The notes under the pieces are model-generated. The model worked only from the letters and a program-made list of their open reading frames with translations, was not told where the DNA came from and made no database searches. From assembly GCA_008080515.1 (NCBI GenBank), contig VIKH01000005.1:1698-53440 (forward strand): 51,743 nt of DNA. Reading direction: 5' to 3'. Positions 1 to 51,743 of this stretch are shown one piece after another (position 1 is the first letter of the stretch; each line of letters begins with the position of its first letter). Both the position numbers and the translations under genes were made by a program. Source of the DNA: Gallionellaceae bacterium. GTDB taxonomy: Bacteria; Pseudomonadota; Gammaproteobacteria; Burkholderiales; Gallionellaceae.

Positions 1-187
1 GCCCATCGGTTTCCTCGAAGCGTTCGAGCAGATAGAGGATATCGCCATTGACCAGCAAGGCACGAATCCGCAGCAGTCCGATACCTTCGAGCACACGTTC
101 GGAAAGAACATCGAATGAATGTATCCATGCAATGCGGATCAGCGCGTCGCGTGTTGCGTCGATGCGGGCCGCAAGGCGGTCAGGCAA
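1..187 (-). CDS. TumE-like (DUF6516) toxin, partial at left edge
   Basis: This is the N-terminal part of a protein that runs off the left end of the window. The reading frame stays open from a TTG at 187, which overlaps the stop codon of the upstream gene, down to base 1. The visible 62 residues contain a helical N-terminus and a strand-rich stretch with RIRALLVNGDILYLLERFEE, which resembles the start of the DUF6516/TumE toxin domain. Overlap with a small helical upstream gene is typical of a toxin-antitoxin pair. The family call is by pattern memory only. The TTG start is the best visible choice but has a weak ribosome binding site, so the true start may lie slightly upstream. Confidence 0.5.
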   Translation of the reverse strand, partial: MPDRLAARIDATRDALIRIAWIHSFDVLSERVLEGIGLLRIRALLVNGDILYLLERFEETDG

Positions 188-488
188 GATCAGCCTCGCG
201 AGCTACAGCGAGTTTCTCTTTCAGTCGGGCAGCCATGTCGGCAATGGCATCCCATTCAAAAAAATCCTGATCGTCCCCTAATTTCCCTCCATTGAACCGG
301 CGCTGGAAATCTTCGGTGCTCATTTGGTAACGTTGCTCGAATTGCTTGAGATTATCGTCGAGCGGCGCGAGGCGACGACGCTCGTCATCAATCAGGCAAT
401 GAATCAGCTTGTCGAGCATGCGCAGAGTGATTTCGTCGCTGTGCGTGATGCGCTCGATCAAGTGAATTTTCTCGGCGATGGCGGTCAT
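180..488 (-). CDS. Small helical protein, probable antitoxin partner of the DUF6516-like gene
   Basis: This gene encodes a 102-residue, charged, almost entirely helical soluble protein. The start at 488 is preceded by a strong GGAGG-type ribosome binding site, whereas longer in-frame starts lack one. Its stop overlaps the start of the next gene, so the two are probably translationally coupled. It has no recognisable DNA-binding motif by eye. It contains MSTEDFQRRF near residues 56-65 and an acidic aromatic patch (DDQDFFEWDA), features I associate with the small partner of TumE-type toxins. Function is inferred from size and context. It could instead be an unrelated small regulator. Confidence 0.5.
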   Translation of the reverse strand: MTAIAEKIHLIERITHSDEITLRMLDKLIHCLIDDERRRLAPLDDNLKQFEQRYQMSTEDFQRRFNGGKLGDDQDFFEWDAIADMAARLKEKLAVAREADLA

Positions 489-517
489 TTTTTCCTCCGA
501 CGTACAAGTTATGGTCT

Positions 518-796
518 TTATAAGGTAACGGTTGGCATAGGGTTTTCCCAACCGCGACCATCCCATTCGGCGCGCATGTCGGCTGCCAACTGACCTATTT
601 GCACCTCCCCCGTTTTTGGCCAGGCATCTCGCGCCGACGCGAGCGCTGCCAGGACGCGCTTTTTGCGTTGACCTTCATCCTGCGTTTCGGTGACATTGCT
701 TCTTGTCGCGATGAATTCAACAAAGTCGTACACCTCGGCTTGTTTTTCCTGCGGCAAAGTTTGTAGCCGCTGATGAATCAATTCGGCGTAGCCCAT
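518..796 (-). CDS. DUF2281-type antitoxin-like protein
   Basis: This 92-residue protein begins MGYAELIHQRLQTLPQEKQA, followed by a helix with VYDFVEFIATR. That is the pattern of the DUF2281 family of small antitoxin-like proteins, often paired with PIN-domain toxins. The C-terminus has ADMRAEWDGRGWENP, a common toxin-binding tail type. I chose the start at 796 because AGAGGAG lies just upstream. The next gene begins 29 bases after the stop, but no PIN-domain gene is visible, so the usual partner is absent or this protein belongs to the neighbouring pair. A repeat-borne hairpin sits directly upstream of its ribosome binding site. Confidence 0.55.
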   Translation of the reverse strand: MGYAELIHQRLQTLPQEKQAEVYDFVEFIATRSNVTETQDEGQRKKRVLAALASARDAWPKTGEVQIGQLAADMRAEWDGRGWENPMPTVTL

Positions 797-809
797 GCTT
801 TTCTCCTCT

Positions 810-912
810 AACGGGCATGGCAAACGCCACCCCTGATTATGAAACTTGCCATGCCCGTTTCCCCCACCCTACCCTCCCCCGAAGGGAGAGGGGGCGAGGT
901 CTCGCTGCGCGA
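810..912 (+). repeat. Composite palindromic repeat, copy A
   Basis: A perfect 14-base inverted repeat (AACGGGCATGGCAA at 810-823, its complement at 846-859) encloses a 22-base loop containing GCCACCCC-N5-ATGAA. It is followed by a GC-rich palindrome (CCCTCCCCC / GGGAGAGGGGG, about 861-898) and GCTGCGCGAG at 903-912. The same architecture occurs at 15784-15889. It fills the gap between hsdM and the DUF2281-type gene. Confidence 0.75.
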
Positions 913-920
913 GTTTCACG

Positions 921-2615
921 CTAATCAACCGTGCCCGGATCGGCATTAGACAACGCCGACCGCAATTCTTCAACTTCCTCGACAATCTCCGCCTCAATCG
1001 CCGCCAGCTCGTCAAGCAGTTCGCGCGGGTCGCGGTGCTCGACGGCGGTCTGGCTCATCGGACGGTAACGTCCGGCGGAGAGGTTGAAATCGTTGGCGCG
1101 GATCGTAGCCGTATCGGCGAACCACCATTTCTGCTTCCATTCCGCAACCCTTCCTGCCTGCGGGCGAGGGAAGAAATGAGCCTGCCAATCGGCGTAGAGC
1201 GCCTCCCGATTGCGATATGCCTCCACCAGCCCCGGCAGGTCATCCGCTTCGATGGCGGTGTCGTGGTTGGCGTCGAGTTTGAAGCCGTCGTTATCGGCGT
1301 GGAGGAACAGCACGCTGTCGGTGCTGCCGCCCTTGCGGAAAAACAGCGCGGAAGTTTTCACGCCGGAGTATGGCTGGAACACGCCGCCCGGCAGCGACAG
1401 CACCGCCTCGACGCGGTTGTTTTCGATGAGTTGGCGGCGCAGTTCCTTGTGCGCGCCGGTGGCGCCGAACAGCACACCCTCGGGCACGATCACGCCACAG
1501 CGGCCTCCCTCACCCCCTTCCCCTCTCCCGCTTGCGGGCGAGGGGTCCAGCAAGGAGTCCATCATGTATTTGATGAACAGCAGTTCGGTGGCAGTGCTGT
1601 TGCCGACTTTCACGTCATCAACGATGCGATCCTTGTCCACCCGCCCGGCAAACGGCGGGTTGGCGGCGACGACGTGATAGCCCTCGGGTAATCCGAGTTC
1701 GCGCTTTCTCCCGGCGTCCAGCGTGGTGGTGAGCACGTTGCGCTGGTAGATGCGCACGTCCGGCAGGCCGCGCAGCGTGAGGTTCATGGTGGCCAGGCGC
1801 ACCATCTTCGGGTCAACGTCGTTGCCGAAAAAGGTTTGTTCCTGCAACACGCGCCACTTGGCGGCGGAAAGCGCGTTGCCGTTGCCGCGCGGGATTTGCT
1901 TGCCGTCGAGTTCGACGCTTTCGATGCCGTCCGGGGTGGAGTTGGCGAGCTTGATGTGGTCGAGAATGGCGGCGATGAAACCGGCGGTGCCCGCTGCCGG
2001 GTCGTAGCAGGTTTCGCCGATCTTCGGATCGAGCATGTCCACGATGACGCGGATGATGTGGCGCGGGGAGCGGAACTGGCCGAGTTCGCCGGCGGTTTTG
2101 ATGCGCTTGAGCAGGTACTCGAACAGGTCGCCCTTGGTGTCGGCGTCGTGTTCATCCAGGCGCAAGCCGTCTACCTTGCCGACGATTTGCGTCAATACCA
2201 CCGGCTCGTCAATAACCAGACGCGAGCCGTCCATGAAGTTGGTGGCGCTCTTGCTGGCGACTTCGGCATAGAAGGGAAACACTTCATCGCGCATGAAGCG
2301 CACAAGGTTTTCTCCGGTCAGCGCGCGTGCCCATTGCGCCCAGCGGAAGCGCTCGCGCGGGATGGTGTCGCCGCCTCCCAGCGCTGCGGCGTTGAGCGGG
2401 TTGCGCAGCTTCCATTCTCCGCCGTAGATGCTGGTCGGCTTTTGTTTCATCAGCCGGGCGCGGGCTTGGGCCTGGGTATCCAGCCCATCGGCGAGATAGA
2501 AGAAAAACAGGAAGGCGAGTTGCTCGGTGTTCGAGACCGGATCGGGATAGCCGCCACCAAAAAGGTAGTTGCTGATGTCGTCTATGTCTTGGCGGAGTTG
2601 CGGGGTGAGGGACAT
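921..2615 (-). CDS. hsdM: Type I restriction-modification DNA methyltransferase subunit
   Basis: This 564-residue protein is the N6-adenine methyltransferase (M) subunit of a type I restriction system. The N-terminal helical domain (about 1-150) is followed by the SAM-dependent methylase fold. Motif I reads DPAAGTAGF at 205-213, where the family usually has DPACGTGGF, and the catalytic NPPF is at 319-322. The start lies 9 bases after the hsdR stop, so hsdR and hsdM form one transcript. No specificity gene follows in the window. Residues 357-370 (PSPASGRGEGG region) are encoded by a copy of a dispersed palindromic repeat, a short in-frame insertion between the catalytic motif and VIVPEGVLFG. 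Whether the insertion affects activity cannot be judged from sequence. Confidence 0.93.
   Translation of the reverse strand: MSLTPQLRQDIDDISNYLFGGGYPDPVSNTEQLAFLFFFYLADGLDTQAQARARLMKQKPTSIYGGEWKLRNPLNAAALGGGDTIPRERFRWAQWARALTGENLVRFMRDEVFPFYAEVASKSATNFMDGSRLVIDEPVVLTQIVGKVDGLRLDEHDADTKGDLFEYLLKRIKTAGELGQFRSPRHIIRVIVDMLDPKIGETCYDPAAGTAGFIAAILDHIKLANSTPDGIESVELDGKQIPRGNGNALSAAKWRVLQEQTFFGNDVDPKMVRLATMNLTLRGLPDVRIYQRNVLTTTLDAGRKRELGLPEGYHVVAANPPFAGRVDKDRIVDDVKVGNSTATELLFIKYMMDSLLDPSPASGRGEGGEGGRCGVIVPEGVLFGATGAHKELRRQLIENNRVEAVLSLPGGVFQPYSGVKTSALFFRKGGSTDSVLFLHADNDGFKLDANHDTAIEADDLPGLVEAYRNREALYADWQAHFFPRPQAGRVAEWKQKWWFADTATIRANDFNLSAGRYRPMSQTAVEHRDPRELLDELAAIEAEIVEEVEELRSALSNADPGTVD
1506..1545. 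repeat. GC-rich palindromic repeat inside hsdM
   Basis: The stretch has the form TCCCTCACCCCC followed by CCCTCTCCCG / CGGGCGAGGGG. It matches the palindromic part of the repeats at 861-898, 15836-15870 and 42602-42706. It is translated in frame as residues 357-370 of HsdM. Confidence 0.7.
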
Positions 2616-2624
2616 GGCGCGGGG

Positions 2625-4751
2625 TTAATGGGTGCTGGGTTGCTCGCCATAGACGGACTGCGAGAGGTTGGCGATGACACCGGATAACGACTCTTCGCCG
2701 CCAAAGAGTTCGGCCGCTTTGCGGCGGCCACCTTGCAGGCTGAAGGGCGGAAATTCGAGGTGGTCGAGGGTGAAGTCTTCGAACTGGTCGGCATTTTGGC
2801 GGATTTGCGCCTCGACATCGTGCAGCCAGCGTTCCTGATCGGGAGTGAATTCGTGGCTCACCAGCCAGCCCTCGAAACGCGCGCCGAGTTCGTTGGCTTT
2901 TTCCTCTGACGCTTCGAGAAAAACAAAATTACCGGCGTCGTCCATCGTCACCCAGGCGCGGGTAGTGGGGTCAATATCATCATCCTGATTGACGGTGACG
3001 AGCGTGCGGGGATTCTGGTAGGGACGCGGTTTAGGTTCCATCACCTTGCCACCTTCGCCATAGCCATCTTCGCCTTCATGCGCGGCAACGACGCCGACGA
3101 AATCGAACAGGGTAAAGATGGGCTTGCCCGGCGATTTGCGCGTGCCCCGGCCCAGCATCTGGCGGTAGAGCGTCACCGACTTGGTGTAGCGGGCGAAGAT
3201 GAGGTTGACGACTTCCGGGCAGTCGAAACCGGTATCGAGCATATTCACCGACACCAGCACCTGCGGGAATTTTTCTTTCTTGAAGCGCCGGATGCGCGCC
3301 ATCGCGTCGGTGGTGTCTTCGCCCTGTCCCATGCCGGAGACGACGTAATCGGCGTATTTGATTTTCGGCGAGAGTTTCAGATGGGCGAATTCATTGTCTA
3401 TCAGCGTCGCCAGCGTTTCGGCGTGACGCTTGGTGACGGCAAAGACGATGGTTTTGCCGATCATTGGCTTGCGCAGATAACCCTTGGCGTCGCTAAAACC
3501 TTCGTCCATCACCTTGCGGAATTCGCGCACGATAGCCTGATTGCGCGCGGGAATGGTGAATTTGCGCTCCAGCACATTGGGATCAAGGAGGATATGCGGC
3601 TGTGGCGGTTTGAGGTTGGCGGCGGCGACAAAAGCATCTTCGAGTTCCTTGCGGGTCTTGGGATCAAGCGCCTCCCACTGGATGTCGTCGCGCAGAATCT
3701 TGATGCCGTCGGCGGTGGCGGTCTTGACCGTCTGGGCTTTGTAGATTTGGTAACCGACCAGATAGCCGTCGTCAATGGCGCGTTTGAGCGTGTAGGCAAA
3801 GGTGGGTTTGTCCACACCGAAAAAGCGCAGGGTATCGCGCACGAAGGCGGTTTCGTCGTCGGGCGTGCCGACTTCGTTGGGTGGTTTGACGCAGGGTGTG
3901 GCGGTCAGGCCGATCTGGATGCCGTCGAAGTGCTCCAGCACCTTGCGCCACTTGCCGTAAATGCTGCGGTGGCATTCGTCGGTGATGATGAGATCAAAAT
4001 AGCCGGAGGAATACTCGTGGTAGATATTCACCATAGACTGCAAGGTGGTGATGGTAATGCGTTGCTCGTCCTGAAACCGCCGACCGGCGCGCAACACATA
4101 ACAGGGCAGTTCCTTCAAATGCTCCGTAAATGCATCCTCGGTTTGCAGCGCCAGCGGAATGCGATCAACCAGAAACAGTACGCGGGTGACGACGTTGGCC
4201 GCGAACAGGCGCTTGATGAGCGCGGCGGCGGTGCGCGTCTTGCCGGTGCCGGTGGCCATCTCCACCAGCAGCTTGCGGCGGCCCAACCCGATTTCACGGC
4301 AAAGAGTGTCGTTGCATTCCTGTTGGTAGTCGCGCCCGGCGATGCGCTGGTCAATGGCGATGCCGAGCGGATCAACGCGCATCTGGCGCATGGCGGCACG
4401 GCGCTCAAGGTCGGATTGCGAGAAAAACGTCTTGACCGGGCGCGGGTGGGCTTCGCACTGCCAGTCCCAGAACAGAATTTCCTTGCCGTTGGCGAGAAAG
4501 ACGAAGGGCACGCCAGCTTGCTCCGCGTTGTGGCGGCCTTGCTCTCTGGCATCGGCGGCGTTGATGCCCTCGCGTTTGGCCTCGACGATTGCCAGCCCGC
4601 GCCCCTCGCGACCGCACAGCATATAGTCGGCACGGTCGCCATCGGGTAGCGTGTATTCGTAGCGCACGCTGATACCGTCGCTGATTTTCCAGTCCTGGTC
4701 TTTGAGTTGTGCGTCAATGAGTGTGCGGGCGTAGGCTTCAGTCTGCGGCAT
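2625..4751 (-). CDS. hsdR: Type I restriction enzyme R subunit (EcoEI-like)
   Basis: This 708-residue protein is the motor and nuclease subunit of a type I restriction enzyme; it translocates DNA using ATP and cuts unmodified DNA. An N-terminal PD-(D/E)xK nuclease is visible (acidic residue near D42, EAK at 57-59). The superfamily 2 helicase core has Walker A GTGTGKT at 167-173, DECH at 258-261 and a GRGTRKS arginine motif near the C-terminal part. I chose the start at 4751 because GGAAGAG precedes it. It is the first gene of the hsdR-hsdM transcript. It is somewhat shorter than many HsdR proteins but shows no break. About 290 bases upstream, to the end of the next gene at 5042, hold no visible gene. 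Confidence 0.92.
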   Translation of the reverse strand: MPQTEAYARTLIDAQLKDQDWKISDGISVRYEYTLPDGDRADYMLCGREGRGLAIVEAKREGINAADAREQGRHNAEQAGVPFVFLANGKEILFWDWQCEAHPRPVKTFFSQSDLERRAAMRQMRVDPLGIAIDQRIAGRDYQQECNDTLCREIGLGRRKLLVEMATGTGKTRTAAALIKRLFAANVVTRVLFLVDRIPLALQTEDAFTEHLKELPCYVLRAGRRFQDEQRITITTLQSMVNIYHEYSSGYFDLIITDECHRSIYGKWRKVLEHFDGIQIGLTATPCVKPPNEVGTPDDETAFVRDTLRFFGVDKPTFAYTLKRAIDDGYLVGYQIYKAQTVKTATADGIKILRDDIQWEALDPKTRKELEDAFVAAANLKPPQPHILLDPNVLERKFTIPARNQAIVREFRKVMDEGFSDAKGYLRKPMIGKTIVFAVTKRHAETLATLIDNEFAHLKLSPKIKYADYVVSGMGQGEDTTDAMARIRRFKKEKFPQVLVSVNMLDTGFDCPEVVNLIFARYTKSVTLYRQMLGRGTRKSPGKPIFTLFDFVGVVAAHEGEDGYGEGGKVMEPKPRPYQNPRTLVTVNQDDDIDPTTRAWVTMDDAGNFVFLEASEEKANELGARFEGWLVSHEFTPDQERWLHDVEAQIRQNADQFEDFTLDHLEFPPFSLQGGRRKAAELFGGEESLSGVIANLSQSVYGEQPSTH

Positions 4752-5041
4752 GAATATCTCTTCCAGTTTTTTCCGATGATACCGCAGGTGGCAATGAAAT
4801 AGCCCAAGGCCATTGCGGGATTTCGCATGCAGAGAGGCAAGTTCGTCGGCACCGGAAACTGAACCGCTGCATGTAAACATGATGTTGCTGGGCCGCGAGA
4901 TTTGCGTCGCGAACGTGCCGAAATGCGTAAAATGCCCGATAGCCGCTTGGTGATAACAGGGTGCGTGTCGGTGTTGTGTCGAACCAGCTCAGACTTGCAA
5001 CAGCAGCAAGCCTTGTGTACGTTGCGCCAACATTTCCATGG

Positions 5042-7813
5042 CTAACCCCGCGACTCATCTTTTGGCGGCGCGGGAGAGAAGTAGCTGGCCGCGATGATCA
5101 GCAGCGAAATGCCGATCAGAGATAGCGTCCAAAGTGCCGTTCCCTTGTTGGACAAGTCAATTGCCATCAGTTTTATGCCCACTATCGCCAGCAGGGTAAA
5201 GCCATTGAACCATAGCGTACGTTGCTTGCTGCGCGAGGCATACAACATGATGCCCATCGCGATGGCAGTCCACAGCAGGGAGAGCCCCGCTTGCAGCGCG
5301 GAAGATGCGAACAAAAAGTGCCCTTCAAAAGGTACGCCGCCCCAGTGATGAGCGAGGCGCGCTGCTTCGGCACTCACCCACAAAAATGCGATGCCATACA
5401 AGACCGGTAACATCGAGCTTTGCGTGGAACGCAGCCATTTCCAGATTGCGAACATCACCAGGAGATTGACCAGATCGAACGGGTTGAGCACAGGCAAGTA
5501 GGGCAAGCCACTGCCATCGCCGGAATTGGTCAGGTTGCCGTAGATCATCCATGCACACAGCAACATGGCGACGGGCGCTTGCAGAGTGTTCAGATAAAGT
5601 TCTCGGTGTTGCGCGAACGGATATTTTTCCTGTTGCAAGCCGCGCAACGTAGCGAGTATGCCGAGTGTGCCTGCCATTCCCCATGCCAGCCAGGGCCAGA
5701 GGGCGTTGCCGGGAACAAGCTGTTCGGATATCCAAGCAAGTTCGCTACCCGCAAGGGCAATCAAAAACCAGTAACCCAAAGCGTGACGGAGTTCGCAGAC
5801 GGCGGAGATGTTGTCGCGTTCATGGCGATACAGCAGCCCATACTGTGCGAGCAGCACCAGCGGCATCAGTATGGACATGATGCCAGACAGTGCATGCCCA
5901 TTTTTCTGATAGCTGTCGAGTGCGGCAACAAGTATGGCAAACAAGAGCAAGGCGGATGGTTGGCGCATGGCATGCCAAGTTATTCTGGTGCCGAGCCATT
6001 CCAGAAAAATGGAACTGAACAGGCAGAGCCCGAGCCACTCCGCCATTTTGTAGGCGTAGGGAGCGAAATGATCAATCTCGGTAAACCCCGCACCGAACCA
6101 CCAGAGCAATCCCCAATACAGGAAAGGTTGGGCGAAATCCGAGGTGTTAATCTGCGCTGCAAAAGCAACCGTTTTTTCCGGGCTGACTGAAGCCTTTGCG
6201 GTGTGATGCAACAGCAAGGCACTGGCGAGTGCGGCGACCACCACGATCAGGCAACCCACGTACCAGTCGTTGAATACAGGGTAAGTGTGTTGCAATTCAT
6301 ATAGGTGGGCGAAGAAATATATTCCGGCCAGAACCTGCAATGCTGAGCCGGACAGGCGCGCCAGAAAGCGATCCTGCTTTACGCCGAGATACAACACGCC
6401 GAACCCTTCCAGCGTCCAGAAGGCCGAGGTAAGTTGCGCGTCGAATGCCAGCGGAATGGCGAGAGTAAAGAATCCGATGGCGATGCCGAGCAGACTTTTT
6501 TCCAGCCACACGGTTTCTTCATTTGGTCTGCGCCAGATTGCCCACCACAGCATCAGGTAATAAGAGCCGGCGGCACAGGCATTCCATGCCAAAGTTATGT
6601 CCTGCCCTTGCAAGAGATGATTTTGCAGTGCGGCGGCGGCCAGCGGCGTGCCATACAACAACATACCGTCGCCCCAACTGAGGCGACCGGGAGCACTCAG
6701 CAGATTGAACAATACGGGTGTGGCGGAATAGAGCAGAAAGAACAGGATCAGGAAGGTTTCTGAAGTCGGGAAATCCTCCGGTTGGTAAGAGCGGAACGCC
6801 CAGTTCATGCCGATCACCAGCGTGAAGATGAAGCCGGACATGTTGAGCGCACGCCAACCTTTGAACCAGTTCACGGTGATAATGAAAGTGTTCAGCAGCA
6901 GAAAGTAACTGAACAAAGTGGTCTGGCTTCCCCCGGAGCTTGTTGCCATCACCGGAGACAAAAATGCGCCTGAAATGCCCAGCACGGCAAGTGAACGTGC
7001 ATCCTGGCGAGCGGCCAGCAAAACGCAGGTAACGCCGATCAAGGTGAACAATATGAAGGCAAGCGTTTCGTCAATGATCTGGTAACGCGCCAGCATGAAA
7101 TACACCAACAGGTACAGAATGCCTAGTCCACCCCCCTGCATAGCTTGTCCAAACATGCGATGTTCCGGCTGCTGGGCACGGTGATAACCAAAGACGCTCA
7201 TCGAGATGGCGGCGAGCGCGCCCAGCATCAGGCGCACAGATATTGGAAAGAGTCCCATATCCACTGCCAGCTTCAATCCGGAGGCGATACCGAAGAACAA
7301 AATGATTACGCCGATCTTGGCGAGGATGTTGCCCTTGAAGAGTCTGGATAGCCATTCGGGTGCCTCGAAAGCGCTTCCTGCCGGGGTAATGCCTGGATGT
7401 TTTTGTGCCTTTGCTTGCGGATCGGCAGGCAGAATCGGACGGCTGAACGCGGTCTTCACGAATGGATTGGTTGGATCAACTGGAGGCGAGATGTCGGGCG
7501 TCGCTTCGACAGGTAGGGATGCAACGGGAGTGATGGTGGCGGACTGCTGCGTAGCCGATACAGGCGTGCTCTCTTGCTTGGCTTGTGTGGAGGGTTGCTG
7601 CACAGATTTGAGTGTGGCGATTTGTGCGGAAAGTTGCCGAATTAATTTTTCCAGCGCGGCCACACGCTCTTCGAGTGGTTGTTTTCGGTTTCGCGTCTGT
7701 TCACTATAAATCAAGCCACCCACCAGTCCCAGAATACCTCCGGTGAGGACTCCGTTACTGGTGCCAGTGAGGCCTCCGAGCACAAGGCCGATCAGTAGTC
7801 CGATGAACCACAT
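5042..7813 (-). CDS. DUF2339 family large integral membrane protein
   Basis: This 923-residue protein starts with a glycine-rich hydrophobic hairpin (residues 1-35), then a short coiled coil (EERVAALEKLIRQLSAQI) and a proline/threonine-rich linker to about residue 145. The rest is an array of more than twenty hydrophobic segments. The order of N-terminal hairpin, coiled coil, linker and polytopic domain with GNILAKIGVIILFFGIASGLK is that of the DUF2339 predicted membrane proteins. The family function is not established to my knowledge. A GGGGG ribosome binding site precedes the ATG. It appears to be a single-gene unit downstream of the lipid-repair operon, on the same strand with a 50-base gap. 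Confidence 0.85.
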   Translation of the reverse strand: MWFIGLLIGLVLGGLTGTSNGVLTGGILGLVGGLIYSEQTRNRKQPLEERVAALEKLIRQLSAQIATLKSVQQPSTQAKQESTPVSATQQSATITPVASLPVEATPDISPPVDPTNPFVKTAFSRPILPADPQAKAQKHPGITPAGSAFEAPEWLSRLFKGNILAKIGVIILFFGIASGLKLAVDMGLFPISVRLMLGALAAISMSVFGYHRAQQPEHRMFGQAMQGGGLGILYLLVYFMLARYQIIDETLAFILFTLIGVTCVLLAARQDARSLAVLGISGAFLSPVMATSSGGSQTTLFSYFLLLNTFIITVNWFKGWRALNMSGFIFTLVIGMNWAFRSYQPEDFPTSETFLILFFLLYSATPVLFNLLSAPGRLSWGDGMLLYGTPLAAAALQNHLLQGQDITLAWNACAAGSYYLMLWWAIWRRPNEETVWLEKSLLGIAIGFFTLAIPLAFDAQLTSAFWTLEGFGVLYLGVKQDRFLARLSGSALQVLAGIYFFAHLYELQHTYPVFNDWYVGCLIVVVAALASALLLHHTAKASVSPEKTVAFAAQINTSDFAQPFLYWGLLWWFGAGFTEIDHFAPYAYKMAEWLGLCLFSSIFLEWLGTRITWHAMRQPSALLLFAILVAALDSYQKNGHALSGIMSILMPLVLLAQYGLLYRHERDNISAVCELRHALGYWFLIALAGSELAWISEQLVPGNALWPWLAWGMAGTLGILATLRGLQQEKYPFAQHRELYLNTLQAPVAMLLCAWMIYGNLTNSGDGSGLPYLPVLNPFDLVNLLVMFAIWKWLRSTQSSMLPVLYGIAFLWVSAEAARLAHHWGGVPFEGHFLFASSALQAGLSLLWTAIAMGIMLYASRSKQRTLWFNGFTLLAIVGIKLMAIDLSNKGTALWTLSLIGISLLIIAASYFSPAPPKDESRG

Positions 7814-7863
7814 ATATGCCCCCTTTGATTAGCGCTGCTATTCAGCAAGTAATTTCACAACAA

Positions 7864-9072
7864 TCAGCACACTTTGCCTGCGCTCACGTATTTCCGTGAC
7901 ACTCCAATTGCAAAAATCGCGCACGTCAGGAAAATTCCGAACCCAACCACTATATTGTTGATAGGAATGCCGACGGATGCTGCCAATGAATACCCCCCCA
8001 CGAACACTAGCATCGCGATATTCTCGGCAAAATTCTGCACCGCCAGCGCGTTACCCGCTCCTATGGTTTCGTGCCCTTTCTCTTGTAGCAGGGCGTTGAG
8101 CGGGACGACGAACGAGCCGCCGCAGATGCCGATGGCAACCATCAACACCGCAGCGAAAGTGAGGTCGTTAACCAGTGCGAGCGCGAGGATGGCGGGGCCG
8201 AGCAGCAGTCCGCCGATCAGCGCGCGATTGACGTTGGCGAGCGATATCCACAGGCCCGCTCCGGTCGCACCCAGCACGATGCCGATGGAGACCGCGCCCA
8301 TCAGGTTGGCGGGAGTCTGGTTGTCGGTGATCAGCAGCGCGGCGGGAACCCACGCGAACAGCATCAATCGCAGCGTCGTGCCGCTGCCCCAGAACACGCT
8401 GGTTCCCAGCAGGCTGAAGCGGGCGTCTGGATTTTTCAGCAGCAATGTCAGTGCGGACATGAATTTCTTGGCACGCAACCACGGGTGAAAGCTTTCGCCC
8501 GGATTTTCTGCGTCCAGCTTCGGGATGAACAGGTTCGCCACCACGGCCAGCGCGTAAGCGGCCATCACGCCAATAAACGCCCAGTGCAGCGAGTGATCTG
8601 CCAGCCAGCCGCCCATCAGCACCCCGAGCAGGATGGCGACGATGGTCGAACCTTCCATCATGCCGTTGGCGCGCACCAGCGATGCCGGCCCGAACATTTG
8701 CGACAGGATGCCGTACTTGGCCGGGGAATACACCGCCGCGCCGATTCCGATCATTCCGTATGCGGTGAGCGGGTTGACGCCGGACACCATGGCGATGGCG
8801 CCCAGGAGTTTGAGCAAGTTCGCCACCAGCATCACGCGGCCTTTTGGAAATCCGTCCGCAATCTGCCCGACGAAAGGCGCAAGCAAGATGAAGGGCACGA
8901 CGAAGGATTCTTGCAGCAGAGGCACGAGGTTTGCCAAGCCTTGCGTTTTCACGATGGCGATGGCCGCGATCAGGATGGCGTTGTCGGCCAGCGCGGAAAA
9001 GAACTGCGCCAGCAACACCGACATCATGCCCATCGACAGTAGCGGGAGGTCGAGTGATTTACGTTCGCTCAT
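7864..9072 (-). CDS. lplT: Lysophospholipid transporter LplT (major facilitator superfamily)
   Basis: This 402-residue inner-membrane protein has about twelve hydrophobic segments and the LplT pattern at its N-terminus (FFSALADNAILIAAIA, then GQIADGFPKGRVML). LplT flips lysophospholipids across the inner membrane to the cytoplasmic face, where Aas re-acylates them. The ATG overlaps the aas stop codon (ATGA), so the pair is translationally coupled. In many bacteria lplT and aas are adjacent or fused, which supports the assignment. Length and topology are as expected for the family. Confidence 0.93.
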   Translation of the reverse strand: MSERKSLDLPLLSMGMMSVLLAQFFSALADNAILIAAIAIVKTQGLANLVPLLQESFVVPFILLAPFVGQIADGFPKGRVMLVANLLKLLGAIAMVSGVNPLTAYGMIGIGAAVYSPAKYGILSQMFGPASLVRANGMMEGSTIVAILLGVLMGGWLADHSLHWAFIGVMAAYALAVVANLFIPKLDAENPGESFHPWLRAKKFMSALTLLLKNPDARFSLLGTSVFWGSGTTLRLMLFAWVPAALLITDNQTPANLMGAVSIGIVLGATGAGLWISLANVNRALIGGLLLGPAILALALVNDLTFAAVLMVAIGICGGSFVVPLNALLQEKGHETIGAGNALAVQNFAENIAMLVFVGGYSLAASVGIPINNIVVGFGIFLTCAIFAIGVSRKYVSAGKVC

Positions 9073-11210
9073 TGCAATGTCTCCGCCAGTTTCTTCAACG
9101 CCACGTAATCGGTTTTGCCCGTGCCCAGCAGGGGCAGCGCATCCACACGATGAATCTTGCGCGGCACGGCGATCTCGGGAATACCTAGCGTTTTGGCGGC
9201 AGCGGAAATCGCATCGCGCGTCAGCGCGGCATCGGTGGTGAACAACACGATGGCTTCGCCGCGCGCGCCGTCGGCTTGGGTCGAGGCACCATGCATTGCG
9301 GCGGGCGAGGCCTTTACCGCCAGTTTTTCCACCACTTCCAGCGACACCATTTCTCCCGCAATTTTGGCAAAGCGTTTGACCCGCCCGACGACGGAGACGA
9401 AACCGTCGTTATCGATAGCAACCACATCGCCGGTTTCGTACCACCCGTCGCCCGCATCGGAAGAGGGCGGTTGCAGTTGTCCCGGCGCATCGTAGCGGTA
9501 ATAACCGGACATCACGTTGGGGCCGCGCACATGCAGCATGCCGCCCTTATCGATGCCTGGCACGGGAATCAGGCGATGTTCGATGCAGGGCAGCAACTGG
9601 CCTACCGTGCCACTGCGATAAGCCATCGGCGTATTCACCGCCAGCACTGGCGCGGTTTCGGTCGCGCCGTAACCCTCTAGTATGCGGATGCCGAATTTTT
9701 CGAACCACAGTTCGCGCACCGCAGCGGAGAGTTTTTCCGCACCGGCGACGACATAGCGCAGCCGGTAGAAATCGTAGGGGTGGGCGAACTTGGCATAGTT
9801 GGCGAGGAAGGTACTGGTGCCGAACAGCACGCTGCAATTGCGGTCGTAGGCGATCTCGGGGATGACGCGGTAATGCAGCGGGGTAGGGTACAGAAACAGA
9901 TTCATGCCGGTCATGATAGGCAGCAGTGCGCCGCCCGTCAGCCCGAAGGAATGGAAGATCGGCAGCGCGTTCAGCACCTTGTCGTCTGCCGAGAAGTCGA
10001 TGACCGAGCGCACCTGTGCGATGTTGGACAGCAGGGCGCGATGCGATAACACCACGCCTTTAGGCTTGCCTTCGGAGCCTGAGGTGAACAGCACAACCGC
10101 CGTGCGGGAAGGGTCGCAATGTTTTTCCATGGTGCGAGGAAACAGCATGCCGAGCAATACCCACAGCTTGTCGCCCGCCGTCAATGTCGGCTGCAAGTCT
10201 TCCAGATACAGGACTTGCACACCATGCATTGCCGCCACATCGTCTGCCAGTTTCGCCTGCTCGATGAAGGCGCGCGAGGCAAAGATAGTACGGATATTCG
10301 CTGCCGTGCAGGCGTCCTGCATGCCGCCCGCACCGGCCTTGTAATTCAGCATGGCGGGAACGCGGCCTTGTGCGCTGACGCCTATCATCATGCACACCGT
10401 AGCGGCGAGGTTGGGCATCAGGACGCCGACGCATTCATCCGCCGCGCTGTGCTTTGCCACGAGCCGCCCAAGGCCCAGCGTCATCTTGAGCAGGTCGCTG
10501 TAGGAATACTCGATCTGCTTCATGTCCTCGACCACGCGCCGGTTGCGCCCGTAGATCGACATGGCGTCGATCAAACCGGAATAGAGTGTTTGTCTGGGCT
10601 GCGATTCGAAGATCATCTTCTGCATCAAGCGACGCATGGCTTCTCCGGCTTTATGGCGGCGCTGCTTGGCGGTGGGTTCATCGGGCATGGCGATGGCGGT
10701 AGTGGCCAATGCCGAAATCGTGACGCGCGGGAACATGCGGCGCGGGGCCTTGCCGGAGATGCGGCTGAAATAGGTGCGCGCCGGGCCATCCAGGCGTACC
10801 GGAAGTATGGTCGCGCCGGTTCTCGCGGCAACGAACGCCGGGCCGTCGTACACCTTCATCAGTGAGCCCGTTTGCGTGATTCTCCCTTCTGGAAAAATCA
10901 CCACGGGACGACCGGATTCAACCAGCTTAATGATGCGCTTGATCGCCATCGGGCTGGTCGGGTCAACGGCTAGATAATCTGCCAAGCTCAACACCATGCG
11001 GAAGAAGAAGCTGCGCGTGACGCCGGTATGCACCACGAAGACCGGATCGAACGGCAGGTAAAGACCCAGCAACAAGCCATCCAGAAATGATTCGTGGTTG
11101 GCGATAACAAGCAGCTTGCGGGTGTCGATGTTTTTATCCAGCCCGGACACGCGCACACGAAACAGCAGTTGCAGCAGAGTCCTTAGCACCAGTCGAATGA
11201 CGGCTCTCAT
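9069..11210 (-). CDS. aas: Bifunctional 2-acylglycerophosphoethanolamine acyltransferase / acyl-ACP synthetase
   Basis: This 713-residue protein has two domains. The N-terminal PlsC-type acyltransferase shows the HX4D motif (H39-D44, NHESFLD) and FPEGR near residue 105. The C-terminal AMP-forming acyl-ACP synthetase shows the phosphate-binding signature FTSGSEGKPKG near residue 373 and an EGYGATETAP motif. Together they activate a fatty acid on acyl carrier protein and transfer it to lysophospholipid at the cytoplasmic membrane. The gene overlaps both neighbours by ATGA junctions: the hydrolase-like gene upstream and lplT downstream. Length agrees with enterobacterial Aas. No defects are visible. 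Confidence 0.93.
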   Translation of the reverse strand: MRAVIRLVLRTLLQLLFRVRVSGLDKNIDTRKLLVIANHESFLDGLLLGLYLPFDPVFVVHTGVTRSFFFRMVLSLADYLAVDPTSPMAIKRIIKLVESGRPVVIFPEGRITQTGSLMKVYDGPAFVAARTGATILPVRLDGPARTYFSRISGKAPRRMFPRVTISALATTAIAMPDEPTAKQRRHKAGEAMRRLMQKMIFESQPRQTLYSGLIDAMSIYGRNRRVVEDMKQIEYSYSDLLKMTLGLGRLVAKHSAADECVGVLMPNLAATVCMMIGVSAQGRVPAMLNYKAGAGGMQDACTAANIRTIFASRAFIEQAKLADDVAAMHGVQVLYLEDLQPTLTAGDKLWVLLGMLFPRTMEKHCDPSRTAVVLFTSGSEGKPKGVVLSHRALLSNIAQVRSVIDFSADDKVLNALPIFHSFGLTGGALLPIMTGMNLFLYPTPLHYRVIPEIAYDRNCSVLFGTSTFLANYAKFAHPYDFYRLRYVVAGAEKLSAAVRELWFEKFGIRILEGYGATETAPVLAVNTPMAYRSGTVGQLLPCIEHRLIPVPGIDKGGMLHVRGPNVMSGYYRYDAPGQLQPPSSDAGDGWYETGDVVAIDNDGFVSVVGRVKRFAKIAGEMVSLEVVEKLAVKASPAAMHGASTQADGARGEAIVLFTTDAALTRDAISAAAKTLGIPEIAVPRKIHRVDALPLLGTGKTDYVALKKLAETLQ

Positions 11211-11923
11211 TTCTTTTCCCCATATTGGTTATTATTTTGAACACGTCCATCAAACACCAATTGCATTTGGCCATCCCGCAGCAAGCTCGCCGGTGTAACT
11301 GTCTCGCGTTGCCAAGGGATACTGCCAAAATACCACACTCGCCAAAAGGTTTGGTCGGCCTGTGGATTGCGGTTCAGCAATGTAGAAAAGTTCTCGATTT
11401 CACCCAGTTTTACGCCGACGGCTTCGTCCAGCACCTCGCGCACATAGCGAGAACAGAATTGCCGGCGCGAATGCAGGTCGAATCCCGCGTCATACAAGAT
11501 TCCACGACGCGCCGCCACAGCTTGTTTGAGTTTGCTTTGTTGGTGTTGATCAAGCCGGGCAGGCAACCTGGTTATCGCCACGCGCCCTTGGTCAGAGCGC
11601 TCGACGAAGCGTGACCAGGTCGTTTCGCCCGAAAACGGAACTCTGCTTTCTGCGATTACCGGCTCGGCGCCAGTTACGTCAGTCACCATGCCGACATGGT
11701 TTGTCCAACTGGACGTGGTATCGGCCACTTTCCTGAACGGTAGCGACGGAATCTGAATGAACACCACATCGCCAACTTCAAGTTTCTTTCCAAGTTCGCT
11801 GGCACTCATCTGCACACCTGGCGGTGCTTGATCGACAGGTTGGGCTGTACATGGAATTGCGGTGCTCAGCAAAACAGCAGTCATCAGGAATGCTTGCGAC
11901 AGGCGATTGAGTGTGATGGGCAT
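11207..11923 (-). CDS. Exported YiiX/YebB-like permuted papain-fold hydrolase
   Basis: This 238-residue protein has an N-terminal signal peptide (residues 1-27, ending near PCTAQ). It then shows the permuted NlpC/P60 pattern: a GDVVFIQ strand at 51-57, a candidate catalytic histidine H76 in TNHVGMV, and a candidate catalytic cysteine C157 in RRQFCSRYV. This order (His before Cys) is that of the YiiX/YebB/YaeF group of amidase-like proteins. Its stop overlaps the aas start, so it leads a three-gene unit with aas and lplT. Co-transcription suggests a role in envelope lipid or peptidoglycan repair, but the substrate is not known from sequence. Confidence 0.72.
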   Translation of the reverse strand: MPITLNRLSQAFLMTAVLLSTAIPCTAQPVDQAPPGVQMSASELGKKLEVGDVVFIQIPSLPFRKVADTTSSWTNHVGMVTDVTGAEPVIAESRVPFSGETTWSRFVERSDQGRVAITRLPARLDQHQQSKLKQAVAARRGILYDAGFDLHSRRQFCSRYVREVLDEAVGVKLGEIENFSTLLNRNPQADQTFWRVWYFGSIPWQRETVTPASLLRDGQMQLVFDGRVQNNNQYGEKK

Positions 11924-12046
11924 GTAAGCGATCTCCGCTTATTGAAAGTGGTGCCAGAGTAATCGCAGGTATCGAAAAATAAAATGATTGACCGGTAAAG
12001 ACGCGAAACATAGACTGCAACGTATCAATTAACGATACTTCTCGCC

Positions 12047-12778
12047 ATGACTGAACCTGCTCGATTGATTTCGACCATCAAGAAACAACTGAAGAGCCAA
12101 GGTATGACTTACCGCGACGTTGCCTGCGCACTCAGGATTTCCGAACCCAGCATCAAAAGAATGTTCGCGTCCGGCAGGCTTACCGTTGACCGCCTGGTGC
12201 AGATCAGCAACCTTCTCGGATTTACCTTGGCGGAGCTAACCAAGGAAGCCCAGGCTGGGCAGATTCGCTTGCGCACATTGACAGAGAAGCAAGAGCGCGA
12301 ATTGGTATCAGAACCCAAGTTATTGCTGATCGCAGTTTGTGCGCTGAATCACTGGACGACGAGTGAGATCATAGATTATTACCGCGTGAGTAACGCGGAA
12401 TGCATAAAGTACCTGCTGCGTCTCGACAAGCTGCGCGTCATTGATTTGCTGCCTGGAAATCGAATCCGCATCAATGTTTCGCGAGATTTTGACTGGTTGC
12501 CGTCCGGCCCGATCAAACAGTATTTTCAGGATCGGGGGCAGGGCGATTTCTTAAAGAGCAAGTTTGCGCAAGAGGATGAGGCAATGGCATTCGTGCATGG
12601 GATGTTTACCGATCAGGCTCTGGCAAAAATGCTTGACGAGTTGCGCCGATTGCGCCAGAAATTTGCCGAATTGCATGAAGAAAGTTTGTCTGCGCCGTTA
12701 AGCAAGCGACGTGGTATTGGTCTTTTGCTGGCAATGCGCGGATGGGAACCACTGGACTTTACCAAGTTGCGCCGTTGA
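12047..12778 (+). CDS. XRE-family transcriptional regulator
   Basis: This 243-residue cytoplasmic protein has an N-terminal helix-turn-helix of the Cro/C1 type (residues about 9-63, with MTYRDVACALRISEPSIKRM as the recognition region). A longer helical C-terminal region of unknown ligand specificity follows, containing a second winged-helix-like segment around residues 95-140. It is divergently oriented from the hydrolase-aas-lplT operon, with 123 bases between the starts, so it may regulate that operon; this is inference from position. No gene is visible in the 282 bases that separate it from the next gene. Confidence 0.75.
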   Translation: MTEPARLISTIKKQLKSQGMTYRDVACALRISEPSIKRMFASGRLTVDRLVQISNLLGFTLAELTKEAQAGQIRLRTLTEKQERELVSEPKLLLIAVCALNHWTTSEIIDYYRVSNAECIKYLLRLDKLRVIDLLPGNRIRINVSRDFDWLPSGPIKQYFQDRGQGDFLKSKFAQEDEAMAFVHGMFTDQALAKMLDELRRLRQKFAELHEESLSAPLSKRRGIGLLLAMRGWEPLDFTKLRR

Positions 12779-13060
12779 AACTCCCGAGATGCAGGCGAGT
12801 GGAGAATTGCCAAGTATCAGAACTGCATCAGTGCGATGGGAATGATTTGAAGTTTTTCGGCAACGATGTGTAGTCTTTCAAGTAGCCGGAAGCAATTGAG
12901 TGTCGCGGGTTGAGTTGTTGACACATACCGGCTTGTCGGGTAGTTTTGGGAACAGGGGCGTTGAAGCCTCTACCCCGATAATATTGACCAACCTTGCTTT
13001 GGTGCGGCAATGCGGCGATGGCCGGATTGCGCATCGCCCGATCCAGCATATTTTTCCCCC

Positions 13061-13996
13061 ATGAGTACTGCCAGACGCTATGTGCTGATTTCCCCTTGTC
13101 GCGATGAGGCCGACTACATGCGGCGGACGCTGGACTCTGTGATCGCGCAGACGGTGCGCCCGGCGAAGTGGGTCATCGTGGACGATGGCTCGACCGACGA
13201 GACGCCGCAAATATTGGCGGAATACGCAAAACAGCACGGCTGGATCGAGATCTTGACCCGCAGCAACCGGGGGCGGCGCGCGGTCGGCCCCGGCGTGATC
13301 GAGGCGTTTTATGAGGGGTACGCCGCCGTCAAGGCGGCGGATTTCGATTACATCTGCAAGTTCGATCTCGACCTGGAAATGCCTCCCCGTTATTTTGAAA
13401 TCCTGATGGAACGGATGGAACAGCAGCCCCGCCTCGGCACATGCAGCGGCAAGCCGTACTTTCCCCACCCGGTCACCGGCGCGCTGATCAGCGAGATGTG
13501 CGGAGACGAAATGTCGGTGGGCATGACCAAGTTTTATCGCACCCGGTGCTTCGAGGAAATCGGCGGTTTCGTGCGCGAAGTGATGTGGGACGGGATTGAT
13601 TGCCACACCTGCCGGATGAAGGGCTGGATCGCCCGCAGTTGGGACGAGCCGGAACTGCGCTTTCTGCATTTGCGCGCCATGGGGTCGAGCCACAAGGGCA
13701 TCCTCACCGGGCGGCAGCGCCACGGCTTCGGCCAGTATTTCATGGGCACCTGGTTTCCCTATATGGCCGCCAGCGCGGTGTTCCGCATGACCCGCCCGCC
13801 GCTCATCGTCGGGGGCATGGCGATGTTGTGGGGGTATGTGAAGAGCTGGGCAAAGCATCTCCCCAGATACCAAAACCCGGAATTCGTGCGGTTCCTGCGG
13901 GCTTACCAGAAACGCTGTCTGCTGGTGGGCAAGAAAAAAGCCACGGAGGAGCTTGACGAACAGATCCTGGCCGCAGCCCGGCGAGCGCAGCCGTGA
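13061..13996 (+). CDS. Family 2 glycosyltransferase
   Basis: This 311-residue protein has a GT-A fold typical of family 2: VDDGSTDET near residue 40 binds the nucleotide, and FDLDLEMP near residue 106 supplies the DxD metal-binding motif. It is predicted to transfer a sugar from a nucleotide donor during surface polysaccharide assembly. The C-terminal region has one or two hydrophobic stretches that could associate with the membrane. The start is the ATG at 13061; the open frame extends upstream but without similarity. Its stop overlaps the GTG of the following WecG/TagA-type transferase (GTGA), so the two are coupled. Donor and acceptor are unknown. Confidence 0.82.
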   Translation: MSTARRYVLISPCRDEADYMRRTLDSVIAQTVRPAKWVIVDDGSTDETPQILAEYAKQHGWIEILTRSNRGRRAVGPGVIEAFYEGYAAVKAADFDYICKFDLDLEMPPRYFEILMERMEQQPRLGTCSGKPYFPHPVTGALISEMCGDEMSVGMTKFYRTRCFEEIGGFVREVMWDGIDCHTCRMKGWIARSWDEPELRFLHLRAMGSSHKGILTGRQRHGFGQYFMGTWFPYMAASAVFRMTRPPLIVGGMAMLWGYVKSWAKHLPRYQNPEFVRFLRAYQKRCLLVGKKKATEELDEQILAAARRAQP

Positions 13997-14787
13997 ACGC
14001 GCCGCAGTCCGCCCCGGATTTTGTGCGGATCGAAGAAGTGCCGTTCGTGGCGCTGCGATTGCACGAGGTCGTCGGTCTGATTATCCGCAGGCATTCGGAA
14101 GGCTGCGGCGGCTGGGTGGTAACGCCCAATCTCGATATTCTGCGGCGCATGATGCTGGATCGCTCTTTCCGCGCACTCGTCAATTCGGAAACCACGCTTT
14201 ATACGGCAGATGGGATGCCGATCGTCTGGTTGAGCTATCTGCTGGGTACGCCTCTCCCCGAGCGGGTTGCCGGTTCGGATGTTTTTGTCGAACTCGTGGC
14301 CGAAGCCGCGCGAAGCGGCAAGTCGGTTTATCTGTTGGGTGGCACGCCGGGCGTCGCGGAAGTGGCCGCCGGAATTCTGCTGGAAAGATTTCCCGCATTG
14401 CGCGTGGCGGGCTGCTATGCGCCGCCGTTCGGCTTTGAGCGCGACGCGGAAGAGATGGCCAAGATACGCCGGTTAATGGAAACGACGCGCCCGGACATCG
14501 TATTTGTCGGGCTGGGGTCGCCCAAGCAGGAGCAACTGATCGCCGCGCTGCGCGAGTTGCTGCCGCGCTCGTGGTGGCTGGGGATAGGCGTGAGCTTCAG
14601 CTTTGTGGCGGGGGATGTCAAACGCGCGCCGGTGTGGATGAGAAAAGTCGGCCTCGAGTGGTTTTTCCGCGTCCTGCAGGAGCCCAGACGTTTGTTCAAA
14701 CGTTATTTCATCATCGGCATCCCGTTCGCGATCAGGCTGTTTGCGCGCAACTTGCTGCGGCGAATGGGGCTTCCGCCCAAGGAATGA
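13993..14787 (+). CDS. WecG/TagA/CpsF family glycosyltransferase (GT26)
   Basis: This 264-residue protein matches the WecG/TagA/CpsF family. TPNLDILRRM near residue 44 and ADGMPIVW near residue 72 form the N-terminal half, and VGLGSPKQEQL near residue 170 is the signature of the donor-binding half. Family members add a second sugar, often N-acetylmannosamine or its acid, to a lipid-linked sugar in cell-surface polymer synthesis at the inner membrane. A GTG start overlaps the stop of the GT2 gene, so both enzymes probably act in the same exopolysaccharide pathway. The C-terminal basic, hydrophobic tail would dock on the membrane. Confidence 0.88.
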   Translation: MNAPQSAPDFVRIEEVPFVALRLHEVVGLIIRRHSEGCGGWVVTPNLDILRRMMLDRSFRALVNSETTLYTADGMPIVWLSYLLGTPLPERVAGSDVFVELVAEAARSGKSVYLLGGTPGVAEVAAGILLERFPALRVAGCYAPPFGFERDAEEMAKIRRLMETTRPDIVFVGLGSPKQEQLIAALRELLPRSWWLGIGVSFSFVAGDVKRAPVWMRKVGLEWFFRVLQEPRRLFKRYFIIGIPFAIRLFARNLLRRMGLPPKE

Positions 14788-14809
14788 GCCCCTTTGATTG
14801 CATTCACCA

Positions 14810-15784
14810 ATGAAGCGCGGTACTTCCGAGTTTGACTTGATCCAGCGTCACTTCACGCGCCCCGCGCCAAGCGCGGTGCTGGGGGTGGGCGATGATGCCG
14901 CGCTGTTGCGCGTTGCTCCGGGGATGGAGCTGGCGGTATCCACCGACATGCTGGTTTCCGACACCCATTTTTTCCCCGACGCTGACCCTTTCCTGCTCGG
15001 GCACAAGACGCTGGCGGTGAATCTGTCGGACATGGCGGCGATGGGCGCACAACCGCGCTGGGTGTTGCTTTCCCTGGCGCTGCCCGAAGCCTGCGAAAGC
15101 TGGCTGGAGCGCTTTAGCGCCGGATTTTTTGCGCTGGCCGAACCGCATGGTGTGGAGCTGGTCGGCGGCGATACCACGCGCGGGCCGCTCAACCTGTGTG
15201 TGACCATCATGGGCGAAGTGCCGCAAGGCGCTGCGCTGCGGCGCGATGGCGCAAAGATCGGTGACGATATCTGGTTGTCCGGCACGCTGGGGGCGGCGGC
15301 GCTGGCGCTGGCGCACCGGCAGGGAACCGTGCGGTTGCCTCCCGCAGACTTCGCCGCCTGTGCCGCAGCGCTTTACCAGCCGCTGCCGCGCGTGGCGCTG
15401 GGGCTGGCGCTGCGCGGGGTGGCGCACAGCGCGATAGATATTTCAGACGGCCTGCTGGCCGACCTCGGGCACATTCTGGAAAGCTCCGGCATTGGGGCGG
15501 AAATAGCCTTCGATGCCTTGTCGGTTTCGACCGCGGTCCGTTCGCTGCTTTCGCGGGGAAGCGGGGAGGTGGCGCGGCGCTGCATTCTCGCCGGGGGCGA
15601 CGATTACGAGTTGTGCTTCACCGCGCCGGTTATACACCGCGCCGCAGTGGAAGCCATTTCCGCGCGGCTTAACCTGCCGCTAACGCGCATCGGGTCTGCT
15701 GTGGCGGGCAGCGGCTGCATCGTGCGCGGCCCGGACGGCGGCGCGATTCACCTAGAAAAATCTGGCTATGACCACTTCCGCTGA
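14810..15784 (+). CDS. thiL: Thiamine-monophosphate kinase
   Basis: This 324-residue protein phosphorylates thiamine monophosphate to the active cofactor thiamine diphosphate. It shows the PurM/ThiL-fold metal- and ATP-binding motifs GVGDDAALL near residue 26, [11 protein letters not shown] near 48, GGDTTRG near 119, [12 protein letters not shown] near 212 and [10 protein letters not shown] near 263. The ATG at 14810 fits the usual N-terminus (SEFDLIQ); a TTG four codons upstream is less likely. It lies directly upstream of pgpA, a common arrangement in proteobacteria. The protein appears intact. Confidence 0.94.
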
Positions 15785-15889
15785 CGATCATGGCGCAAGC
15801 CACCCCAAACCATGAACTCTCCGCGCCATGATCGTTCCCTCACCCCCGTTCCCCCTCTCCCGGAGGGGGACGGTAAGCCGCTGCGCGAG
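15784..15889 (+). repeat. Composite palindromic repeat, copy B, over the pgpA start
   Basis: A perfect 13-base inverted repeat (ACGATCATGGCGC at 15784-15796, complement at 15823-15835) encloses a 26-base loop with GCCACCCC-N5-ATGAA. A GC-rich palindrome (CCCTCTCCC / GGAGGGGGA, about 15836-15870) and GCTGCGCGAG at 15880-15889 follow. The annotated ATG of pgpA (15812) lies in the loop. Compared with copy A at 810-912, the stem arms differ by paired, compensatory changes. Confidence 0.78.
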
Positions 15890-16387
15890 AATCACTATGG
15901 TCTGCGCGTCCAGCCATCGTGGGGTTTCATCTTGAGCCACCCCGCACATTTTATTTCCTTCGGCTTTGGCAGCGGCCTGTTTCCCGGCTCGCCCGGCACG
16001 GTCGGCACGCTGGTCGCCTTCCCGCTTTACTGGTATCTCGCGCCGCGCCTGACCGACGCGCTGTTCATCCTGGTGCTGGTGTGGGCATTTGCCATCGGCG
16101 TGTGGGTATGCGACAGAACCGGGCGCGCGCTGGGCGTGGCGGATTACGGCGGTATCGTGTGGGACGAGATCGTGGCCTTTCTGCTGGTGCTGTTTTTTAC
16201 CCCGGATGGCTTCTTCTGGTCGCTGCTCGCCTTCTCGCTGTTCCGCCTGTTCGACATCGCCAAGCCACCGCCGATCCGCCACTATGACCGCACTTGGCAC
16301 GGTGGCCTCGGCGTCATGTTCGATGACATTCTGGCAGCCGGTTACACGTTGCTGTGCCTGGCGCTGGTGAAGAGTTTTCTGGTGTAG
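15812..16387 (+). CDS. pgpA: Phosphatidylglycerophosphatase A
   Basis: This 191-residue membrane protein dephosphorylates phosphatidylglycerophosphate to phosphatidylglycerol. It has the PgpA pattern: GFGSGLFPGSPGTVGT near residue 52, IVWDEIVAF near 111, and GVMFDDILAAGY near 167, with acidic catalytic residues in DE and DD. About four hydrophobic segments are present. The first ~30 residues (LTPVPPLPEGDG region) are encoded by a dispersed repeat and are unlike typical PgpA N-termini. The annotated ATG sits in the loop of a hairpin and has no clear ribosome binding site. Translation could instead start further in, for example at a TTG at the residue before SHPAHF. Confidence 0.88.
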   Translation: MNSPRHDRSLTPVPPLPEGDGKPLRENHYGLRVQPSWGFILSHPAHFISFGFGSGLFPGSPGTVGTLVAFPLYWYLAPRLTDALFILVLVWAFAIGVWVCDRTGRALGVADYGGIVWDEIVAFLLVLFFTPDGFFWSLLAFSLFRLFDIAKPPPIRHYDRTWHGGLGVMFDDILAAGYTLLCLALVKSFLV

Positions 16388-16396
16388 CAACGGGCG

Positions 16397-17050
16397 ATGC
16401 GCGCATGGCTATTCTTCCCGCTGCTGGCCTGCCTGTTCAATCCGGCGCATGCGGAGGAATTCTCCGCCAGGGTCGTGGCGGTGCTGGATGGCGATACGGT
16501 GCTGGTGCAGCGGGGCTCGCGCAACAGGCAGCCGGTGAAAGTGCGCCTGGCCAGTATTGACGCACCGGAAAAGGAGCAGGCGTTTGGCATGGCGTCCAAG
16601 CAGTCGTTATCCGAACTGGTGCTGAAAAAGCAGGTGCGCGTGAGCGGCCAGGCCACCGACGATTACGGCAGGCTGGTGGCGCATCTGGTGGCGGACGGGC
16701 GCAGCGTCAACGAGGAGCAGGTGCGGCGCGGCATGGCGTGGGAGTATTCGCGCTTTCATGGCGACCGGCATTACGTCGCGTTGCAGAGCGAGGCCCGGCA
16801 GGCGCGGCGCGGCCTGTGGGCGCAACCCGACCCGATGTCGCCGCAGCAGTGGCGCAAGCTGCATGCGACCACGCAGCCCCCGCAGCGCACCCCTGCGGTG
16901 CGGGGCTATGCCTGCGGCAGCAAACGCTACTGCTCGCAAATGGTTTCCTGCGACGAGGCGCGATTCCACCTGACGCACTGCAAAATAAAGACGCTGGATC
17001 AGGATGGCGACGGGATGCCGTGCGAGAGCTTGTGCGCCGTTAAGAAATAA
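16397..17050 (+). CDS. Secreted staphylococcal-nuclease-type thermonuclease with Excalibur domain
   Basis: This 217-residue protein has a signal peptide (1-19, cleaved near AHA-EE). The SNase fold spans about 21-145, with active-site residues D31/D33, R50 and E58 and an R92-containing YGRLVA strand. The C-terminal part (about 170-217) has RGYACGSKRYC followed by DQDGDGMPCE, the calcium-binding Excalibur motif, with several cysteines likely to form disulfides in the periplasm or outside the cell. It should cut DNA or RNA in a calcium-dependent way. It follows pgpA by 9 bases, so it may be co-transcribed. The next gene downstream is convergent. Confidence 0.88.
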   Translation: MRAWLFFPLLACLFNPAHAEEFSARVVAVLDGDTVLVQRGSRNRQPVKVRLASIDAPEKEQAFGMASKQSLSELVLKKQVRVSGQATDDYGRLVAHLVADGRSVNEEQVRRGMAWEYSRFHGDRHYVALQSEARQARRGLWAQPDPMSPQQWRKLHATTQPPQRTPAVRGYACGSKRYCSQMVSCDEARFHLTHCKIKTLDQDGDGMPCESLCAVKK

Positions 17051-17095
17051 TCTCGAGCTTTGATCGGGCCGGTACTGCGGTTCACGCCGCTCCGG

Positions 17096-17788
17096 TCAAG
17101 GGAGTTTGCCCGCTGCCACCATGCGGTTGAACAACTGCGGGCGGGACACCCAGATCAGGACGTCGTCGAAAGACGTGGAGGGTGTGTCGCTCTGGTAGAT
17201 GCCGCCGGTGGCCTCGAAGCCGGTGTTCTGCCCATCTGCAGCAAGGTTGTTGCCGGTGGAATACACGATGGCAACCGGGCGCTCCGTGGTGCTGGTCATG
17301 CTGTTTCCGCTGTTGTCGCGGATGACGAGTGCGTCGGTAGAAAAGCCGGTGGTCAACGTGAACGGCGTACCGGAGTTGCTGAAATTCCGATCCGTGCGGT
17401 AGCGCCAATACCCGATCCAGGCGGAGCTGGCGCTGTTGCGCTTTTCGCCCCATGCATCGGTTTCCGCTACACCCAGCGTTTTCCACGGCAAATAGCCTTC
17501 TGCCGCAGGGCTGGCGCTGCATGTTGCATCCGCCAACCCGTAGTTTGCGTTGGCGGGGTCAGCCTGGGTGCTCGGGCAGGGCAGGGTGCCGTTAATGATG
17601 GCGTAACCTATCAGGGCCTGCTGTATGTCTTCCAGTTGCTTGCGGGTTTCATTCCTGCGTTGCTGCTCGATCTGGCTGGAAAGTGTAGGGAGCAAGCCGG
17701 CCAGCAGCAATGCCACGATGGCGAGTACGATGGCCATCTCGACCAGCGAGAAGCCGGATTCAGGCTGATGATGTCTTTTGTGGCGCAT
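17096..17788 (-). CDS. Type II-like prepilin or pseudopilin
   Basis: This 230-residue protein has a class III (prepilin) leader with cleavage before the F of GFSLVEMAIVLAI, followed by the hydrophobic N-terminal helix. The globular part has LPCPSTQADPANANYG and a GYLPWKTLGV motif that also occurs in the gene immediately upstream. The start at 17788 overlaps the stop of that gene (TAATG), so they are coupled. It is likely processed by a PilD-type peptidase and assembled into a type IV pilus or type II secretion pseudopilus. No other pilus or secretion gene is visible nearby. The cargo or substrate is unknown. Confidence 0.75.
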   Translation of the reverse strand: MRHKRHHQPESGFSLVEMAIVLAIVALLLAGLLPTLSSQIEQQRRNETRKQLEDIQQALIGYAIINGTLPCPSTQADPANANYGLADATCSASPAAEGYLPWKTLGVAETDAWGEKRNSASSAWIGYWRYRTDRNFSNSGTPFTLTTGFSTDALVIRDNSGNSMTSTTERPVAIVYSTGNNLAADGQNTGFEATGGIYQSDTPSTSFDDVLIWVSRPQLFNRMVAAGKLP

Positions 17789-19239
17789 TAGTAAAAAACT
17801 ACCCAATCGTTGAATGTCGCGGATAGCGGGGATTTCTCAAAAGGCGTAAGGCCGTCGCTGTTCTGTCCTTCCAGATAATTCGCAAAATTGCTTTTATCTG
17901 TATTACTGGAGCGTACCTGGGTGCCGATTTGCTTCCCCGCCACGATGATAACAAAGCTCTTGTCTGCTGCGGAAGAGGGGGGGTTGACCACCAAGCATGC
18001 GCTGTTCGAGCAGGCGTGGTTATGGGTCAAGTCGTGGGGGCGAAAGCCATGCGCGAAGCCATAAAAAACCAATTCTTTCCAGTTGACCCACCAGTTTGAG
18101 TTCGCGAGCGTGCAGGTGGGACCCCATTGGTTGCTCATGCCGCCGCTCTGTGTCGCATCGCAGTTGCTGCCCCCGGTATCATCACAGGTTTCCTCGAAAA
18201 GCAGATCCGGGATGCGGCCAAACTCCCGGCGGTCAGAGTCATTATAGACAACCGGAGGGCCGGCGGTGCGCAAGGTTGCCCACGGGTAGTAGCCGAGGTT
18301 TGGCGGCAGTCCCTGGTTCTGTGGCATGGCGGCATATTCGACGAGGCAATTCTTCACCTCGGCCGCCACGCGCTTTTGCGTGACTTGCATGATGTTGTCC
18401 TGCGTGATGGCGAGCAGCTGGTCGTTTACGATGGCATTTCCGTCGCTGTCCTTGAGGCCGCCCTGAATGAAGCCGTTCGTGGAGGAGCCATCGGTGAAGT
18501 TGGCATTATCCTCGGTAGTGCCGCCAACCGTGGCAATATCCAGATAGTTGCCGGCGGTATTGATGCCGAGGCCGCTGCGGACTTGTTGTGTGCCATCCTG
18601 TCGCTGCAGGACATTACCGGGTGCGAAGAGGGTTGCCACCACGCCCGTGCCGTTGCCGCCGTCGTTGATAATGGTGCCATCATTAGCGCGTATCGTGATG
18701 GAGCCGGGAGTGTCGCTGTTCAAACAACTGGTCTGTACGGAATTGGTGCAGATGGTGCGCGGGTTGTTTTTGAATCTGGCGGAGACGGCATACCACAGGC
18801 GCTCGTCGCTGCCATCGCGCAGGTCGGGCAAACCCAGCGTTTTCCAGGGTAACCGCCCCAAGGCATTGCCGCTGCAAGGAGTGTCGGCGGTACCGTCATT
18901 ATTGGAGTCCGGGCAAGGAAGGTCACCCGGGCGACGGCATGTGATCGAGGCGGTGTTTGCGCATGCCCCGGTAAGGTTTACTGCAACAGCGTAGCCGACC
19001 AAAGCTTCTTTTGCCCGTGCCAATGCTTCAAATGATTTCTTGTCATGCTCGGCCTGTATCCAGGAACGGTTGATCGAGCTGACCAGGAGTCCCGCAGAGC
19101 CTACGATCACAACAACCAGTACCACCATCAATGCCGCGCCGCGCTGCCTGGGCGGGGTTCGCGCAGAAGATAGAGCTGCAGTACGCTGCCAAGATTGGCG
19201 AACGAGGCTGCGTGTTTCACGTTTGGACTGGACTGGCAC
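17788..19239 (-). CDS. PilX-like minor pilin-type protein
   Basis: This 483-residue protein has a basic N-terminus then RQRGAALMVVLVVVIVGSAG, the pattern of the PilX/GspK-type N-terminal helix. The large periplasmic part contains several Cys pairs, CRRPGDLPCPDSNNDG and LGRLPWKTLGL. The last motif is shared with the coupled downstream pseudopilin, which suggests that both carry the same fold. GTG is the likely start, since GGAGC lies 6 bases before it. It probably sits at the tip of, or initiates, a pilus-like structure. The small asparagine/glycine-rich repeats in the middle are consistent with an exposed surface. Function beyond this is not evident. Confidence 0.68.
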   Translation of the reverse strand: MPVQSKRETRSLVRQSWQRTAALSSARTPPRQRGAALMVVLVVVIVGSAGLLVSSINRSWIQAEHDKKSFEALARAKEALVGYAVAVNLTGACANTASITCRRPGDLPCPDSNNDGTADTPCSGNALGRLPWKTLGLPDLRDGSDERLWYAVSARFKNNPRTICTNSVQTSCLNSDTPGSITIRANDGTIINDGGNGTGVVATLFAPGNVLQRQDGTQQVRSGLGINTAGNYLDIATVGGTTEDNANFTDGSSTNGFIQGGLKDSDGNAIVNDQLLAITQDNIMQVTQKRVAAEVKNCLVEYAAMPQNQGLPPNLGYYPWATLRTAGPPVVYNDSDRREFGRIPDLLFEETCDDTGGSNCDATQSGGMSNQWGPTCTLANSNWWVNWKELVFYGFAHGFRPHDLTHNHACSNSACLVVNPPSSAADKSFVIIVAGKQIGTQVRSSNTDKSNFANYLEGQNSDGLTPFEKSPLSATFNDWVVFY

Positions 19240-19248
19240 GAAAAGCTC

Positions 19249-19634
19249 CTATCTCAAACCGGGATAATGCCCGCTCATCCTGAACGCGAGGGTGGCGGGC
19301 GCGAGTTTTCCACCCGACCTGCGCACGTGTTCGGCGATCATGTCGCAGCGGCGCAGCCGGAAGCTGTCCGCGTCGTGCCCATTGCTGCCCCAAGCAGTGG
19401 TCACCGCCTGCGCCGGTAGCCCGCCTGGGCGACAGCGTGCGCGGTGCGCGCGTCGGTGTTGCCGTTCGGGTAGAAAAACGATTCGATGGGCAGGCCGAGC
19501 CATGTTTGCAGTATACGGCGGGACTCGCCTGCCTCATAAGCAAGTGCGCGGGCATCGCATTCCGGCATCAGGCAGTGCCTCATGCTGTACGAGCCGATTT
19601 CGTGCCCGCCGCCGGCCAGTTCTGCCCCCAACAC
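19249..19634 (-). pseudogene. Broken polysaccharide deacetylase fragment
   Basis: The translated frame contains LAGGGHEIGSYSMRH and SFFYPNGNTDARTAHAVAQAGY, which match the middle of NodB-type polysaccharide deacetylases. At about 19400-19425 similarity moves to another frame (QAVTTAWGSNG, then DSFRLRRCDM), so a frameshift is present. The N-terminal half with the catalytic Asp-Asp motif is missing: the fragment starts at the end of uvrA. It is a degraded remnant, not an active enzyme. The frameshift position is approximate. Confidence 0.75.
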
Positions 19635-19635
19635 C

Positions 19636-22464
19636 TCATGGGCGCCCCCGGCTCAACGCTTGTTTCAAATATTCGCCAGTCACGCTGGCCGGGTTGTCTG
19701 CGATTTCCCTCGGCGAGCCTTGCGCGATGATGCGCCCGCCGCCCTCGCCGCCTTCAGGCCCAAGGTCAATTATCCAGTCGGCGGTCTTGATGACGTCCAG
19801 ATTGTGCTCGATCACCACGACGGTGTTGCCCTGGTCGCGTAATTGGTGGATAACTTTCAGCAGCAGCGCGATGTCGTGAAAATGCAGCCCGGTGGTGGGT
19901 TCGTCCAGGATGTAGAGCGTGCGCCCGGTGTCCCGTTTGGATAATTCGAGAGAGAGCTTCACGCGCTGCGCTTCGCCGCCGGAGAGCGTGGTGGCGCTTT
20001 GACCCAGCGTGATGTAGCCCAGGCCAACATCCAGCAAGGTTTGCAGCTTGCGTGCGACGATCGGCACCGGCGCAAAAAATTCGCGCGCCTGTTCCACTGT
20101 CATTTGCAGCACCTGGTAGACGTTTTTGCCTTTGTACTGCACCTCCAGCGTTTCGCGGTTGTAGCGCATGCCGTGGCATACGTCGCATTGCACGTAGACG
20201 TCCGGCAGGAAGTGCATTTCCACCTTGGTGACGCCATCGCCCTGGCACGCTTCGCAGCGCCCGCCCTTGACGTTGAACGAGAAGCGCCCCGGCCCGTAGC
20301 CGCGCTCGCGCGCTTGCGGCACACCGGAAAACAGGTCGCGGATGGGCGTGAACAGGCCGGTGTAGGTGGCCGGGTTGGAGCGCGGGGTGCGACCGATGGG
20401 CGACTGATCTACCGCGATCACTTTGTCGAAGAATTCCAGGCCGCCAATTTCCGCGAATGGCGCGGGCTCGGCGGTGCTGCCGTACAGGTGTTGGGCCACG
20501 GCATGGTGCAGCGTGTCGTTGATGAGGGTGGACTTGCCCGAGCCTGACACGCCGGTGACGCATACCAGCAGGCCGACCGGTAGATCCAGCGTGACGTTTT
20601 TCAGGTTGTTGCCGCACGCCCCTTTGATTTGCAGCGCGCGCTCCGGGTCGGGCGCGCGGGTTTTTTTCGGTGTGGCGATGCTGCGGCGACCGGCCAGGTA
20701 ATCGCCGGTGAGCGATTGCCTGTTGGCGCAAATTTCCTCGGGCGCGCCCTGCGCGACCACGCTGCCGCCATGCTCGCCCGCCCCCGGCCCCATGTCCACC
20801 ACGTGGTCGCTGGAGCGGATGGCCTCTTCGTCGTGTTCCACCACGATCAGGCTGTTGCCCATGTCGCGCAGGCGTTTCAGCGTGGCGAGCAACCGGTCGT
20901 TGTCGCGTTGGTGCAGGCCGATGGAGGGTTCGTCCAGTACGTACATCACGCCGGTCAAACCGGAGCCGATCTGCGAGGCCAGGCGGATGCGTTGTGATTC
21001 GCCGCCGGACAGGGTTTCCGCCGAGCGTTCCAGTGACAGGTAGTCCAGCCCGACGTTATTGAGGAACATGAGGCGGCTGATGATTTCCTGCACGATCCTG
21101 TCCGCGATGGCCTGCTTGTGCCCATCCAGTTTCGCTTGCTGGAAAAAAGCCAGCGCCTGTTTCAGCGGCAGCGTGCTGAGCTGGTGCAGGGTGTGCCCCG
21201 CGACGCGCACATGACGCGCTTCCAGGCGCAGCCGCGTCCCCTTGCATTCCGGGCAGAGACAGGTGTTAAGGTATTTGGCCAGCTCCTCGCGCACGGTGGG
21301 TGAGGTGGATTCCTGGTAGCGCCGCTCCAGATTGTGGACGATGCCCTCGAAGGGATGTTCGCGCAGTGCGGGTTTGCCGCGCTCGTTGAGGTAGCGGAAG
21401 GCGACCGCCTCCTTGCCGCTGCCATATAGGACAACCTGCTGGATTTTCTCTGGCAGGCTCTCAAAGGGGCGCTCCAGATCAAAGTCGTAATGTTTGGCCA
21501 AACTGTCCAACATCTGGTAATAAAACTGGTTGCGCCGATCCCAGCCTTTGATCGCGCCCCCGCTCAAGCTTAACTGCGGGAAAGCGACGATGCGTTTGGG
21601 GTCGAAAAAGCTGATGTTGCCCAGCCCGTCGCATCTGGGGCAGGCACCCATCGGGTTGTTGAATGAAAACAGGCGCGGTTCCAGTTCCGGCAGCGAGTAG
21701 TTGCAGATCGGGCAGGCAAACCTGGCGGAGAACAGGTGCTCCTTGCCCGAGTCCATTTCCATTGCCAGCGCGCGTCCGTCAGCGTGGCGCAACGCGGTCT
21801 CGAACGATTCTGCCAGCCGCTGCTTGGCGTCCGCGCCGACCTTGAGACGGTCCACCACGATCTCGATGGTGTGCTTCTGATTCTTGTTCAGCTTGGGCAG
21901 CCTGTCAATTTCGTGGGTTGATCCGTTCACGCGCAGGCGCACAAAGCCTTGCGCACGCAGCTCATCGAAAAGCTCAAGCTGTTCCCCCTTGCGTTCCACG
22001 ACCAGAGGCGAAAGTATCATCACGCGCGTGCCTTCCGGTAATTGCAGGACGTGATCCACCATCTGCCCCACGCTTTGCGCCTGCAAAACCAGGTCGTGTT
22101 GCGGGCAGTAGGGGTCGCCCGCGCGCGCGAACAGCAGGCGCAGGTAATCGTGGATTTCTGTGACGGTGCCGACAGTGGAGCGCGGATTGTGCGAGGCCGC
22201 TTTCTGCTCGATGGCGATGGCTGGCGACAAACCCTCGATCAAGTCCACGTCGGGTTTTTCCATCAATTGCAAGAACTGGCGGGCGTAGGCGGAAAGCGAT
22301 TCCACATAGCGCCGCTGCCCCTCGGCGTACAAGGTGTCGAAAGCGAGCGAAGACTTGCCGGAGCCGGACAAGCCGGTGATGACCACGAGCCGGTTGCGCG
22401 GCAGATCCAGGTTGATATTCTTCAGGTTGTGCGTGCGCGCGCCGCGAATTTTTATCTGTTCCAT
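19636..22464 (-). CDS. uvrA: Excinuclease ABC subunit A
   Basis: This 942-residue protein is the damage-sensing ATPase of nucleotide excision repair. Two ABC ATPase modules are visible, with Walker A motifs GLSGSGKSS (near residue 31) and [10 protein letters not shown], signatures [11 protein letters not shown] and [11 protein letters not shown], and Walker B LDEPSIGL / LDEPTTGL. Zinc-binding cysteine pairs appear as CPICN...CPRCDG and CEACQGDG...CDVCHG. I chose the start at 22464 ([15 protein letters not shown]) because the family begins there. The C-terminus is normal. A deacetylase remnant follows immediately. Confidence 0.97.
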
Positions 22465-22699
22465 CAAGAGCCGTGCTGGTAAGCGGGATAACCCGCAAAT
22501 ATACGCCAGTTCAGGCGCTTTCCAAAACACTCTATGTCCGTGCGGGGGTAACGCAAGCCAGGGTGGCGGCAATAATCAAAGAGGATCGCCGCCGCACAAT
22601 TTTTAAAGACGGATAGGGGTCTGCTGCCGAAAGGTGCGGAGGCGCCAGACGTGAGGGGCTAACGCCGCTTGTGAAGCCCGTCTTGCCGGGCGGTCAGGT

Positions 22700-23257
22700 T
22701 TATTCCCAGCAGGTGCGGGTGAGTTGTGGCATGAGGGCTTCCAGCCCGGTGACGTCAAATTCGGCCCGCACGGGCGGGCTGTTGAAAGGGGTAAATTCGA
22801 GCACGAATTTTTTTGATTGGGTAAACTGCCTCACCAGCAACATTGAATCCCGGGCCGAAGCCCCCATGGACGCATTGGTGATTTCCTGCCAGCGCTGCGG
22901 GATGGGTCTGCCGTTGTCAAGCTGGATGCGTACGATTTGCTTGTCAACCTGGGTAACCTCCAGTGGCAGCCAGGTTTCGACGTAAACGGCGGCTTTCTTT
23001 TTGCCGCATTGAACAGTCAGCGTGGGCACCGCCGATTTCATCCAGCCTTTTACCTCCTTTTCTGCCTTGAGCGACAGGGACAAGGAGTCATCACCGGGAG
23101 GCGCAGGCGATATCTGCCACTTGCTGGCAGGTTGCGCAGGCGTAACAGCGCCGGCGGCGGGTATGGAGCACGCACACAAGAGCAGGCCCACGCGGCAGCG
23201 CCGCCAATGCGTTGCGGTGGCAGTTTGCAGGGGGCGTTTATTGTCAATATTGGGCAT
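22700..23257 (-). CDS. VasI-like exported protein
   Basis: This 185-residue protein has an N-terminal signal peptide (hydrophobic stretch VGLLLCACSIPAAGAV near residues 24-39). The rest resembles the VasI family of small proteins often found with type VI secretion genes: LTVQCGKKKAAVYV, then VRIQLDNGRPIPQRW, then EFTPFNSPPVRAEFDVTGL. Two cysteines, one near the middle and one at the end, may form a disulfide. No type VI secretion genes are in the window, so a secretion role cannot be inferred. The start at 23257 is chosen for signal peptide fit and has no strong ribosome binding site. Confidence 0.62.
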   Translation of the reverse strand: MPNIDNKRPLQTATATHWRRCRVGLLLCACSIPAAGAVTPAQPASKWQISPAPPGDDSLSLSLKAEKEVKGWMKSAVPTLTVQCGKKKAAVYVETWLPLEVTQVDKQIVRIQLDNGRPIPQRWQEITNASMGASARDSMLLVRQFTQSKKFVLEFTPFNSPPVRAEFDVTGLEALMPQLTRTCWE

Positions 23258-23355
23258 CGGGGAAGTGCGGGTTACCGCAAAGCGTCCATGAGCTTGCAAA
23301 CGGCTTCACCACTTGCTCCACATGGTTTTTTCTACCGGGCTCATTTTGACGAAGG

Positions 23356-23369
23356 TTGATATACATCAA
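23356..23369 (+). promoter_or_regulatory. Fnr binding site upstream of the heme-copper cluster
   Basis: The sequence TTGATATACATCAA matches the Fnr consensus TTGAT-N4-ATCAA at every defined base. It lies 95 bases before the first small gene of the cluster. A weak -10 (GAAAAT, 23392-23397) is 31-32 bases from the box centre, the spacing of a class II Fnr-activated promoter. An Fnr gene is in the window at 35855. Activation under low oxygen is inferred. Confidence 0.85.
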
Positions 23370-23464
23370 AGAAGTTTCGGGTCTGGGAAACGAAAATCGT
23401 CGGGCATGGTGAATAGGTGTTTTTTAAATACTTATTTAGTTAAAACATGAAATGGAGATCCGGT

Positions 23465-23608
23465 ATGGTTGCCTTAAAGCAGCAGGATGGGGTTGCATCA
23501 ATCGCTGGGCAAAAGATGCAAATGTCCAAGCCCCGAGTGATACTTACAGGCGTAATGGCGCTCACCGCTTTTTATGTGGTTTGGGGTATTGTCAAGGTAA
23601 TTTTGTAG
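23465..23608 (+). CDS. Miniature single-span membrane protein
   Basis: A 47-residue open frame with ATG at 23465 and GGAG 8 bases upstream. The first ~24 residues are polar and basic; residues 25-45 (VILTGVMALTAFYVVWGIVKV) form one membrane helix. It is the first gene after the perfect Fnr box. Small single-helix subunits are common in heme-copper oxidase operons, where they stabilise subunit I, so an accessory-subunit role is likely but inferred. I do not recognise a named family. Confidence 0.72.
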   Translation: MVALKQQDGVASIAGQKMQMSKPRVILTGVMALTAFYVVWGIVKVIL

Positions 23609-23660
23609 CGCGGGTTTTTTTGAGTTTGGTTTTTCGTTATCGTAACTTTGGGAGGTTTTT

Positions 23661-23810
23661 ATGTCGAATGAGCCGATTGAGCAACAAACTGTATTACAGC
23701 GCGTCCTTGATGACATCAATTTCATAATGATGCTGGGGTTGGTGATACCGACGGTGCTTTATACGCTGTGGGGAGTTATGGAAGTAGCTTCTCTTCCGCT
23801 GGCAAGATAA
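23661..23810 (+). CDS. Miniature single-span membrane protein
   Basis: A 49-residue open frame, with GGGAGG 5-6 bases upstream of the ATG at 23661. An acidic N-terminal stretch (NEPIEQQTVLQRVLDDIN) is followed by one membrane helix (FIMMLGLVIPTVLYTLWGVM). It lies 52 bases after the first mini-gene and 43 bases before the CuA subunit, all on the same strand. It is probably a second accessory subunit of the heme-copper enzyme encoded downstream. The family is not recognised. Confidence 0.72.
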   Translation: MSNEPIEQQTVLQRVLDDINFIMMLGLVIPTVLYTLWGVMEVASLPLAR

Positions 23811-23853
23811 TTCTGGCGTTCGGGATAATTTAATTTTTTAAGAGGGGGTTTCA

Positions 23854-24399
23854 ATGGGATATTCATTCACGGTACCAGACAAGAACTGGGCAAGAGAGCC
23901 GATTGAAAGAACGGAAATTTTGTGGATCGTCATTGCGGGTTCGTGGTGCCTTTTCATGTTTTGCTGGATGATCGCGTGGCACTGGATCGGCAATCAGAAC
24001 ATGAACACCGAAGCATATAAAACCTTTCCGGATGTCTACGCTAAAAAGACTGAGGATTTCACCAAACAATACACCGTGCGCCAGGACGCAAGCGATCCCA
24101 GTTTGCCGGTGGTGGCACCACCTCCGGGTAGCGACGTGTATATCGCGGGCAGCATATTCCAGTGGCGTCCGGTACTGGAGCTCCAGAAAGGCAAAAGCTA
24201 TCGCCTTCATATTTCGTCGCTGGACTATGTTCACGGTTTCTCGCTACAGCCGGAAAACATTAACTTCCAGGCTTACCCCGGATACGAGCAGGTGATTACG
24301 GTGACCCCCAACAAGGCCGGCACCTACGGGATCGTGTGCAATGATTATTGCGGTCTCGGCCACCATACCATGCTCGGCAGAATTTACGTAAAGGAGTAA
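23854..24399 (+). CDS. Heme-copper oxidase/reductase subunit II with CuA site (NorS/CoxB-like)
   Basis: This 181-residue protein has a single membrane helix near residues 23-45 and a C-terminal cupredoxin domain facing the periplasm. All CuA ligands are present: H127, C162, C166, H170 and M173 in CNDYCGLGHHTM. CuA accepts electrons from a soluble donor such as cytochrome c or a cupredoxin and passes them to subunit I. The protein has only one N-terminal helix, as in B-family oxidases and the CuA-type NO reductases derived from them. A ribosome binding site (GAGGGGG) precedes it; the subunit I gene follows 4 bases later with its own AAGGAG. Confidence 0.9.
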   Translation: MGYSFTVPDKNWAREPIERTEILWIVIAGSWCLFMFCWMIAWHWIGNQNMNTEAYKTFPDVYAKKTEDFTKQYTVRQDASDPSLPVVAPPPGSDVYIAGSIFQWRPVLELQKGKSYRLHISSLDYVHGFSLQPENINFQAYPGYEQVITVTPNKAGTYGIVCNDYCGLGHHTMLGRIYVKE

Positions 24400-24403
24400 A
24401 ACA

Positions 24404-26101
24404 ATGGCCATAACAACTGCTCAATCCCCGTTCCGCACGGACCCGCTGACCGGTCTGCGCATTGACCTCGCGGCGCAGGCATTGGTAAAAACCAATGCGG
24501 TGCTAGCGGTCGTATTCCTGTTGGTGGGAGGCCTTGCAGGCTTGCTGGTCGCCTTGACCCGCTGGCCGGCAGTACACCTGCTCCCGGCCGATCTGTTTTA
24601 TATGGCGCTGACCGCTCACGGTTTGGTGGCGCTGGTGGTTTGGATCGTCTTTTTTGAAATGGCGGTTATTTATTTCTGTGCCACATCCCTGCTCAGTTGT
24701 CGGTTGGCTGCTCCAAAATGGGCGTGGGCGCAGGTTGTGCTGATGACTATCGGCACCGCCATCACCACCGTTGCGGTGTTGCAGGGTGAGTCCAGCGTGA
24801 TGTTTTCGGCATATGTTCCCTTGGCCGCAGCACCGCATTTTTATCTTGGCATCATCCTGTTTGCGGTGGGCGCATTGATCGGCTGCTTCGTATTTTGGGG
24901 CACGCTGGTGATCGCCAAGGAAGAAAAGACATATGAAGGATCTTTGCCGCTGACCGTATATGGCTGCATGATCGCGGTGGTAATCGCGGTATTCACGCTC
25001 GCTACGGGCGCTATTATTTTGATTCCGGCATTTCTGTGGTCGCTGGGTCTGATCAAGAGCGTGGATCCGATGATGTATCGCGTGATTTTCTGGGGGTTCG
25101 GCCACTCTTCGCAACAAATCAACGTGGTGGCCCATATCACGATCTGGTACACCGTTGCTGGACTTGCTTTCGGTGCCAAGCCGATGTCGGAAAAAGTCAG
25201 TCGTACGGCTTTCCTGCTGTATATCTGCTTCCTGCAACTGGGTTCGACTCACCACCTGCTGTCCGACCCGGGTTTGAGCGCATCGTGGAAGATAGTGAAC
25301 ACCAGCTACATGATGTATCTGGCAGTGCTGGCCAGCCTGATCCACGGCCTGACAGTTCCCGGCTCGATCGAGGTTGCGCAACGCAGGAACGGCCTGAACA
25401 ACGGTTTGTTCGAGTGGCTGCGCAAATGCCCGTGGGGTAACCCGGTGTTCTCCTCCACGATCCTGTCCATCATCATTTTTGGCTTCATCGGCGGGATCAG
25501 CGGCGTGGTGATGAGCGTGGAACAGATCAACATGATCATCCACAACACCATCTACGTGCCTGGGCATTTTCATGCAACGGTGGCTGGGGGCACTACACTG
25601 GCATTCATGGGCTTGACTTACTACCTGATCCCGGTGTTGTTTCAGCGCCAGCTTATCATGAAGCCTTTGGCGGCTATCCAGCCTTGGCTGTTTGGCGGCG
25701 GCATGACAGTATTTGGGGTCGCCCTGATGGGTGCTGGTACGCTGGGCGTGCCGCGCCGTCACCAGGACATGACCTTTGCCGGCCAAGCTTTGTCATATGA
25801 CTACGGCGGCATGAACCAGCTGTTGATGGCTGTCGGCGAAATCGGCGGTGTAGTGTCGGTGGTCGGCGGTGCGATCTTCATCCTGGTTGTGGTTGGTTCC
25901 ATCCTGATGGGCGAACCGGTTCCGGCAAATGCCAAGTGCATCGTGGCGCCTCCTGCTGACGCGGGCGGGCACAAGAAAATCGGCATGGGTGGCCTCGAAG
26001 CTCCCGGCACGTTTGTCTTGGCTCTGACGCTGTTTGTTTGCTTGGTGCTGTACTACTTCGTCAACTTCAAGTATCTGGCTACCCTGTGGCCAATGAATTG
26101 A
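24404..26101 (+). CDS. Heme-copper subunit I lacking the active-site tyrosine (NorY-like or B-family)
   Basis: This 565-residue protein has about 13 membrane helices. The six metal-ligand histidines are present: H72 and H390 (low-spin heme), H388 (high-spin heme), and H234, H283 and H284 (CuB). In oxygen reductases of the A and B families the sequence H-P-x-V-Y puts the cross-linked tyrosine four residues after the CuB histidine; here it is H234-S-S-Q-Q238, so the residue is glutamine. Loss of this tyrosine is a mark of the NO reductases derived from the B family, including the NorSY enzyme of ammonia oxidisers. A CuA subunit precedes it and SCO1/SenC follows, as in norSY-senC. An O2-reducing role is not excluded. 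Confidence 0.85.
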   Translation: MAITTAQSPFRTDPLTGLRIDLAAQALVKTNAVLAVVFLLVGGLAGLLVALTRWPAVHLLPADLFYMALTAHGLVALVVWIVFFEMAVIYFCATSLLSCRLAAPKWAWAQVVLMTIGTAITTVAVLQGESSVMFSAYVPLAAAPHFYLGIILFAVGALIGCFVFWGTLVIAKEEKTYEGSLPLTVYGCMIAVVIAVFTLATGAIILIPAFLWSLGLIKSVDPMMYRVIFWGFGHSSQQINVVAHITIWYTVAGLAFGAKPMSEKVSRTAFLLYICFLQLGSTHHLLSDPGLSASWKIVNTSYMMYLAVLASLIHGLTVPGSIEVAQRRNGLNNGLFEWLRKCPWGNPVFSSTILSIIIFGFIGGISGVVMSVEQINMIIHNTIYVPGHFHATVAGGTTLAFMGLTYYLIPVLFQRQLIMKPLAAIQPWLFGGGMTVFGVALMGAGTLGVPRRHQDMTFAGQALSYDYGGMNQLLMAVGEIGGVVSVVGGAIFILVVVGSILMGEPVPANAKCIVAPPADAGGHKKIGMGGLEAPGTFVLALTLFVCLVLYYFVNFKYLATLWPMN

Positions 26102-26131
26102 TGGCGAGTTGACCTGAGAGGTACCAAACAC

Positions 26132-26156
26132 GCGGGGAGGCTTAACACCTCCCCGC
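26132..26156 (+). terminator. Hairpin between subunit I and ctaB
   Basis: A perfect 9-base-pair stem (GCGGGGAGG / CCTCCCCGC) with a 7-base loop lies 31 bases after the subunit I stop. The following bases are only weakly T-rich, so it may attenuate rather than stop transcription into ctaB. It may also stabilise the 3' end of the upstream message. Confidence 0.6.
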
Positions 26157-26218
26157 TGTTCTGGAGTTAACGGCAAAGGCGTGGTGCATTTCACGCCCAA
26201 CCACTTGGGGTTCGTAAT

Positions 26219-27076
26219 ATGGGAGCAGCTATCAAACAAGTTACCGATTTGTTCAAGCTGAGAATCGGTATTGTCATCAGCTTTACTGCTCTAGCTGGTG
26301 TGGCGGTAACGCCAGGCACGCTGGACGGTTGGAAAATTGCGTTGCTGGGCTTGGCGGTCTTGGTATCTTCAGCCAGCGCTGGTGCGTTTAACCAATATGT
26401 GGAGCGGGACATAGATGTGCGCATGGCGCGCACTCGGAAGCGGCCATTTGTCACTGGCACCCTGCAGCATGGGCCATTCTGGCTATGCGTTATTCTGACC
26501 ATGCTGGTTGGATCGGTATCGGTAGCGGCTGTGGCGCTCAATGTAACCTCTGCGCTATTTGTGTTCCTTGGGGCGTTTTTCTATGCCGTGGTTTATACGG
26601 TATGGCTGAAGCGACGCACCTGGATGAACATCGTAATCGGCGGGTTGGCGGGCAGCTTTGCGGTTTTGGCGGGCGCGGCAGCGGTCAATCCGGAGTTGAG
26701 CTCGCAAGCACTGGTATTGGCTACCATCCTGTTTTTGTGGACACCCCCGCATTTCTGGAGTTTGGCGATTGCCTACCACAAGGATTACGATGCTGCCAAG
26801 GTTCCCATGTTGCCGGTGGTGGTTGGGGACGAGCGTGCGGCAAAAATAATTTTTAGCAGCACCGTTCTGCTGGTGGCAACCTCGCTGACACCGATATTTT
26901 TCGGCATGGGCTGGGTGTACTTTGCCGGTGCGGCGATTGGCGGTGCCTATTTCTTGGCGAAGAGCGCCAAGCTGGCGCTTGCTCCAAGCCGCGCAACAGC
27001 CATGTCGTGCTTTCATGCATCGCTGATGCAACTGACTTTGCTGTTGACTTCCGCCATGCTGGATGCATCGCTATAA
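26219..27076 (+). CDS. ctaB: Protoheme IX farnesyltransferase (heme O synthase)
   Basis: This 285-residue membrane protein has about nine hydrophobic segments and the UbiA-type prenyltransferase signatures. The first is NQYVERDIDVRMARTRKRP near residue 60, an Nx3Dx3D-type prenyl-diphosphate site. The second is YHKDYDAAKVPMLPVV near residue 181. It attaches a farnesyl group to heme B to make heme O, which CtaA (encoded at 33872-34795) can convert to heme A. Its place between subunit I and the SCO protein indicates that the heme-copper enzyme contains heme O or A. Confidence 0.94.
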   Translation: MGAAIKQVTDLFKLRIGIVISFTALAGVAVTPGTLDGWKIALLGLAVLVSSASAGAFNQYVERDIDVRMARTRKRPFVTGTLQHGPFWLCVILTMLVGSVSVAAVALNVTSALFVFLGAFFYAVVYTVWLKRRTWMNIVIGGLAGSFAVLAGAAAVNPELSSQALVLATILFLWTPPHFWSLAIAYHKDYDAAKVPMLPVVVGDERAAKIIFSSTVLLVATSLTPIFFGMGWVYFAGAAIGGAYFLAKSAKLALAPSRATAMSCFHASLMQLTLLLTSAMLDASL

Positions 27077-27084
27077 GTTTGTTG

Positions 27085-27918
27085 ATGCGCCTATTGTTGC
27101 TTCTTGCCTTGCTGTTTGGTTTTGGGGCTGCGTTTGCCTTTGAAGAAAACGGACAAGCAGCAGCTCCAACCAATTTCAGCAATGAAGCCGCGCTGAAATT
27201 CAGCGAAAGTGTGGTCGGCCAGCAGGTGGGCGACTACACCTTGCTCGACCGTAACGGCAAGCCTTTCAAGATTTCCGACTACCGCGGCAAACCTCTGCTG
27301 GTCAGCTTCATCTACACCAGTTGCTCGGAAATCTGCCCTGCCACCACCCAATACCTCGCTAAAGCGGTGAAATACATGCAGGCCGCGCTCGGGGCGGACA
27401 GCTTTGCCGTGCTCACGCTGGGGTTCAACGCGCCATTCGATTCTCCGATGATGATGCGCGATTTTGCCCGGCGGCAAAATATCAATTTGCCAAACTGGGA
27501 ATTTGCGAGCGCAGACGCGGCAACGATGCGAAACCTGACCCGCAATCTCGGCTTCAGTTACGAATACTCGGTCGCGGGTTTTAACCATATCTCCCTTCTT
27601 ACCCTGATAGATCAGAACGGCAAGATTTATAGCCAAGTTTATGGGGATAGATTCGAGCTCCCGTCGATGGGAGAACCGCTGAAGAAACTGGTGGGTAATG
27701 TGGAGACCCAGTATCCGGGATGGGAGGGATTGCGCAACCGCATCCGTTTGTTCTGCACTGTGTATGACGCGAAAACTCAAACTTATGTGACCGATTACTC
27801 GTTTTTTGTCGGCATGTTTATCAGCGTAATCCTGATTTATTTCTTTGTTGCCTGGCTCGTCCGAGCATGGCGCAATGCTCCGGATCACCAGGCTAACGAC
27901 AACAAGAAATCGCAGTAA
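27085..27918 (+). CDS. SCO1/SenC copper chaperone with C-terminal membrane anchor
   Basis: This 277-residue protein begins with a signal-like helix (residues 1-18) and has a thioredoxin-fold domain with the copper site C80-x3-C84 (SCSEIC) and H168 (FNHISL). SCO proteins deliver copper to, or reduce, the CuA site of subunit II. Unusually, after the normal domain the protein continues about 65 residues and ends in a second membrane helix (about 240-260), so it should be anchored at both ends. The start at 27085, 8 bases after ctaB, is favoured by the hydrophobic N-terminus. A SenC gene next to subunits II and I is part of the described norSY-senC arrangement. Confidence 0.88.
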   Translation: MRLLLLLALLFGFGAAFAFEENGQAAAPTNFSNEAALKFSESVVGQQVGDYTLLDRNGKPFKISDYRGKPLLVSFIYTSCSEICPATTQYLAKAVKYMQAALGADSFAVLTLGFNAPFDSPMMMRDFARRQNINLPNWEFASADAATMRNLTRNLGFSYEYSVAGFNHISLLTLIDQNGKIYSQVYGDRFELPSMGEPLKKLVGNVETQYPGWEGLRNRIRLFCTVYDAKTQTYVTDYSFFVGMFISVILIYFFVAWLVRAWRNAPDHQANDNKKSQ

Positions 27919-28153
27919 TTTTGCGCTCTTCTTGGTCGGCACGAATGCCGCGCTGCGCTTCAGAGCTTGGTTCGTGGCCTGATGGCGAGCTACGCCCTGT
28001 TTGATAGCGGGCCATCTGATGACGATTTACGGGTGACGAAAAGAATTGTCAGTAAGCCAGCGAGCTGCCATAATCTGCATATAAGATACAATTTAAACTT
28101 GGTGCCGAGAGGTTTTGGTGCGGAAGAATTTGACGAGTTAGCGTGGAGCAGAT

Positions 28154-30034
28154 GTGATCAAGCTATTGCAGCGTATTGGGCAGGCACTATTTCTGCGGGT
28201 AGAGAAAGGGTTTAACTCCGTTTTTGGGGCAGAACTGAACCCTATGTACCAGTTGGGTGCCGGGTTCTATATATACGCCTTTTATCGAACCGGAATAAAC
28301 GAAGCGTATTCCTCGATCGAGAAAATTACCCACGAACAATGGTACCTGGGCGGGATCATGCGCAGCCTGCATCGGTACGCATCGGATGCCATGGTTGTGC
28401 TCGTTCTGGTACACATGGCGCGCAATTTTTCGATGAACCGGTTGAGCGGGTTCAGGGCTTTTTCCTGGATTACCGGCATCGTGCTTCTTCTGCTGTTGTT
28501 TATTTCGGGAATAAACGGCTATTGGCTGGTGTGGGATCGGCTTGCGCAGTTTGTGGCAATAGCCAGCACCGAGTTTCTTGATTGGCTACCGATTTTTGCC
28601 TCTCCGCTCGTAAGAAATTTTCTTACTCCGGATAGCGTCAACGACCGTTTCTTTTCAATGCTCGCCTTTGCACATATTGGCATTCCGCTGGTGATGCTGA
28701 TTTTTATCATGGTTCATACCCAGCGCGTGAGCGGTGCCAAAACTTTTCCATCTACTCAAATTGCCTACGGTTTTGGCCTCACGCTGCTGATATTGTCGCT
28801 GGTCAAACCTGCTTTGAGCCAAGGGCCGGCCGACTTGGGCGCGGCTACCACACAAGTTCAGTTGGACTGGTTTTACATGGCGGCCTACCCGATGATATAT
28901 ACATGGCCGCACAGCCAGCTATGGGGTTTGGCCGGGGGTGTCATGGCAATATTGCTATTGTTGCCATTGTTTACACGGGCAAAGCGCAGCGCAGGTTTTC
29001 AGATTGCGACTGCGCCCACCATGCACAAAATCATGGCCAAGCCGGGGGAAACCGTGCTGGAAGCAGCATTGCGCCAGGATGTGCGCTTACCTTACACCTG
29101 CCGTGACGGCGCGTGCGGCAACTGCAAGGGCACTGTTTTGAGCGGCACAGTAGATTACGGTGTTTATCAGGAAAGCGCCTTGAGCGAGCAGGAAAAGCAG
29201 GCGGGAAAGGCATTGTTCTGCTGCGCCAAACCTCTGTCAGACCTTGAAATAGAATATTGCGAAGACGAGAATCTGAAACATATTCCGATCCAGCGCATAA
29301 AGTGTACCGTGCATAAGATGGTGCGCGCCGCACCAGAAGTAATGGTGCTGTATCTGAAATTGCCGCAAGGCAGCAAGCTGCAATTTATTGCCGGTCAATA
29401 CATTGACATCCTGCTGGAAGATGGGGCGCGGAGAAGTTTTTCGTTTGCCAATGCCCCGCACGACAATGAGTTAATCCAGTTGCATATTCGCCATATTCCA
29501 GGCGGCAGATTCACTACGCATGTGTTTGAGCAAATGAAAGAAGGCGATGAGGTGAATTTCGAAGGCCCGCTGGGCAGCTTCTACTTGCGTGATGACAGCG
29601 ACATGCCGGTTATTTTTGTGGCGGGTGCAACCGGTTTTGCACCGGTGAAGAGCATGTTGGAACACGCCTTTCATATTGGAAGCGAGCGCCGCTTGATATT
29701 GTACTGGGGGGCGAAGAAACGCGAAGACTTATACATGGCTGACTTGGTCGAGCGCTGGCAGCGGGAGCATGATAACTTTACTTTTGTCCCGGTGTTGTCG
29801 GAGGCTGGTGTGGCAGACGGCTGGCAGGGACGTGTCGGCATGGTGCACGAAGCCATCTTGCAGGATCATGCGGACTTGAGCGGCTTCCAGATATACGCAT
29901 GCGGCTCTTTGCAGATGGTGCAGGCGGCACGCCCAACTTTCTTGGCTCAAGGCTTGCCGGAAGATGCGTGCTTCTCTGACGCTTTTACCCTATCAGCGCC
30001 TAAAGCGGAGCAACCTGCCGGGGAGGTGCAGTAA
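28154..30034 (+). CDS. Fusion: cytochrome b, [2Fe-2S] ferredoxin and FAD/NAD(P)H reductase
   Basis: This 626-residue protein joins three electron-transfer modules. Residues 1-270 form a cytochrome b/b6-type membrane domain with two histidine pairs each 14 apart (H73/H87 and H174/H188), which would bind two b hemes. Residues about 280-375 form a plant-type ferredoxin with C316, C321, C324 and C357. Residues 380-626 form a ferredoxin-NADP reductase-type domain with the FAD motif RSFS (427-430) and nucleotide motif GATGFAP (491-497). GTG is the start, preceded by GGAG. Compared with the second cytochrome b at 32184, about 12 residues of the first membrane helix are missing. It could move electrons between NAD(P)H and the quinone pool or a partner complex; the direction is unknown. 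Confidence 0.85.
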   Translation: MIKLLQRIGQALFLRVEKGFNSVFGAELNPMYQLGAGFYIYAFYRTGINEAYSSIEKITHEQWYLGGIMRSLHRYASDAMVVLVLVHMARNFSMNRLSGFRAFSWITGIVLLLLLFISGINGYWLVWDRLAQFVAIASTEFLDWLPIFASPLVRNFLTPDSVNDRFFSMLAFAHIGIPLVMLIFIMVHTQRVSGAKTFPSTQIAYGFGLTLLILSLVKPALSQGPADLGAATTQVQLDWFYMAAYPMIYTWPHSQLWGLAGGVMAILLLLPLFTRAKRSAGFQIATAPTMHKIMAKPGETVLEAALRQDVRLPYTCRDGACGNCKGTVLSGTVDYGVYQESALSEQEKQAGKALFCCAKPLSDLEIEYCEDENLKHIPIQRIKCTVHKMVRAAPEVMVLYLKLPQGSKLQFIAGQYIDILLEDGARRSFSFANAPHDNELIQLHIRHIPGGRFTTHVFEQMKEGDEVNFEGPLGSFYLRDDSDMPVIFVAGATGFAPVKSMLEHAFHIGSERRLILYWGAKKREDLYMADLVERWQREHDNFTFVPVLSEAGVADGWQGRVGMVHEAILQDHADLSGFQIYACGSLQMVQAARPTFLAQGLPEDACFSDAFTLSAPKAEQPAGEVQ

Positions 30035-30543
30035 TGAAGCCTATAAATTATCTGGGGCAGGGGGTAGCCTACGCGCTGTTTGCCGTAGTGCTGGGTTATT
30101 TTTCCTCTTCTCCAGAATACGAACACATTCCACCAGGTCAAGCGCTGGTCAAGTTGAGTTTTAGCCATGCTGCGCAACGCAAGGGTGCGTGCCGCGAGCG
30201 TACCGACGAGGAGTTGGCGAAGCTCAAACCCAATATGCGTGTACGCAATGATTGCCCGCGCGAGCGGGCCGATGTGGTGGTGGAGCTGGAAATGGATGGC
30301 AAGCAGATTTATCACGTCGTGCTGCCACCACCGGGCCTCGCCCACGATGGTGCCGCATCCATCTATCGCCGCTTGCAGGTTCCCGCCGGGATGCACCGGT
30401 TTGTGGCGCGCCTCAAAGACAAGATGGACGGAGATTTTGATTTTATGCACGAAGAAAATGTTGACCTTGTTGCCGGGCGAGCGCTGGTGATTGATTTCAA
30501 GGCGGACGTTCCGGGTGCCCCCGGTTTCATGTTTAAAAAATAG
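30034..30543 (+). CDS. Uncharacterised anchored or exported protein of the cluster
   Basis: This 169-residue protein has an N-terminal hydrophobic stretch (VAYALFAVVLGYFS, residues 11-24) that serves as a signal or anchor. A soluble domain rich in charged residues with two cysteines (GACRER and NDCPRE) follows, and the C-terminus ends FMFKK. Its ATG overlaps the stop of the reductase fusion (TAATG) behind a GGGGAGG ribosome binding site, so its synthesis is coupled to that protein. I do not recognise the family. Position suggests a periplasmic accessory or assembly factor for the cytochrome b or heme-copper-like subunits. Confidence 0.75.
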   Translation: MKPINYLGQGVAYALFAVVLGYFSSSPEYEHIPPGQALVKLSFSHAAQRKGACRERTDEELAKLKPNMRVRNDCPRERADVVVELEMDGKQIYHVVLPPPGLAHDGAASIYRRLQVPAGMHRFVARLKDKMDGDFDFMHEENVDLVAGRALVIDFKADVPGAPGFMFKK

Positions 30544-30549
30544 CAAGCC

Positions 30550-31968
30550 ATGGCCGATATTGATGAAGCGAGAAATTATGCTGGCGCATCGCCCGATGCG
30601 GGTGGGCCTTTCGTGTTGCCAACACCCCATCCGGACAACCAGAAGCTGGCTGCAGGATGGCTGTGGTTGAGTTTTGCCGCGCTGGTGGGGGCGGGGTTGT
30701 TTGCGTTGTTTGTCGTGCTGGCGCGCACGCCCTATGTGTCCGATCTGTTTCCCACGGTGGATTTTTTTCGTAGCGCGCTGGTGGTGCATGTAGATCTATC
30801 GGTGCTGGTGTGGTTTTTTGCGTTTGCTGGTGTCTTGTGGAGCGCGGCCTCTCCGCCGAAGCTGATGCCGCTCGGCTGGATTGCGTTGCTGCTCGCGGTG
30901 GCGGGCATTCTGGTCGTGATGCTTTCGCCTTTTGTCGGTGCCGGTGGCCCGATCATGAACAACTACATCCCGGTGCTGGAAAACAAGATGTTTCTCACCG
31001 GGCTGTTCCTGTTTGGTTGCAGTGTAGGGCTGCTCGCTTTGCGCGGTTTGCTGACTGTTCCGCTTACCGGGTTTGGGCCGGGTAGAGAGGGCGGGGTGCT
31101 GTGCTTCGGGTTGGCTACCGCCGCATTTGCGACAGTCATGGCGCTGGTTGCTTTTGCCTGGGCCTTTGCCACCATACCGTTTTTTGTAAAGGGGTTGCCT
31201 TATTTCGAGGCGCTGTTCTGGGGTGGCGGCCACGTCATGCAGTTTTCCTATACGCTGCTGATGATGGTGGGCTGGCTGTGGCTGGCAGCCGAGTATGGGG
31301 CGCGAATTACCATGACCCCGCGCATTGCTTTGGCCATGTTTGCTCTCGGCGTCGCGCCAGTTCTGCTTACGCCGCTGATTTATTCCAGCTACGAGACCAA
31401 CACCAGTGCCAACATGGAAATGTTTATTACCATGATGAAAGCTGGCGGCGGCCTGGCTGTCGTGCCAGTCGGATTGGCCGTGATGGTCGCCATGTGGAAG
31501 CACGGTTACCCTGACCCGGAAATGGGGCCGCTGTTCGGGCACTTGATCTCTTCCCTGATATTGTTTGCGGTGGGCGGCGGCATCAGCTTTTTGATTAAGG
31601 ACAGCAACACCATTATTACCGCGCACTACCACGGCACCGGCGGGGGAGTGAGCCTGTCCTTTATGGGGATGTCTTTGGTGTTGTTGCACAAGCTGGGGTA
31701 CAAGGTAGTCAACTTCAAGCTCGCCCTCTGGATGCCCTATGTATATTGCGTGGGTCAGCTGATGCATATCATCGGGCTGCTATGGTCGGGTGGGTATGGC
31801 GTGCAGCGCAAGGTGGCGGGAGCGGATCAAGGGTTGCAAAGCTTTTCGCAGATTGCCGGCATGGGGCTGATGGGTGTCGGCGGCCTGATCGCGGTGGTTG
31901 GTGGCATCATGTTTCTGGTGGTGATATATCGCGCCTTGAAGGAACGGGGTACTGGCGGTACGAGGTAG
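30550..31968 (+). CDS. Heme-copper subunit I-like protein lacking the CuB histidine pair
   Basis: This 472-residue protein has about 12 membrane helices and keeps the heme ligands of the heme-copper superfamily: H80 (HVDLSVLVWF) and the H359-x-H361 pair (ITAHYHG). One CuB-type histidine is kept (H228 in GGGHVMQF). Where a histidine pair is expected there is SSYETNTS (Y281-E282), so CuB cannot bind in the usual way. It may be a structural or electron-relay subunit, or bind a different metal, rather than an oxygen reductase. It starts 7 bases after the small exported protein. It resembles no single named subtype I can assign; NOR-type families with altered CuB ligands are known. Confidence 0.78.
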   Translation: MADIDEARNYAGASPDAGGPFVLPTPHPDNQKLAAGWLWLSFAALVGAGLFALFVVLARTPYVSDLFPTVDFFRSALVVHVDLSVLVWFFAFAGVLWSAASPPKLMPLGWIALLLAVAGILVVMLSPFVGAGGPIMNNYIPVLENKMFLTGLFLFGCSVGLLALRGLLTVPLTGFGPGREGGVLCFGLATAAFATVMALVAFAWAFATIPFFVKGLPYFEALFWGGGHVMQFSYTLLMMVGWLWLAAEYGARITMTPRIALAMFALGVAPVLLTPLIYSSYETNTSANMEMFITMMKAGGGLAVVPVGLAVMVAMWKHGYPDPEMGPLFGHLISSLILFAVGGGISFLIKDSNTIITAHYHGTGGGVSLSFMGMSLVLLHKLGYKVVNFKLALWMPYVYCVGQLMHIIGLLWSGGYGVQRKVAGADQGLQSFSQIAGMGLMGVGGLIAVVGGIMFLVVIYRALKERGTGGTR

Positions 31969-32098
31969 TATCTCCATAGGCCTTTGGCCGAGAGGTTTCG
32001 CGTGCGGCGTGCGAATCTTGGTTCGCGGTTGACCGGGCCGGACATTCCATAGCCCTGCAATGCAGCGAAATGTATTGTGACTTTCCTCACAGACAACC

Positions 32099-32140
32099 GC
32101 GCGACGGCCTCGTACTATCTAATTAGGATAGCCGCCGCGC
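32099..32140 (+). other. Hairpin in the 215-base gap before the second cytochrome b
   Basis: GCGCGACGGC (32099-32108) pairs with GCCGCCGCGC (32131-32140) with one mismatch, around a loop that contains CTATC/GATAG arms. The gap between the heme-copper-like gene and the cytochrome b at 32184 holds no other visible gene or Fnr box. The hairpin could attenuate or stabilise transcripts; this is inference. Confidence 0.4.
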
Positions 32141-32183
32141 GCATGAGCTCGCACTTACAACTTCGCCAACTTCATTTCCCGGG

Positions 32184-33719
32184 ATGAACCCTTTCCAGAA
32201 TTCCTGGCGGCGCTTGGAAAACCTTTTCAATGCCCCGTTCGGCCAAGCATTGAATCCCTGGTACCACCTTGGGGCTGTCATCTATTTTCTGTTCTGGGTC
32301 GTGGTGGTCAGCGGCATTTACCTCTATATTTTTTATCGCACCGGAGTCAATGAGGCGTACCAGACTGTCGAGGAGCTGACCCACGATCAGCCGTATGCCG
32401 GCGGCGTGATGCGCAGCCTGCATCGCTACGCCTCTGACGGCATCGTGGTGGCGATGCTGTTGCACATGTTGCGCAATTTCATATACGGGCGATTCCACGG
32501 ATTCCGCTGGTTTTCCTGGGTCACCGGGGTGTTGCTGATCTGGCTGGTTTACATTTGCGGCATCAACGGCTACTGGATGGTGTGGGACAGGATGGCGCAA
32601 TTTGTCGCGGTGGCCACCACGGAATGGTTTGATTGGTTGCCGCTTTTCAGCGAGCCGCTGGCGCGCAATTTTCTTTTCCAGGGCAATGTCAGCGACCGCT
32701 TCATCAACATGCTGTCGTTTATCCACATTACGCTTCCGCTCGTCTTGCTGCTGTTCATGTGGGTGCATACCAAGCGCATGAACAACGCGGAAACCTATCC
32801 GCCGCAGAGTCTCGCTGTGGGCACGTTGCTGGCGCTGCTGGTGCTGTCGCTGATCAAACCGGCGTTGAGCCACGCGAAAGCCGACTTATCGTTAGTGCCG
32901 GAAACCATCCGGCTCGACTGGTTCTATCTGGGGCCGTATCCGCTGATTTATGCCTGGTCGCCGGGTGCGGTGTGGGCTCTGGTTGGCGGGATCACCCTGC
33001 TGTTGCTCGCGGTACCTTGGCTTCTGAAGCCGCGCACCCGCACTCCGGTGGCTGAAGTTCATCTGGACAATTGCAACGGGTGCGAGCGCTGCTTTAACGA
33101 CTGCCCCTATTCGGCCATCTTGATGCAACCGCGTGAGGATGGCAGGCCATACTTGCTGCAACCGGTGGTGGATCCAAAATTGTGTGCGAGTTGCGGCATT
33201 TGCGTCGGTGCCTGCCCGTCCTCGATGCCGTTCCGGCATCAGGAGTTGGTCAGCGGTATCGAATTGCCCGATAAGCTATTGCGGGTGCAGCGCGCCGATA
33301 CCGATCACGCGCTGGACGGGTTGCGAGGGAATGCGCGCGTCATGGTGTTCGGTTGCGACCGCGCTTATGATGTGCGCGCATTGCAGTCGGACGAGGTGGC
33401 GGCACTGTCGCTGCCGTGCATCGGGATGTTGCCCCCGGCGTTCACAGACTATGCGTTGCGCGATGCGCGCGCTGACGGCGTGCTGATCGCAGGTTGCCGC
33501 GAATGCGATTGCCAGTACCGGTTAGGCATACAATGGACCGAGCAGCGCTTGGCGCGTGAGCGCGAGCCAAAGTTGCGCCAGCGCGTTCCGCTCCAGCGCA
33601 TCGAGACATGTTGGGCGGGGCCGCTGGATAAGAAACGGGTGCACACCGCGCTTTCCGCGCTACGGGCGCGAATCTCGCAAATGCCGCGCGAATCATTCGG
33701 AGAAGAGCGGGAACTCTAG
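32184..33719 (+). CDS. Fusion: cytochrome b, 2x[4Fe-4S] ferredoxin and MvhD-like domain
   Basis: This 511-residue protein has a cytochrome b/b6-type membrane domain (residues 1-285, paralogous to that at 28154) with H80/H94 and H181/H195. Then comes a two-cluster bacterial ferredoxin: C297, C300, C303, C307 and C334, C337, C340, C344. The C-terminal ~120 residues resemble the hydrogenase/heterodisulfide iron-sulfur subunit MvhD/FrhD, with C391, C412, C438, C441 and C443 (GCRECDCQYR). MvhD-type domains pass electrons to heterodisulfide reductase-like partners, none of which is in the window. The fusion suggests electron exchange between quinones and a low-potential or disulfide carrier. The stop codon lies inside a MITE-like element. 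Confidence 0.85.
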   Translation: MNPFQNSWRRLENLFNAPFGQALNPWYHLGAVIYFLFWVVVVSGIYLYIFYRTGVNEAYQTVEELTHDQPYAGGVMRSLHRYASDGIVVAMLLHMLRNFIYGRFHGFRWFSWVTGVLLIWLVYICGINGYWMVWDRMAQFVAVATTEWFDWLPLFSEPLARNFLFQGNVSDRFINMLSFIHITLPLVLLLFMWVHTKRMNNAETYPPQSLAVGTLLALLVLSLIKPALSHAKADLSLVPETIRLDWFYLGPYPLIYAWSPGAVWALVGGITLLLLAVPWLLKPRTRTPVAEVHLDNCNGCERCFNDCPYSAILMQPREDGRPYLLQPVVDPKLCASCGICVGACPSSMPFRHQELVSGIELPDKLLRVQRADTDHALDGLRGNARVMVFGCDRAYDVRALQSDEVAALSLPCIGMLPPAFTDYALRDARADGVLIAGCRECDCQYRLGIQWTEQRLAREREPKLRQRVPLQRIETCWAGPLDKKRVHTALSALRARISQMPRESFGEEREL

Positions 33720-33875
33720 CAGCCTAAAGGAAATCGGCTGCAAATCCACCTGGCCGGTGCATACTTTCGCCGCTTTTTTGGTCAATAGAACGACTATTGA
33801 CCTGCAAAATCGTCAAAATCTGCCCTCGCCCAGCCGGATTTTCGCTTCGATTCTTCAAGTCCGACAGGCTGCTAG
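33716..33875. mobile_element. MITE-like element between convergent genes
   Basis: A 10-base perfect terminal inverted repeat (CTAGCAGCCT at 33716-33725, AGGCTGCTAG at 33866-33875) bounds about 160 bases. A central perfect palindrome is present (GGTCAATAG 33780-33788, CTATTGACC 33794-33802). The ends contain the stop codons of both converging genes. There is no open frame for a transposase. I infer a miniature inverted-repeat element; other copies in the genome would confirm it. Confidence 0.6.
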
Positions 33876-34795
33876 GTCGGATCGCGCGGGCGGTAGCTGA
33901 AGGTAAGCAGGGCAAGCAACAGGAACGCCGCCGCAGCGTTATGCAGCAACACCAGAAAAAGTGGCGGGTTGCCGGTGGCGGCACCGATTCCCAGCGCAAC
34001 CTGGAGTGCGGCGACCGCGATCAGCAACTGGCCGCTACGCCGCCACTTTTCCCGGAACAGACCAATTCCCAGCCAGACGAGGTAAGCAACAACCGGCAAC
34101 GCCAGGAGCCGGTGCGCCATGTGCAAGGTTTGCTGCGTTGCGCCTGGCACAAAACTGCCCTCTTGCGTTACACCCAAGTAATGAAACGGGTTGAACGCAG
34201 CCAGTGTGGCATGTTGCAACCATCCTTCGCAACCGTTTAGACCAGCGCAACTGGAGACGGCAAAATTCGCACTGGTCATGCCACCCAGCGCGGCTTGCGC
34301 CGCCACCAGCATTAGGCCGATCCTTATCCAGCCACGCAAACCGGAAGGCGCGGCGGTTTGTGGCGAGTATCCGAGGTGCATGCGCCACAGCAACAGCAGC
34401 ATCCCGAGGCCGCCCAGCAGGTTTCCGAGCGCAACTGCGGGCAGGCGCGCATCGTGGGTCCATTTACCGAGTGCGGCAAGGAAGGCGGTCAAACCGAACA
34501 GTGCGAGCGCCAGCGGGAAATTGCGGTGTGCCGTGCGGCGGAGCCGCCAGGCGAGCGTGGCGATGGCAAGTGCGGCGAGACCCATGGCGCTCGCCGCGAT
34601 GCGGTGCGCGATGTTTATCCATTCCGGTCTGTGCGGAGCATGTCCGGCCAGAATGCGGCCATAACAGTCAGGCCAGTTATCGCAACCCAGCCCGGTAGCG
34701 GAAAGCCGCATGTAGGCGCTCAACATCACGACCGCCACCATCAGGGTGAAAGTGAGCGCTATCAGAACGTGGAGTGTGCGGTTGCCGTCAGTCAT
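33872..34795 (-). CDS. ctaA: Heme A synthase
   Basis: This 307-residue membrane protein has eight hydrophobic segments and the CtaA/Cox15 pattern: RLSATGLGCDNWPDCYG with a cysteine pair in the first loop, HRIAAS histidine motifs, and a second Cys loop SSCAGLNGCEGW. It converts heme O (made by CtaB, 26219-27076) to heme A. It faces the heme-copper cluster and overlaps the MITE-like element at its 3' end. With ctaB on the other strand, the pair supplies heme A to the nearby enzyme. A small membrane protein gene precedes it in the same direction. Confidence 0.93.
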   Translation of the reverse strand: MTDGNRTLHVLIALTFTLMVAVVMLSAYMRLSATGLGCDNWPDCYGRILAGHAPHRPEWINIAHRIAASAMGLAALAIATLAWRLRRTAHRNFPLALALFGLTAFLAALGKWTHDARLPAVALGNLLGGLGMLLLLWRMHLGYSPQTAAPSGLRGWIRIGLMLVAAQAALGGMTSANFAVSSCAGLNGCEGWLQHATLAAFNPFHYLGVTQEGSFVPGATQQTLHMAHRLLALPVVAYLVWLGIGLFREKWRRSGQLLIAVAALQVALGIGAATGNPPLFLVLLHNAAAAFLLLALLTFSYRPRDPT

Positions 34796-34866
34796 AAAGG
34801 GTGATGAACCCCGGCGGGAGCGAGCACGGAATCCTACGAGGCATCATGGGTAAAACGGAAATGGGG

Positions 34867-35043
34867 CTAGCCGTAAACTGAAGCGATTTGTACGGTAATC
34901 ATCGCCAGTGACGTGATGATGGCGAAGAAAATCAGGCTGCGGTATTTGAACCGGGTGCCGTACATATCCTCGAGGCGGTTCAGCAACCAGTCCGACATAA
35001 AATAGAGACCGATGCCGATCAGGGTGTAGTAGAGATATCCCAT
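34867..35043 (-). CDS. Small two-span membrane protein before ctaA
   Basis: A 58-residue open frame on the minus strand (MGYLYYTLIGIGLYF at the N-terminus, then a basic loop NRLEDMYGTRFKYR, then LIFFAIITSLAMITVQIASV). Two membrane helices are expected. It lies 71 bases before ctaA and in the same direction. Twin-helix small proteins of this type often assist oxidase assembly, but I do not recognise the family. The ribosome binding site is weak (GAGAAG 9-14 bases upstream). Confidence 0.6.
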   Translation of the reverse strand: MGYLYYTLIGIGLYFMSDWLLNRLEDMYGTRFKYRSLIFFAIITSLAMITVQIASVYG

Positions 35044-35149
35044 AATTTATTGCTTCTCGACAGTTAAGGGGGGATCTTGAGATTAACGGAAGCTGGGCAT
35101 TATGCACAGGTGCGGTGCCGCCGGAACAGGAGGCCGAATTCCGGCTCGC

Positions 35150-35189
35150 AAAAAACAGCGGCGCGCCATGTTTAGCACGGCGCGCCGCT
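35150..35189 (-). terminator. Rho-independent terminator of the cytochrome c gene
   Basis: A perfect 11-base-pair stem (AGCGGCGCGCC / GGCGCGCCGCT, 35157-35189) with an 11-base loop is followed on the minus strand by six T residues (35150-35155). It lies 50 bases after the stop of the cytochrome c gene. Confidence 0.88.
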
Positions 35190-35239
35190 ACTTGGGTTGA
35201 AAAACCAATAATGCAGATGCTACTCTTGTGGCCTGAACC

Positions 35240-35551
35240 TTATTGTGCCAGCGCCCAAGTTACAACCGCTTTCATTTCAGCATCGGGCAATCTGCCTTTC
35301 TGTGCCGGCATCGGCATCGGGCCGAAAGAGCCGGAGCCGCCCGCATTGACCTTGGCGATCATCTTGTCCACGGCGCCAGCGTCGCCCTTGTATTTGGCGG
35401 AAATATCTTTAAAGCTGGGGCCGACGACTTTCTTGTCCACCGCGTGGCAGTTCATGCAGCCTGCTTTTTTGGCATCGGCAGCAGGGTCGGCGAATACGGG
35501 GGCGCTCAAGCAGCAGGCGGCGATTCCAGCGATAATCAAGGCTTTTTTCAT
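35240..35551 (-). CDS. Periplasmic class I cytochrome c (c551/c552-like)
   Basis: This 103-residue protein has a signal peptide (1-21, cleaved after VFA) and one heme-binding motif C32-M-N-C35-H36. The Met ligand is probably M81 in GPMPMPAQ, the region typical of small cytochromes c551/c552. It can shuttle electrons in the periplasm to a CuA subunit such as that at 23854. A perfect Fnr box lies 100 bases upstream (35651-35664) and a strong terminator downstream, so it is a single-gene unit under likely oxygen control. The electron donor is not known. Confidence 0.92.
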   Translation of the reverse strand: MKKALIIAGIAACCLSAPVFADPAADAKKAGCMNCHAVDKKVVGPSFKDISAKYKGDAGAVDKMIAKVNAGGSGSFGPMPMPAQKGRLPDAEMKAVVTWALAQ

Positions 35552-35854
35552 TTCATTACTCTCCTGTTGGGTTAATAATTACAACGTTTTACAGTCACGG
35601 CAGCCTAATTTCAGCCGCCGGTATTCTGTGTCAGAACCACCCTGTGCCGTTTGATGTAAATCAAATTTAGGCGGGGCGACAGTACCAGCATACTTCTTAA
35701 GGACAAGCCGCTCAAATGGCGGGCGGCATTACCAAACTCATCACCATTGCGTCTTTGGCCGCAACCTGAAAAAACTGAAATAAATTGCGGTTAGTGGTTA
35801 AAACGGCTCTCCCGGGTTTTCGTTGACATCAACCCGACCAGACTCGCAAAATCA
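35552..35854. other. Intergenic region upstream of the cytochrome c gene
   Basis: This 303-base stretch between the fnr stop and the cytochrome c start has no visible gene. It holds the Fnr box at 35651-35664 and a possible -10 (CAGAAT on the minus strand, 35623-35628). The rest, next to the 3' end of fnr, shows no structure I can interpret. Confidence 0.6.
35651..35664 (-). promoter_or_regulatory. Fnr binding site for the cytochrome c gene
   Basis: TTGATGTAAATCAA matches the Fnr consensus at all defined positions. On the minus strand the candidate -10 CAGAAT (35628-35623) lies 32 bases from the box centre, consistent with class II activation. It points to the cytochrome c gene starting at 35551. 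Confidence 0.85.
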
Positions 35855-36589
35855 TCAGACGCATTCTTGTGGCGGGCCGACAAATCGTTGCAGCTTTTGC
35901 AGGTTATGGATTTCCACCGACTTGTTGCGTATGGTGATCAGGCCCGCACCCTGAAAGTTCGAGAGTGTGCGGCTGACCGTTTCCAGTTTCATGCCGAGAT
36001 AGCTGCCGATTTCCTGGCGGGTCATGCGCAGGTAGAACGAGGTGGGCGAGTAGCCCCGTGCCGCAAAGCGTTGCGACAGGTTGAGCAGGAAGGCGGCCAG
36101 ACGCTCTTCCGCGCGCATCGAGCCGAGCAGCAGCATGATGCCCTGATCGCGCACGATTTCGCGGCTGAGGATGCGGTGCAGGTGACGTTGAAGTGTAGGA
36201 AGCTTGCGGCTGAGTTCTTCCATGCGGCTGAAAGGGATTTCGCATACCTCGCTGTCTTCCAGAGCGATGGCGTCGCAGGCGTGCGCGTCGCTGCTGATGG
36301 CGTCCATGCCGATGATTTCCCCTGCCATCTGGAAGCCGGTGACCTGTTCGCGCCCGTCTTCATGCAGCACTTGAGTCTTGAAGAATCCGGTGCGAATAGC
36401 GTACAGAGACTGGAATTTTGCGCCGCTACGGTAGAGGAAGCCGCCGCGCTGGTAGGCGTGCTTGATGCAGGTCAGGTCATCCAGTTGCTCCATGTCCAGG
36501 TCGCTGAGATCCATGGGCATGCACAACTCGCGCAGGTTGCAACCGGAACACGCGACCCTGAGCGGCGCAAGAGTGACGGGTTTTTGCAC
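35855..36589 (-). CDS. fnr: Fnr/Anr-family oxygen-sensing transcription regulator
   Basis: This 244-residue Crp-family protein has the cysteines needed for an oxygen-labile [4Fe-4S] cluster: C14, C17 and C23 at the N-terminus and C116 (VCEIPF). A cyclic-nucleotide-type fold is followed by a helix-turn-helix with E203, S206 and R207 (LETVSRTLS), the residues that read TTGAT in E. coli Fnr. It should bind the three perfect sites in this window when oxygen is low. Translation appears to start at a GTG (36589). The site at 36635-36648 lies between its start and hemN and might regulate fnr too. Confidence 0.93.
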   Translation of the reverse strand: MQKPVTLAPLRVACSGCNLRELCMPMDLSDLDMEQLDDLTCIKHAYQRGGFLYRSGAKFQSLYAIRTGFFKTQVLHEDGREQVTGFQMAGEIIGMDAISSDAHACDAIALEDSEVCEIPFSRMEELSRKLPTLQRHLHRILSREIVRDQGIMLLLGSMRAEERLAAFLLNLSQRFAARGYSPTSFYLRMTRQEIGSYLGMKLETVSRTLSNFQGAGLITIRNKSVEIHNLQKLQRFVGPPQECV

Positions 36590-36634
36590 GTCTTTGCTCG
36601 TCTGTTGATTAACGGCTCGATTATGGCATGGGAT

Positions 36635-36648
36635 TTGATTTACATCAA
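36635..36648 (+). promoter_or_regulatory. Fnr binding site between fnr and hemN
   Basis: TTGATTTACATCAA is a perfect Fnr consensus. On the plus strand CATAAT (36670-36675) lies 31 bases from the box centre, a good -10 for class II activation of hemN, whose ATG is at 36706. The box is also 46 bases upstream of the fnr start, so it could modulate fnr. Confidence 0.9.
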
Positions 36649-36705
36649 ACGCGCTCTATGGCGCACAAGCATAATTCGTGACGTTTTGAAATAAATGGAG
36701 CCACC

Positions 36706-38109
36706 ATGCCGTCGAGCATAAAAGCAACATCAGAGCTGGAAGTAGACTTGGATTTGATCCGCAGGCTGGACAAAAATGGCCCACGTTACACCTCGTATCC
36801 CACCGCTGACCGCTTTGTCGAGGAGTTCAACGCGGAAAGCTACCGCAGTTGGGTAGCCAAGCGCGAAATCGGCGGCATCAGCCGCCCGCTATCGTTGTAT
36901 TTCCACATTCCTTTTTGCAATACGCTTTGTTTTTATTGCGCGTGCAACAAGATTATCACCAAGGATCGCAGCAAGGCTGAAGATTATGTCCGCTATCTGG
37001 TCAAAGAGTTGTCCATGCAAGCGGCCTTGCTGGGCGAGGGGCAGCGCGTCGAGCAACTGCATTGGGGTGGCGGTACGCCGACGTTTCTCAACGACGACTT
37101 GATGCGCAAGCTGATGGATGCGACACGCCAGCATTTCAAGATGGTGGAAAACGGCGAGTATTCCATCGAAATTGATCCGCGCAAGGTCAGCGACCAGACC
37201 GTAGTGCTGCTTGCCGAAATGGGTTTCAACCGTATCAGTCTGGGCGTGCAGGACTTTGACCCGCAAGTGCAGCGCGCGGTCAACCGTATTCAGAGCGAGG
37301 AGGAAACGCTCCAGGTTATCCGTGCCGCGCGCGCCAACGGCTTCAAATCTATCAGCATAGATCTTATTTACGGTCTGCCGAAGCAGAGTTTGACCGGTTT
37401 CAAGGCCACGCTGGACAAGGTGATCGCTGCGGATCCGGATCGCCTGTCCATCTACAACTACGCGCACATGCCCACCATTTTCAAACCGCAGCGCCGTATC
37501 CACGAAGAAGAGCTGCCTGCACCGCAGGTCAAGCTGGACATTTTGAGCCTTGCGGTGAAAACCCTGACCGACGCCGGTTATATCTATATCGGCATGGATC
37601 ACTTTGCCAAACCGGATGACGAGCTGGCGGTAGCGCAGCGCCAGGGCAGGCTGCACCGTAATTTTCAGGGGTATTCCACCCATTCGGACTGTGATCTGGT
37701 GGCACTGGGCGTGAGCGCAATCGGCAAGATCGGCCCGACCTACAGCCAGAACTACCGGGAGCTGGAGGAATACTACGATGCTCTGGACCGCGACGAGTTG
37801 CCCATCATGCGTGGCATGGAGCTGGATGCCGACGACCTGGTGCGCCGCGCCATCATCCAGGCTTTGATGTGCCACTTCGAGCTTTCCAAGGAATCGTTCA
37901 ATATTGCCTACCTGATAGACTTTGATCGCTACTTCGCCACCGAGCTCGACGAGCTGCGCGAGTACCAGCGCGAAGGGCTTCTCAAGCTTACCCCTGAATG
38001 GATCGGCGTCACGCCAAAAGGGCGCATGTTGATCCGCAACATCTGCATGGTCTTCGACAAGTATCTGCGCACGAAACAACAGCACGCCCGCTATTCCAAG
38101 GTAATATAG
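36706..38109 (+). CDS. hemN: Oxygen-independent coproporphyrinogen III oxidase
   Basis: This 467-residue radical SAM enzyme decarboxylates coproporphyrinogen III to protoporphyrinogen IX without oxygen, allowing heme synthesis in low oxygen. The [4Fe-4S] motif CNTLCFYCAC has C71, C75 and C78. The N-terminal RYTSYPTADRF and the GGGTPTF and GFNRISLGVQDF motifs are characteristic of HemN rather than of HemW-like paralogues. A GGAG site precedes the ATG, and the Fnr box is 57 bases upstream. The next gene, a flavin oxidoreductase, begins 25 bases after the stop and is probably co-transcribed. Confidence 0.96.
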   Translation: MPSSIKATSELEVDLDLIRRLDKNGPRYTSYPTADRFVEEFNAESYRSWVAKREIGGISRPLSLYFHIPFCNTLCFYCACNKIITKDRSKAEDYVRYLVKELSMQAALLGEGQRVEQLHWGGGTPTFLNDDLMRKLMDATRQHFKMVENGEYSIEIDPRKVSDQTVVLLAEMGFNRISLGVQDFDPQVQRAVNRIQSEEETLQVIRAARANGFKSISIDLIYGLPKQSLTGFKATLDKVIAADPDRLSIYNYAHMPTIFKPQRRIHEEELPAPQVKLDILSLAVKTLTDAGYIYIGMDHFAKPDDELAVAQRQGRLHRNFQGYSTHSDCDLVALGVSAIGKIGPTYSQNYRELEEYYDALDRDELPIMRGMELDADDLVRRAIIQALMCHFELSKESFNIAYLIDFDRYFATELDELREYQREGLLKLTPEWIGVTPKGRMLIRNICMVFDKYLRTKQQHARYSKVI

Positions 38110-38134
38110 CGACCTGTTTTAATCAAGGATAGCA

Positions 38135-39379
38135 ATGAAATGCGCGGATGATTTCCGCTTGCGTTTTGGCAAGCAGGAACTGGTGCCCATCGTGATCGGC
38201 GGCATGGGTGTGGACATTTCCACTGCGGATCTGGCGCTGGAGGCGGCGCGCTTGGGCGGGGTCGGACATATTTCCGACGCCATGCTGCCTACCGTGACCG
38301 ACCGGCGTTACGACACCGATTTTGTCAAAGAAAAACTCCAGCAGTACAAGTCCAACCTGGACAACTCCAACAAGTCGGCGGTGAAGTTTGATCTCGGGCA
38401 GGTTGCCGAAGCCACGCGCCTGCACGTGGAACACACCATGCGGAATAAGCGCGGTGCGGGCATGATCTTCATCAACTGCATGGAAAAACTCACCATGAAC
38501 GCGCCGCGCGAAACGCTGGCGGTGCGTCTGCGCGGCGCGCTGGATGCGGGGATAGACGGAATCACGCTGGCGGCCGGTCTCCACCTCGGCTCGTTTGCCT
38601 TGATGGAAGACCACCCGCGTTTCCGCGATGCCAAGCTGGGCATCATCGTGTCATCGTTGCGCGCGCTGCAACTGTTCCTGCGCAAGAATGCCAGAACCAG
38701 CCGTCTGCCGGATTTCGTCGTGGTGGAAGGGCCTTTGGCGGGCGGGCATCTCGGTTTCGGCATGGATTGGGCCCAATACGATCTGCGCACCATCGTGAAC
38801 GAAATCCGGGACTACCTGCTGGCCGAGAAACTCGATATTCCGCTGATCCCTGCGGGTGGCATTTTTACCGGCAGCGATGCCGTGTCGTTTCTGGAGCAGG
38901 GCGCGGCGGCAGTTCAGGTGGCGACGCGCTTCACCGTGGCGCGCGAGTGCGGTTTGCCGAAAGATGTGATGCAGGAATATTTCAAGGCGGGGGAAGGCGA
39001 CATCGTGGTCAATACCATTTCGCCGACCGGCTATCCGATGCGCATGTTGAAAAACACCCCCGCCATCGGTTCCGGTATCCGCCCCGGCTGCGAATCCTAC
39101 GGCTACTTGCTCGACGCCAGCGGCAACTGTTCTTACATTGATGCGTATAACCGCGAGATTGCGGCGTGCCCGGACGCGAAAAATATTTCCGTGATGGACA
39201 AAACCTGCTTGTGTACCCACATGCGCAACTTCAAATGCTGGACATGCGGGCACACCACCTACCGCCTCAAGGACACCACGCGCCGATTGGCGGATGGCAG
39301 CTATCAGGTGCTCAACGCCGAACATATTTTTCACGATTACCAGTTCAGCACCGATAACAAGATCGCCTTGCCGGATTGA
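38135..39379 (+). CDS. Nitronate monooxygenase-like flavin oxidoreductase with cysteine-rich tail
   Basis: This 414-residue protein has the TIM-barrel FMN fold of nitronate monooxygenase/enoyl reductase-type enzymes: VIGGMGVDIS near residue 20, GPLAGGHLGF at 199-208 and PAGGIFTGSDA at 239-249. The C-terminal ~100 residues are unusual and contain C319, C332, C345, C358, C360, C368 and C371 (CLCTHMRNFKCWTCG), which could bind zinc or an iron-sulfur cluster. It is probably in an operon with hemN, so it should be made at low oxygen. The substrate is unknown; nitronate is only the family prototype. Confidence 0.8.
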   Translation: MKCADDFRLRFGKQELVPIVIGGMGVDISTADLALEAARLGGVGHISDAMLPTVTDRRYDTDFVKEKLQQYKSNLDNSNKSAVKFDLGQVAEATRLHVEHTMRNKRGAGMIFINCMEKLTMNAPRETLAVRLRGALDAGIDGITLAAGLHLGSFALMEDHPRFRDAKLGIIVSSLRALQLFLRKNARTSRLPDFVVVEGPLAGGHLGFGMDWAQYDLRTIVNEIRDYLLAEKLDIPLIPAGGIFTGSDAVSFLEQGAAAVQVATRFTVARECGLPKDVMQEYFKAGEGDIVVNTISPTGYPMRMLKNTPAIGSGIRPGCESYGYLLDASGNCSYIDAYNREIAACPDAKNISVMDKTCLCTHMRNFKCWTCGHTTYRLKDTTRRLADGSYQVLNAEHIFHDYQFSTDNKIALPD

Positions 39380-39450
39380 CCCCGGATTGTCGGGCGGCAT
39401 TTCAAATCCTGCACGAGCGCCGGTATCCGGTTCCGGGCTGCCCAAAAGCA

Positions 39451-39473
39451 AACCCCGCTGCGGGAGCGGGGTT
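39451..39473. terminator. Hairpin between convergent genes
   Basis: A perfect 9-base-pair stem (AACCCCGCT / AGCGGGGTT) with a 5-base loop lies 71 bases after the flavin oxidoreductase and 24 bases after the PEP-CTERM gene on the other strand. It could end both transcripts. T-tracts are short. Confidence 0.7.
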
Positions 39474-39497
39474 GCGGGAGCAAAGTGGAATCCAAAC

Positions 39498-40394
39498 TCA
39501 AACGTTGGGCTGTTTCCTGCGGCGCGCGGTAAAGCCCAGCAATCCCAAGCCAGCCAGCAGCATGGCGTAAGTCTCCGGTTCGGGGACGGGCGGGGGCGGT
39601 GGCGAGGCGGTGGCGATGTTGAACCAGATGTGGTGGTCTTGCACCAGACCGGCAACGCCGGCGACTGTCGAGTCTTCCAGCATCAGCCCCGACCCCAATC
39701 CGTCGCCAAATCCCACAGCAGCGACAGCACCACCGCTCTTCGCGCCGACCTCCCATTGCATGGTTTTCCAGAAGAAGCCAACCATCCCTTCGTTCGTGGG
39801 AACAGCATAGCCAGCACCGCGTATCACCAGTTGGAAGGAGTTGAGCAGGCCCGTTTGCTGGTTGTAATAGCCCACCTGATCCCAGGTTACGATGGTCTGG
39901 TTGGCGACAGTCTGGTTCAGGTACATCACCCCGCTCGGGGCGAGCCGTGTATCAACGTCCGCAAAGAACGGGGAAATGACAGGCATAGATGCTCCCCCTG
40001 GCAGCAGGTCGGAGGGCGTGTAGCTGGCATTTCCGCCGCCGAAGGTGACATTGCCGTTGTTGTTGGCATAAAGCGCGGTATAGGTGTTGCCAAAGAAAGA
40101 AAAAGGGGTGGAGAAGTTTAAGGCGATAGGGCCGCTGAAGCCGTCGTCGTTGCGGCCTGTCGTAACCCCCGCATTTGCTTCGTTACCTCCGCCTGTCGTG
40201 ACGATAATACTGCCCAGCCCCATCCCGGCCATTTCCGTGTAATACTGGGTTGAAGGATCCAGCGTTGAAGTGGGGACGATGTCCACCGCTACCGGCCCCG
40301 ATGCATCGTAGACGTAATTTACTACGGTCTGCGCCGATGCTTGACCCCAGGTTAATCCGGTCAAGAGAGCGGCTGCTAAAATTCTGGTTTTCAC
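39498..40394 (-). CDS. PEP-CTERM-anchored exported protein
   Basis: This 298-residue protein has a signal peptide (about residues 1-21), a beta-rich region with FSTPFSFFGNTYTALYANNNG (resembling a nidogen-type extracellular domain), and a C-terminal sorting tail: PVPEPETYAMLLAGLGLLGF followed by ARRRK. The tail is the PEP-CTERM signal, recognised by an exosortase and associated with exopolysaccharide-producing bacteria. I chose the GTG at 40394 because GGAGG lies 5 bases upstream; the open frame extends further. The protein is expected at the cell surface or in the matrix. No exosortase gene is in the window. Confidence 0.85.
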   Translation of the reverse strand: MKTRILAAALLTGLTWGQASAQTVVNYVYDASGPVAVDIVPTSTLDPSTQYYTEMAGMGLGSIIVTTGGGNEANAGVTTGRNDDGFSGPIALNFSTPFSFFGNTYTALYANNNGNVTFGGGNASYTPSDLLPGGASMPVISPFFADVDTRLAPSGVMYLNQTVANQTIVTWDQVGYYNQQTGLLNSFQLVIRGAGYAVPTNEGMVGFFWKTMQWEVGAKSGGAVAAVGFGDGLGSGLMLEDSTVAGVAGLVQDHHIWFNIATASPPPPPVPEPETYAMLLAGLGLLGFTARRRKQPNV

Positions 40395-40766
40395 ATTAAC
40401 CTCCGTAACACCGTGGAACATCTGGATATTTATTAAGCTTGTCTCATTTCGCGGCCAAGCATACTAAATATCCCAAACAATTGCTATTGTACTCAAGTAC
40501 AGGTACGAAAAAAATTGCCGCAGGGTTTTAGTGTTGCCCGCAAGTTTTGTGCCGCCACCGAGGCCGGTTTCTGGCATATAGCGCTCCGAATGGAATGATT
40601 TAATACAAATCAAATAATTACACGATGGTTTGAGGTTGCCACCTACGGCGGCAGGCTGAATGCGGCCAACTATTCCGGTAAAAATTTCCTCGTTTACGTC
40701 GTTACGCCACCCTGTTTTTCTCGTTTTTGAGAATGCGGGTGGCGGTAATTTTCGGAGAACGCCCCG
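40395..40766. other. Intergenic region between the PEP-CTERM gene and polA
   Basis: This 372-base AT-richer stretch contains no visible gene. It holds a degenerate Fnr-like sequence (TTAATACAAATCAA, 40600-40613) and a hairpin at 40702-40748 near the end of polA. It presumably carries the promoter of the PEP-CTERM gene. Confidence 0.6.
40702..40748 (-). terminator. Candidate terminator of polA
   Basis: TTACGCCACCC (40702-40712) pairs with GGGTGGCGGTAA (40737-40748) with one bulged base around a T-rich loop. It lies just beyond the polA stop at 40767 on the minus strand. The tract beyond the stem is not strongly T-rich, so the call is moderate. Confidence 0.45.
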
Positions 40767-43622
40767 CTAATGCGCCTCATCCCAATTAGCTCCTGCCCCC
40801 AATCCCACTTCCAGCGGCGCATCGAGTTCGGCGACGCCGCACATCAGGCCGTGTAAGTTGTCTTGAACTTGTGCCAGCTCGCGCTCCGGCACCTCCAGCA
40901 CCAGTTCGTCATGCACCTGCATGATGAGGCGGGTTTGCAGCTTGCTATTGCCCAGCCAGCCCTGGACCGCAATCATGGCGAGCTTGATTAGATCCGCCGC
41001 CGTGCCTTGCATCGGGGCATTGATGGCGGCGCGTTCGGCGGCCTGCCTGCGCATGCCGTTGCCGCCGTTGATTTCCGGTAGCCACAGCCTTCTGCCGAAT
41101 ACGGTTTCGACAAAACCCTGCCGTTTGGCTTGCTCGCGGGTGCTGTCCATGTAGCGCTTCACGCCGGGGTAACGCGCAAAATATAACTCCATGTATTGCT
41201 GTGCGGCGGCGCGGTCGATGCCGAGCTGTTTGGCCAGCCCGTGGGACGACATGCCGTAGATCAGGCCGAAATTGATGACCTTGGCGTAGCGGCGCTGCTC
41301 TGAAGTGACGGCGTCCGCCGCGACGCCGAACACTTCGGCGGCGGTGGCGCGGTGGATGTCCTCATTGTTGGCAAACGCGCGCAGTAGCCCTTCATCGCCG
41401 GAAAGATGCGCCATGATGCGCAATTCGATTTGGGAATAGTCGGCCGACACGATATGGCTGCCGGGCGGCGCGATAAAGGCTTCGCGGATGCGACGGCCCT
41501 CCGGGGTGCGGATCGGGATGTTTTGCAGGTTGGGGTCGCTGGAGGAAAGCCGCCCGGTCACGGCCACCGCCTGCGAGTAGCTGGTGTGCACGCGCCCGGT
41601 GCGGCGGTTCACCATCTGCGGCAGCTTGTCGGTGTAGGTGGATTTGAGCTTGGCCAGGCTGCGGTGCTCCAGCAGGATTTTCGGCAGCGGGTAATCGAGG
41701 GCGAGCTCCTGCAACACCTCCTCGTCGGTGGAGCGTGCGCCAGTTGCAGTTTTTTTCTTGGCTGGAATGCCGAGTTTGTCGAACAGGATTTCCTGCAATT
41801 GCTTGGGTGAGCTCAAGTTGAACGGCTGTCCCGCAGCCGCGAATGCCTGCGCCTCGATTTCGAGAAGTTTTTCGCCCAGTTCGCGGCTCTGCTGCGCCAG
41901 CATGGTGCAGTCTAGCAGCACGCCGTTGCGCTCCATCTCGAACAATACCTCGCGCACCGGCATCTCGATATCGCGGTAAACCTCTGCCAGTTTGCCGCAC
42001 AGTTGCGGCGCAAAATACCGGTGCAGTTGCAGGGTGATGTCGGCATCCTCGGCGGAATAGCGTGTGGCTGTCTCGATGTCCACCTGATCAAAACAGATCT
42101 GCTTTGCGCCTTTGCCCACCACCTCGGCGTAAGGGATGGTTTTCAGCTCCAAGTGGCGCAACACCAGGTTTTCCAGATCGTGCGGCTTGTGTGATTCCAG
42201 CACATAGGATTGCAGCAGCGTGTCGTCGTGTATGCCCGCCAGCCGGATGCCGTGGTTGGCGAAAATGTGCTGGTCGAATTTGATGTTTTGCCCGAGCTTC
42301 TTGTGGATGGCGCTCTCCAGCCAGGGTTTCAGCATGCGCAGCGCGTGGTCGCGGTCGAGCTGATCCGGTGTGCCGGGGTGGCGGTGCGCCAGCGGCAGGT
42401 AGGTGGCGCGGCGCGGCTCGATGGCGAACGAAATGCCGACCAGCTGCGCGTTCATCGCATCGAGGCCGGTGGTTTCGGTATCGAGGCAGACAATGTCGGC
42501 TTGCAGAATTTTTTCCAGCCAGGCGTCGAGCTGATGTTCGGTGAGGATGGTTTCGTAATGGCCGGCAGCGGCGGATAGGTCGCTGGAGGGCGGTCGCTCC
42601 AGCTCCCCCTCCCGCTGGCGGGAGGGGGCCAGGGTGAGGGGCGGTTGAAGAGAATGCAAGCTGTCAATTTGTCCCTCACCCGCAATCCCTCTTCCGGAGG
42701 GAGAGGAAAGTTTAAACTCGCGCAGCCCTCGCAAGGAGGACGCCGCGTGGTGCCCAACGGCTTCGCCGTTGACCTCGCGCAGCCAGCTTCTGAACCCAAA
42801 TTTTTCCAGCAGCGCGCGCAGTTGCTCCATGTTCTGCGGGGGAGCTGCAAGCTGGTCGAAATGTGCGGGCAATTCCACATCGCATTTCACCGTGACCAGC
42901 CTGTGGCCTTGCGGCAGCCAATCCAATGCGGCGCGGAGATGGTCGCCGGTCGCGCCGCCGATTTCGCCGGCATGTGCGATCAGGTTGTCCAGCGTGCCGT
43001 ATTGCGCCAGCCACTTGACGGCGGTCTTGGGGCCGCACTTGTTTACCCCCGGCACGTTGTCGCTGCTGTCGCCGATCAGCGCCAGATAGTCCGCGATACG
43101 TTCCGGTAACACGCCGAACTTGGCCAGCACCCCCGCCTCGTCCAGCGTTTCGTTGTTCATGGTGTTGACCAGTTGCACCCGGCGGTTGACCAGTTGTGCG
43201 AGATCCTTATCGCCGGTGGAAATGATGCAGCGCGCGCCGCCCCGTGCCGCCTGCTGCGCCAGGGTGCCGATCACGTCATCCGCTTCCACGCCCTCCACCA
43301 TCAGCAGGTTCCAGCCGGAAGCGGTGACCGCCTGGTGCAGCGGTGCGATCTGCGCCGCGAGCTCATCCGGCATCGGCGGGCGGTGCGCCTTGTAATCGGG
43401 ATACCACTCGTCGCGGAAGGTTTTACCTTTTGCGTCAAACACGCAGGCGTTATAATCCGCCGGGTAGTCGCCGCGCAATTTGCGCAGCATGTTGAGCACG
43501 CCGTAGATCGCGCCGGTGGGTTCGCCTTGCGGGCTGCGCAAATCCGGCAGCGCATGAAAGGCGCGATACAGGTAAGATGAGCCATCAACCAGCAGCAATG
43601 TACGATCGGAACCCGGATTCAT
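40767..43622 (-). CDS. polA: DNA polymerase I
   Basis: This 951-residue protein has an N-terminal 5'-3' exonuclease (residues 1-290, LLVDGSSYLYRAFHALPDL), a 3'-5' exonuclease domain (about 355-545, with DTE at 381-383) and a family A polymerase domain (DYSQIELRIMAH, then QVHDELVLE). It fills gaps in repair and removes RNA primers. The linker between the exonuclease domains carries about 36 extra residues (306-341) encoded by two inverted copies of a dispersed GC-rich repeat. The protein is correspondingly longer than usual, and the insertion lies where it should be tolerated. Its start and that of the LOG gene are only 24 bases apart, divergently. Confidence 0.96.
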   Translation of the reverse strand: MNPGSDRTLLLVDGSSYLYRAFHALPDLRSPQGEPTGAIYGVLNMLRKLRGDYPADYNACVFDAKGKTFRDEWYPDYKAHRPPMPDELAAQIAPLHQAVTASGWNLLMVEGVEADDVIGTLAQQAARGGARCIISTGDKDLAQLVNRRVQLVNTMNNETLDEAGVLAKFGVLPERIADYLALIGDSSDNVPGVNKCGPKTAVKWLAQYGTLDNLIAHAGEIGGATGDHLRAALDWLPQGHRLVTVKCDVELPAHFDQLAAPPQNMEQLRALLEKFGFRSWLREVNGEAVGHHAASSLRGLREFKLSSPSGRGIAGEGQIDSLHSLQPPLTLAPSRQREGELERPPSSDLSAAAGHYETILTEHQLDAWLEKILQADIVCLDTETTGLDAMNAQLVGISFAIEPRRATYLPLAHRHPGTPDQLDRDHALRMLKPWLESAIHKKLGQNIKFDQHIFANHGIRLAGIHDDTLLQSYVLESHKPHDLENLVLRHLELKTIPYAEVVGKGAKQICFDQVDIETATRYSAEDADITLQLHRYFAPQLCGKLAEVYRDIEMPVREVLFEMERNGVLLDCTMLAQQSRELGEKLLEIEAQAFAAAGQPFNLSSPKQLQEILFDKLGIPAKKKTATGARSTDEEVLQELALDYPLPKILLEHRSLAKLKSTYTDKLPQMVNRRTGRVHTSYSQAVAVTGRLSSSDPNLQNIPIRTPEGRRIREAFIAPPGSHIVSADYSQIELRIMAHLSGDEGLLRAFANNEDIHRATAAEVFGVAADAVTSEQRRYAKVINFGLIYGMSSHGLAKQLGIDRAAAQQYMELYFARYPGVKRYMDSTREQAKRQGFVETVFGRRLWLPEINGGNGMRRQAAERAAINAPMQGTAADLIKLAMIAVQGWLGNSKLQTRLIMQVHDELVLEVPERELAQVQDNLHGLMCGVAELDAPLEVGLGAGANWDEAH
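42602..42640. repeat. GC-rich palindromic repeat inside polA, copy 1
   Basis: GCTCCCCCTCCCGC / GCGGGAGGGGGC followed by CAGGGTGAGGG. The same family as the repeat in hsdM and those beside pgpA and hsdM. It is translated in frame in the inter-domain linker of PolA. Confidence 0.7.
42672..42706. repeat. GC-rich palindromic repeat inside polA, copy 2
   Basis: TCCCTCACCC followed by CCCTCTTCC / GGAGGGAGAGG, in inverted orientation to the copy 31 bases away. The two together form a larger inverted repeat inside the coding sequence. Confidence 0.7.
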
Positions 43623-43646
43623 TTTTCGTGTAATGGTTCACCCAGC

Positions 43647-44363
43647 ATGAGCAGCCAACCCAAAATACCCTCCTCGCAATTGCCGGAGCTCTGGAACTCC
43701 AAAGAGGCCTGGCGCGTGTTCGGCATTATGTCAGAATTCGTGTCTGCCACCGAACGCCTCAACGCCATCAAACCGGCTGTCAGTTTTTTCGGCAGCGCCC
43801 GCACCCTGCCGGATCATCCTTATTACAAGCTTACCGAGCACATCGCGCGGCTGCTGTCGGACGCGGGGTTTTCGGTTATTTCCGGAGGCGGTCCGGGCAT
43901 TATGGAGGCGGCCAACAAGGGCGCGTTCTTCGGCAAGTCGCCGAGCGTCGGGCTGAACATCCAGCTTCCCCACGAGCAGCACAACAACGCTTACCAGAAC
44001 ATCAGTCAGACCTTCCAGCATTTCTTTGCGCGCAAGGTGATGTTCGTGAAATTCGCCAGCGCCTACGTGGTTATGCCCGGCGGATTCGGCACGCTGGACG
44101 AACTGATGGAAGCGCTCACCCTGGTGCAGACCGGCAAGATCCGCCGCATCCCCATCATTCTGGTAAGCAGCGATTACTGGCGCGGCATGGTGGACTGGTT
44201 CCGGCAGACCTTGCTTGCCGAAGGCATGATCAACCCGGAAGACATGGATCTGATCCAGCTCATAGACGAGCCGGAAGCGGTGGTGGACGCCATCTTCAAG
44301 CACTACGAAACGCGCGGCTTCGAGCTTTCCGATGCGGAGCGCGAAATGCAGTTCAACCTGTAA
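43647..44363 (+). CDS. LOG-family (TIGR00730) Rossmann-fold nucleotide phosphoribohydrolase
   Basis: This 238-residue cytoplasmic protein has the LOG/lysine decarboxylase-like signature: GGGPGIMEA at 80-88 and PGGFGTLDE at 144-152. Family members release a free base from cytokinin or other nucleoside 5'-monophosphates, and many bacterial members act in nucleotide turnover. It begins 24 bases from the divergent polA start and is followed by two genes on the same strand with short gaps. Substrate preference cannot be read from sequence. Confidence 0.88.
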   Translation: MSSQPKIPSSQLPELWNSKEAWRVFGIMSEFVSATERLNAIKPAVSFFGSARTLPDHPYYKLTEHIARLLSDAGFSVISGGGPGIMEAANKGAFFGKSPSVGLNIQLPHEQHNNAYQNISQTFQHFFARKVMFVKFASAYVVMPGGFGTLDELMEALTLVQTGKIRRIPIILVSSDYWRGMVDWFRQTLLAEGMINPEDMDLIQLIDEPEAVVDAIFKHYETRGFELSDAEREMQFNL

Positions 44364-44381
44364 CACTCACCGGGAAATGCG

Positions 44382-44708
44382 ATGCGCCTGATTATTATTT
44401 TGTCGTTATTCTGCCTGTGCGGCCACGCCTTTGCGGCAGAACCGCAACCGGCTGTTTTACCGCCGCCGCCGCAACTCGGTGCAAACTCTTCGGATGGCGA
44501 TCTGGAGCCGCAGGTTACCATCACCAAGCACACCGAGCAGACGGTGGAAGAATACCGTATGGGCGGCAGGCTCTACATGATTAAAATCACCCCGAAAATA
44601 GGCAGCCCCTACTACCTCGTGGACGACCTGGGCGACGGCAAGTTTTCGCGCCAGGAAAGCATGGATTCCGGGGTGCGCCCGCCGCGCTGGATCATCCGCA
44701 ACTTCTGA
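44382..44708 (+). CDS. DUF2782 small exported protein
   Basis: This 108-residue protein has a signal peptide (1-18, cleaved after AFA), a proline-rich segment and a compact domain with VTITKHTEQTVEEYRMGGRL and an RPPRWIIRNF end. That is the pattern of DUF2782, a small periplasmic family of unknown function found near polA in betaproteobacteria. It lies between the LOG gene and the BPSS1780-type gene in one direction. Confidence 0.85.
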   Translation: MRLIIILSLFCLCGHAFAAEPQPAVLPPPPQLGANSSDGDLEPQVTITKHTEQTVEEYRMGGRLYMIKITPKIGSPYYLVDDLGDGKFSRQESMDSGVRPPRWIIRNF

Positions 44709-44736
44709 TGGCGGGTTCCCCGCGCAGGCGACGGCT

Positions 44737-45504
44737 ATGGAAGCTCGCAAAGTAAGCGCCATCAACGGCTGGCTGTGGATCAAGCAGGGCTTCTGGCTGT
44801 TCCGGAAAAGCCCCTTGCTGTGGGTATCGCTGACGGCCATCGGCATCATCGGGATGCTCGGGCTCGCCTCCGTGCCGGTGGTTGGCGACCCGCTCGCCAC
44901 GTTGCTGTTTCCGGTATTGCTGGCGGGTTACATGCTCGGCTGCCACGCGCTGGCGCAGGGCGAAGAGCTGGAGCTGGCCCACCTGTTTGCGGGGTTCCGG
45001 CAGAATGCGCAGCAACTGGTTACGCTGGGCGGCATCAACCTGGTCATCAAGCTGCTGATACTGGGAGTGATGAAAATGACCGGCGGCGCGGAGCTGGTAG
45101 ACATCCTGACGAGCGGCAAGCAGGTGGAAGATCCGACCGTGCTGCTGCGGGCGGTGGAAAGCGCCGGGATGGCGTTGCCGGTTGGCCTGATCCTGTTCAG
45201 CCTGCTGATGATGGCGATGCAGTTTGCGCCGATGCTGGTGGTGTTCGGCAAGATGCTGCCGGTGGCGGCGATGCGGGTCAGCTTTCGAGCTTTTCTGCGC
45301 AACATCATGCCGATCACCGTATATGGCGTGATGCTGCTGCCGTTCGCGTATGTGGCTTCGCTGCCGATAATGCTGGGCTGGCTGGTGCTGATGCCCGTCG
45401 TGATCACCTCGATGTATGCCACCTACCGCGACCTGTTTCCCATGCAGCCCGAAGCGGTGGCAGGCGATGCGACTGCGCCCACACCCGATAACCAGCCCCG
45501 CTGA
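44737..45504 (+). CDS. BPSS1780-family integral membrane protein
   Basis: This 255-residue protein has five or six hydrophobic segments and the N-terminus V-SAINGWLWIKQGFWLFRKSP, which is characteristic of the BPSS1780 family of betaproteobacterial membrane proteins. The function is unknown. It ends in a polar, proline-rich tail. It follows DUF2782 by 28 bases and converges with gloA; a bidirectional hairpin separates them. Confidence 0.8.
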   Translation: MEARKVSAINGWLWIKQGFWLFRKSPLLWVSLTAIGIIGMLGLASVPVVGDPLATLLFPVLLAGYMLGCHALAQGEELELAHLFAGFRQNAQQLVTLGGINLVIKLLILGVMKMTGGAELVDILTSGKQVEDPTVLLRAVESAGMALPVGLILFSLLMMAMQFAPMLVVFGKMLPVAAMRVSFRAFLRNIMPITVYGVMLLPFAYVASLPIMLGWLVLMPVVITSMYATYRDLFPMQPEAVAGDATAPTPDNQPR

Positions 45505-45516
45505 ACCGCAAATGCG

Positions 45517-45540
45517 CGGAATCGGGTTGGCCCGATCCCG
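45517..45540. terminator. Bidirectional hairpin between convergent genes
   Basis: CGGAATCGGG (45517-45526) and CCCGATCCCG (45531-45540) form a stem with one mismatch and a 4-base loop. It lies 12 bases after the BPSS1780-type gene and 3 bases from the end of gloA. Confidence 0.7.
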
Positions 45541-45543
45541 GTA

Positions 45544-45930
45544 TCACCCCTTCTTCTGAATCAGCTCCAACCGGTATCCGTCCGGGTCTTCCACGAAAGC
45601 GATCACCGTGCTGCCGTGCTTCATCGGCCCGGCCTCGCGCACCACTTTCCCGCCGCGCTGTTTTATTCTTTCACAGGCGGCATAGGCATCTTCCACTTCG
45701 ATGGCGATGTGGCCGAAGGCGCTGCCGAGATCGTATTTTTCCACGCCCCAGTTATGCGTCAGTTCGATGACCGCGCTGCTGGCTTCGTCGCCAAAACCGA
45801 CAAAGGCCAGGGTAAATTTTCCATCCGGGTAGTCGGTGCGGCGCAGTAATTTCATGCCGAGTATACCGGTATAGAAGGCGAGCGACTTTTCCAGATCGCC
45901 CACGCGCAACATGGTATGCAGAATACGCAA
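45544..45930 (-). CDS. gloA: Lactoylglutathione lyase (glyoxalase I)
   Basis: This 128-residue enzyme converts the hemithioacetal of methylglyoxal and glutathione to S-lactoylglutathione. The metal ligands H5, E56, H74 and E122 fall at the same numbers as in E. coli GloA, a nickel-type enzyme. Translation probably starts at TTG (45930): GGAGG lies 5 bases before it, and no ATG would leave H5 in place. The protein is cytoplasmic and appears complete. Confidence 0.95.
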
Positions 45931-46007
45931 AGAAACCTCCGGTTATGCCTGTCAGGGCAGGGCGCTAAAACGAGATAAGGCGGGAGCCCGGCGTTTGCAG
46001 AGCAGTT

Positions 46008-46628
46008 TCAGATTCTCGCGCCCGCTTTGCGGACTTCCGTATCGAGTTCTGCGTAGTTCAGGGTGACGGGGAACTGCGGGAATTCGCGGATCACATTTTC
46101 CGGCGGATGGAACAGGATGCCGGCATGCGCTTCGCCGAGCATCGCCGTGTCATTGTACGAATCGCCGACGGCGATAGTCTTGAAGTTCAGTTCCTTGAAG
46201 CGTTTCACCGCCTCGCGTTTCTGGTCCGGCATGCGCAGGTGGTAATTGACCAGCATGCCGCCGGCATCGGCTTCCAGCTTGTGGCAGAACAGCGCGGGCA
46301 TGCCCAGTTGCCGCATCAGCGGCATGGCGAACTCGTAGAAGGTATCGGAAAGAATGATGACCTGGAAGCGCTGGCGCAGATCGTCGAGGAAATCCTTGGC
46401 GCCTGCCAGCGGCCCCATCGCCGCGATCACCTCCTGGATGTCCGGCAGACCAAGCTTGTGCTGCGCCAGGATGGCCAAGCGGTATTTCATCAGCTTGTCG
46501 TAGTCGGGCTCATCGCGCGTGGTGCGCCGCAGTTCGGGAATGCCGGTGCGCCTGGAAAACTCGATCCAGATTTCCGGGATGAGCACGCCTTCGAGGTCGA
46601 GACAAACGAGTTGCACGGGGAACTCCAT
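46008..46628 (-). CDS. thrH: Phosphoserine phosphatase / homoserine phosphotransferase ThrH
   Basis: This 206-residue HAD-superfamily enzyme has the nucleophile motif DLEGVL (D11, E13), SDTFYEF (motif II, near residue 95) and GDSYNDTAML (motif IV, near 152). The ThrH subgroup has DLEGVL in place of DxDxT and can move phosphate from phosphoserine to homoserine. The protein is cytoplasmic. It is preceded by a repeat-bearing gap of about 210 bases before uvrD, which reads in the same direction. Confidence 0.93.
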   Translation of the reverse strand: MEFPVQLVCLDLEGVLIPEIWIEFSRRTGIPELRRTTRDEPDYDKLMKYRLAILAQHKLGLPDIQEVIAAMGPLAGAKDFLDDLRQRFQVIILSDTFYEFAMPLMRQLGMPALFCHKLEADAGGMLVNYHLRMPDQKREAVKRFKELNFKTIAVGDSYNDTAMLGEAHAGILFHPPENVIREFPQFPVTLNYAELDTEVRKAGARI

Positions 46629-46702
46629 GATGCGGAATGCGAGGCGCGCATTCTACCACTTCCGGAAATTGACATACTGCGCTGGGGTTAGATGCGGTTC
46701 AG

Positions 46703-46828
46703 CTACGGATGAGCACGGATATGCAAGGATAATCTGGAGGTTACATCGGAAGGCGAGTCGTATTACGGGTAGTTGAAGCGCTCGCGCAACAAGTGGTTTT
46801 ATCTGTGCCAATCCGTGTTCATCGGTGG
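46703..46828. repeat. Imperfect inverted repeat with GATGAACACGGAT-type arms
   Basis: Two 28-base arms (46703-46730 and 46801-46828) are imperfect inverted copies of each other, 21 of 28 positions matching, around a 70-base centre. The core, G-A-T-G-A-(A/G)-C-A-C-G-G-A-T, is a dispersed motif I recognise from many bacterial genomes. The element fills the gap between thrH and uvrD. It has no open frame and looks like a decayed repeat. Confidence 0.55.
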
Positions 46829-46840
46829 CGGGCAGTTTTT

Positions 46841-49006
46841 TCAGAGCGGACTCAGCTTGGCATACTCCAGCGACAGCCATTTGGCGCCGGCCTTGCGGAA
46901 ATTCACCTGCACCCGCATGTCCGCACCCCTGCCCTCGGTGTTAAGGATGACCCCATCGCCGAATTTGGCGTGATGTACCGACTGGCCGATGCGCCAAGGC
47001 GAGCTGGTCTCCGGGCGGGAAACGGGAAGGGCGGTCTCCCGTATTTGCGGCGAAAACGGTTTTGCTTGGGAAAAAGTTCGCGGGGCGCGCGCTTCCAGTC
47101 GCGGTGTGATCCAGCGCAACAGCTCATCCGGCAGCTCGCGCAGGAAGCTGGACACCAGGCTGTAGTTCACCTGGCCGTGCAACATGCGGCTCTGCGCGAA
47201 AGTGAGGTACAACCTGCGGCGTGCGCGGGTGATCGCCACGTACATCAGGCGGCGCTCTTCATCCAGTTCCCCGCTGTTGATGCTGTTCTGGTGCGGGAAC
47301 AGCCCTTCTTCCAGCCCGGTGATGAACACGGAGTGGAATTCCAGCCCCTTGGCGGCATGCACGGTCATCAGGTGCAGCGCGTCCTCGCCGCTACCCGCCT
47401 GGTGCTCGCCCGCCTCCAGCGAGGCGTGGGCGAGGAAGGCGGCGAGGCTGTCATCTTCGTTTTCGTGCACGAACAATGTCGCCGCGTTGATCAGCTCGTT
47501 GAGGTTGTCCAGCCGCTCTTCCGCTTCGCGCTTTTTTGACGGTGAGGATTTTTCGCTTTCGTAATGCGCGATCAAGCCGCTGTGCTGCAGTACGTGGTCA
47601 ATGATTTCCGGCAGGGGCAGCTCGCGCGTCGCGCCGCGCAGCGACTCGATCAGCCCAACAAAAGCGGTGGCCTTGCCGCCCGCTCTTGCCGCCGCATCGA
47701 ACAGCGAGCCGTTGAATTGCTTCGCCGCTTCCTGCAATTGTTCGATGCCGCGTGCGCCGATGCCGCGCGCCGGGAAGTTGATGATGCGCAGCAGAGCATT
47801 GTCGTCGCCGTTATTTTCCATCAGCCGCAGATAGGCCAGCGCGTGCTTGATTTCCTGCCGCTCGAAGAAGCGCAGCCCGCCATAGACGCGGTACGACAAC
47901 CCGGCGGACACCAGCGCGTGCTCCAGCGCGCGCGACTGGGCGTTGGAGCGGTACAGCAGCGCAATCTCTGAGAGCTTCACCCCCTCGCGCGCAAGCTGTT
48001 TGATTTCCCCGGTAATGAAAGCGGCCTCGTCCACATCGGTTCCGGCTTCATAGACGCGCAGCGGCTCACCGCCGTTTTCAGACGTCCACAGATTCTTGCC
48101 GAGGCGGTTGCGGTTGTGCTGGATCAGCGCGTTGGCCGCCCCCAAAATATTGCCGTGCGAGCGGTAGTTCTGCTCCAGCTTGATGACGCTGCCGACATGG
48201 AAATCGCGCAGCAGCTCCTGCATATTGCCGACATTTGCGCCGCGAAAGGCGTAGATGGACTGGTCGTCATCACCCACCGCGAACAGCGAATTTTCTTTCC
48301 CGGCCAGCAATTTCAGCCAGCGGTATTGCAGCGGGTTGGTGTCCTGGAATTCGTCCACCAGAATGTGCCGGAAGCGCTCCTGGTAATGCTCGCGCAGTGG
48401 CTGGTTGCGCGACAGCAGCTCATGGCAGCGCAATAGCAGCTCGGAAAAATCCACCACGCCCTCGCGCTGGCACTGCTTGTCGTATTCGGCGAAGATTTCG
48501 GCCTTGCGCCGCGTGTAGGGATCGAAGGCCTCCACCTCGGTCGCGCGCAACCCCTGCTCCTTGCTGGAGCTGATGAAATTCTGCACTTCGCGCGGCGGGA
48601 ACTTCTCGTCATCCACGTTCATTGCTTTCATCAGGCGCTTGATGGCGGAAAGCTGGTCGCCGCTATCCAGTATCTGGAATGTCTGCGGCAAATTGGCTTC
48701 GCGGTGGTGCGCGCGCAGCATGCGGTTGCACAGCCCGTGGAAAGTGCCGATCCATAAACCGCGCATATTGATGGGCAGCATCGCCGACAGGCGCACCAGC
48801 ATTTCCTTCGCCGCCTTGTTGGTGAAGGTCACCGCGAGAATGTTGTGCGGGCTGGCCTGCCCGGTGCTGACGAGGTAAGCGATGCGCGTGGTTAGCACGC
48901 GCGTCTTGCCGCTGCCTGCACCGGCGAGGATCAGGGCGGATTGTTCGGGGAGGGTGACGGCGGCAAGCTGCTCGGGATTGAGGCCGGAAAGCAGGGGAGA
49001 ATTCAT
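46841..49006 (-). CDS. uvrD: DNA helicase II
   Basis: This 721-residue superfamily 1A helicase unwinds DNA 3'-5' in excision and mismatch repair. Walker A AGAGSGKT is at 28-35, and the Walker B region has VDEFQDTNPLQY and GDDDQSIYAFRGA. Motifs ITGLEEGLFPH and ARRRLYLTFA lie in the C-terminal half. The end (IGQSVHHAKFGDGVI) is the Tudor-like UvrD tail, which separates it from Rep. I chose the start at 49006 because it gives the usual N-terminus (NSPLLSGLNPEQ); an upstream in-frame ATG lacks similarity. Confidence 0.95.
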   Translation of the reverse strand: MNSPLLSGLNPEQLAAVTLPEQSALILAGAGSGKTRVLTTRIAYLVSTGQASPHNILAVTFTNKAAKEMLVRLSAMLPINMRGLWIGTFHGLCNRMLRAHHREANLPQTFQILDSGDQLSAIKRLMKAMNVDDEKFPPREVQNFISSSKEQGLRATEVEAFDPYTRRKAEIFAEYDKQCQREGVVDFSELLLRCHELLSRNQPLREHYQERFRHILVDEFQDTNPLQYRWLKLLAGKENSLFAVGDDDQSIYAFRGANVGNMQELLRDFHVGSVIKLEQNYRSHGNILGAANALIQHNRNRLGKNLWTSENGGEPLRVYEAGTDVDEAAFITGEIKQLAREGVKLSEIALLYRSNAQSRALEHALVSAGLSYRVYGGLRFFERQEIKHALAYLRLMENNGDDNALLRIINFPARGIGARGIEQLQEAAKQFNGSLFDAAARAGGKATAFVGLIESLRGATRELPLPEIIDHVLQHSGLIAHYESEKSSPSKKREAEERLDNLNELINAATLFVHENEDDSLAAFLAHASLEAGEHQAGSGEDALHLMTVHAAKGLEFHSVFITGLEEGLFPHQNSINSGELDEERRLMYVAITRARRRLYLTFAQSRMLHGQVNYSLVSSFLRELPDELLRWITPRLEARAPRTFSQAKPFSPQIRETALPVSRPETSSPWRIGQSVHHAKFGDGVILNTEGRGADMRVQVNFRKAGAKWLSLEYAKLSPL

Positions 49007-49309
49007 GGCGCAATTATCCCACAGGATGATTGGGAAACATCCGGAATACGCTGGGGCCACCTGTAACGCATCTGACTATTTGGTCGAGCGCGAATTCGAG
49101 CCATTCTGTTCCAGCCCGATAATTTGGTGTTTCCGCTGCGCTGGGAGAGAGGGGTGTTTCGCTGCACGAATTGCATGTCGAACAATGAGCGGGAATGGTA
49201 TTTGCCGATGTTCTGCGCTTTCAGGTTCGCGGCGCGGAGCGCCACAACGTACAGAAATTTTGAAAGGATGGGCGACTTGAGGCATTATCGCCATAGCCGG
49301 TAAACATAT
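49007..49309. other. Divergent promoter region of uvrD and the antiporter
   Basis: This 303-base stretch separates the divergent starts of uvrD and the CPA2 antiporter. I see no gene, no Fnr box and no clear LexA-type site. It presumably contains both promoters. Confidence 0.5.
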
Positions 49310-51280
49310 ATGACGAACTCCCTCCAACTGTTGCTGATTCTGCTCGCCGTCGCCGTCGGGGTGGTGGTGCTGTGTCGCACCCTCCATTTGTCGGCGATGC
49401 TGGGCTATCTTATCGTCGGCATCCTGATCGGCCCGCACGCGCTGGGCTGGATCCCCGATACCCCGGAAACGCGCCATCTGGCCGAATTCGGCGTAGTGTT
49501 CCTGATGTTCAGCATCGGGCTGGAATTCAGCCTGGCGCGGCTGCGCATCATGCAGCGCACGGTGTTTGGGCTGGGCACGGCGCAGGTGCTGGCCACCATG
49601 GTGCTGGTCATGCTCGCTTCGCTGTTTTTCGGTCTGGGATGGCAGGCCGGGCTGGCGCTGGGCGGTGTGCTGGCGATGTCTTCCACCGCGATTGTCAGCA
49701 AGATGCTGGTCGAGCGCGCCGAGCTGAACACGCCGCACGGCCAGAACATCATGGGGGTGCTGCTGTTTCAGGATCTTGCCGTGGTGCCGCTCATCATCGT
49801 CATCCCGGCGCTGGCCAGCAGCGCGGGCGACCTGCCCGCCACCATCGCGCTCGCCATGCTCAAGGCCTCGCTGGTGCTGGCTGCGTTGCTGATTTTCGGG
49901 CAGCGGCTGTTGCGCCCGTGGTTCCACCTGGTGGCACAGCAGAAATCTTCCGAGCTGTTCATGCTCAACGTGCTGTTGTTTACTCTGGGGCTGGCGTGGA
50001 TAACCGATCTTTCCGGTCTTTCCATGGCGCTGGGCGCATTTGTCGCCGGTATGCTGATTTCCGAAACCGAATACCGCTACCAGGTGGAAGAGGATATCAA
50101 GCCGTTCCGCGACGTGTTGCTCGGCCTGTTTTTTGTCACCATCGGCATGCGGCTCGACCTGGGTAGCGTGGTTTCGGGGTTCGGCTGGATCGTGCTGGTG
50201 CTGCTTATCCTGCTGCCGTTCAAGGCGCTGGTGGTCGCGCTGCTGGCGCGCTGGTTTTCCGGTGATTGGGGCGCGGCGATCCGCAGCGGCATGGGGCTGG
50301 CACAGGCGGGCGAGTTCGGTTTTGTGCTGCTGACCCTGACGGGGGCGGTGAACCTGCTGCCGCCCGAGGTGATGCAGAATGTGCTGGCGGCCATGCTGAT
50401 CTCCATGGTGCTCGCGCCGTTCCTGATCCAGCACGCCGAGGTCATCGTGCGCCGCGTTTCCCCGGCGGAATGGATGAACCGCGCCATGCAGTTGCACCAG
50501 ATCGCGGTGAAAAGCATGGCTGCCGACGCGCACATCATCATTTGCGGCTACGGGCGCAGCGGCCAGGCGCTGGCGCGCTTCATGGATCAGGAGAACGTCC
50601 ATTTTATTGCTCTGGACCTCGATTCGCGCCGGGTGCGCGAGGCGGCGGCGGCGGGCGAAGGCGTGGTGTACGGCGACGCGGGCAAGCGCGAAGTGTTGCT
50701 GGCGGCCGGCCTGATGCGCGCCAAGACGCTGGTTATCACTTATGACGACAAGCATTCCGCGCTCAAAATCCTGCACCACGTAAACGAGCTGCACCCCGGA
50801 TTGCCGGTGATCGTGCGCGCCGCCGACGAAACCCACGTCGAGGCGCTCAAGCAGGCCGGGGCGGCAGAGGTGGTGGCGGAAGTGCTGGAAGGCAGCGTGA
50901 TGCTCGCTTCGCAGGCGCTGCTGATGTCTGGCGTGCCACTCAACCGCGTCATCCGCCGCATCCAGGAAAACCGCGCGCAGCGCTACCGGGTGTTCAGCGG
51001 TTTTTTCAGCATTCCGGCAGAAACCGTGGTCGAGGCTACAGAAAGCCTGCAGCCGCGTTTTTTCAGCGTGTTGCTGGGAGAAAGCGATTTTGGCGTGGGC
51101 AAGACGCTGGACGAGGTCGGCTTGGCTGAAATGGAAGTAGAAGTGAACTCGGTACGCCGCCACAACGTGCGCGGCACCCAGCCTGCGGGCGACATGGTGT
51201 TGCGCGGCGGCGACGTGCTGGTGCTGCTCGGCCAGCAACTAGCGCTGCTGGCGGCAGAAAAAAGGCTGCGTGAGGGATGA
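49310..51280 (+). CDS. CPA2-family monovalent cation:proton antiporter with TrkA-N and TrkA-C domains
   Basis: This 656-residue protein has about 12 membrane helices in the first 390 residues (GYLIVGILIGPHALGW, FLMFSIGLEFSLARL, GVLAMSSTAIVSKML, all typical of Kef/Ybal-type exchangers). A cytoplasmic RCK domain follows (TrkA-N, HIIICGYGRSGQALARF near residue 404) and then a TrkA-C domain. It likely exchanges K+ or Na+ for protons with control by NAD(H) binding to the RCK domain. No glutathione-binding KefG-like partner is visible, so a KefB/C name is not assigned. Confidence 0.9.
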   Translation: MTNSLQLLLILLAVAVGVVVLCRTLHLSAMLGYLIVGILIGPHALGWIPDTPETRHLAEFGVVFLMFSIGLEFSLARLRIMQRTVFGLGTAQVLATMVLVMLASLFFGLGWQAGLALGGVLAMSSTAIVSKMLVERAELNTPHGQNIMGVLLFQDLAVVPLIIVIPALASSAGDLPATIALAMLKASLVLAALLIFGQRLLRPWFHLVAQQKSSELFMLNVLLFTLGLAWITDLSGLSMALGAFVAGMLISETEYRYQVEEDIKPFRDVLLGLFFVTIGMRLDLGSVVSGFGWIVLVLLILLPFKALVVALLARWFSGDWGAAIRSGMGLAQAGEFGFVLLTLTGAVNLLPPEVMQNVLAAMLISMVLAPFLIQHAEVIVRRVSPAEWMNRAMQLHQIAVKSMAADAHIIICGYGRSGQALARFMDQENVHFIALDLDSRRVREAAAAGEGVVYGDAGKREVLLAAGLMRAKTLVITYDDKHSALKILHHVNELHPGLPVIVRAADETHVEALKQAGAAEVVAEVLEGSVMLASQALLMSGVPLNRVIRRIQENRAQRYRVFSGFFSIPAETVVEATESLQPRFFSVLLGESDFGVGKTLDEVGLAEMEVEVNSVRRHNVRGTQPAGDMVLRGGDVLVLLGQQLALLAAEKRLREG

Positions 51281-51287
51281 AAAGGCT

Positions 51288-51365
51288 TGTGGGGTGGATA
51301 AAGGCCAGTGGCCGTATCCACCGATGGTGAAGGCGGATACGCGCGTTGCGCTTTATCAACCCTGC
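51288..51365. repeat. GTGGATA...TATCCAC hairpin repeat
   Basis: GTGGATA (51294-51300) pairs with TATCCAC (51315-51321) around a nested GGCC/GGCC stem. A second half (GGCGGATACGCG...GCGCTTTATCAACCC) follows. The form GGTGGATA-AAG...TATCCACC is a widespread short palindromic repeat of proteobacterial genomes. It fills the gap after the antiporter and may act as its terminator. Confidence 0.55.
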
Positions 51366-51371
51366 GACCAC

Positions 51372-51596
51372 TTAAGCCGCACACTTCTTCGCTGCGTAGC
51401 CATCCGCGAAATCGGCGTTACCGGTTGCCGCGCCGGGTTGCCTGATCGCTGTGGTTTCCCCGGATTCCAGGTCGAGGTAGCGGCTGATCGCCTCGCATGC
51501 CAGGGCGGATCGCGTGCGCTGCGTGGTTTCCGCCAGGTAGTCCAGCCTATCCCTTATTTCCACGGGGAGCCGGAGAGTCAGGGTGGTAGATTTCAT
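51372..51596 (-). CDS. Ribbon-helix-helix (CopG/RelB-type) DNA-binding protein
   Basis: This 74-residue protein begins KSTTLTLRLPVEIRDRLDYL, a strand followed by a helix, then TTQRTRSALACEAISRYLD, which is the ribbon-helix-helix fold of CopG/ParD/RelB-type antitoxins and repressors. The start at 51596 is chosen because GAGG lies 5 bases upstream. Such proteins usually regulate their own gene and a following toxin, but no toxin gene follows in this direction, so it appears to be an orphan. The C-terminal 25 residues are polar and of low complexity. Confidence 0.8.
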   Translation of the reverse strand: MKSTTLTLRLPVEIRDRLDYLAETTQRTRSALACEAISRYLDLESGETTAIRQPGAATGNADFADGYAAKKCAA

Positions 51597-51640
51597 GAGT
51601 GCCTCGTCGCGTTGCGGTTTTGTGCTTCCGTCACCGGCGG

Positions 51641-51662
51641 CAAGCCCGCCGGAGCGGGCTTG
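51641..51662 (-). terminator. Hairpin after the right-edge gene
   Basis: CAAGCCCGC (51641-51649) and GCGGGCTTG (51654-51662) form a perfect 9-base-pair stem with a 4-base loop, 19 bases after the stop of the partial gene at the right edge. T-tracts are absent or short on either side. Confidence 0.6.
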
Positions 51663-51681
51663 CTGTTGGAGGTGGTGCGGG

Positions 51682-51743
51682 TTAGACGCCGTAGCAGACG
51701 GTGTAGGTGGTTGCGTCGTCAATGGATGCGGTCGCAGTGGCGA
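51682..51743 (-). CDS. C-terminal end of an unidentified gene cut by the window edge
   Basis: The minus-strand frame encodes 19 residues (ATATASIDDATTYTVCYGV) and a TAA at 51682-51684. A hairpin follows, which supports a real 3' end. The small, Thr/Ala-rich tail with a single cysteine could belong to a secreted or pilin-like protein, but too little is visible to assign it. Confidence 0.4.
   Translation of the reverse strand, partial: ATATASIDDATTYTVCYGV

Follow-up and report, generated by a model that had tools for sequence, protein, structure and literature searches.

A conserved gene block pairing a putative eNOR-type haem–copper reductase with cytochrome b fusion proteins in a Gallionellaceae bacterium

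The DNA analysed here (the window, a stretch of 51,743 nucleotides) comes from a Gallionellaceae bacterium with kinship to freshwater iron oxidisers. Positions 23356–33719 hold a block that opens with an FNR-class box, two mini membrane ORFs and the genes for a CuA subunit, haem–copper subunit I, CtaB and SCO, and continues with a cytochrome b–[2Fe–2S]–reductase fusion, an exported protein (Exp), a haem–copper paralogue (HCO2) and a cytochrome b–2[4Fe–4S]–MvhD fusion (Table 1). The genes agree with those listed in a preliminary description of this DNA, with two corrections: SCO probably starts at 27085 rather than at the GTG of its ORF at 27007, and the first cytochrome b fusion loses 12 codons from TM1, being short by that number relative to three aligned relatives. 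Four junctions between neighbouring genes have gaps of −1 to +8 nt, two have gaps of 43 and 52 nt, and three of 117, 235 and 215 nt, so that a single transcript for the whole block stays putative. CtaB and CtaA are both encoded next to or within this gene group, the other haem–copper oxidase (HCO) of the genome being of the cbb3 type, and the convergent CtaA/COX15 probably serves the same oxidoreductase as the block.

Table 1. Features of the block and its convergent neighbour (window coordinates)
Feature	Position	Strand	Basis
FNR/NnrR-Dnr-class palindrome TTGATATACATCAA	23356..23369	+	Perfect match
Mini membrane protein 1, 47 aa	23465..23608	+	RBS-preceded ORF with hydrophobic segment; alternative longer start at 23447
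Mini membrane protein 2, 49 aa	23661..23810	+	RBS-preceded ORF; conserved motif in relatives
CuA subunit II (putative eNOR subunit II)	23854..24399	+	Pfam COX2
Haem–copper subunit I, putative eNOR type (H234...Q238)	24404..26101	+	Pfam COX1, E=7e-67
CtaB, haem O synthase	26219..27076	+	TIGR01473, above cut-off
SCO1/SenC copper chaperone	27085..27918	+	PF02630
Cytochrome b–[2Fe–2S]–FAD/NAD(P) reductase fusion	28154..30034	+	Pfam Cytochrome_B, Fer2 and FAD/NAD-binding
Exp, predicted anchored exported protein	30034..30543	+	No match in Pfam/NCBIfam
HCO2, haem–copper paralogue	30550..31968	+	Pfam COX1, exactly at cut-off
Cytochrome b–2[4Fe–4S]–MvhD/FlpD fusion	32184..33719	+	Pfam Cytochrome_B, Fer4 and FlpD (MvhD)
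CtaA/COX15 haem A synthase, convergent neighbour	33872..34795	−	PF02628, E=1.5e-34

The CuA subunit, encoded directly upstream of subunit I, has its two Cys and two His ligands (C162, C166, H127 and H170) in 65 of 65 sequences. Subunit I is of the B type, with a ba3-type oxidase among the solved structures nearest to it, and the six histidines of HCOs are retained in all 76 aligned rows, one Tyr-bearing outlier included. At the site of the cross-linking tyrosine, residue 238, stands a glutamine, as in every one of 75 subunit I sequences (window counted); the enzyme is thus indeed tyrosine-less, as had been described, with its six histidines intact. Glutamine at this position is a mark of eNOR (PMC8756737, Table A4), and on its residues and gene order subunit I is best read as of eNOR type, not sNOR. 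For this enzyme we infer NO as the substrate, and likewise the haem type. In the host's own genome (90% complete), the COX1-family matches comprise subunit I, HCO2 and a protein recognised by eye as a cbb3 subunit, so that no cNOR or qNOR is seen among them; three cytochrome d1-fold (NirS-family) matches lie within 8 kb on one contig, a cluster of the kind expected for NirS and its kin.

The palindrome ahead of the block (TTGAT-N4-ATCAA) is perfect, and six sites with at most one mismatch occur in the window against 1.2 expected, a number that none of the shuffles attained. With duplicate loci merged and two loci at contig ends left out, 33 of 63 distinct homologous loci have TTGAY-N4-RTCAA upstream of the CuA gene, at a distance of 277–535 nt, compared with 4.7% of random windows drawn from the same loci, which may overlap the tested stretch. 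The Fnr control proposed earlier gains from the perfect box and the 33 upstream regions, though the site is not uniformly present: in the Gallionella clade, 600 nt of upstream sequence contain no site of the FNR class in any of 13 loci. In 63 of 64 loci (window counted), the matching place holds one or more mini ORFs that follow an RBS and encode a hydrophobic segment. ORFs similar to mini membrane protein 1 are present in four loci (L088, L089, L051 and L095) and dissimilar ones in L100 and L105. Mini membrane protein 2, for which Pfam returned no match, has a motif, PTV[FL]YxxWGxME, that is kept in 10 of the 13 relatives inspected and is looser in L100, L105 and L144; the protein may belong to the B-type HCO as a small subunit.

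Conservation of the block was assessed in 369 sampled genomes of the class, 34 of which encode subunit I; omission of 10 loci with less than 4.5 kb of flank left an unbiased set of 24. The MvhD fusion and Exp follow subunit I in 22 of these, and in the remaining two, from one genus, they lie on the same contig, approximately 14–16 kb off and on the opposite strand. HCO2 stands beside subunit I in 13 of the 24 loci and the reductase fusion in one, the window itself. A second set, composed of 40 loci from part of the matched genomes and the best 80 of at least 574 relatives, was entered wholly through HCO2, so that the frequency of HCO2 there holds by construction; in a count of 56 loci selected in this way, the reductase fusion is present in 39. 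The reductase fusion is a lineage add-on: the proposed co-occurrence with two cytochrome b fusions stands for the MvhD fusion but not for its companion, and the idea of the two as a fixed pair was dropped, the MvhD fusion alone being general in the class sample. HCO2 itself was detected in 46 of the 369 genomes (this total and the 34 for subunit I being counted by hand), 28 of them also encoding subunit I (Fisher p=3e-24) and 18 lacking it; six of the 34 subunit I genomes have no HCO2 match above 100 bits, of which five retain the MvhD fusion and Exp and one (L203) stops at a contig edge.

The block is a real, conserved unit. Chance juxtaposition of its genes was dismissed, the block being conserved in many genomes, and the prospect, raised at the outset, that the genes might not be conserved together proved wrong for the core, which is found far beyond the genus. 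Isolate-titled records carrying block genes include Comamonas granuli (L144), Simplicispira hankyongi (L151), Herbaspirillum sp. (L126) and Quisquiliibacterium transsilvanicum (L135); Ca. Ferrigenium straubiae KS03 (L100) and Ca. Ferrigenium bremense (L105), iron oxidisers that reduce nitrate, also have the block.

Both cytochrome b fusions match Pfam in the N-terminal half of cytochrome b only. Four haem histidines, eight ferredoxin cysteines and four MvhD-domain cysteines are conserved in 75 of 75 MvhD fusions, and four haem histidines and four ferredoxin cysteines in 47 of 47 reductase fusions; every sequence of either kind thereby has the four histidines for two b haems of the bc1/b6f type. 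The PEWY quinol-oxidation motif is absent from all 74 and 46 sequences searched, respectively, and no Rieske or c1 gene is found among the block's genes. The fusions have a DWFY-like stretch instead, with D245, W246 and Y248 invariant among 12 MvhD fusions; in a search of solved structures with the profile of these 12, three of nine matches, to yeast-type cytochrome b, reach profile position 283–285, past the DWFY point.

Exp, for which no Pfam or NCBIfam family match was obtained, is modelled with one N-terminal helix and a beta-rich domain (AlphaFold2 mean pLDDT 94.6), presumably a transmembrane anchor and a periplasmic domain, and C53 and C74 are invariant in a 38-row alignment. CtaA and haemerythrin-like ORFs were recognised by eye downstream of Exp. 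In HCO2, the TM VII His–His pair is missing from 103 of 103 sequences, which substantiates its earlier characterisation as CuB-altered; one of the three CuB/FeB histidines is retained, and a three-His binuclear centre is thus absent. H80, H228, H359, H361 and an additional H406 are invariant in the same 103 sequences, among them the haem ligands of TM II and TM X (H80, H359 and H361). With the haem ligands kept and a normal CuB site impossible, a second reductase is unlikely, and HCO2 most probably serves either as a partner carrying haem alone or in maturation. HCO2 rows were labelled by whether the fetched stretch links them to any of subunit I, Exp and the MvhD fusion. On a tree of 103 rows this label requires 7 changes, of which starred branches force at least 5, whereas shuffled labels need 16.9 on average, so that linkage is clustered without this proving one origin. 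Membership of HCO2 in every eNOR set was dropped, given its absence from six of the 34 subunit I genomes and its occurrence beside other cytochrome oxidase genes.

These neighbours of HCO2 would fit another explanation, in which the fusions, Exp and HCO2 are uncoupled from the reductase and HCO2 and Exp would be haem/copper maturation factors for haem-A enzymes. HCO2 adjoins COX1/COX2/SCO genes in L129 and L086, CtaA and SCO in L083, and CtaA in L117, and the genomes of L086 and L083 (G273 and G409) gave no subunit I match; Exp, with its predicted anchor helix and two invariant cysteines, would suit such a role. The explanation nevertheless appears unlikely, since a cytochrome b fusion, by its domains no maturation protein, precedes Exp in 22 of the 24 unbiased loci, and five of the six subunit I genomes devoid of HCO2 still have the fusion and Exp.

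The reading favoured here, with fair confidence, is that the block is an NO-reducing eNOR operon with a quinone/cytoplasm electron module, under control of the FNR or NO-sensor class. Reduction of NO, supplied by the organism's own NirS, to N2O would fall to subunit I, with its glutamine, and to the CuA subunit II, assisted by the mini subunits, by SCO for copper and by CtaB and CtaA for haem O/A. Each cytochrome b fusion would place two b haems across the membrane, joined to a cytoplasmic redox head of either NAD(P)H type (FAD and 2Fe2S) or ferredoxin type (2[4Fe4S] and MvhD); together with Exp, which would face outward, the fusions may link the quinone pool to NAD(P)H or ferredoxin by electron exchange during NO respiration, HCO2 most likely acting as a haem-only partner or maturation factor. 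The electron path and its direction are conjectural, and the block proteins may form one complex.

Complete CuB ligands, FNR-class control suited to low oxygen, and the oxidase role argued for N. europaea sNOR in the available excerpt of PMC6967387 would accord with a high-affinity O2 reductase for low oxygen, with NO chemistry secondary, but the replacement of the cross-linking tyrosine in 75 of 75 sequences and the cbb3 and NirS-family proteins already in the genome make this decidedly unlikely. Very unlikely, too, is an NO-driven bifurcation, in which the outer DWFY site would oxidise quinol, one electron reaching NO via Exp and CuA while its partner crosses the two b haems to reduce ferredoxin or NAD(P)+ inside, and HCO2 would relay electrons in the membrane through haem alone; if true, NO respiration would directly yield low-potential reductant for carbon fixation. 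A filing as a norSY-senC (sNOR) locus of ammonia oxidisers with additional genes, the likeness first proposed, shares the CuA–subunit I–SCO order and a Tyr-less B-type subunit I but was dropped as barely credible, the window's subunit I having Gln where that of an ammonia oxidiser (L233) has Asn, with 22% identity between them, and matches in five ammonia-oxidiser genomes standing at 25–27%, those read being oxidases with the tyrosine.

In many proteobacteria, isolates included, subunit I is accompanied by a constant group of partners, which provides hosts in which to trace the electron source of eNOR and to ask whether NO respiration ties to NAD(P)H or ferredoxin; the block also draws notice to a CuB-less HCO family, that of HCO2. 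Genes for putative eNORs frequently carry the annotation of cytochrome c oxidase (PMC8756737, available excerpt), so that NO reducers are overlooked.

Among known systems, eNOR shares with the block the glutamine at the tyrosine site, the six histidines and a CuA subunit gene just upstream (PMC8756737); the available excerpts of PMC8756737 and PMC10734462 give two subunits or the enzyme name only, and mention neither cytochrome b fusions nor Exp nor a paralogue lacking CuB beside it. The excerpt of PMC10734462 places eNOR in four of six narGH genomes, a group including two KS-culture MAGs, and leaves the four unspecified. The qCuANOR/bNOR of B. azotoformans shares a B-type HCO, CuA and a small membrane peptide, its tyrosine being replaced by Asn (PMC3475470, available excerpt) as against Gln in the window. 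In the norSY-senC-orf1 arrangement of sNOR, the CuA–HCO–SCO order is common to both; the 4.3 kb of L233, its genes read by eye, contain CuA, SCO and a 4-TM ORF, and no cytochrome b fusion. The quinol reductase of Accumulibacter, described as a fusion of cytochrome b with domains of NAD/ferredoxin type, is comparable to the window's fusions by that description. This 'novel quinol reductase' (Garcia Martin 2006) has been proposed to re-oxidise quinol without oxygen (PMC4930944, available excerpt). Cytochrome b6 and bc-type cytochrome b share with the fusions the N-terminal half and its four haem histidines, whereas the fusions, without Rieske, c1 or PEWY, have a DWFY-like stretch and a cytoplasmic redox head.

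The block is read, with somewhat better than even confidence, as an NO-reducing operon built on eNOR, the Gln-type, CuA-containing NO reductase, together with an electron module serving quinone and cytoplasm. All the genes named in the preliminary description are present, behind the perfect FNR-class palindrome that it had also reported.

Coordinates of the block and of neighbouring features in the window
Feature	Position
Whole block	23356-33719
Perfect FNR-class palindrome	23356
Subunit I (Tyr-less haem-copper subunit)	24404-26101
Reductase fusion (cytochrome b-2Fe2S-FAD/NAD(P) reductase)	28154-30034
Part of reductase fusion with missing TM1 codons	28154-28460
Exp (anchored exported protein without family)	30034-30543
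HCO2 (CuB-altered haem-copper paralogue)	30550-31968
MvhD fusion (cytochrome b-2[4Fe-4S]-MvhD/FlpD)	32184-33719
Further perfect FNR-class box	35651-35664
Further perfect FNR-class box	36635-36648
HemN-like radical SAM gene	36706-38109

Subunit I aligns with ba3-type oxidases across most of its length and keeps the six haem-copper histidines in all 76 aligned rows; four residues past the TM VI CuB histidine it carries Gln instead of Tyr (75/75 rows, an outlier left out). At this site, PMC8756737 assigns Tyr to O2 reductases, Glu to cNOR/qNOR, Asn to sNOR and the Bacillus enzyme, Asp to gNOR and Gln to eNOR; by this residue and by alignment, subunit I is a probable eNOR. According to PMC10734462, eNOR occurs in four of six genomes that carry narGH, and two KS-culture MAGs are among the six; L100, a homologous locus from the KS culture, carries the block, which fits the eNOR reading.

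The source genome is a 2.9 Mb MAG, 90% complete, in which a COX1-family search gave three matches: a cbb3 subunit (recognised by eye), subunit I and HCO2. Because this search picks up NorB-like proteins, as seen in ammonia oxidisers (typed by length and by eye), and gave none here, cNOR/qNOR is probably absent, within the limits of that completeness. Three cytochrome d1-fold genes sit together on another contig and, as a group, fit a NirS enzyme accompanied by related assembly proteins. CtaB inside the block and CtaA adjoining it provide for haem O/A synthesis, of which the block's haem-copper enzyme is the likely user, since the genome's other such oxidase is cbb3, a haem b enzyme; two more UbiA-family genes and another CtaA piece, assigned at family level only, lie elsewhere.

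In a sample baited with HCO2 (40 loci plus the best 80 of at least 574 relatives; 109 distinct), a subunit I orthologue of at least 300 bits occurs in 68 of the distinct loci, and the order CuA, subunit I, (ctaB), SCO, cytochrome b fusion, Exp, HCO2 recurs in Gallionella, Ca. Ferrigenium, Comamonas, Simplicispira, Herbaspirillum, Quisquiliibacterium, Acidiferrobacteraceae and further taxa; the second cytochrome b fusion may lie on either side of HCO2. Among 118 HCO2-baited loci counted, subunit I is found in 79 and is followed by at least 8 kb in 56, where Exp (56), MvhD head (55), SCO (55), CuA (53), ctaB (51) and reductase head (39) were tallied, a count skewed by the bait towards HCO2 carriers. 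An unbiased search with subunit I found it at 56–100% identity in 34 of 369 class genomes, a sample that contains the window's own; one more match, at 32% identity, retains Tyr and was dropped. The 24 loci with at least 4.5 kb downstream hold SCO (23), CuA (22), MvhD fusion (22), Exp (22), ctaB (17), HCO2 (13) and reductase fusion (one, the window itself); in two loci of one genus neither fusion nor Exp is adjacent, and both lie, along with HCO2, at another place on that contig. By this unbiased tally, the conserved core is eNOR, SCO, cytochrome b-MvhD and Exp, HCO2 is a frequent addition and the reductase fusion a lineage-limited one; the co-occurrence proposed as a check in the preliminary description thus extends to the core genes (22–23 of 24). 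HCO2 is present in 9/37 genomes of the family, window included, and in 18 family genomes, chosen rather than random, the six with HCO2 are the same six with subunit I. Where eNOR blocks have no HCO2, a haemerythrin-like ORF (L199, L200, L201) and CtaA (L198, L200, L201) were seen by eye after Exp.

Four haem histidines and complete iron-sulphur cysteine sets are kept in every MvhD fusion (75/75) and reductase fusion (47/47), the motif filter having discarded no row, and the cytochrome b parts of the two are 54% identical. Behind the b6-like part, PEWY occurs in neither kind (0/74; 0/46) and a DWFY-like stretch in 60/74 MvhD and 44/46 reductase fusions; this stretch may resemble PEWY. Relative to L088, L089 and L051, the window's reductase fusion misses 36 nt (12 codons) of TM1 in frame; the loss may be genuine or an error in the MAG. 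Exp is modelled (mean pLDDT 94.6) with a helix at the N-terminus and seven strands, each at least three residues long, which we read as a predicted anchored beta-sandwich; C53, C74, R69, R76 and R78 are invariant across 38 aligned rows. Mini protein 2, encoded ahead of CuA, retains PTV[FL]YxxWGxME in 10 of the 13 relatives listed, spanning more than one family, and by analogy with other B-type enzymes may be a small subunit.

HCO2 is 25% identical to subunit I and matched no solved structure up to E=1. Across 103 rows it retains the haem histidines and H228, has an invariant extra H406 and lacks the TM VII His-His, in keeping with its earlier description as CuB-altered. The family (E up to 1e-40) occurs in 58/398 phylum genomes. 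HCO2 adjoins cytochrome oxidase genes in L129, a Nitrospirota MAG, and in L086, which belongs to the class; in L083 and L117 it adjoins CtaA. This speaks for a role common to haem-A enzymes rather than in NO reduction only; other neighbourhoods (L080) showed no cytochrome oxidase or CtaA link. The L129 order is COX3, SCO, COX2, COX1, CtaB-like, HCO2, followed by genes for a regulator of the Rrf2 type and a protein weakly similar to bd oxidase; L138 has distant COX1-like and CtaB-like matches upstream of HCO2.

TTGAY-N4-RTCAA lies within 600 nt before the CuA gene in 33 of 63 distinct loci (random windows of the same loci, 4.7%; shuffles, 0.2%), and 37 of the same upstream regions match the FNR consensus perfectly or with one mismatch (6.1% and 2.2%, respectively). 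The 13 Gallionella-clade loci examined (L096, L098-L100, L102, L105, L106, L110-L114, L116), all carrying the block and including both Ferrigenium loci, have neither in the 600 nt before CuA, which speaks against uniform control; the site enrichment supports the Fnr control first suggested. FNR and NO-sensing NnrR/Dnr proteins bind alike sites, so the site does not tell them apart and either is a candidate regulator. Of two further perfect boxes in the window, the second (36635-36648) sits 57 nt before the HemN-like gene.

From the gene content, conservation and residues observed, we infer that NO would be the substrate and that a periplasmic carrier would deliver electrons to CuA, with the fusions connecting quinone and cytoplasmic pools in either direction: inward flow would spend membrane potential and could yield reduced ferredoxin or NAD(P)H, and flow outward would supply NO reduction. 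NO-driven electron bifurcation by a cytochrome b fusion, the boldest reading, is improbable. In the part of the open literature covered, by searches partly aimed at the fusions, no description turned up of either fusion, Exp or HCO2 next to eNOR, so that the combination may be new in print.

The likeness to norSY-senC loci of ammonia oxidisers (sNOR) drawn in the preliminary description was not supported. Ammonia oxidisers were identified by the AMO gene in 8/300 order genomes, and haem-copper proteins were read in five, of one family. The sNOR-like locus of one runs CuA-HCO-SCO-4-TM ORF, and its subunit I, 22% identical to that of the window, has Asn at the Tyr site, whereas the window's has Gln.
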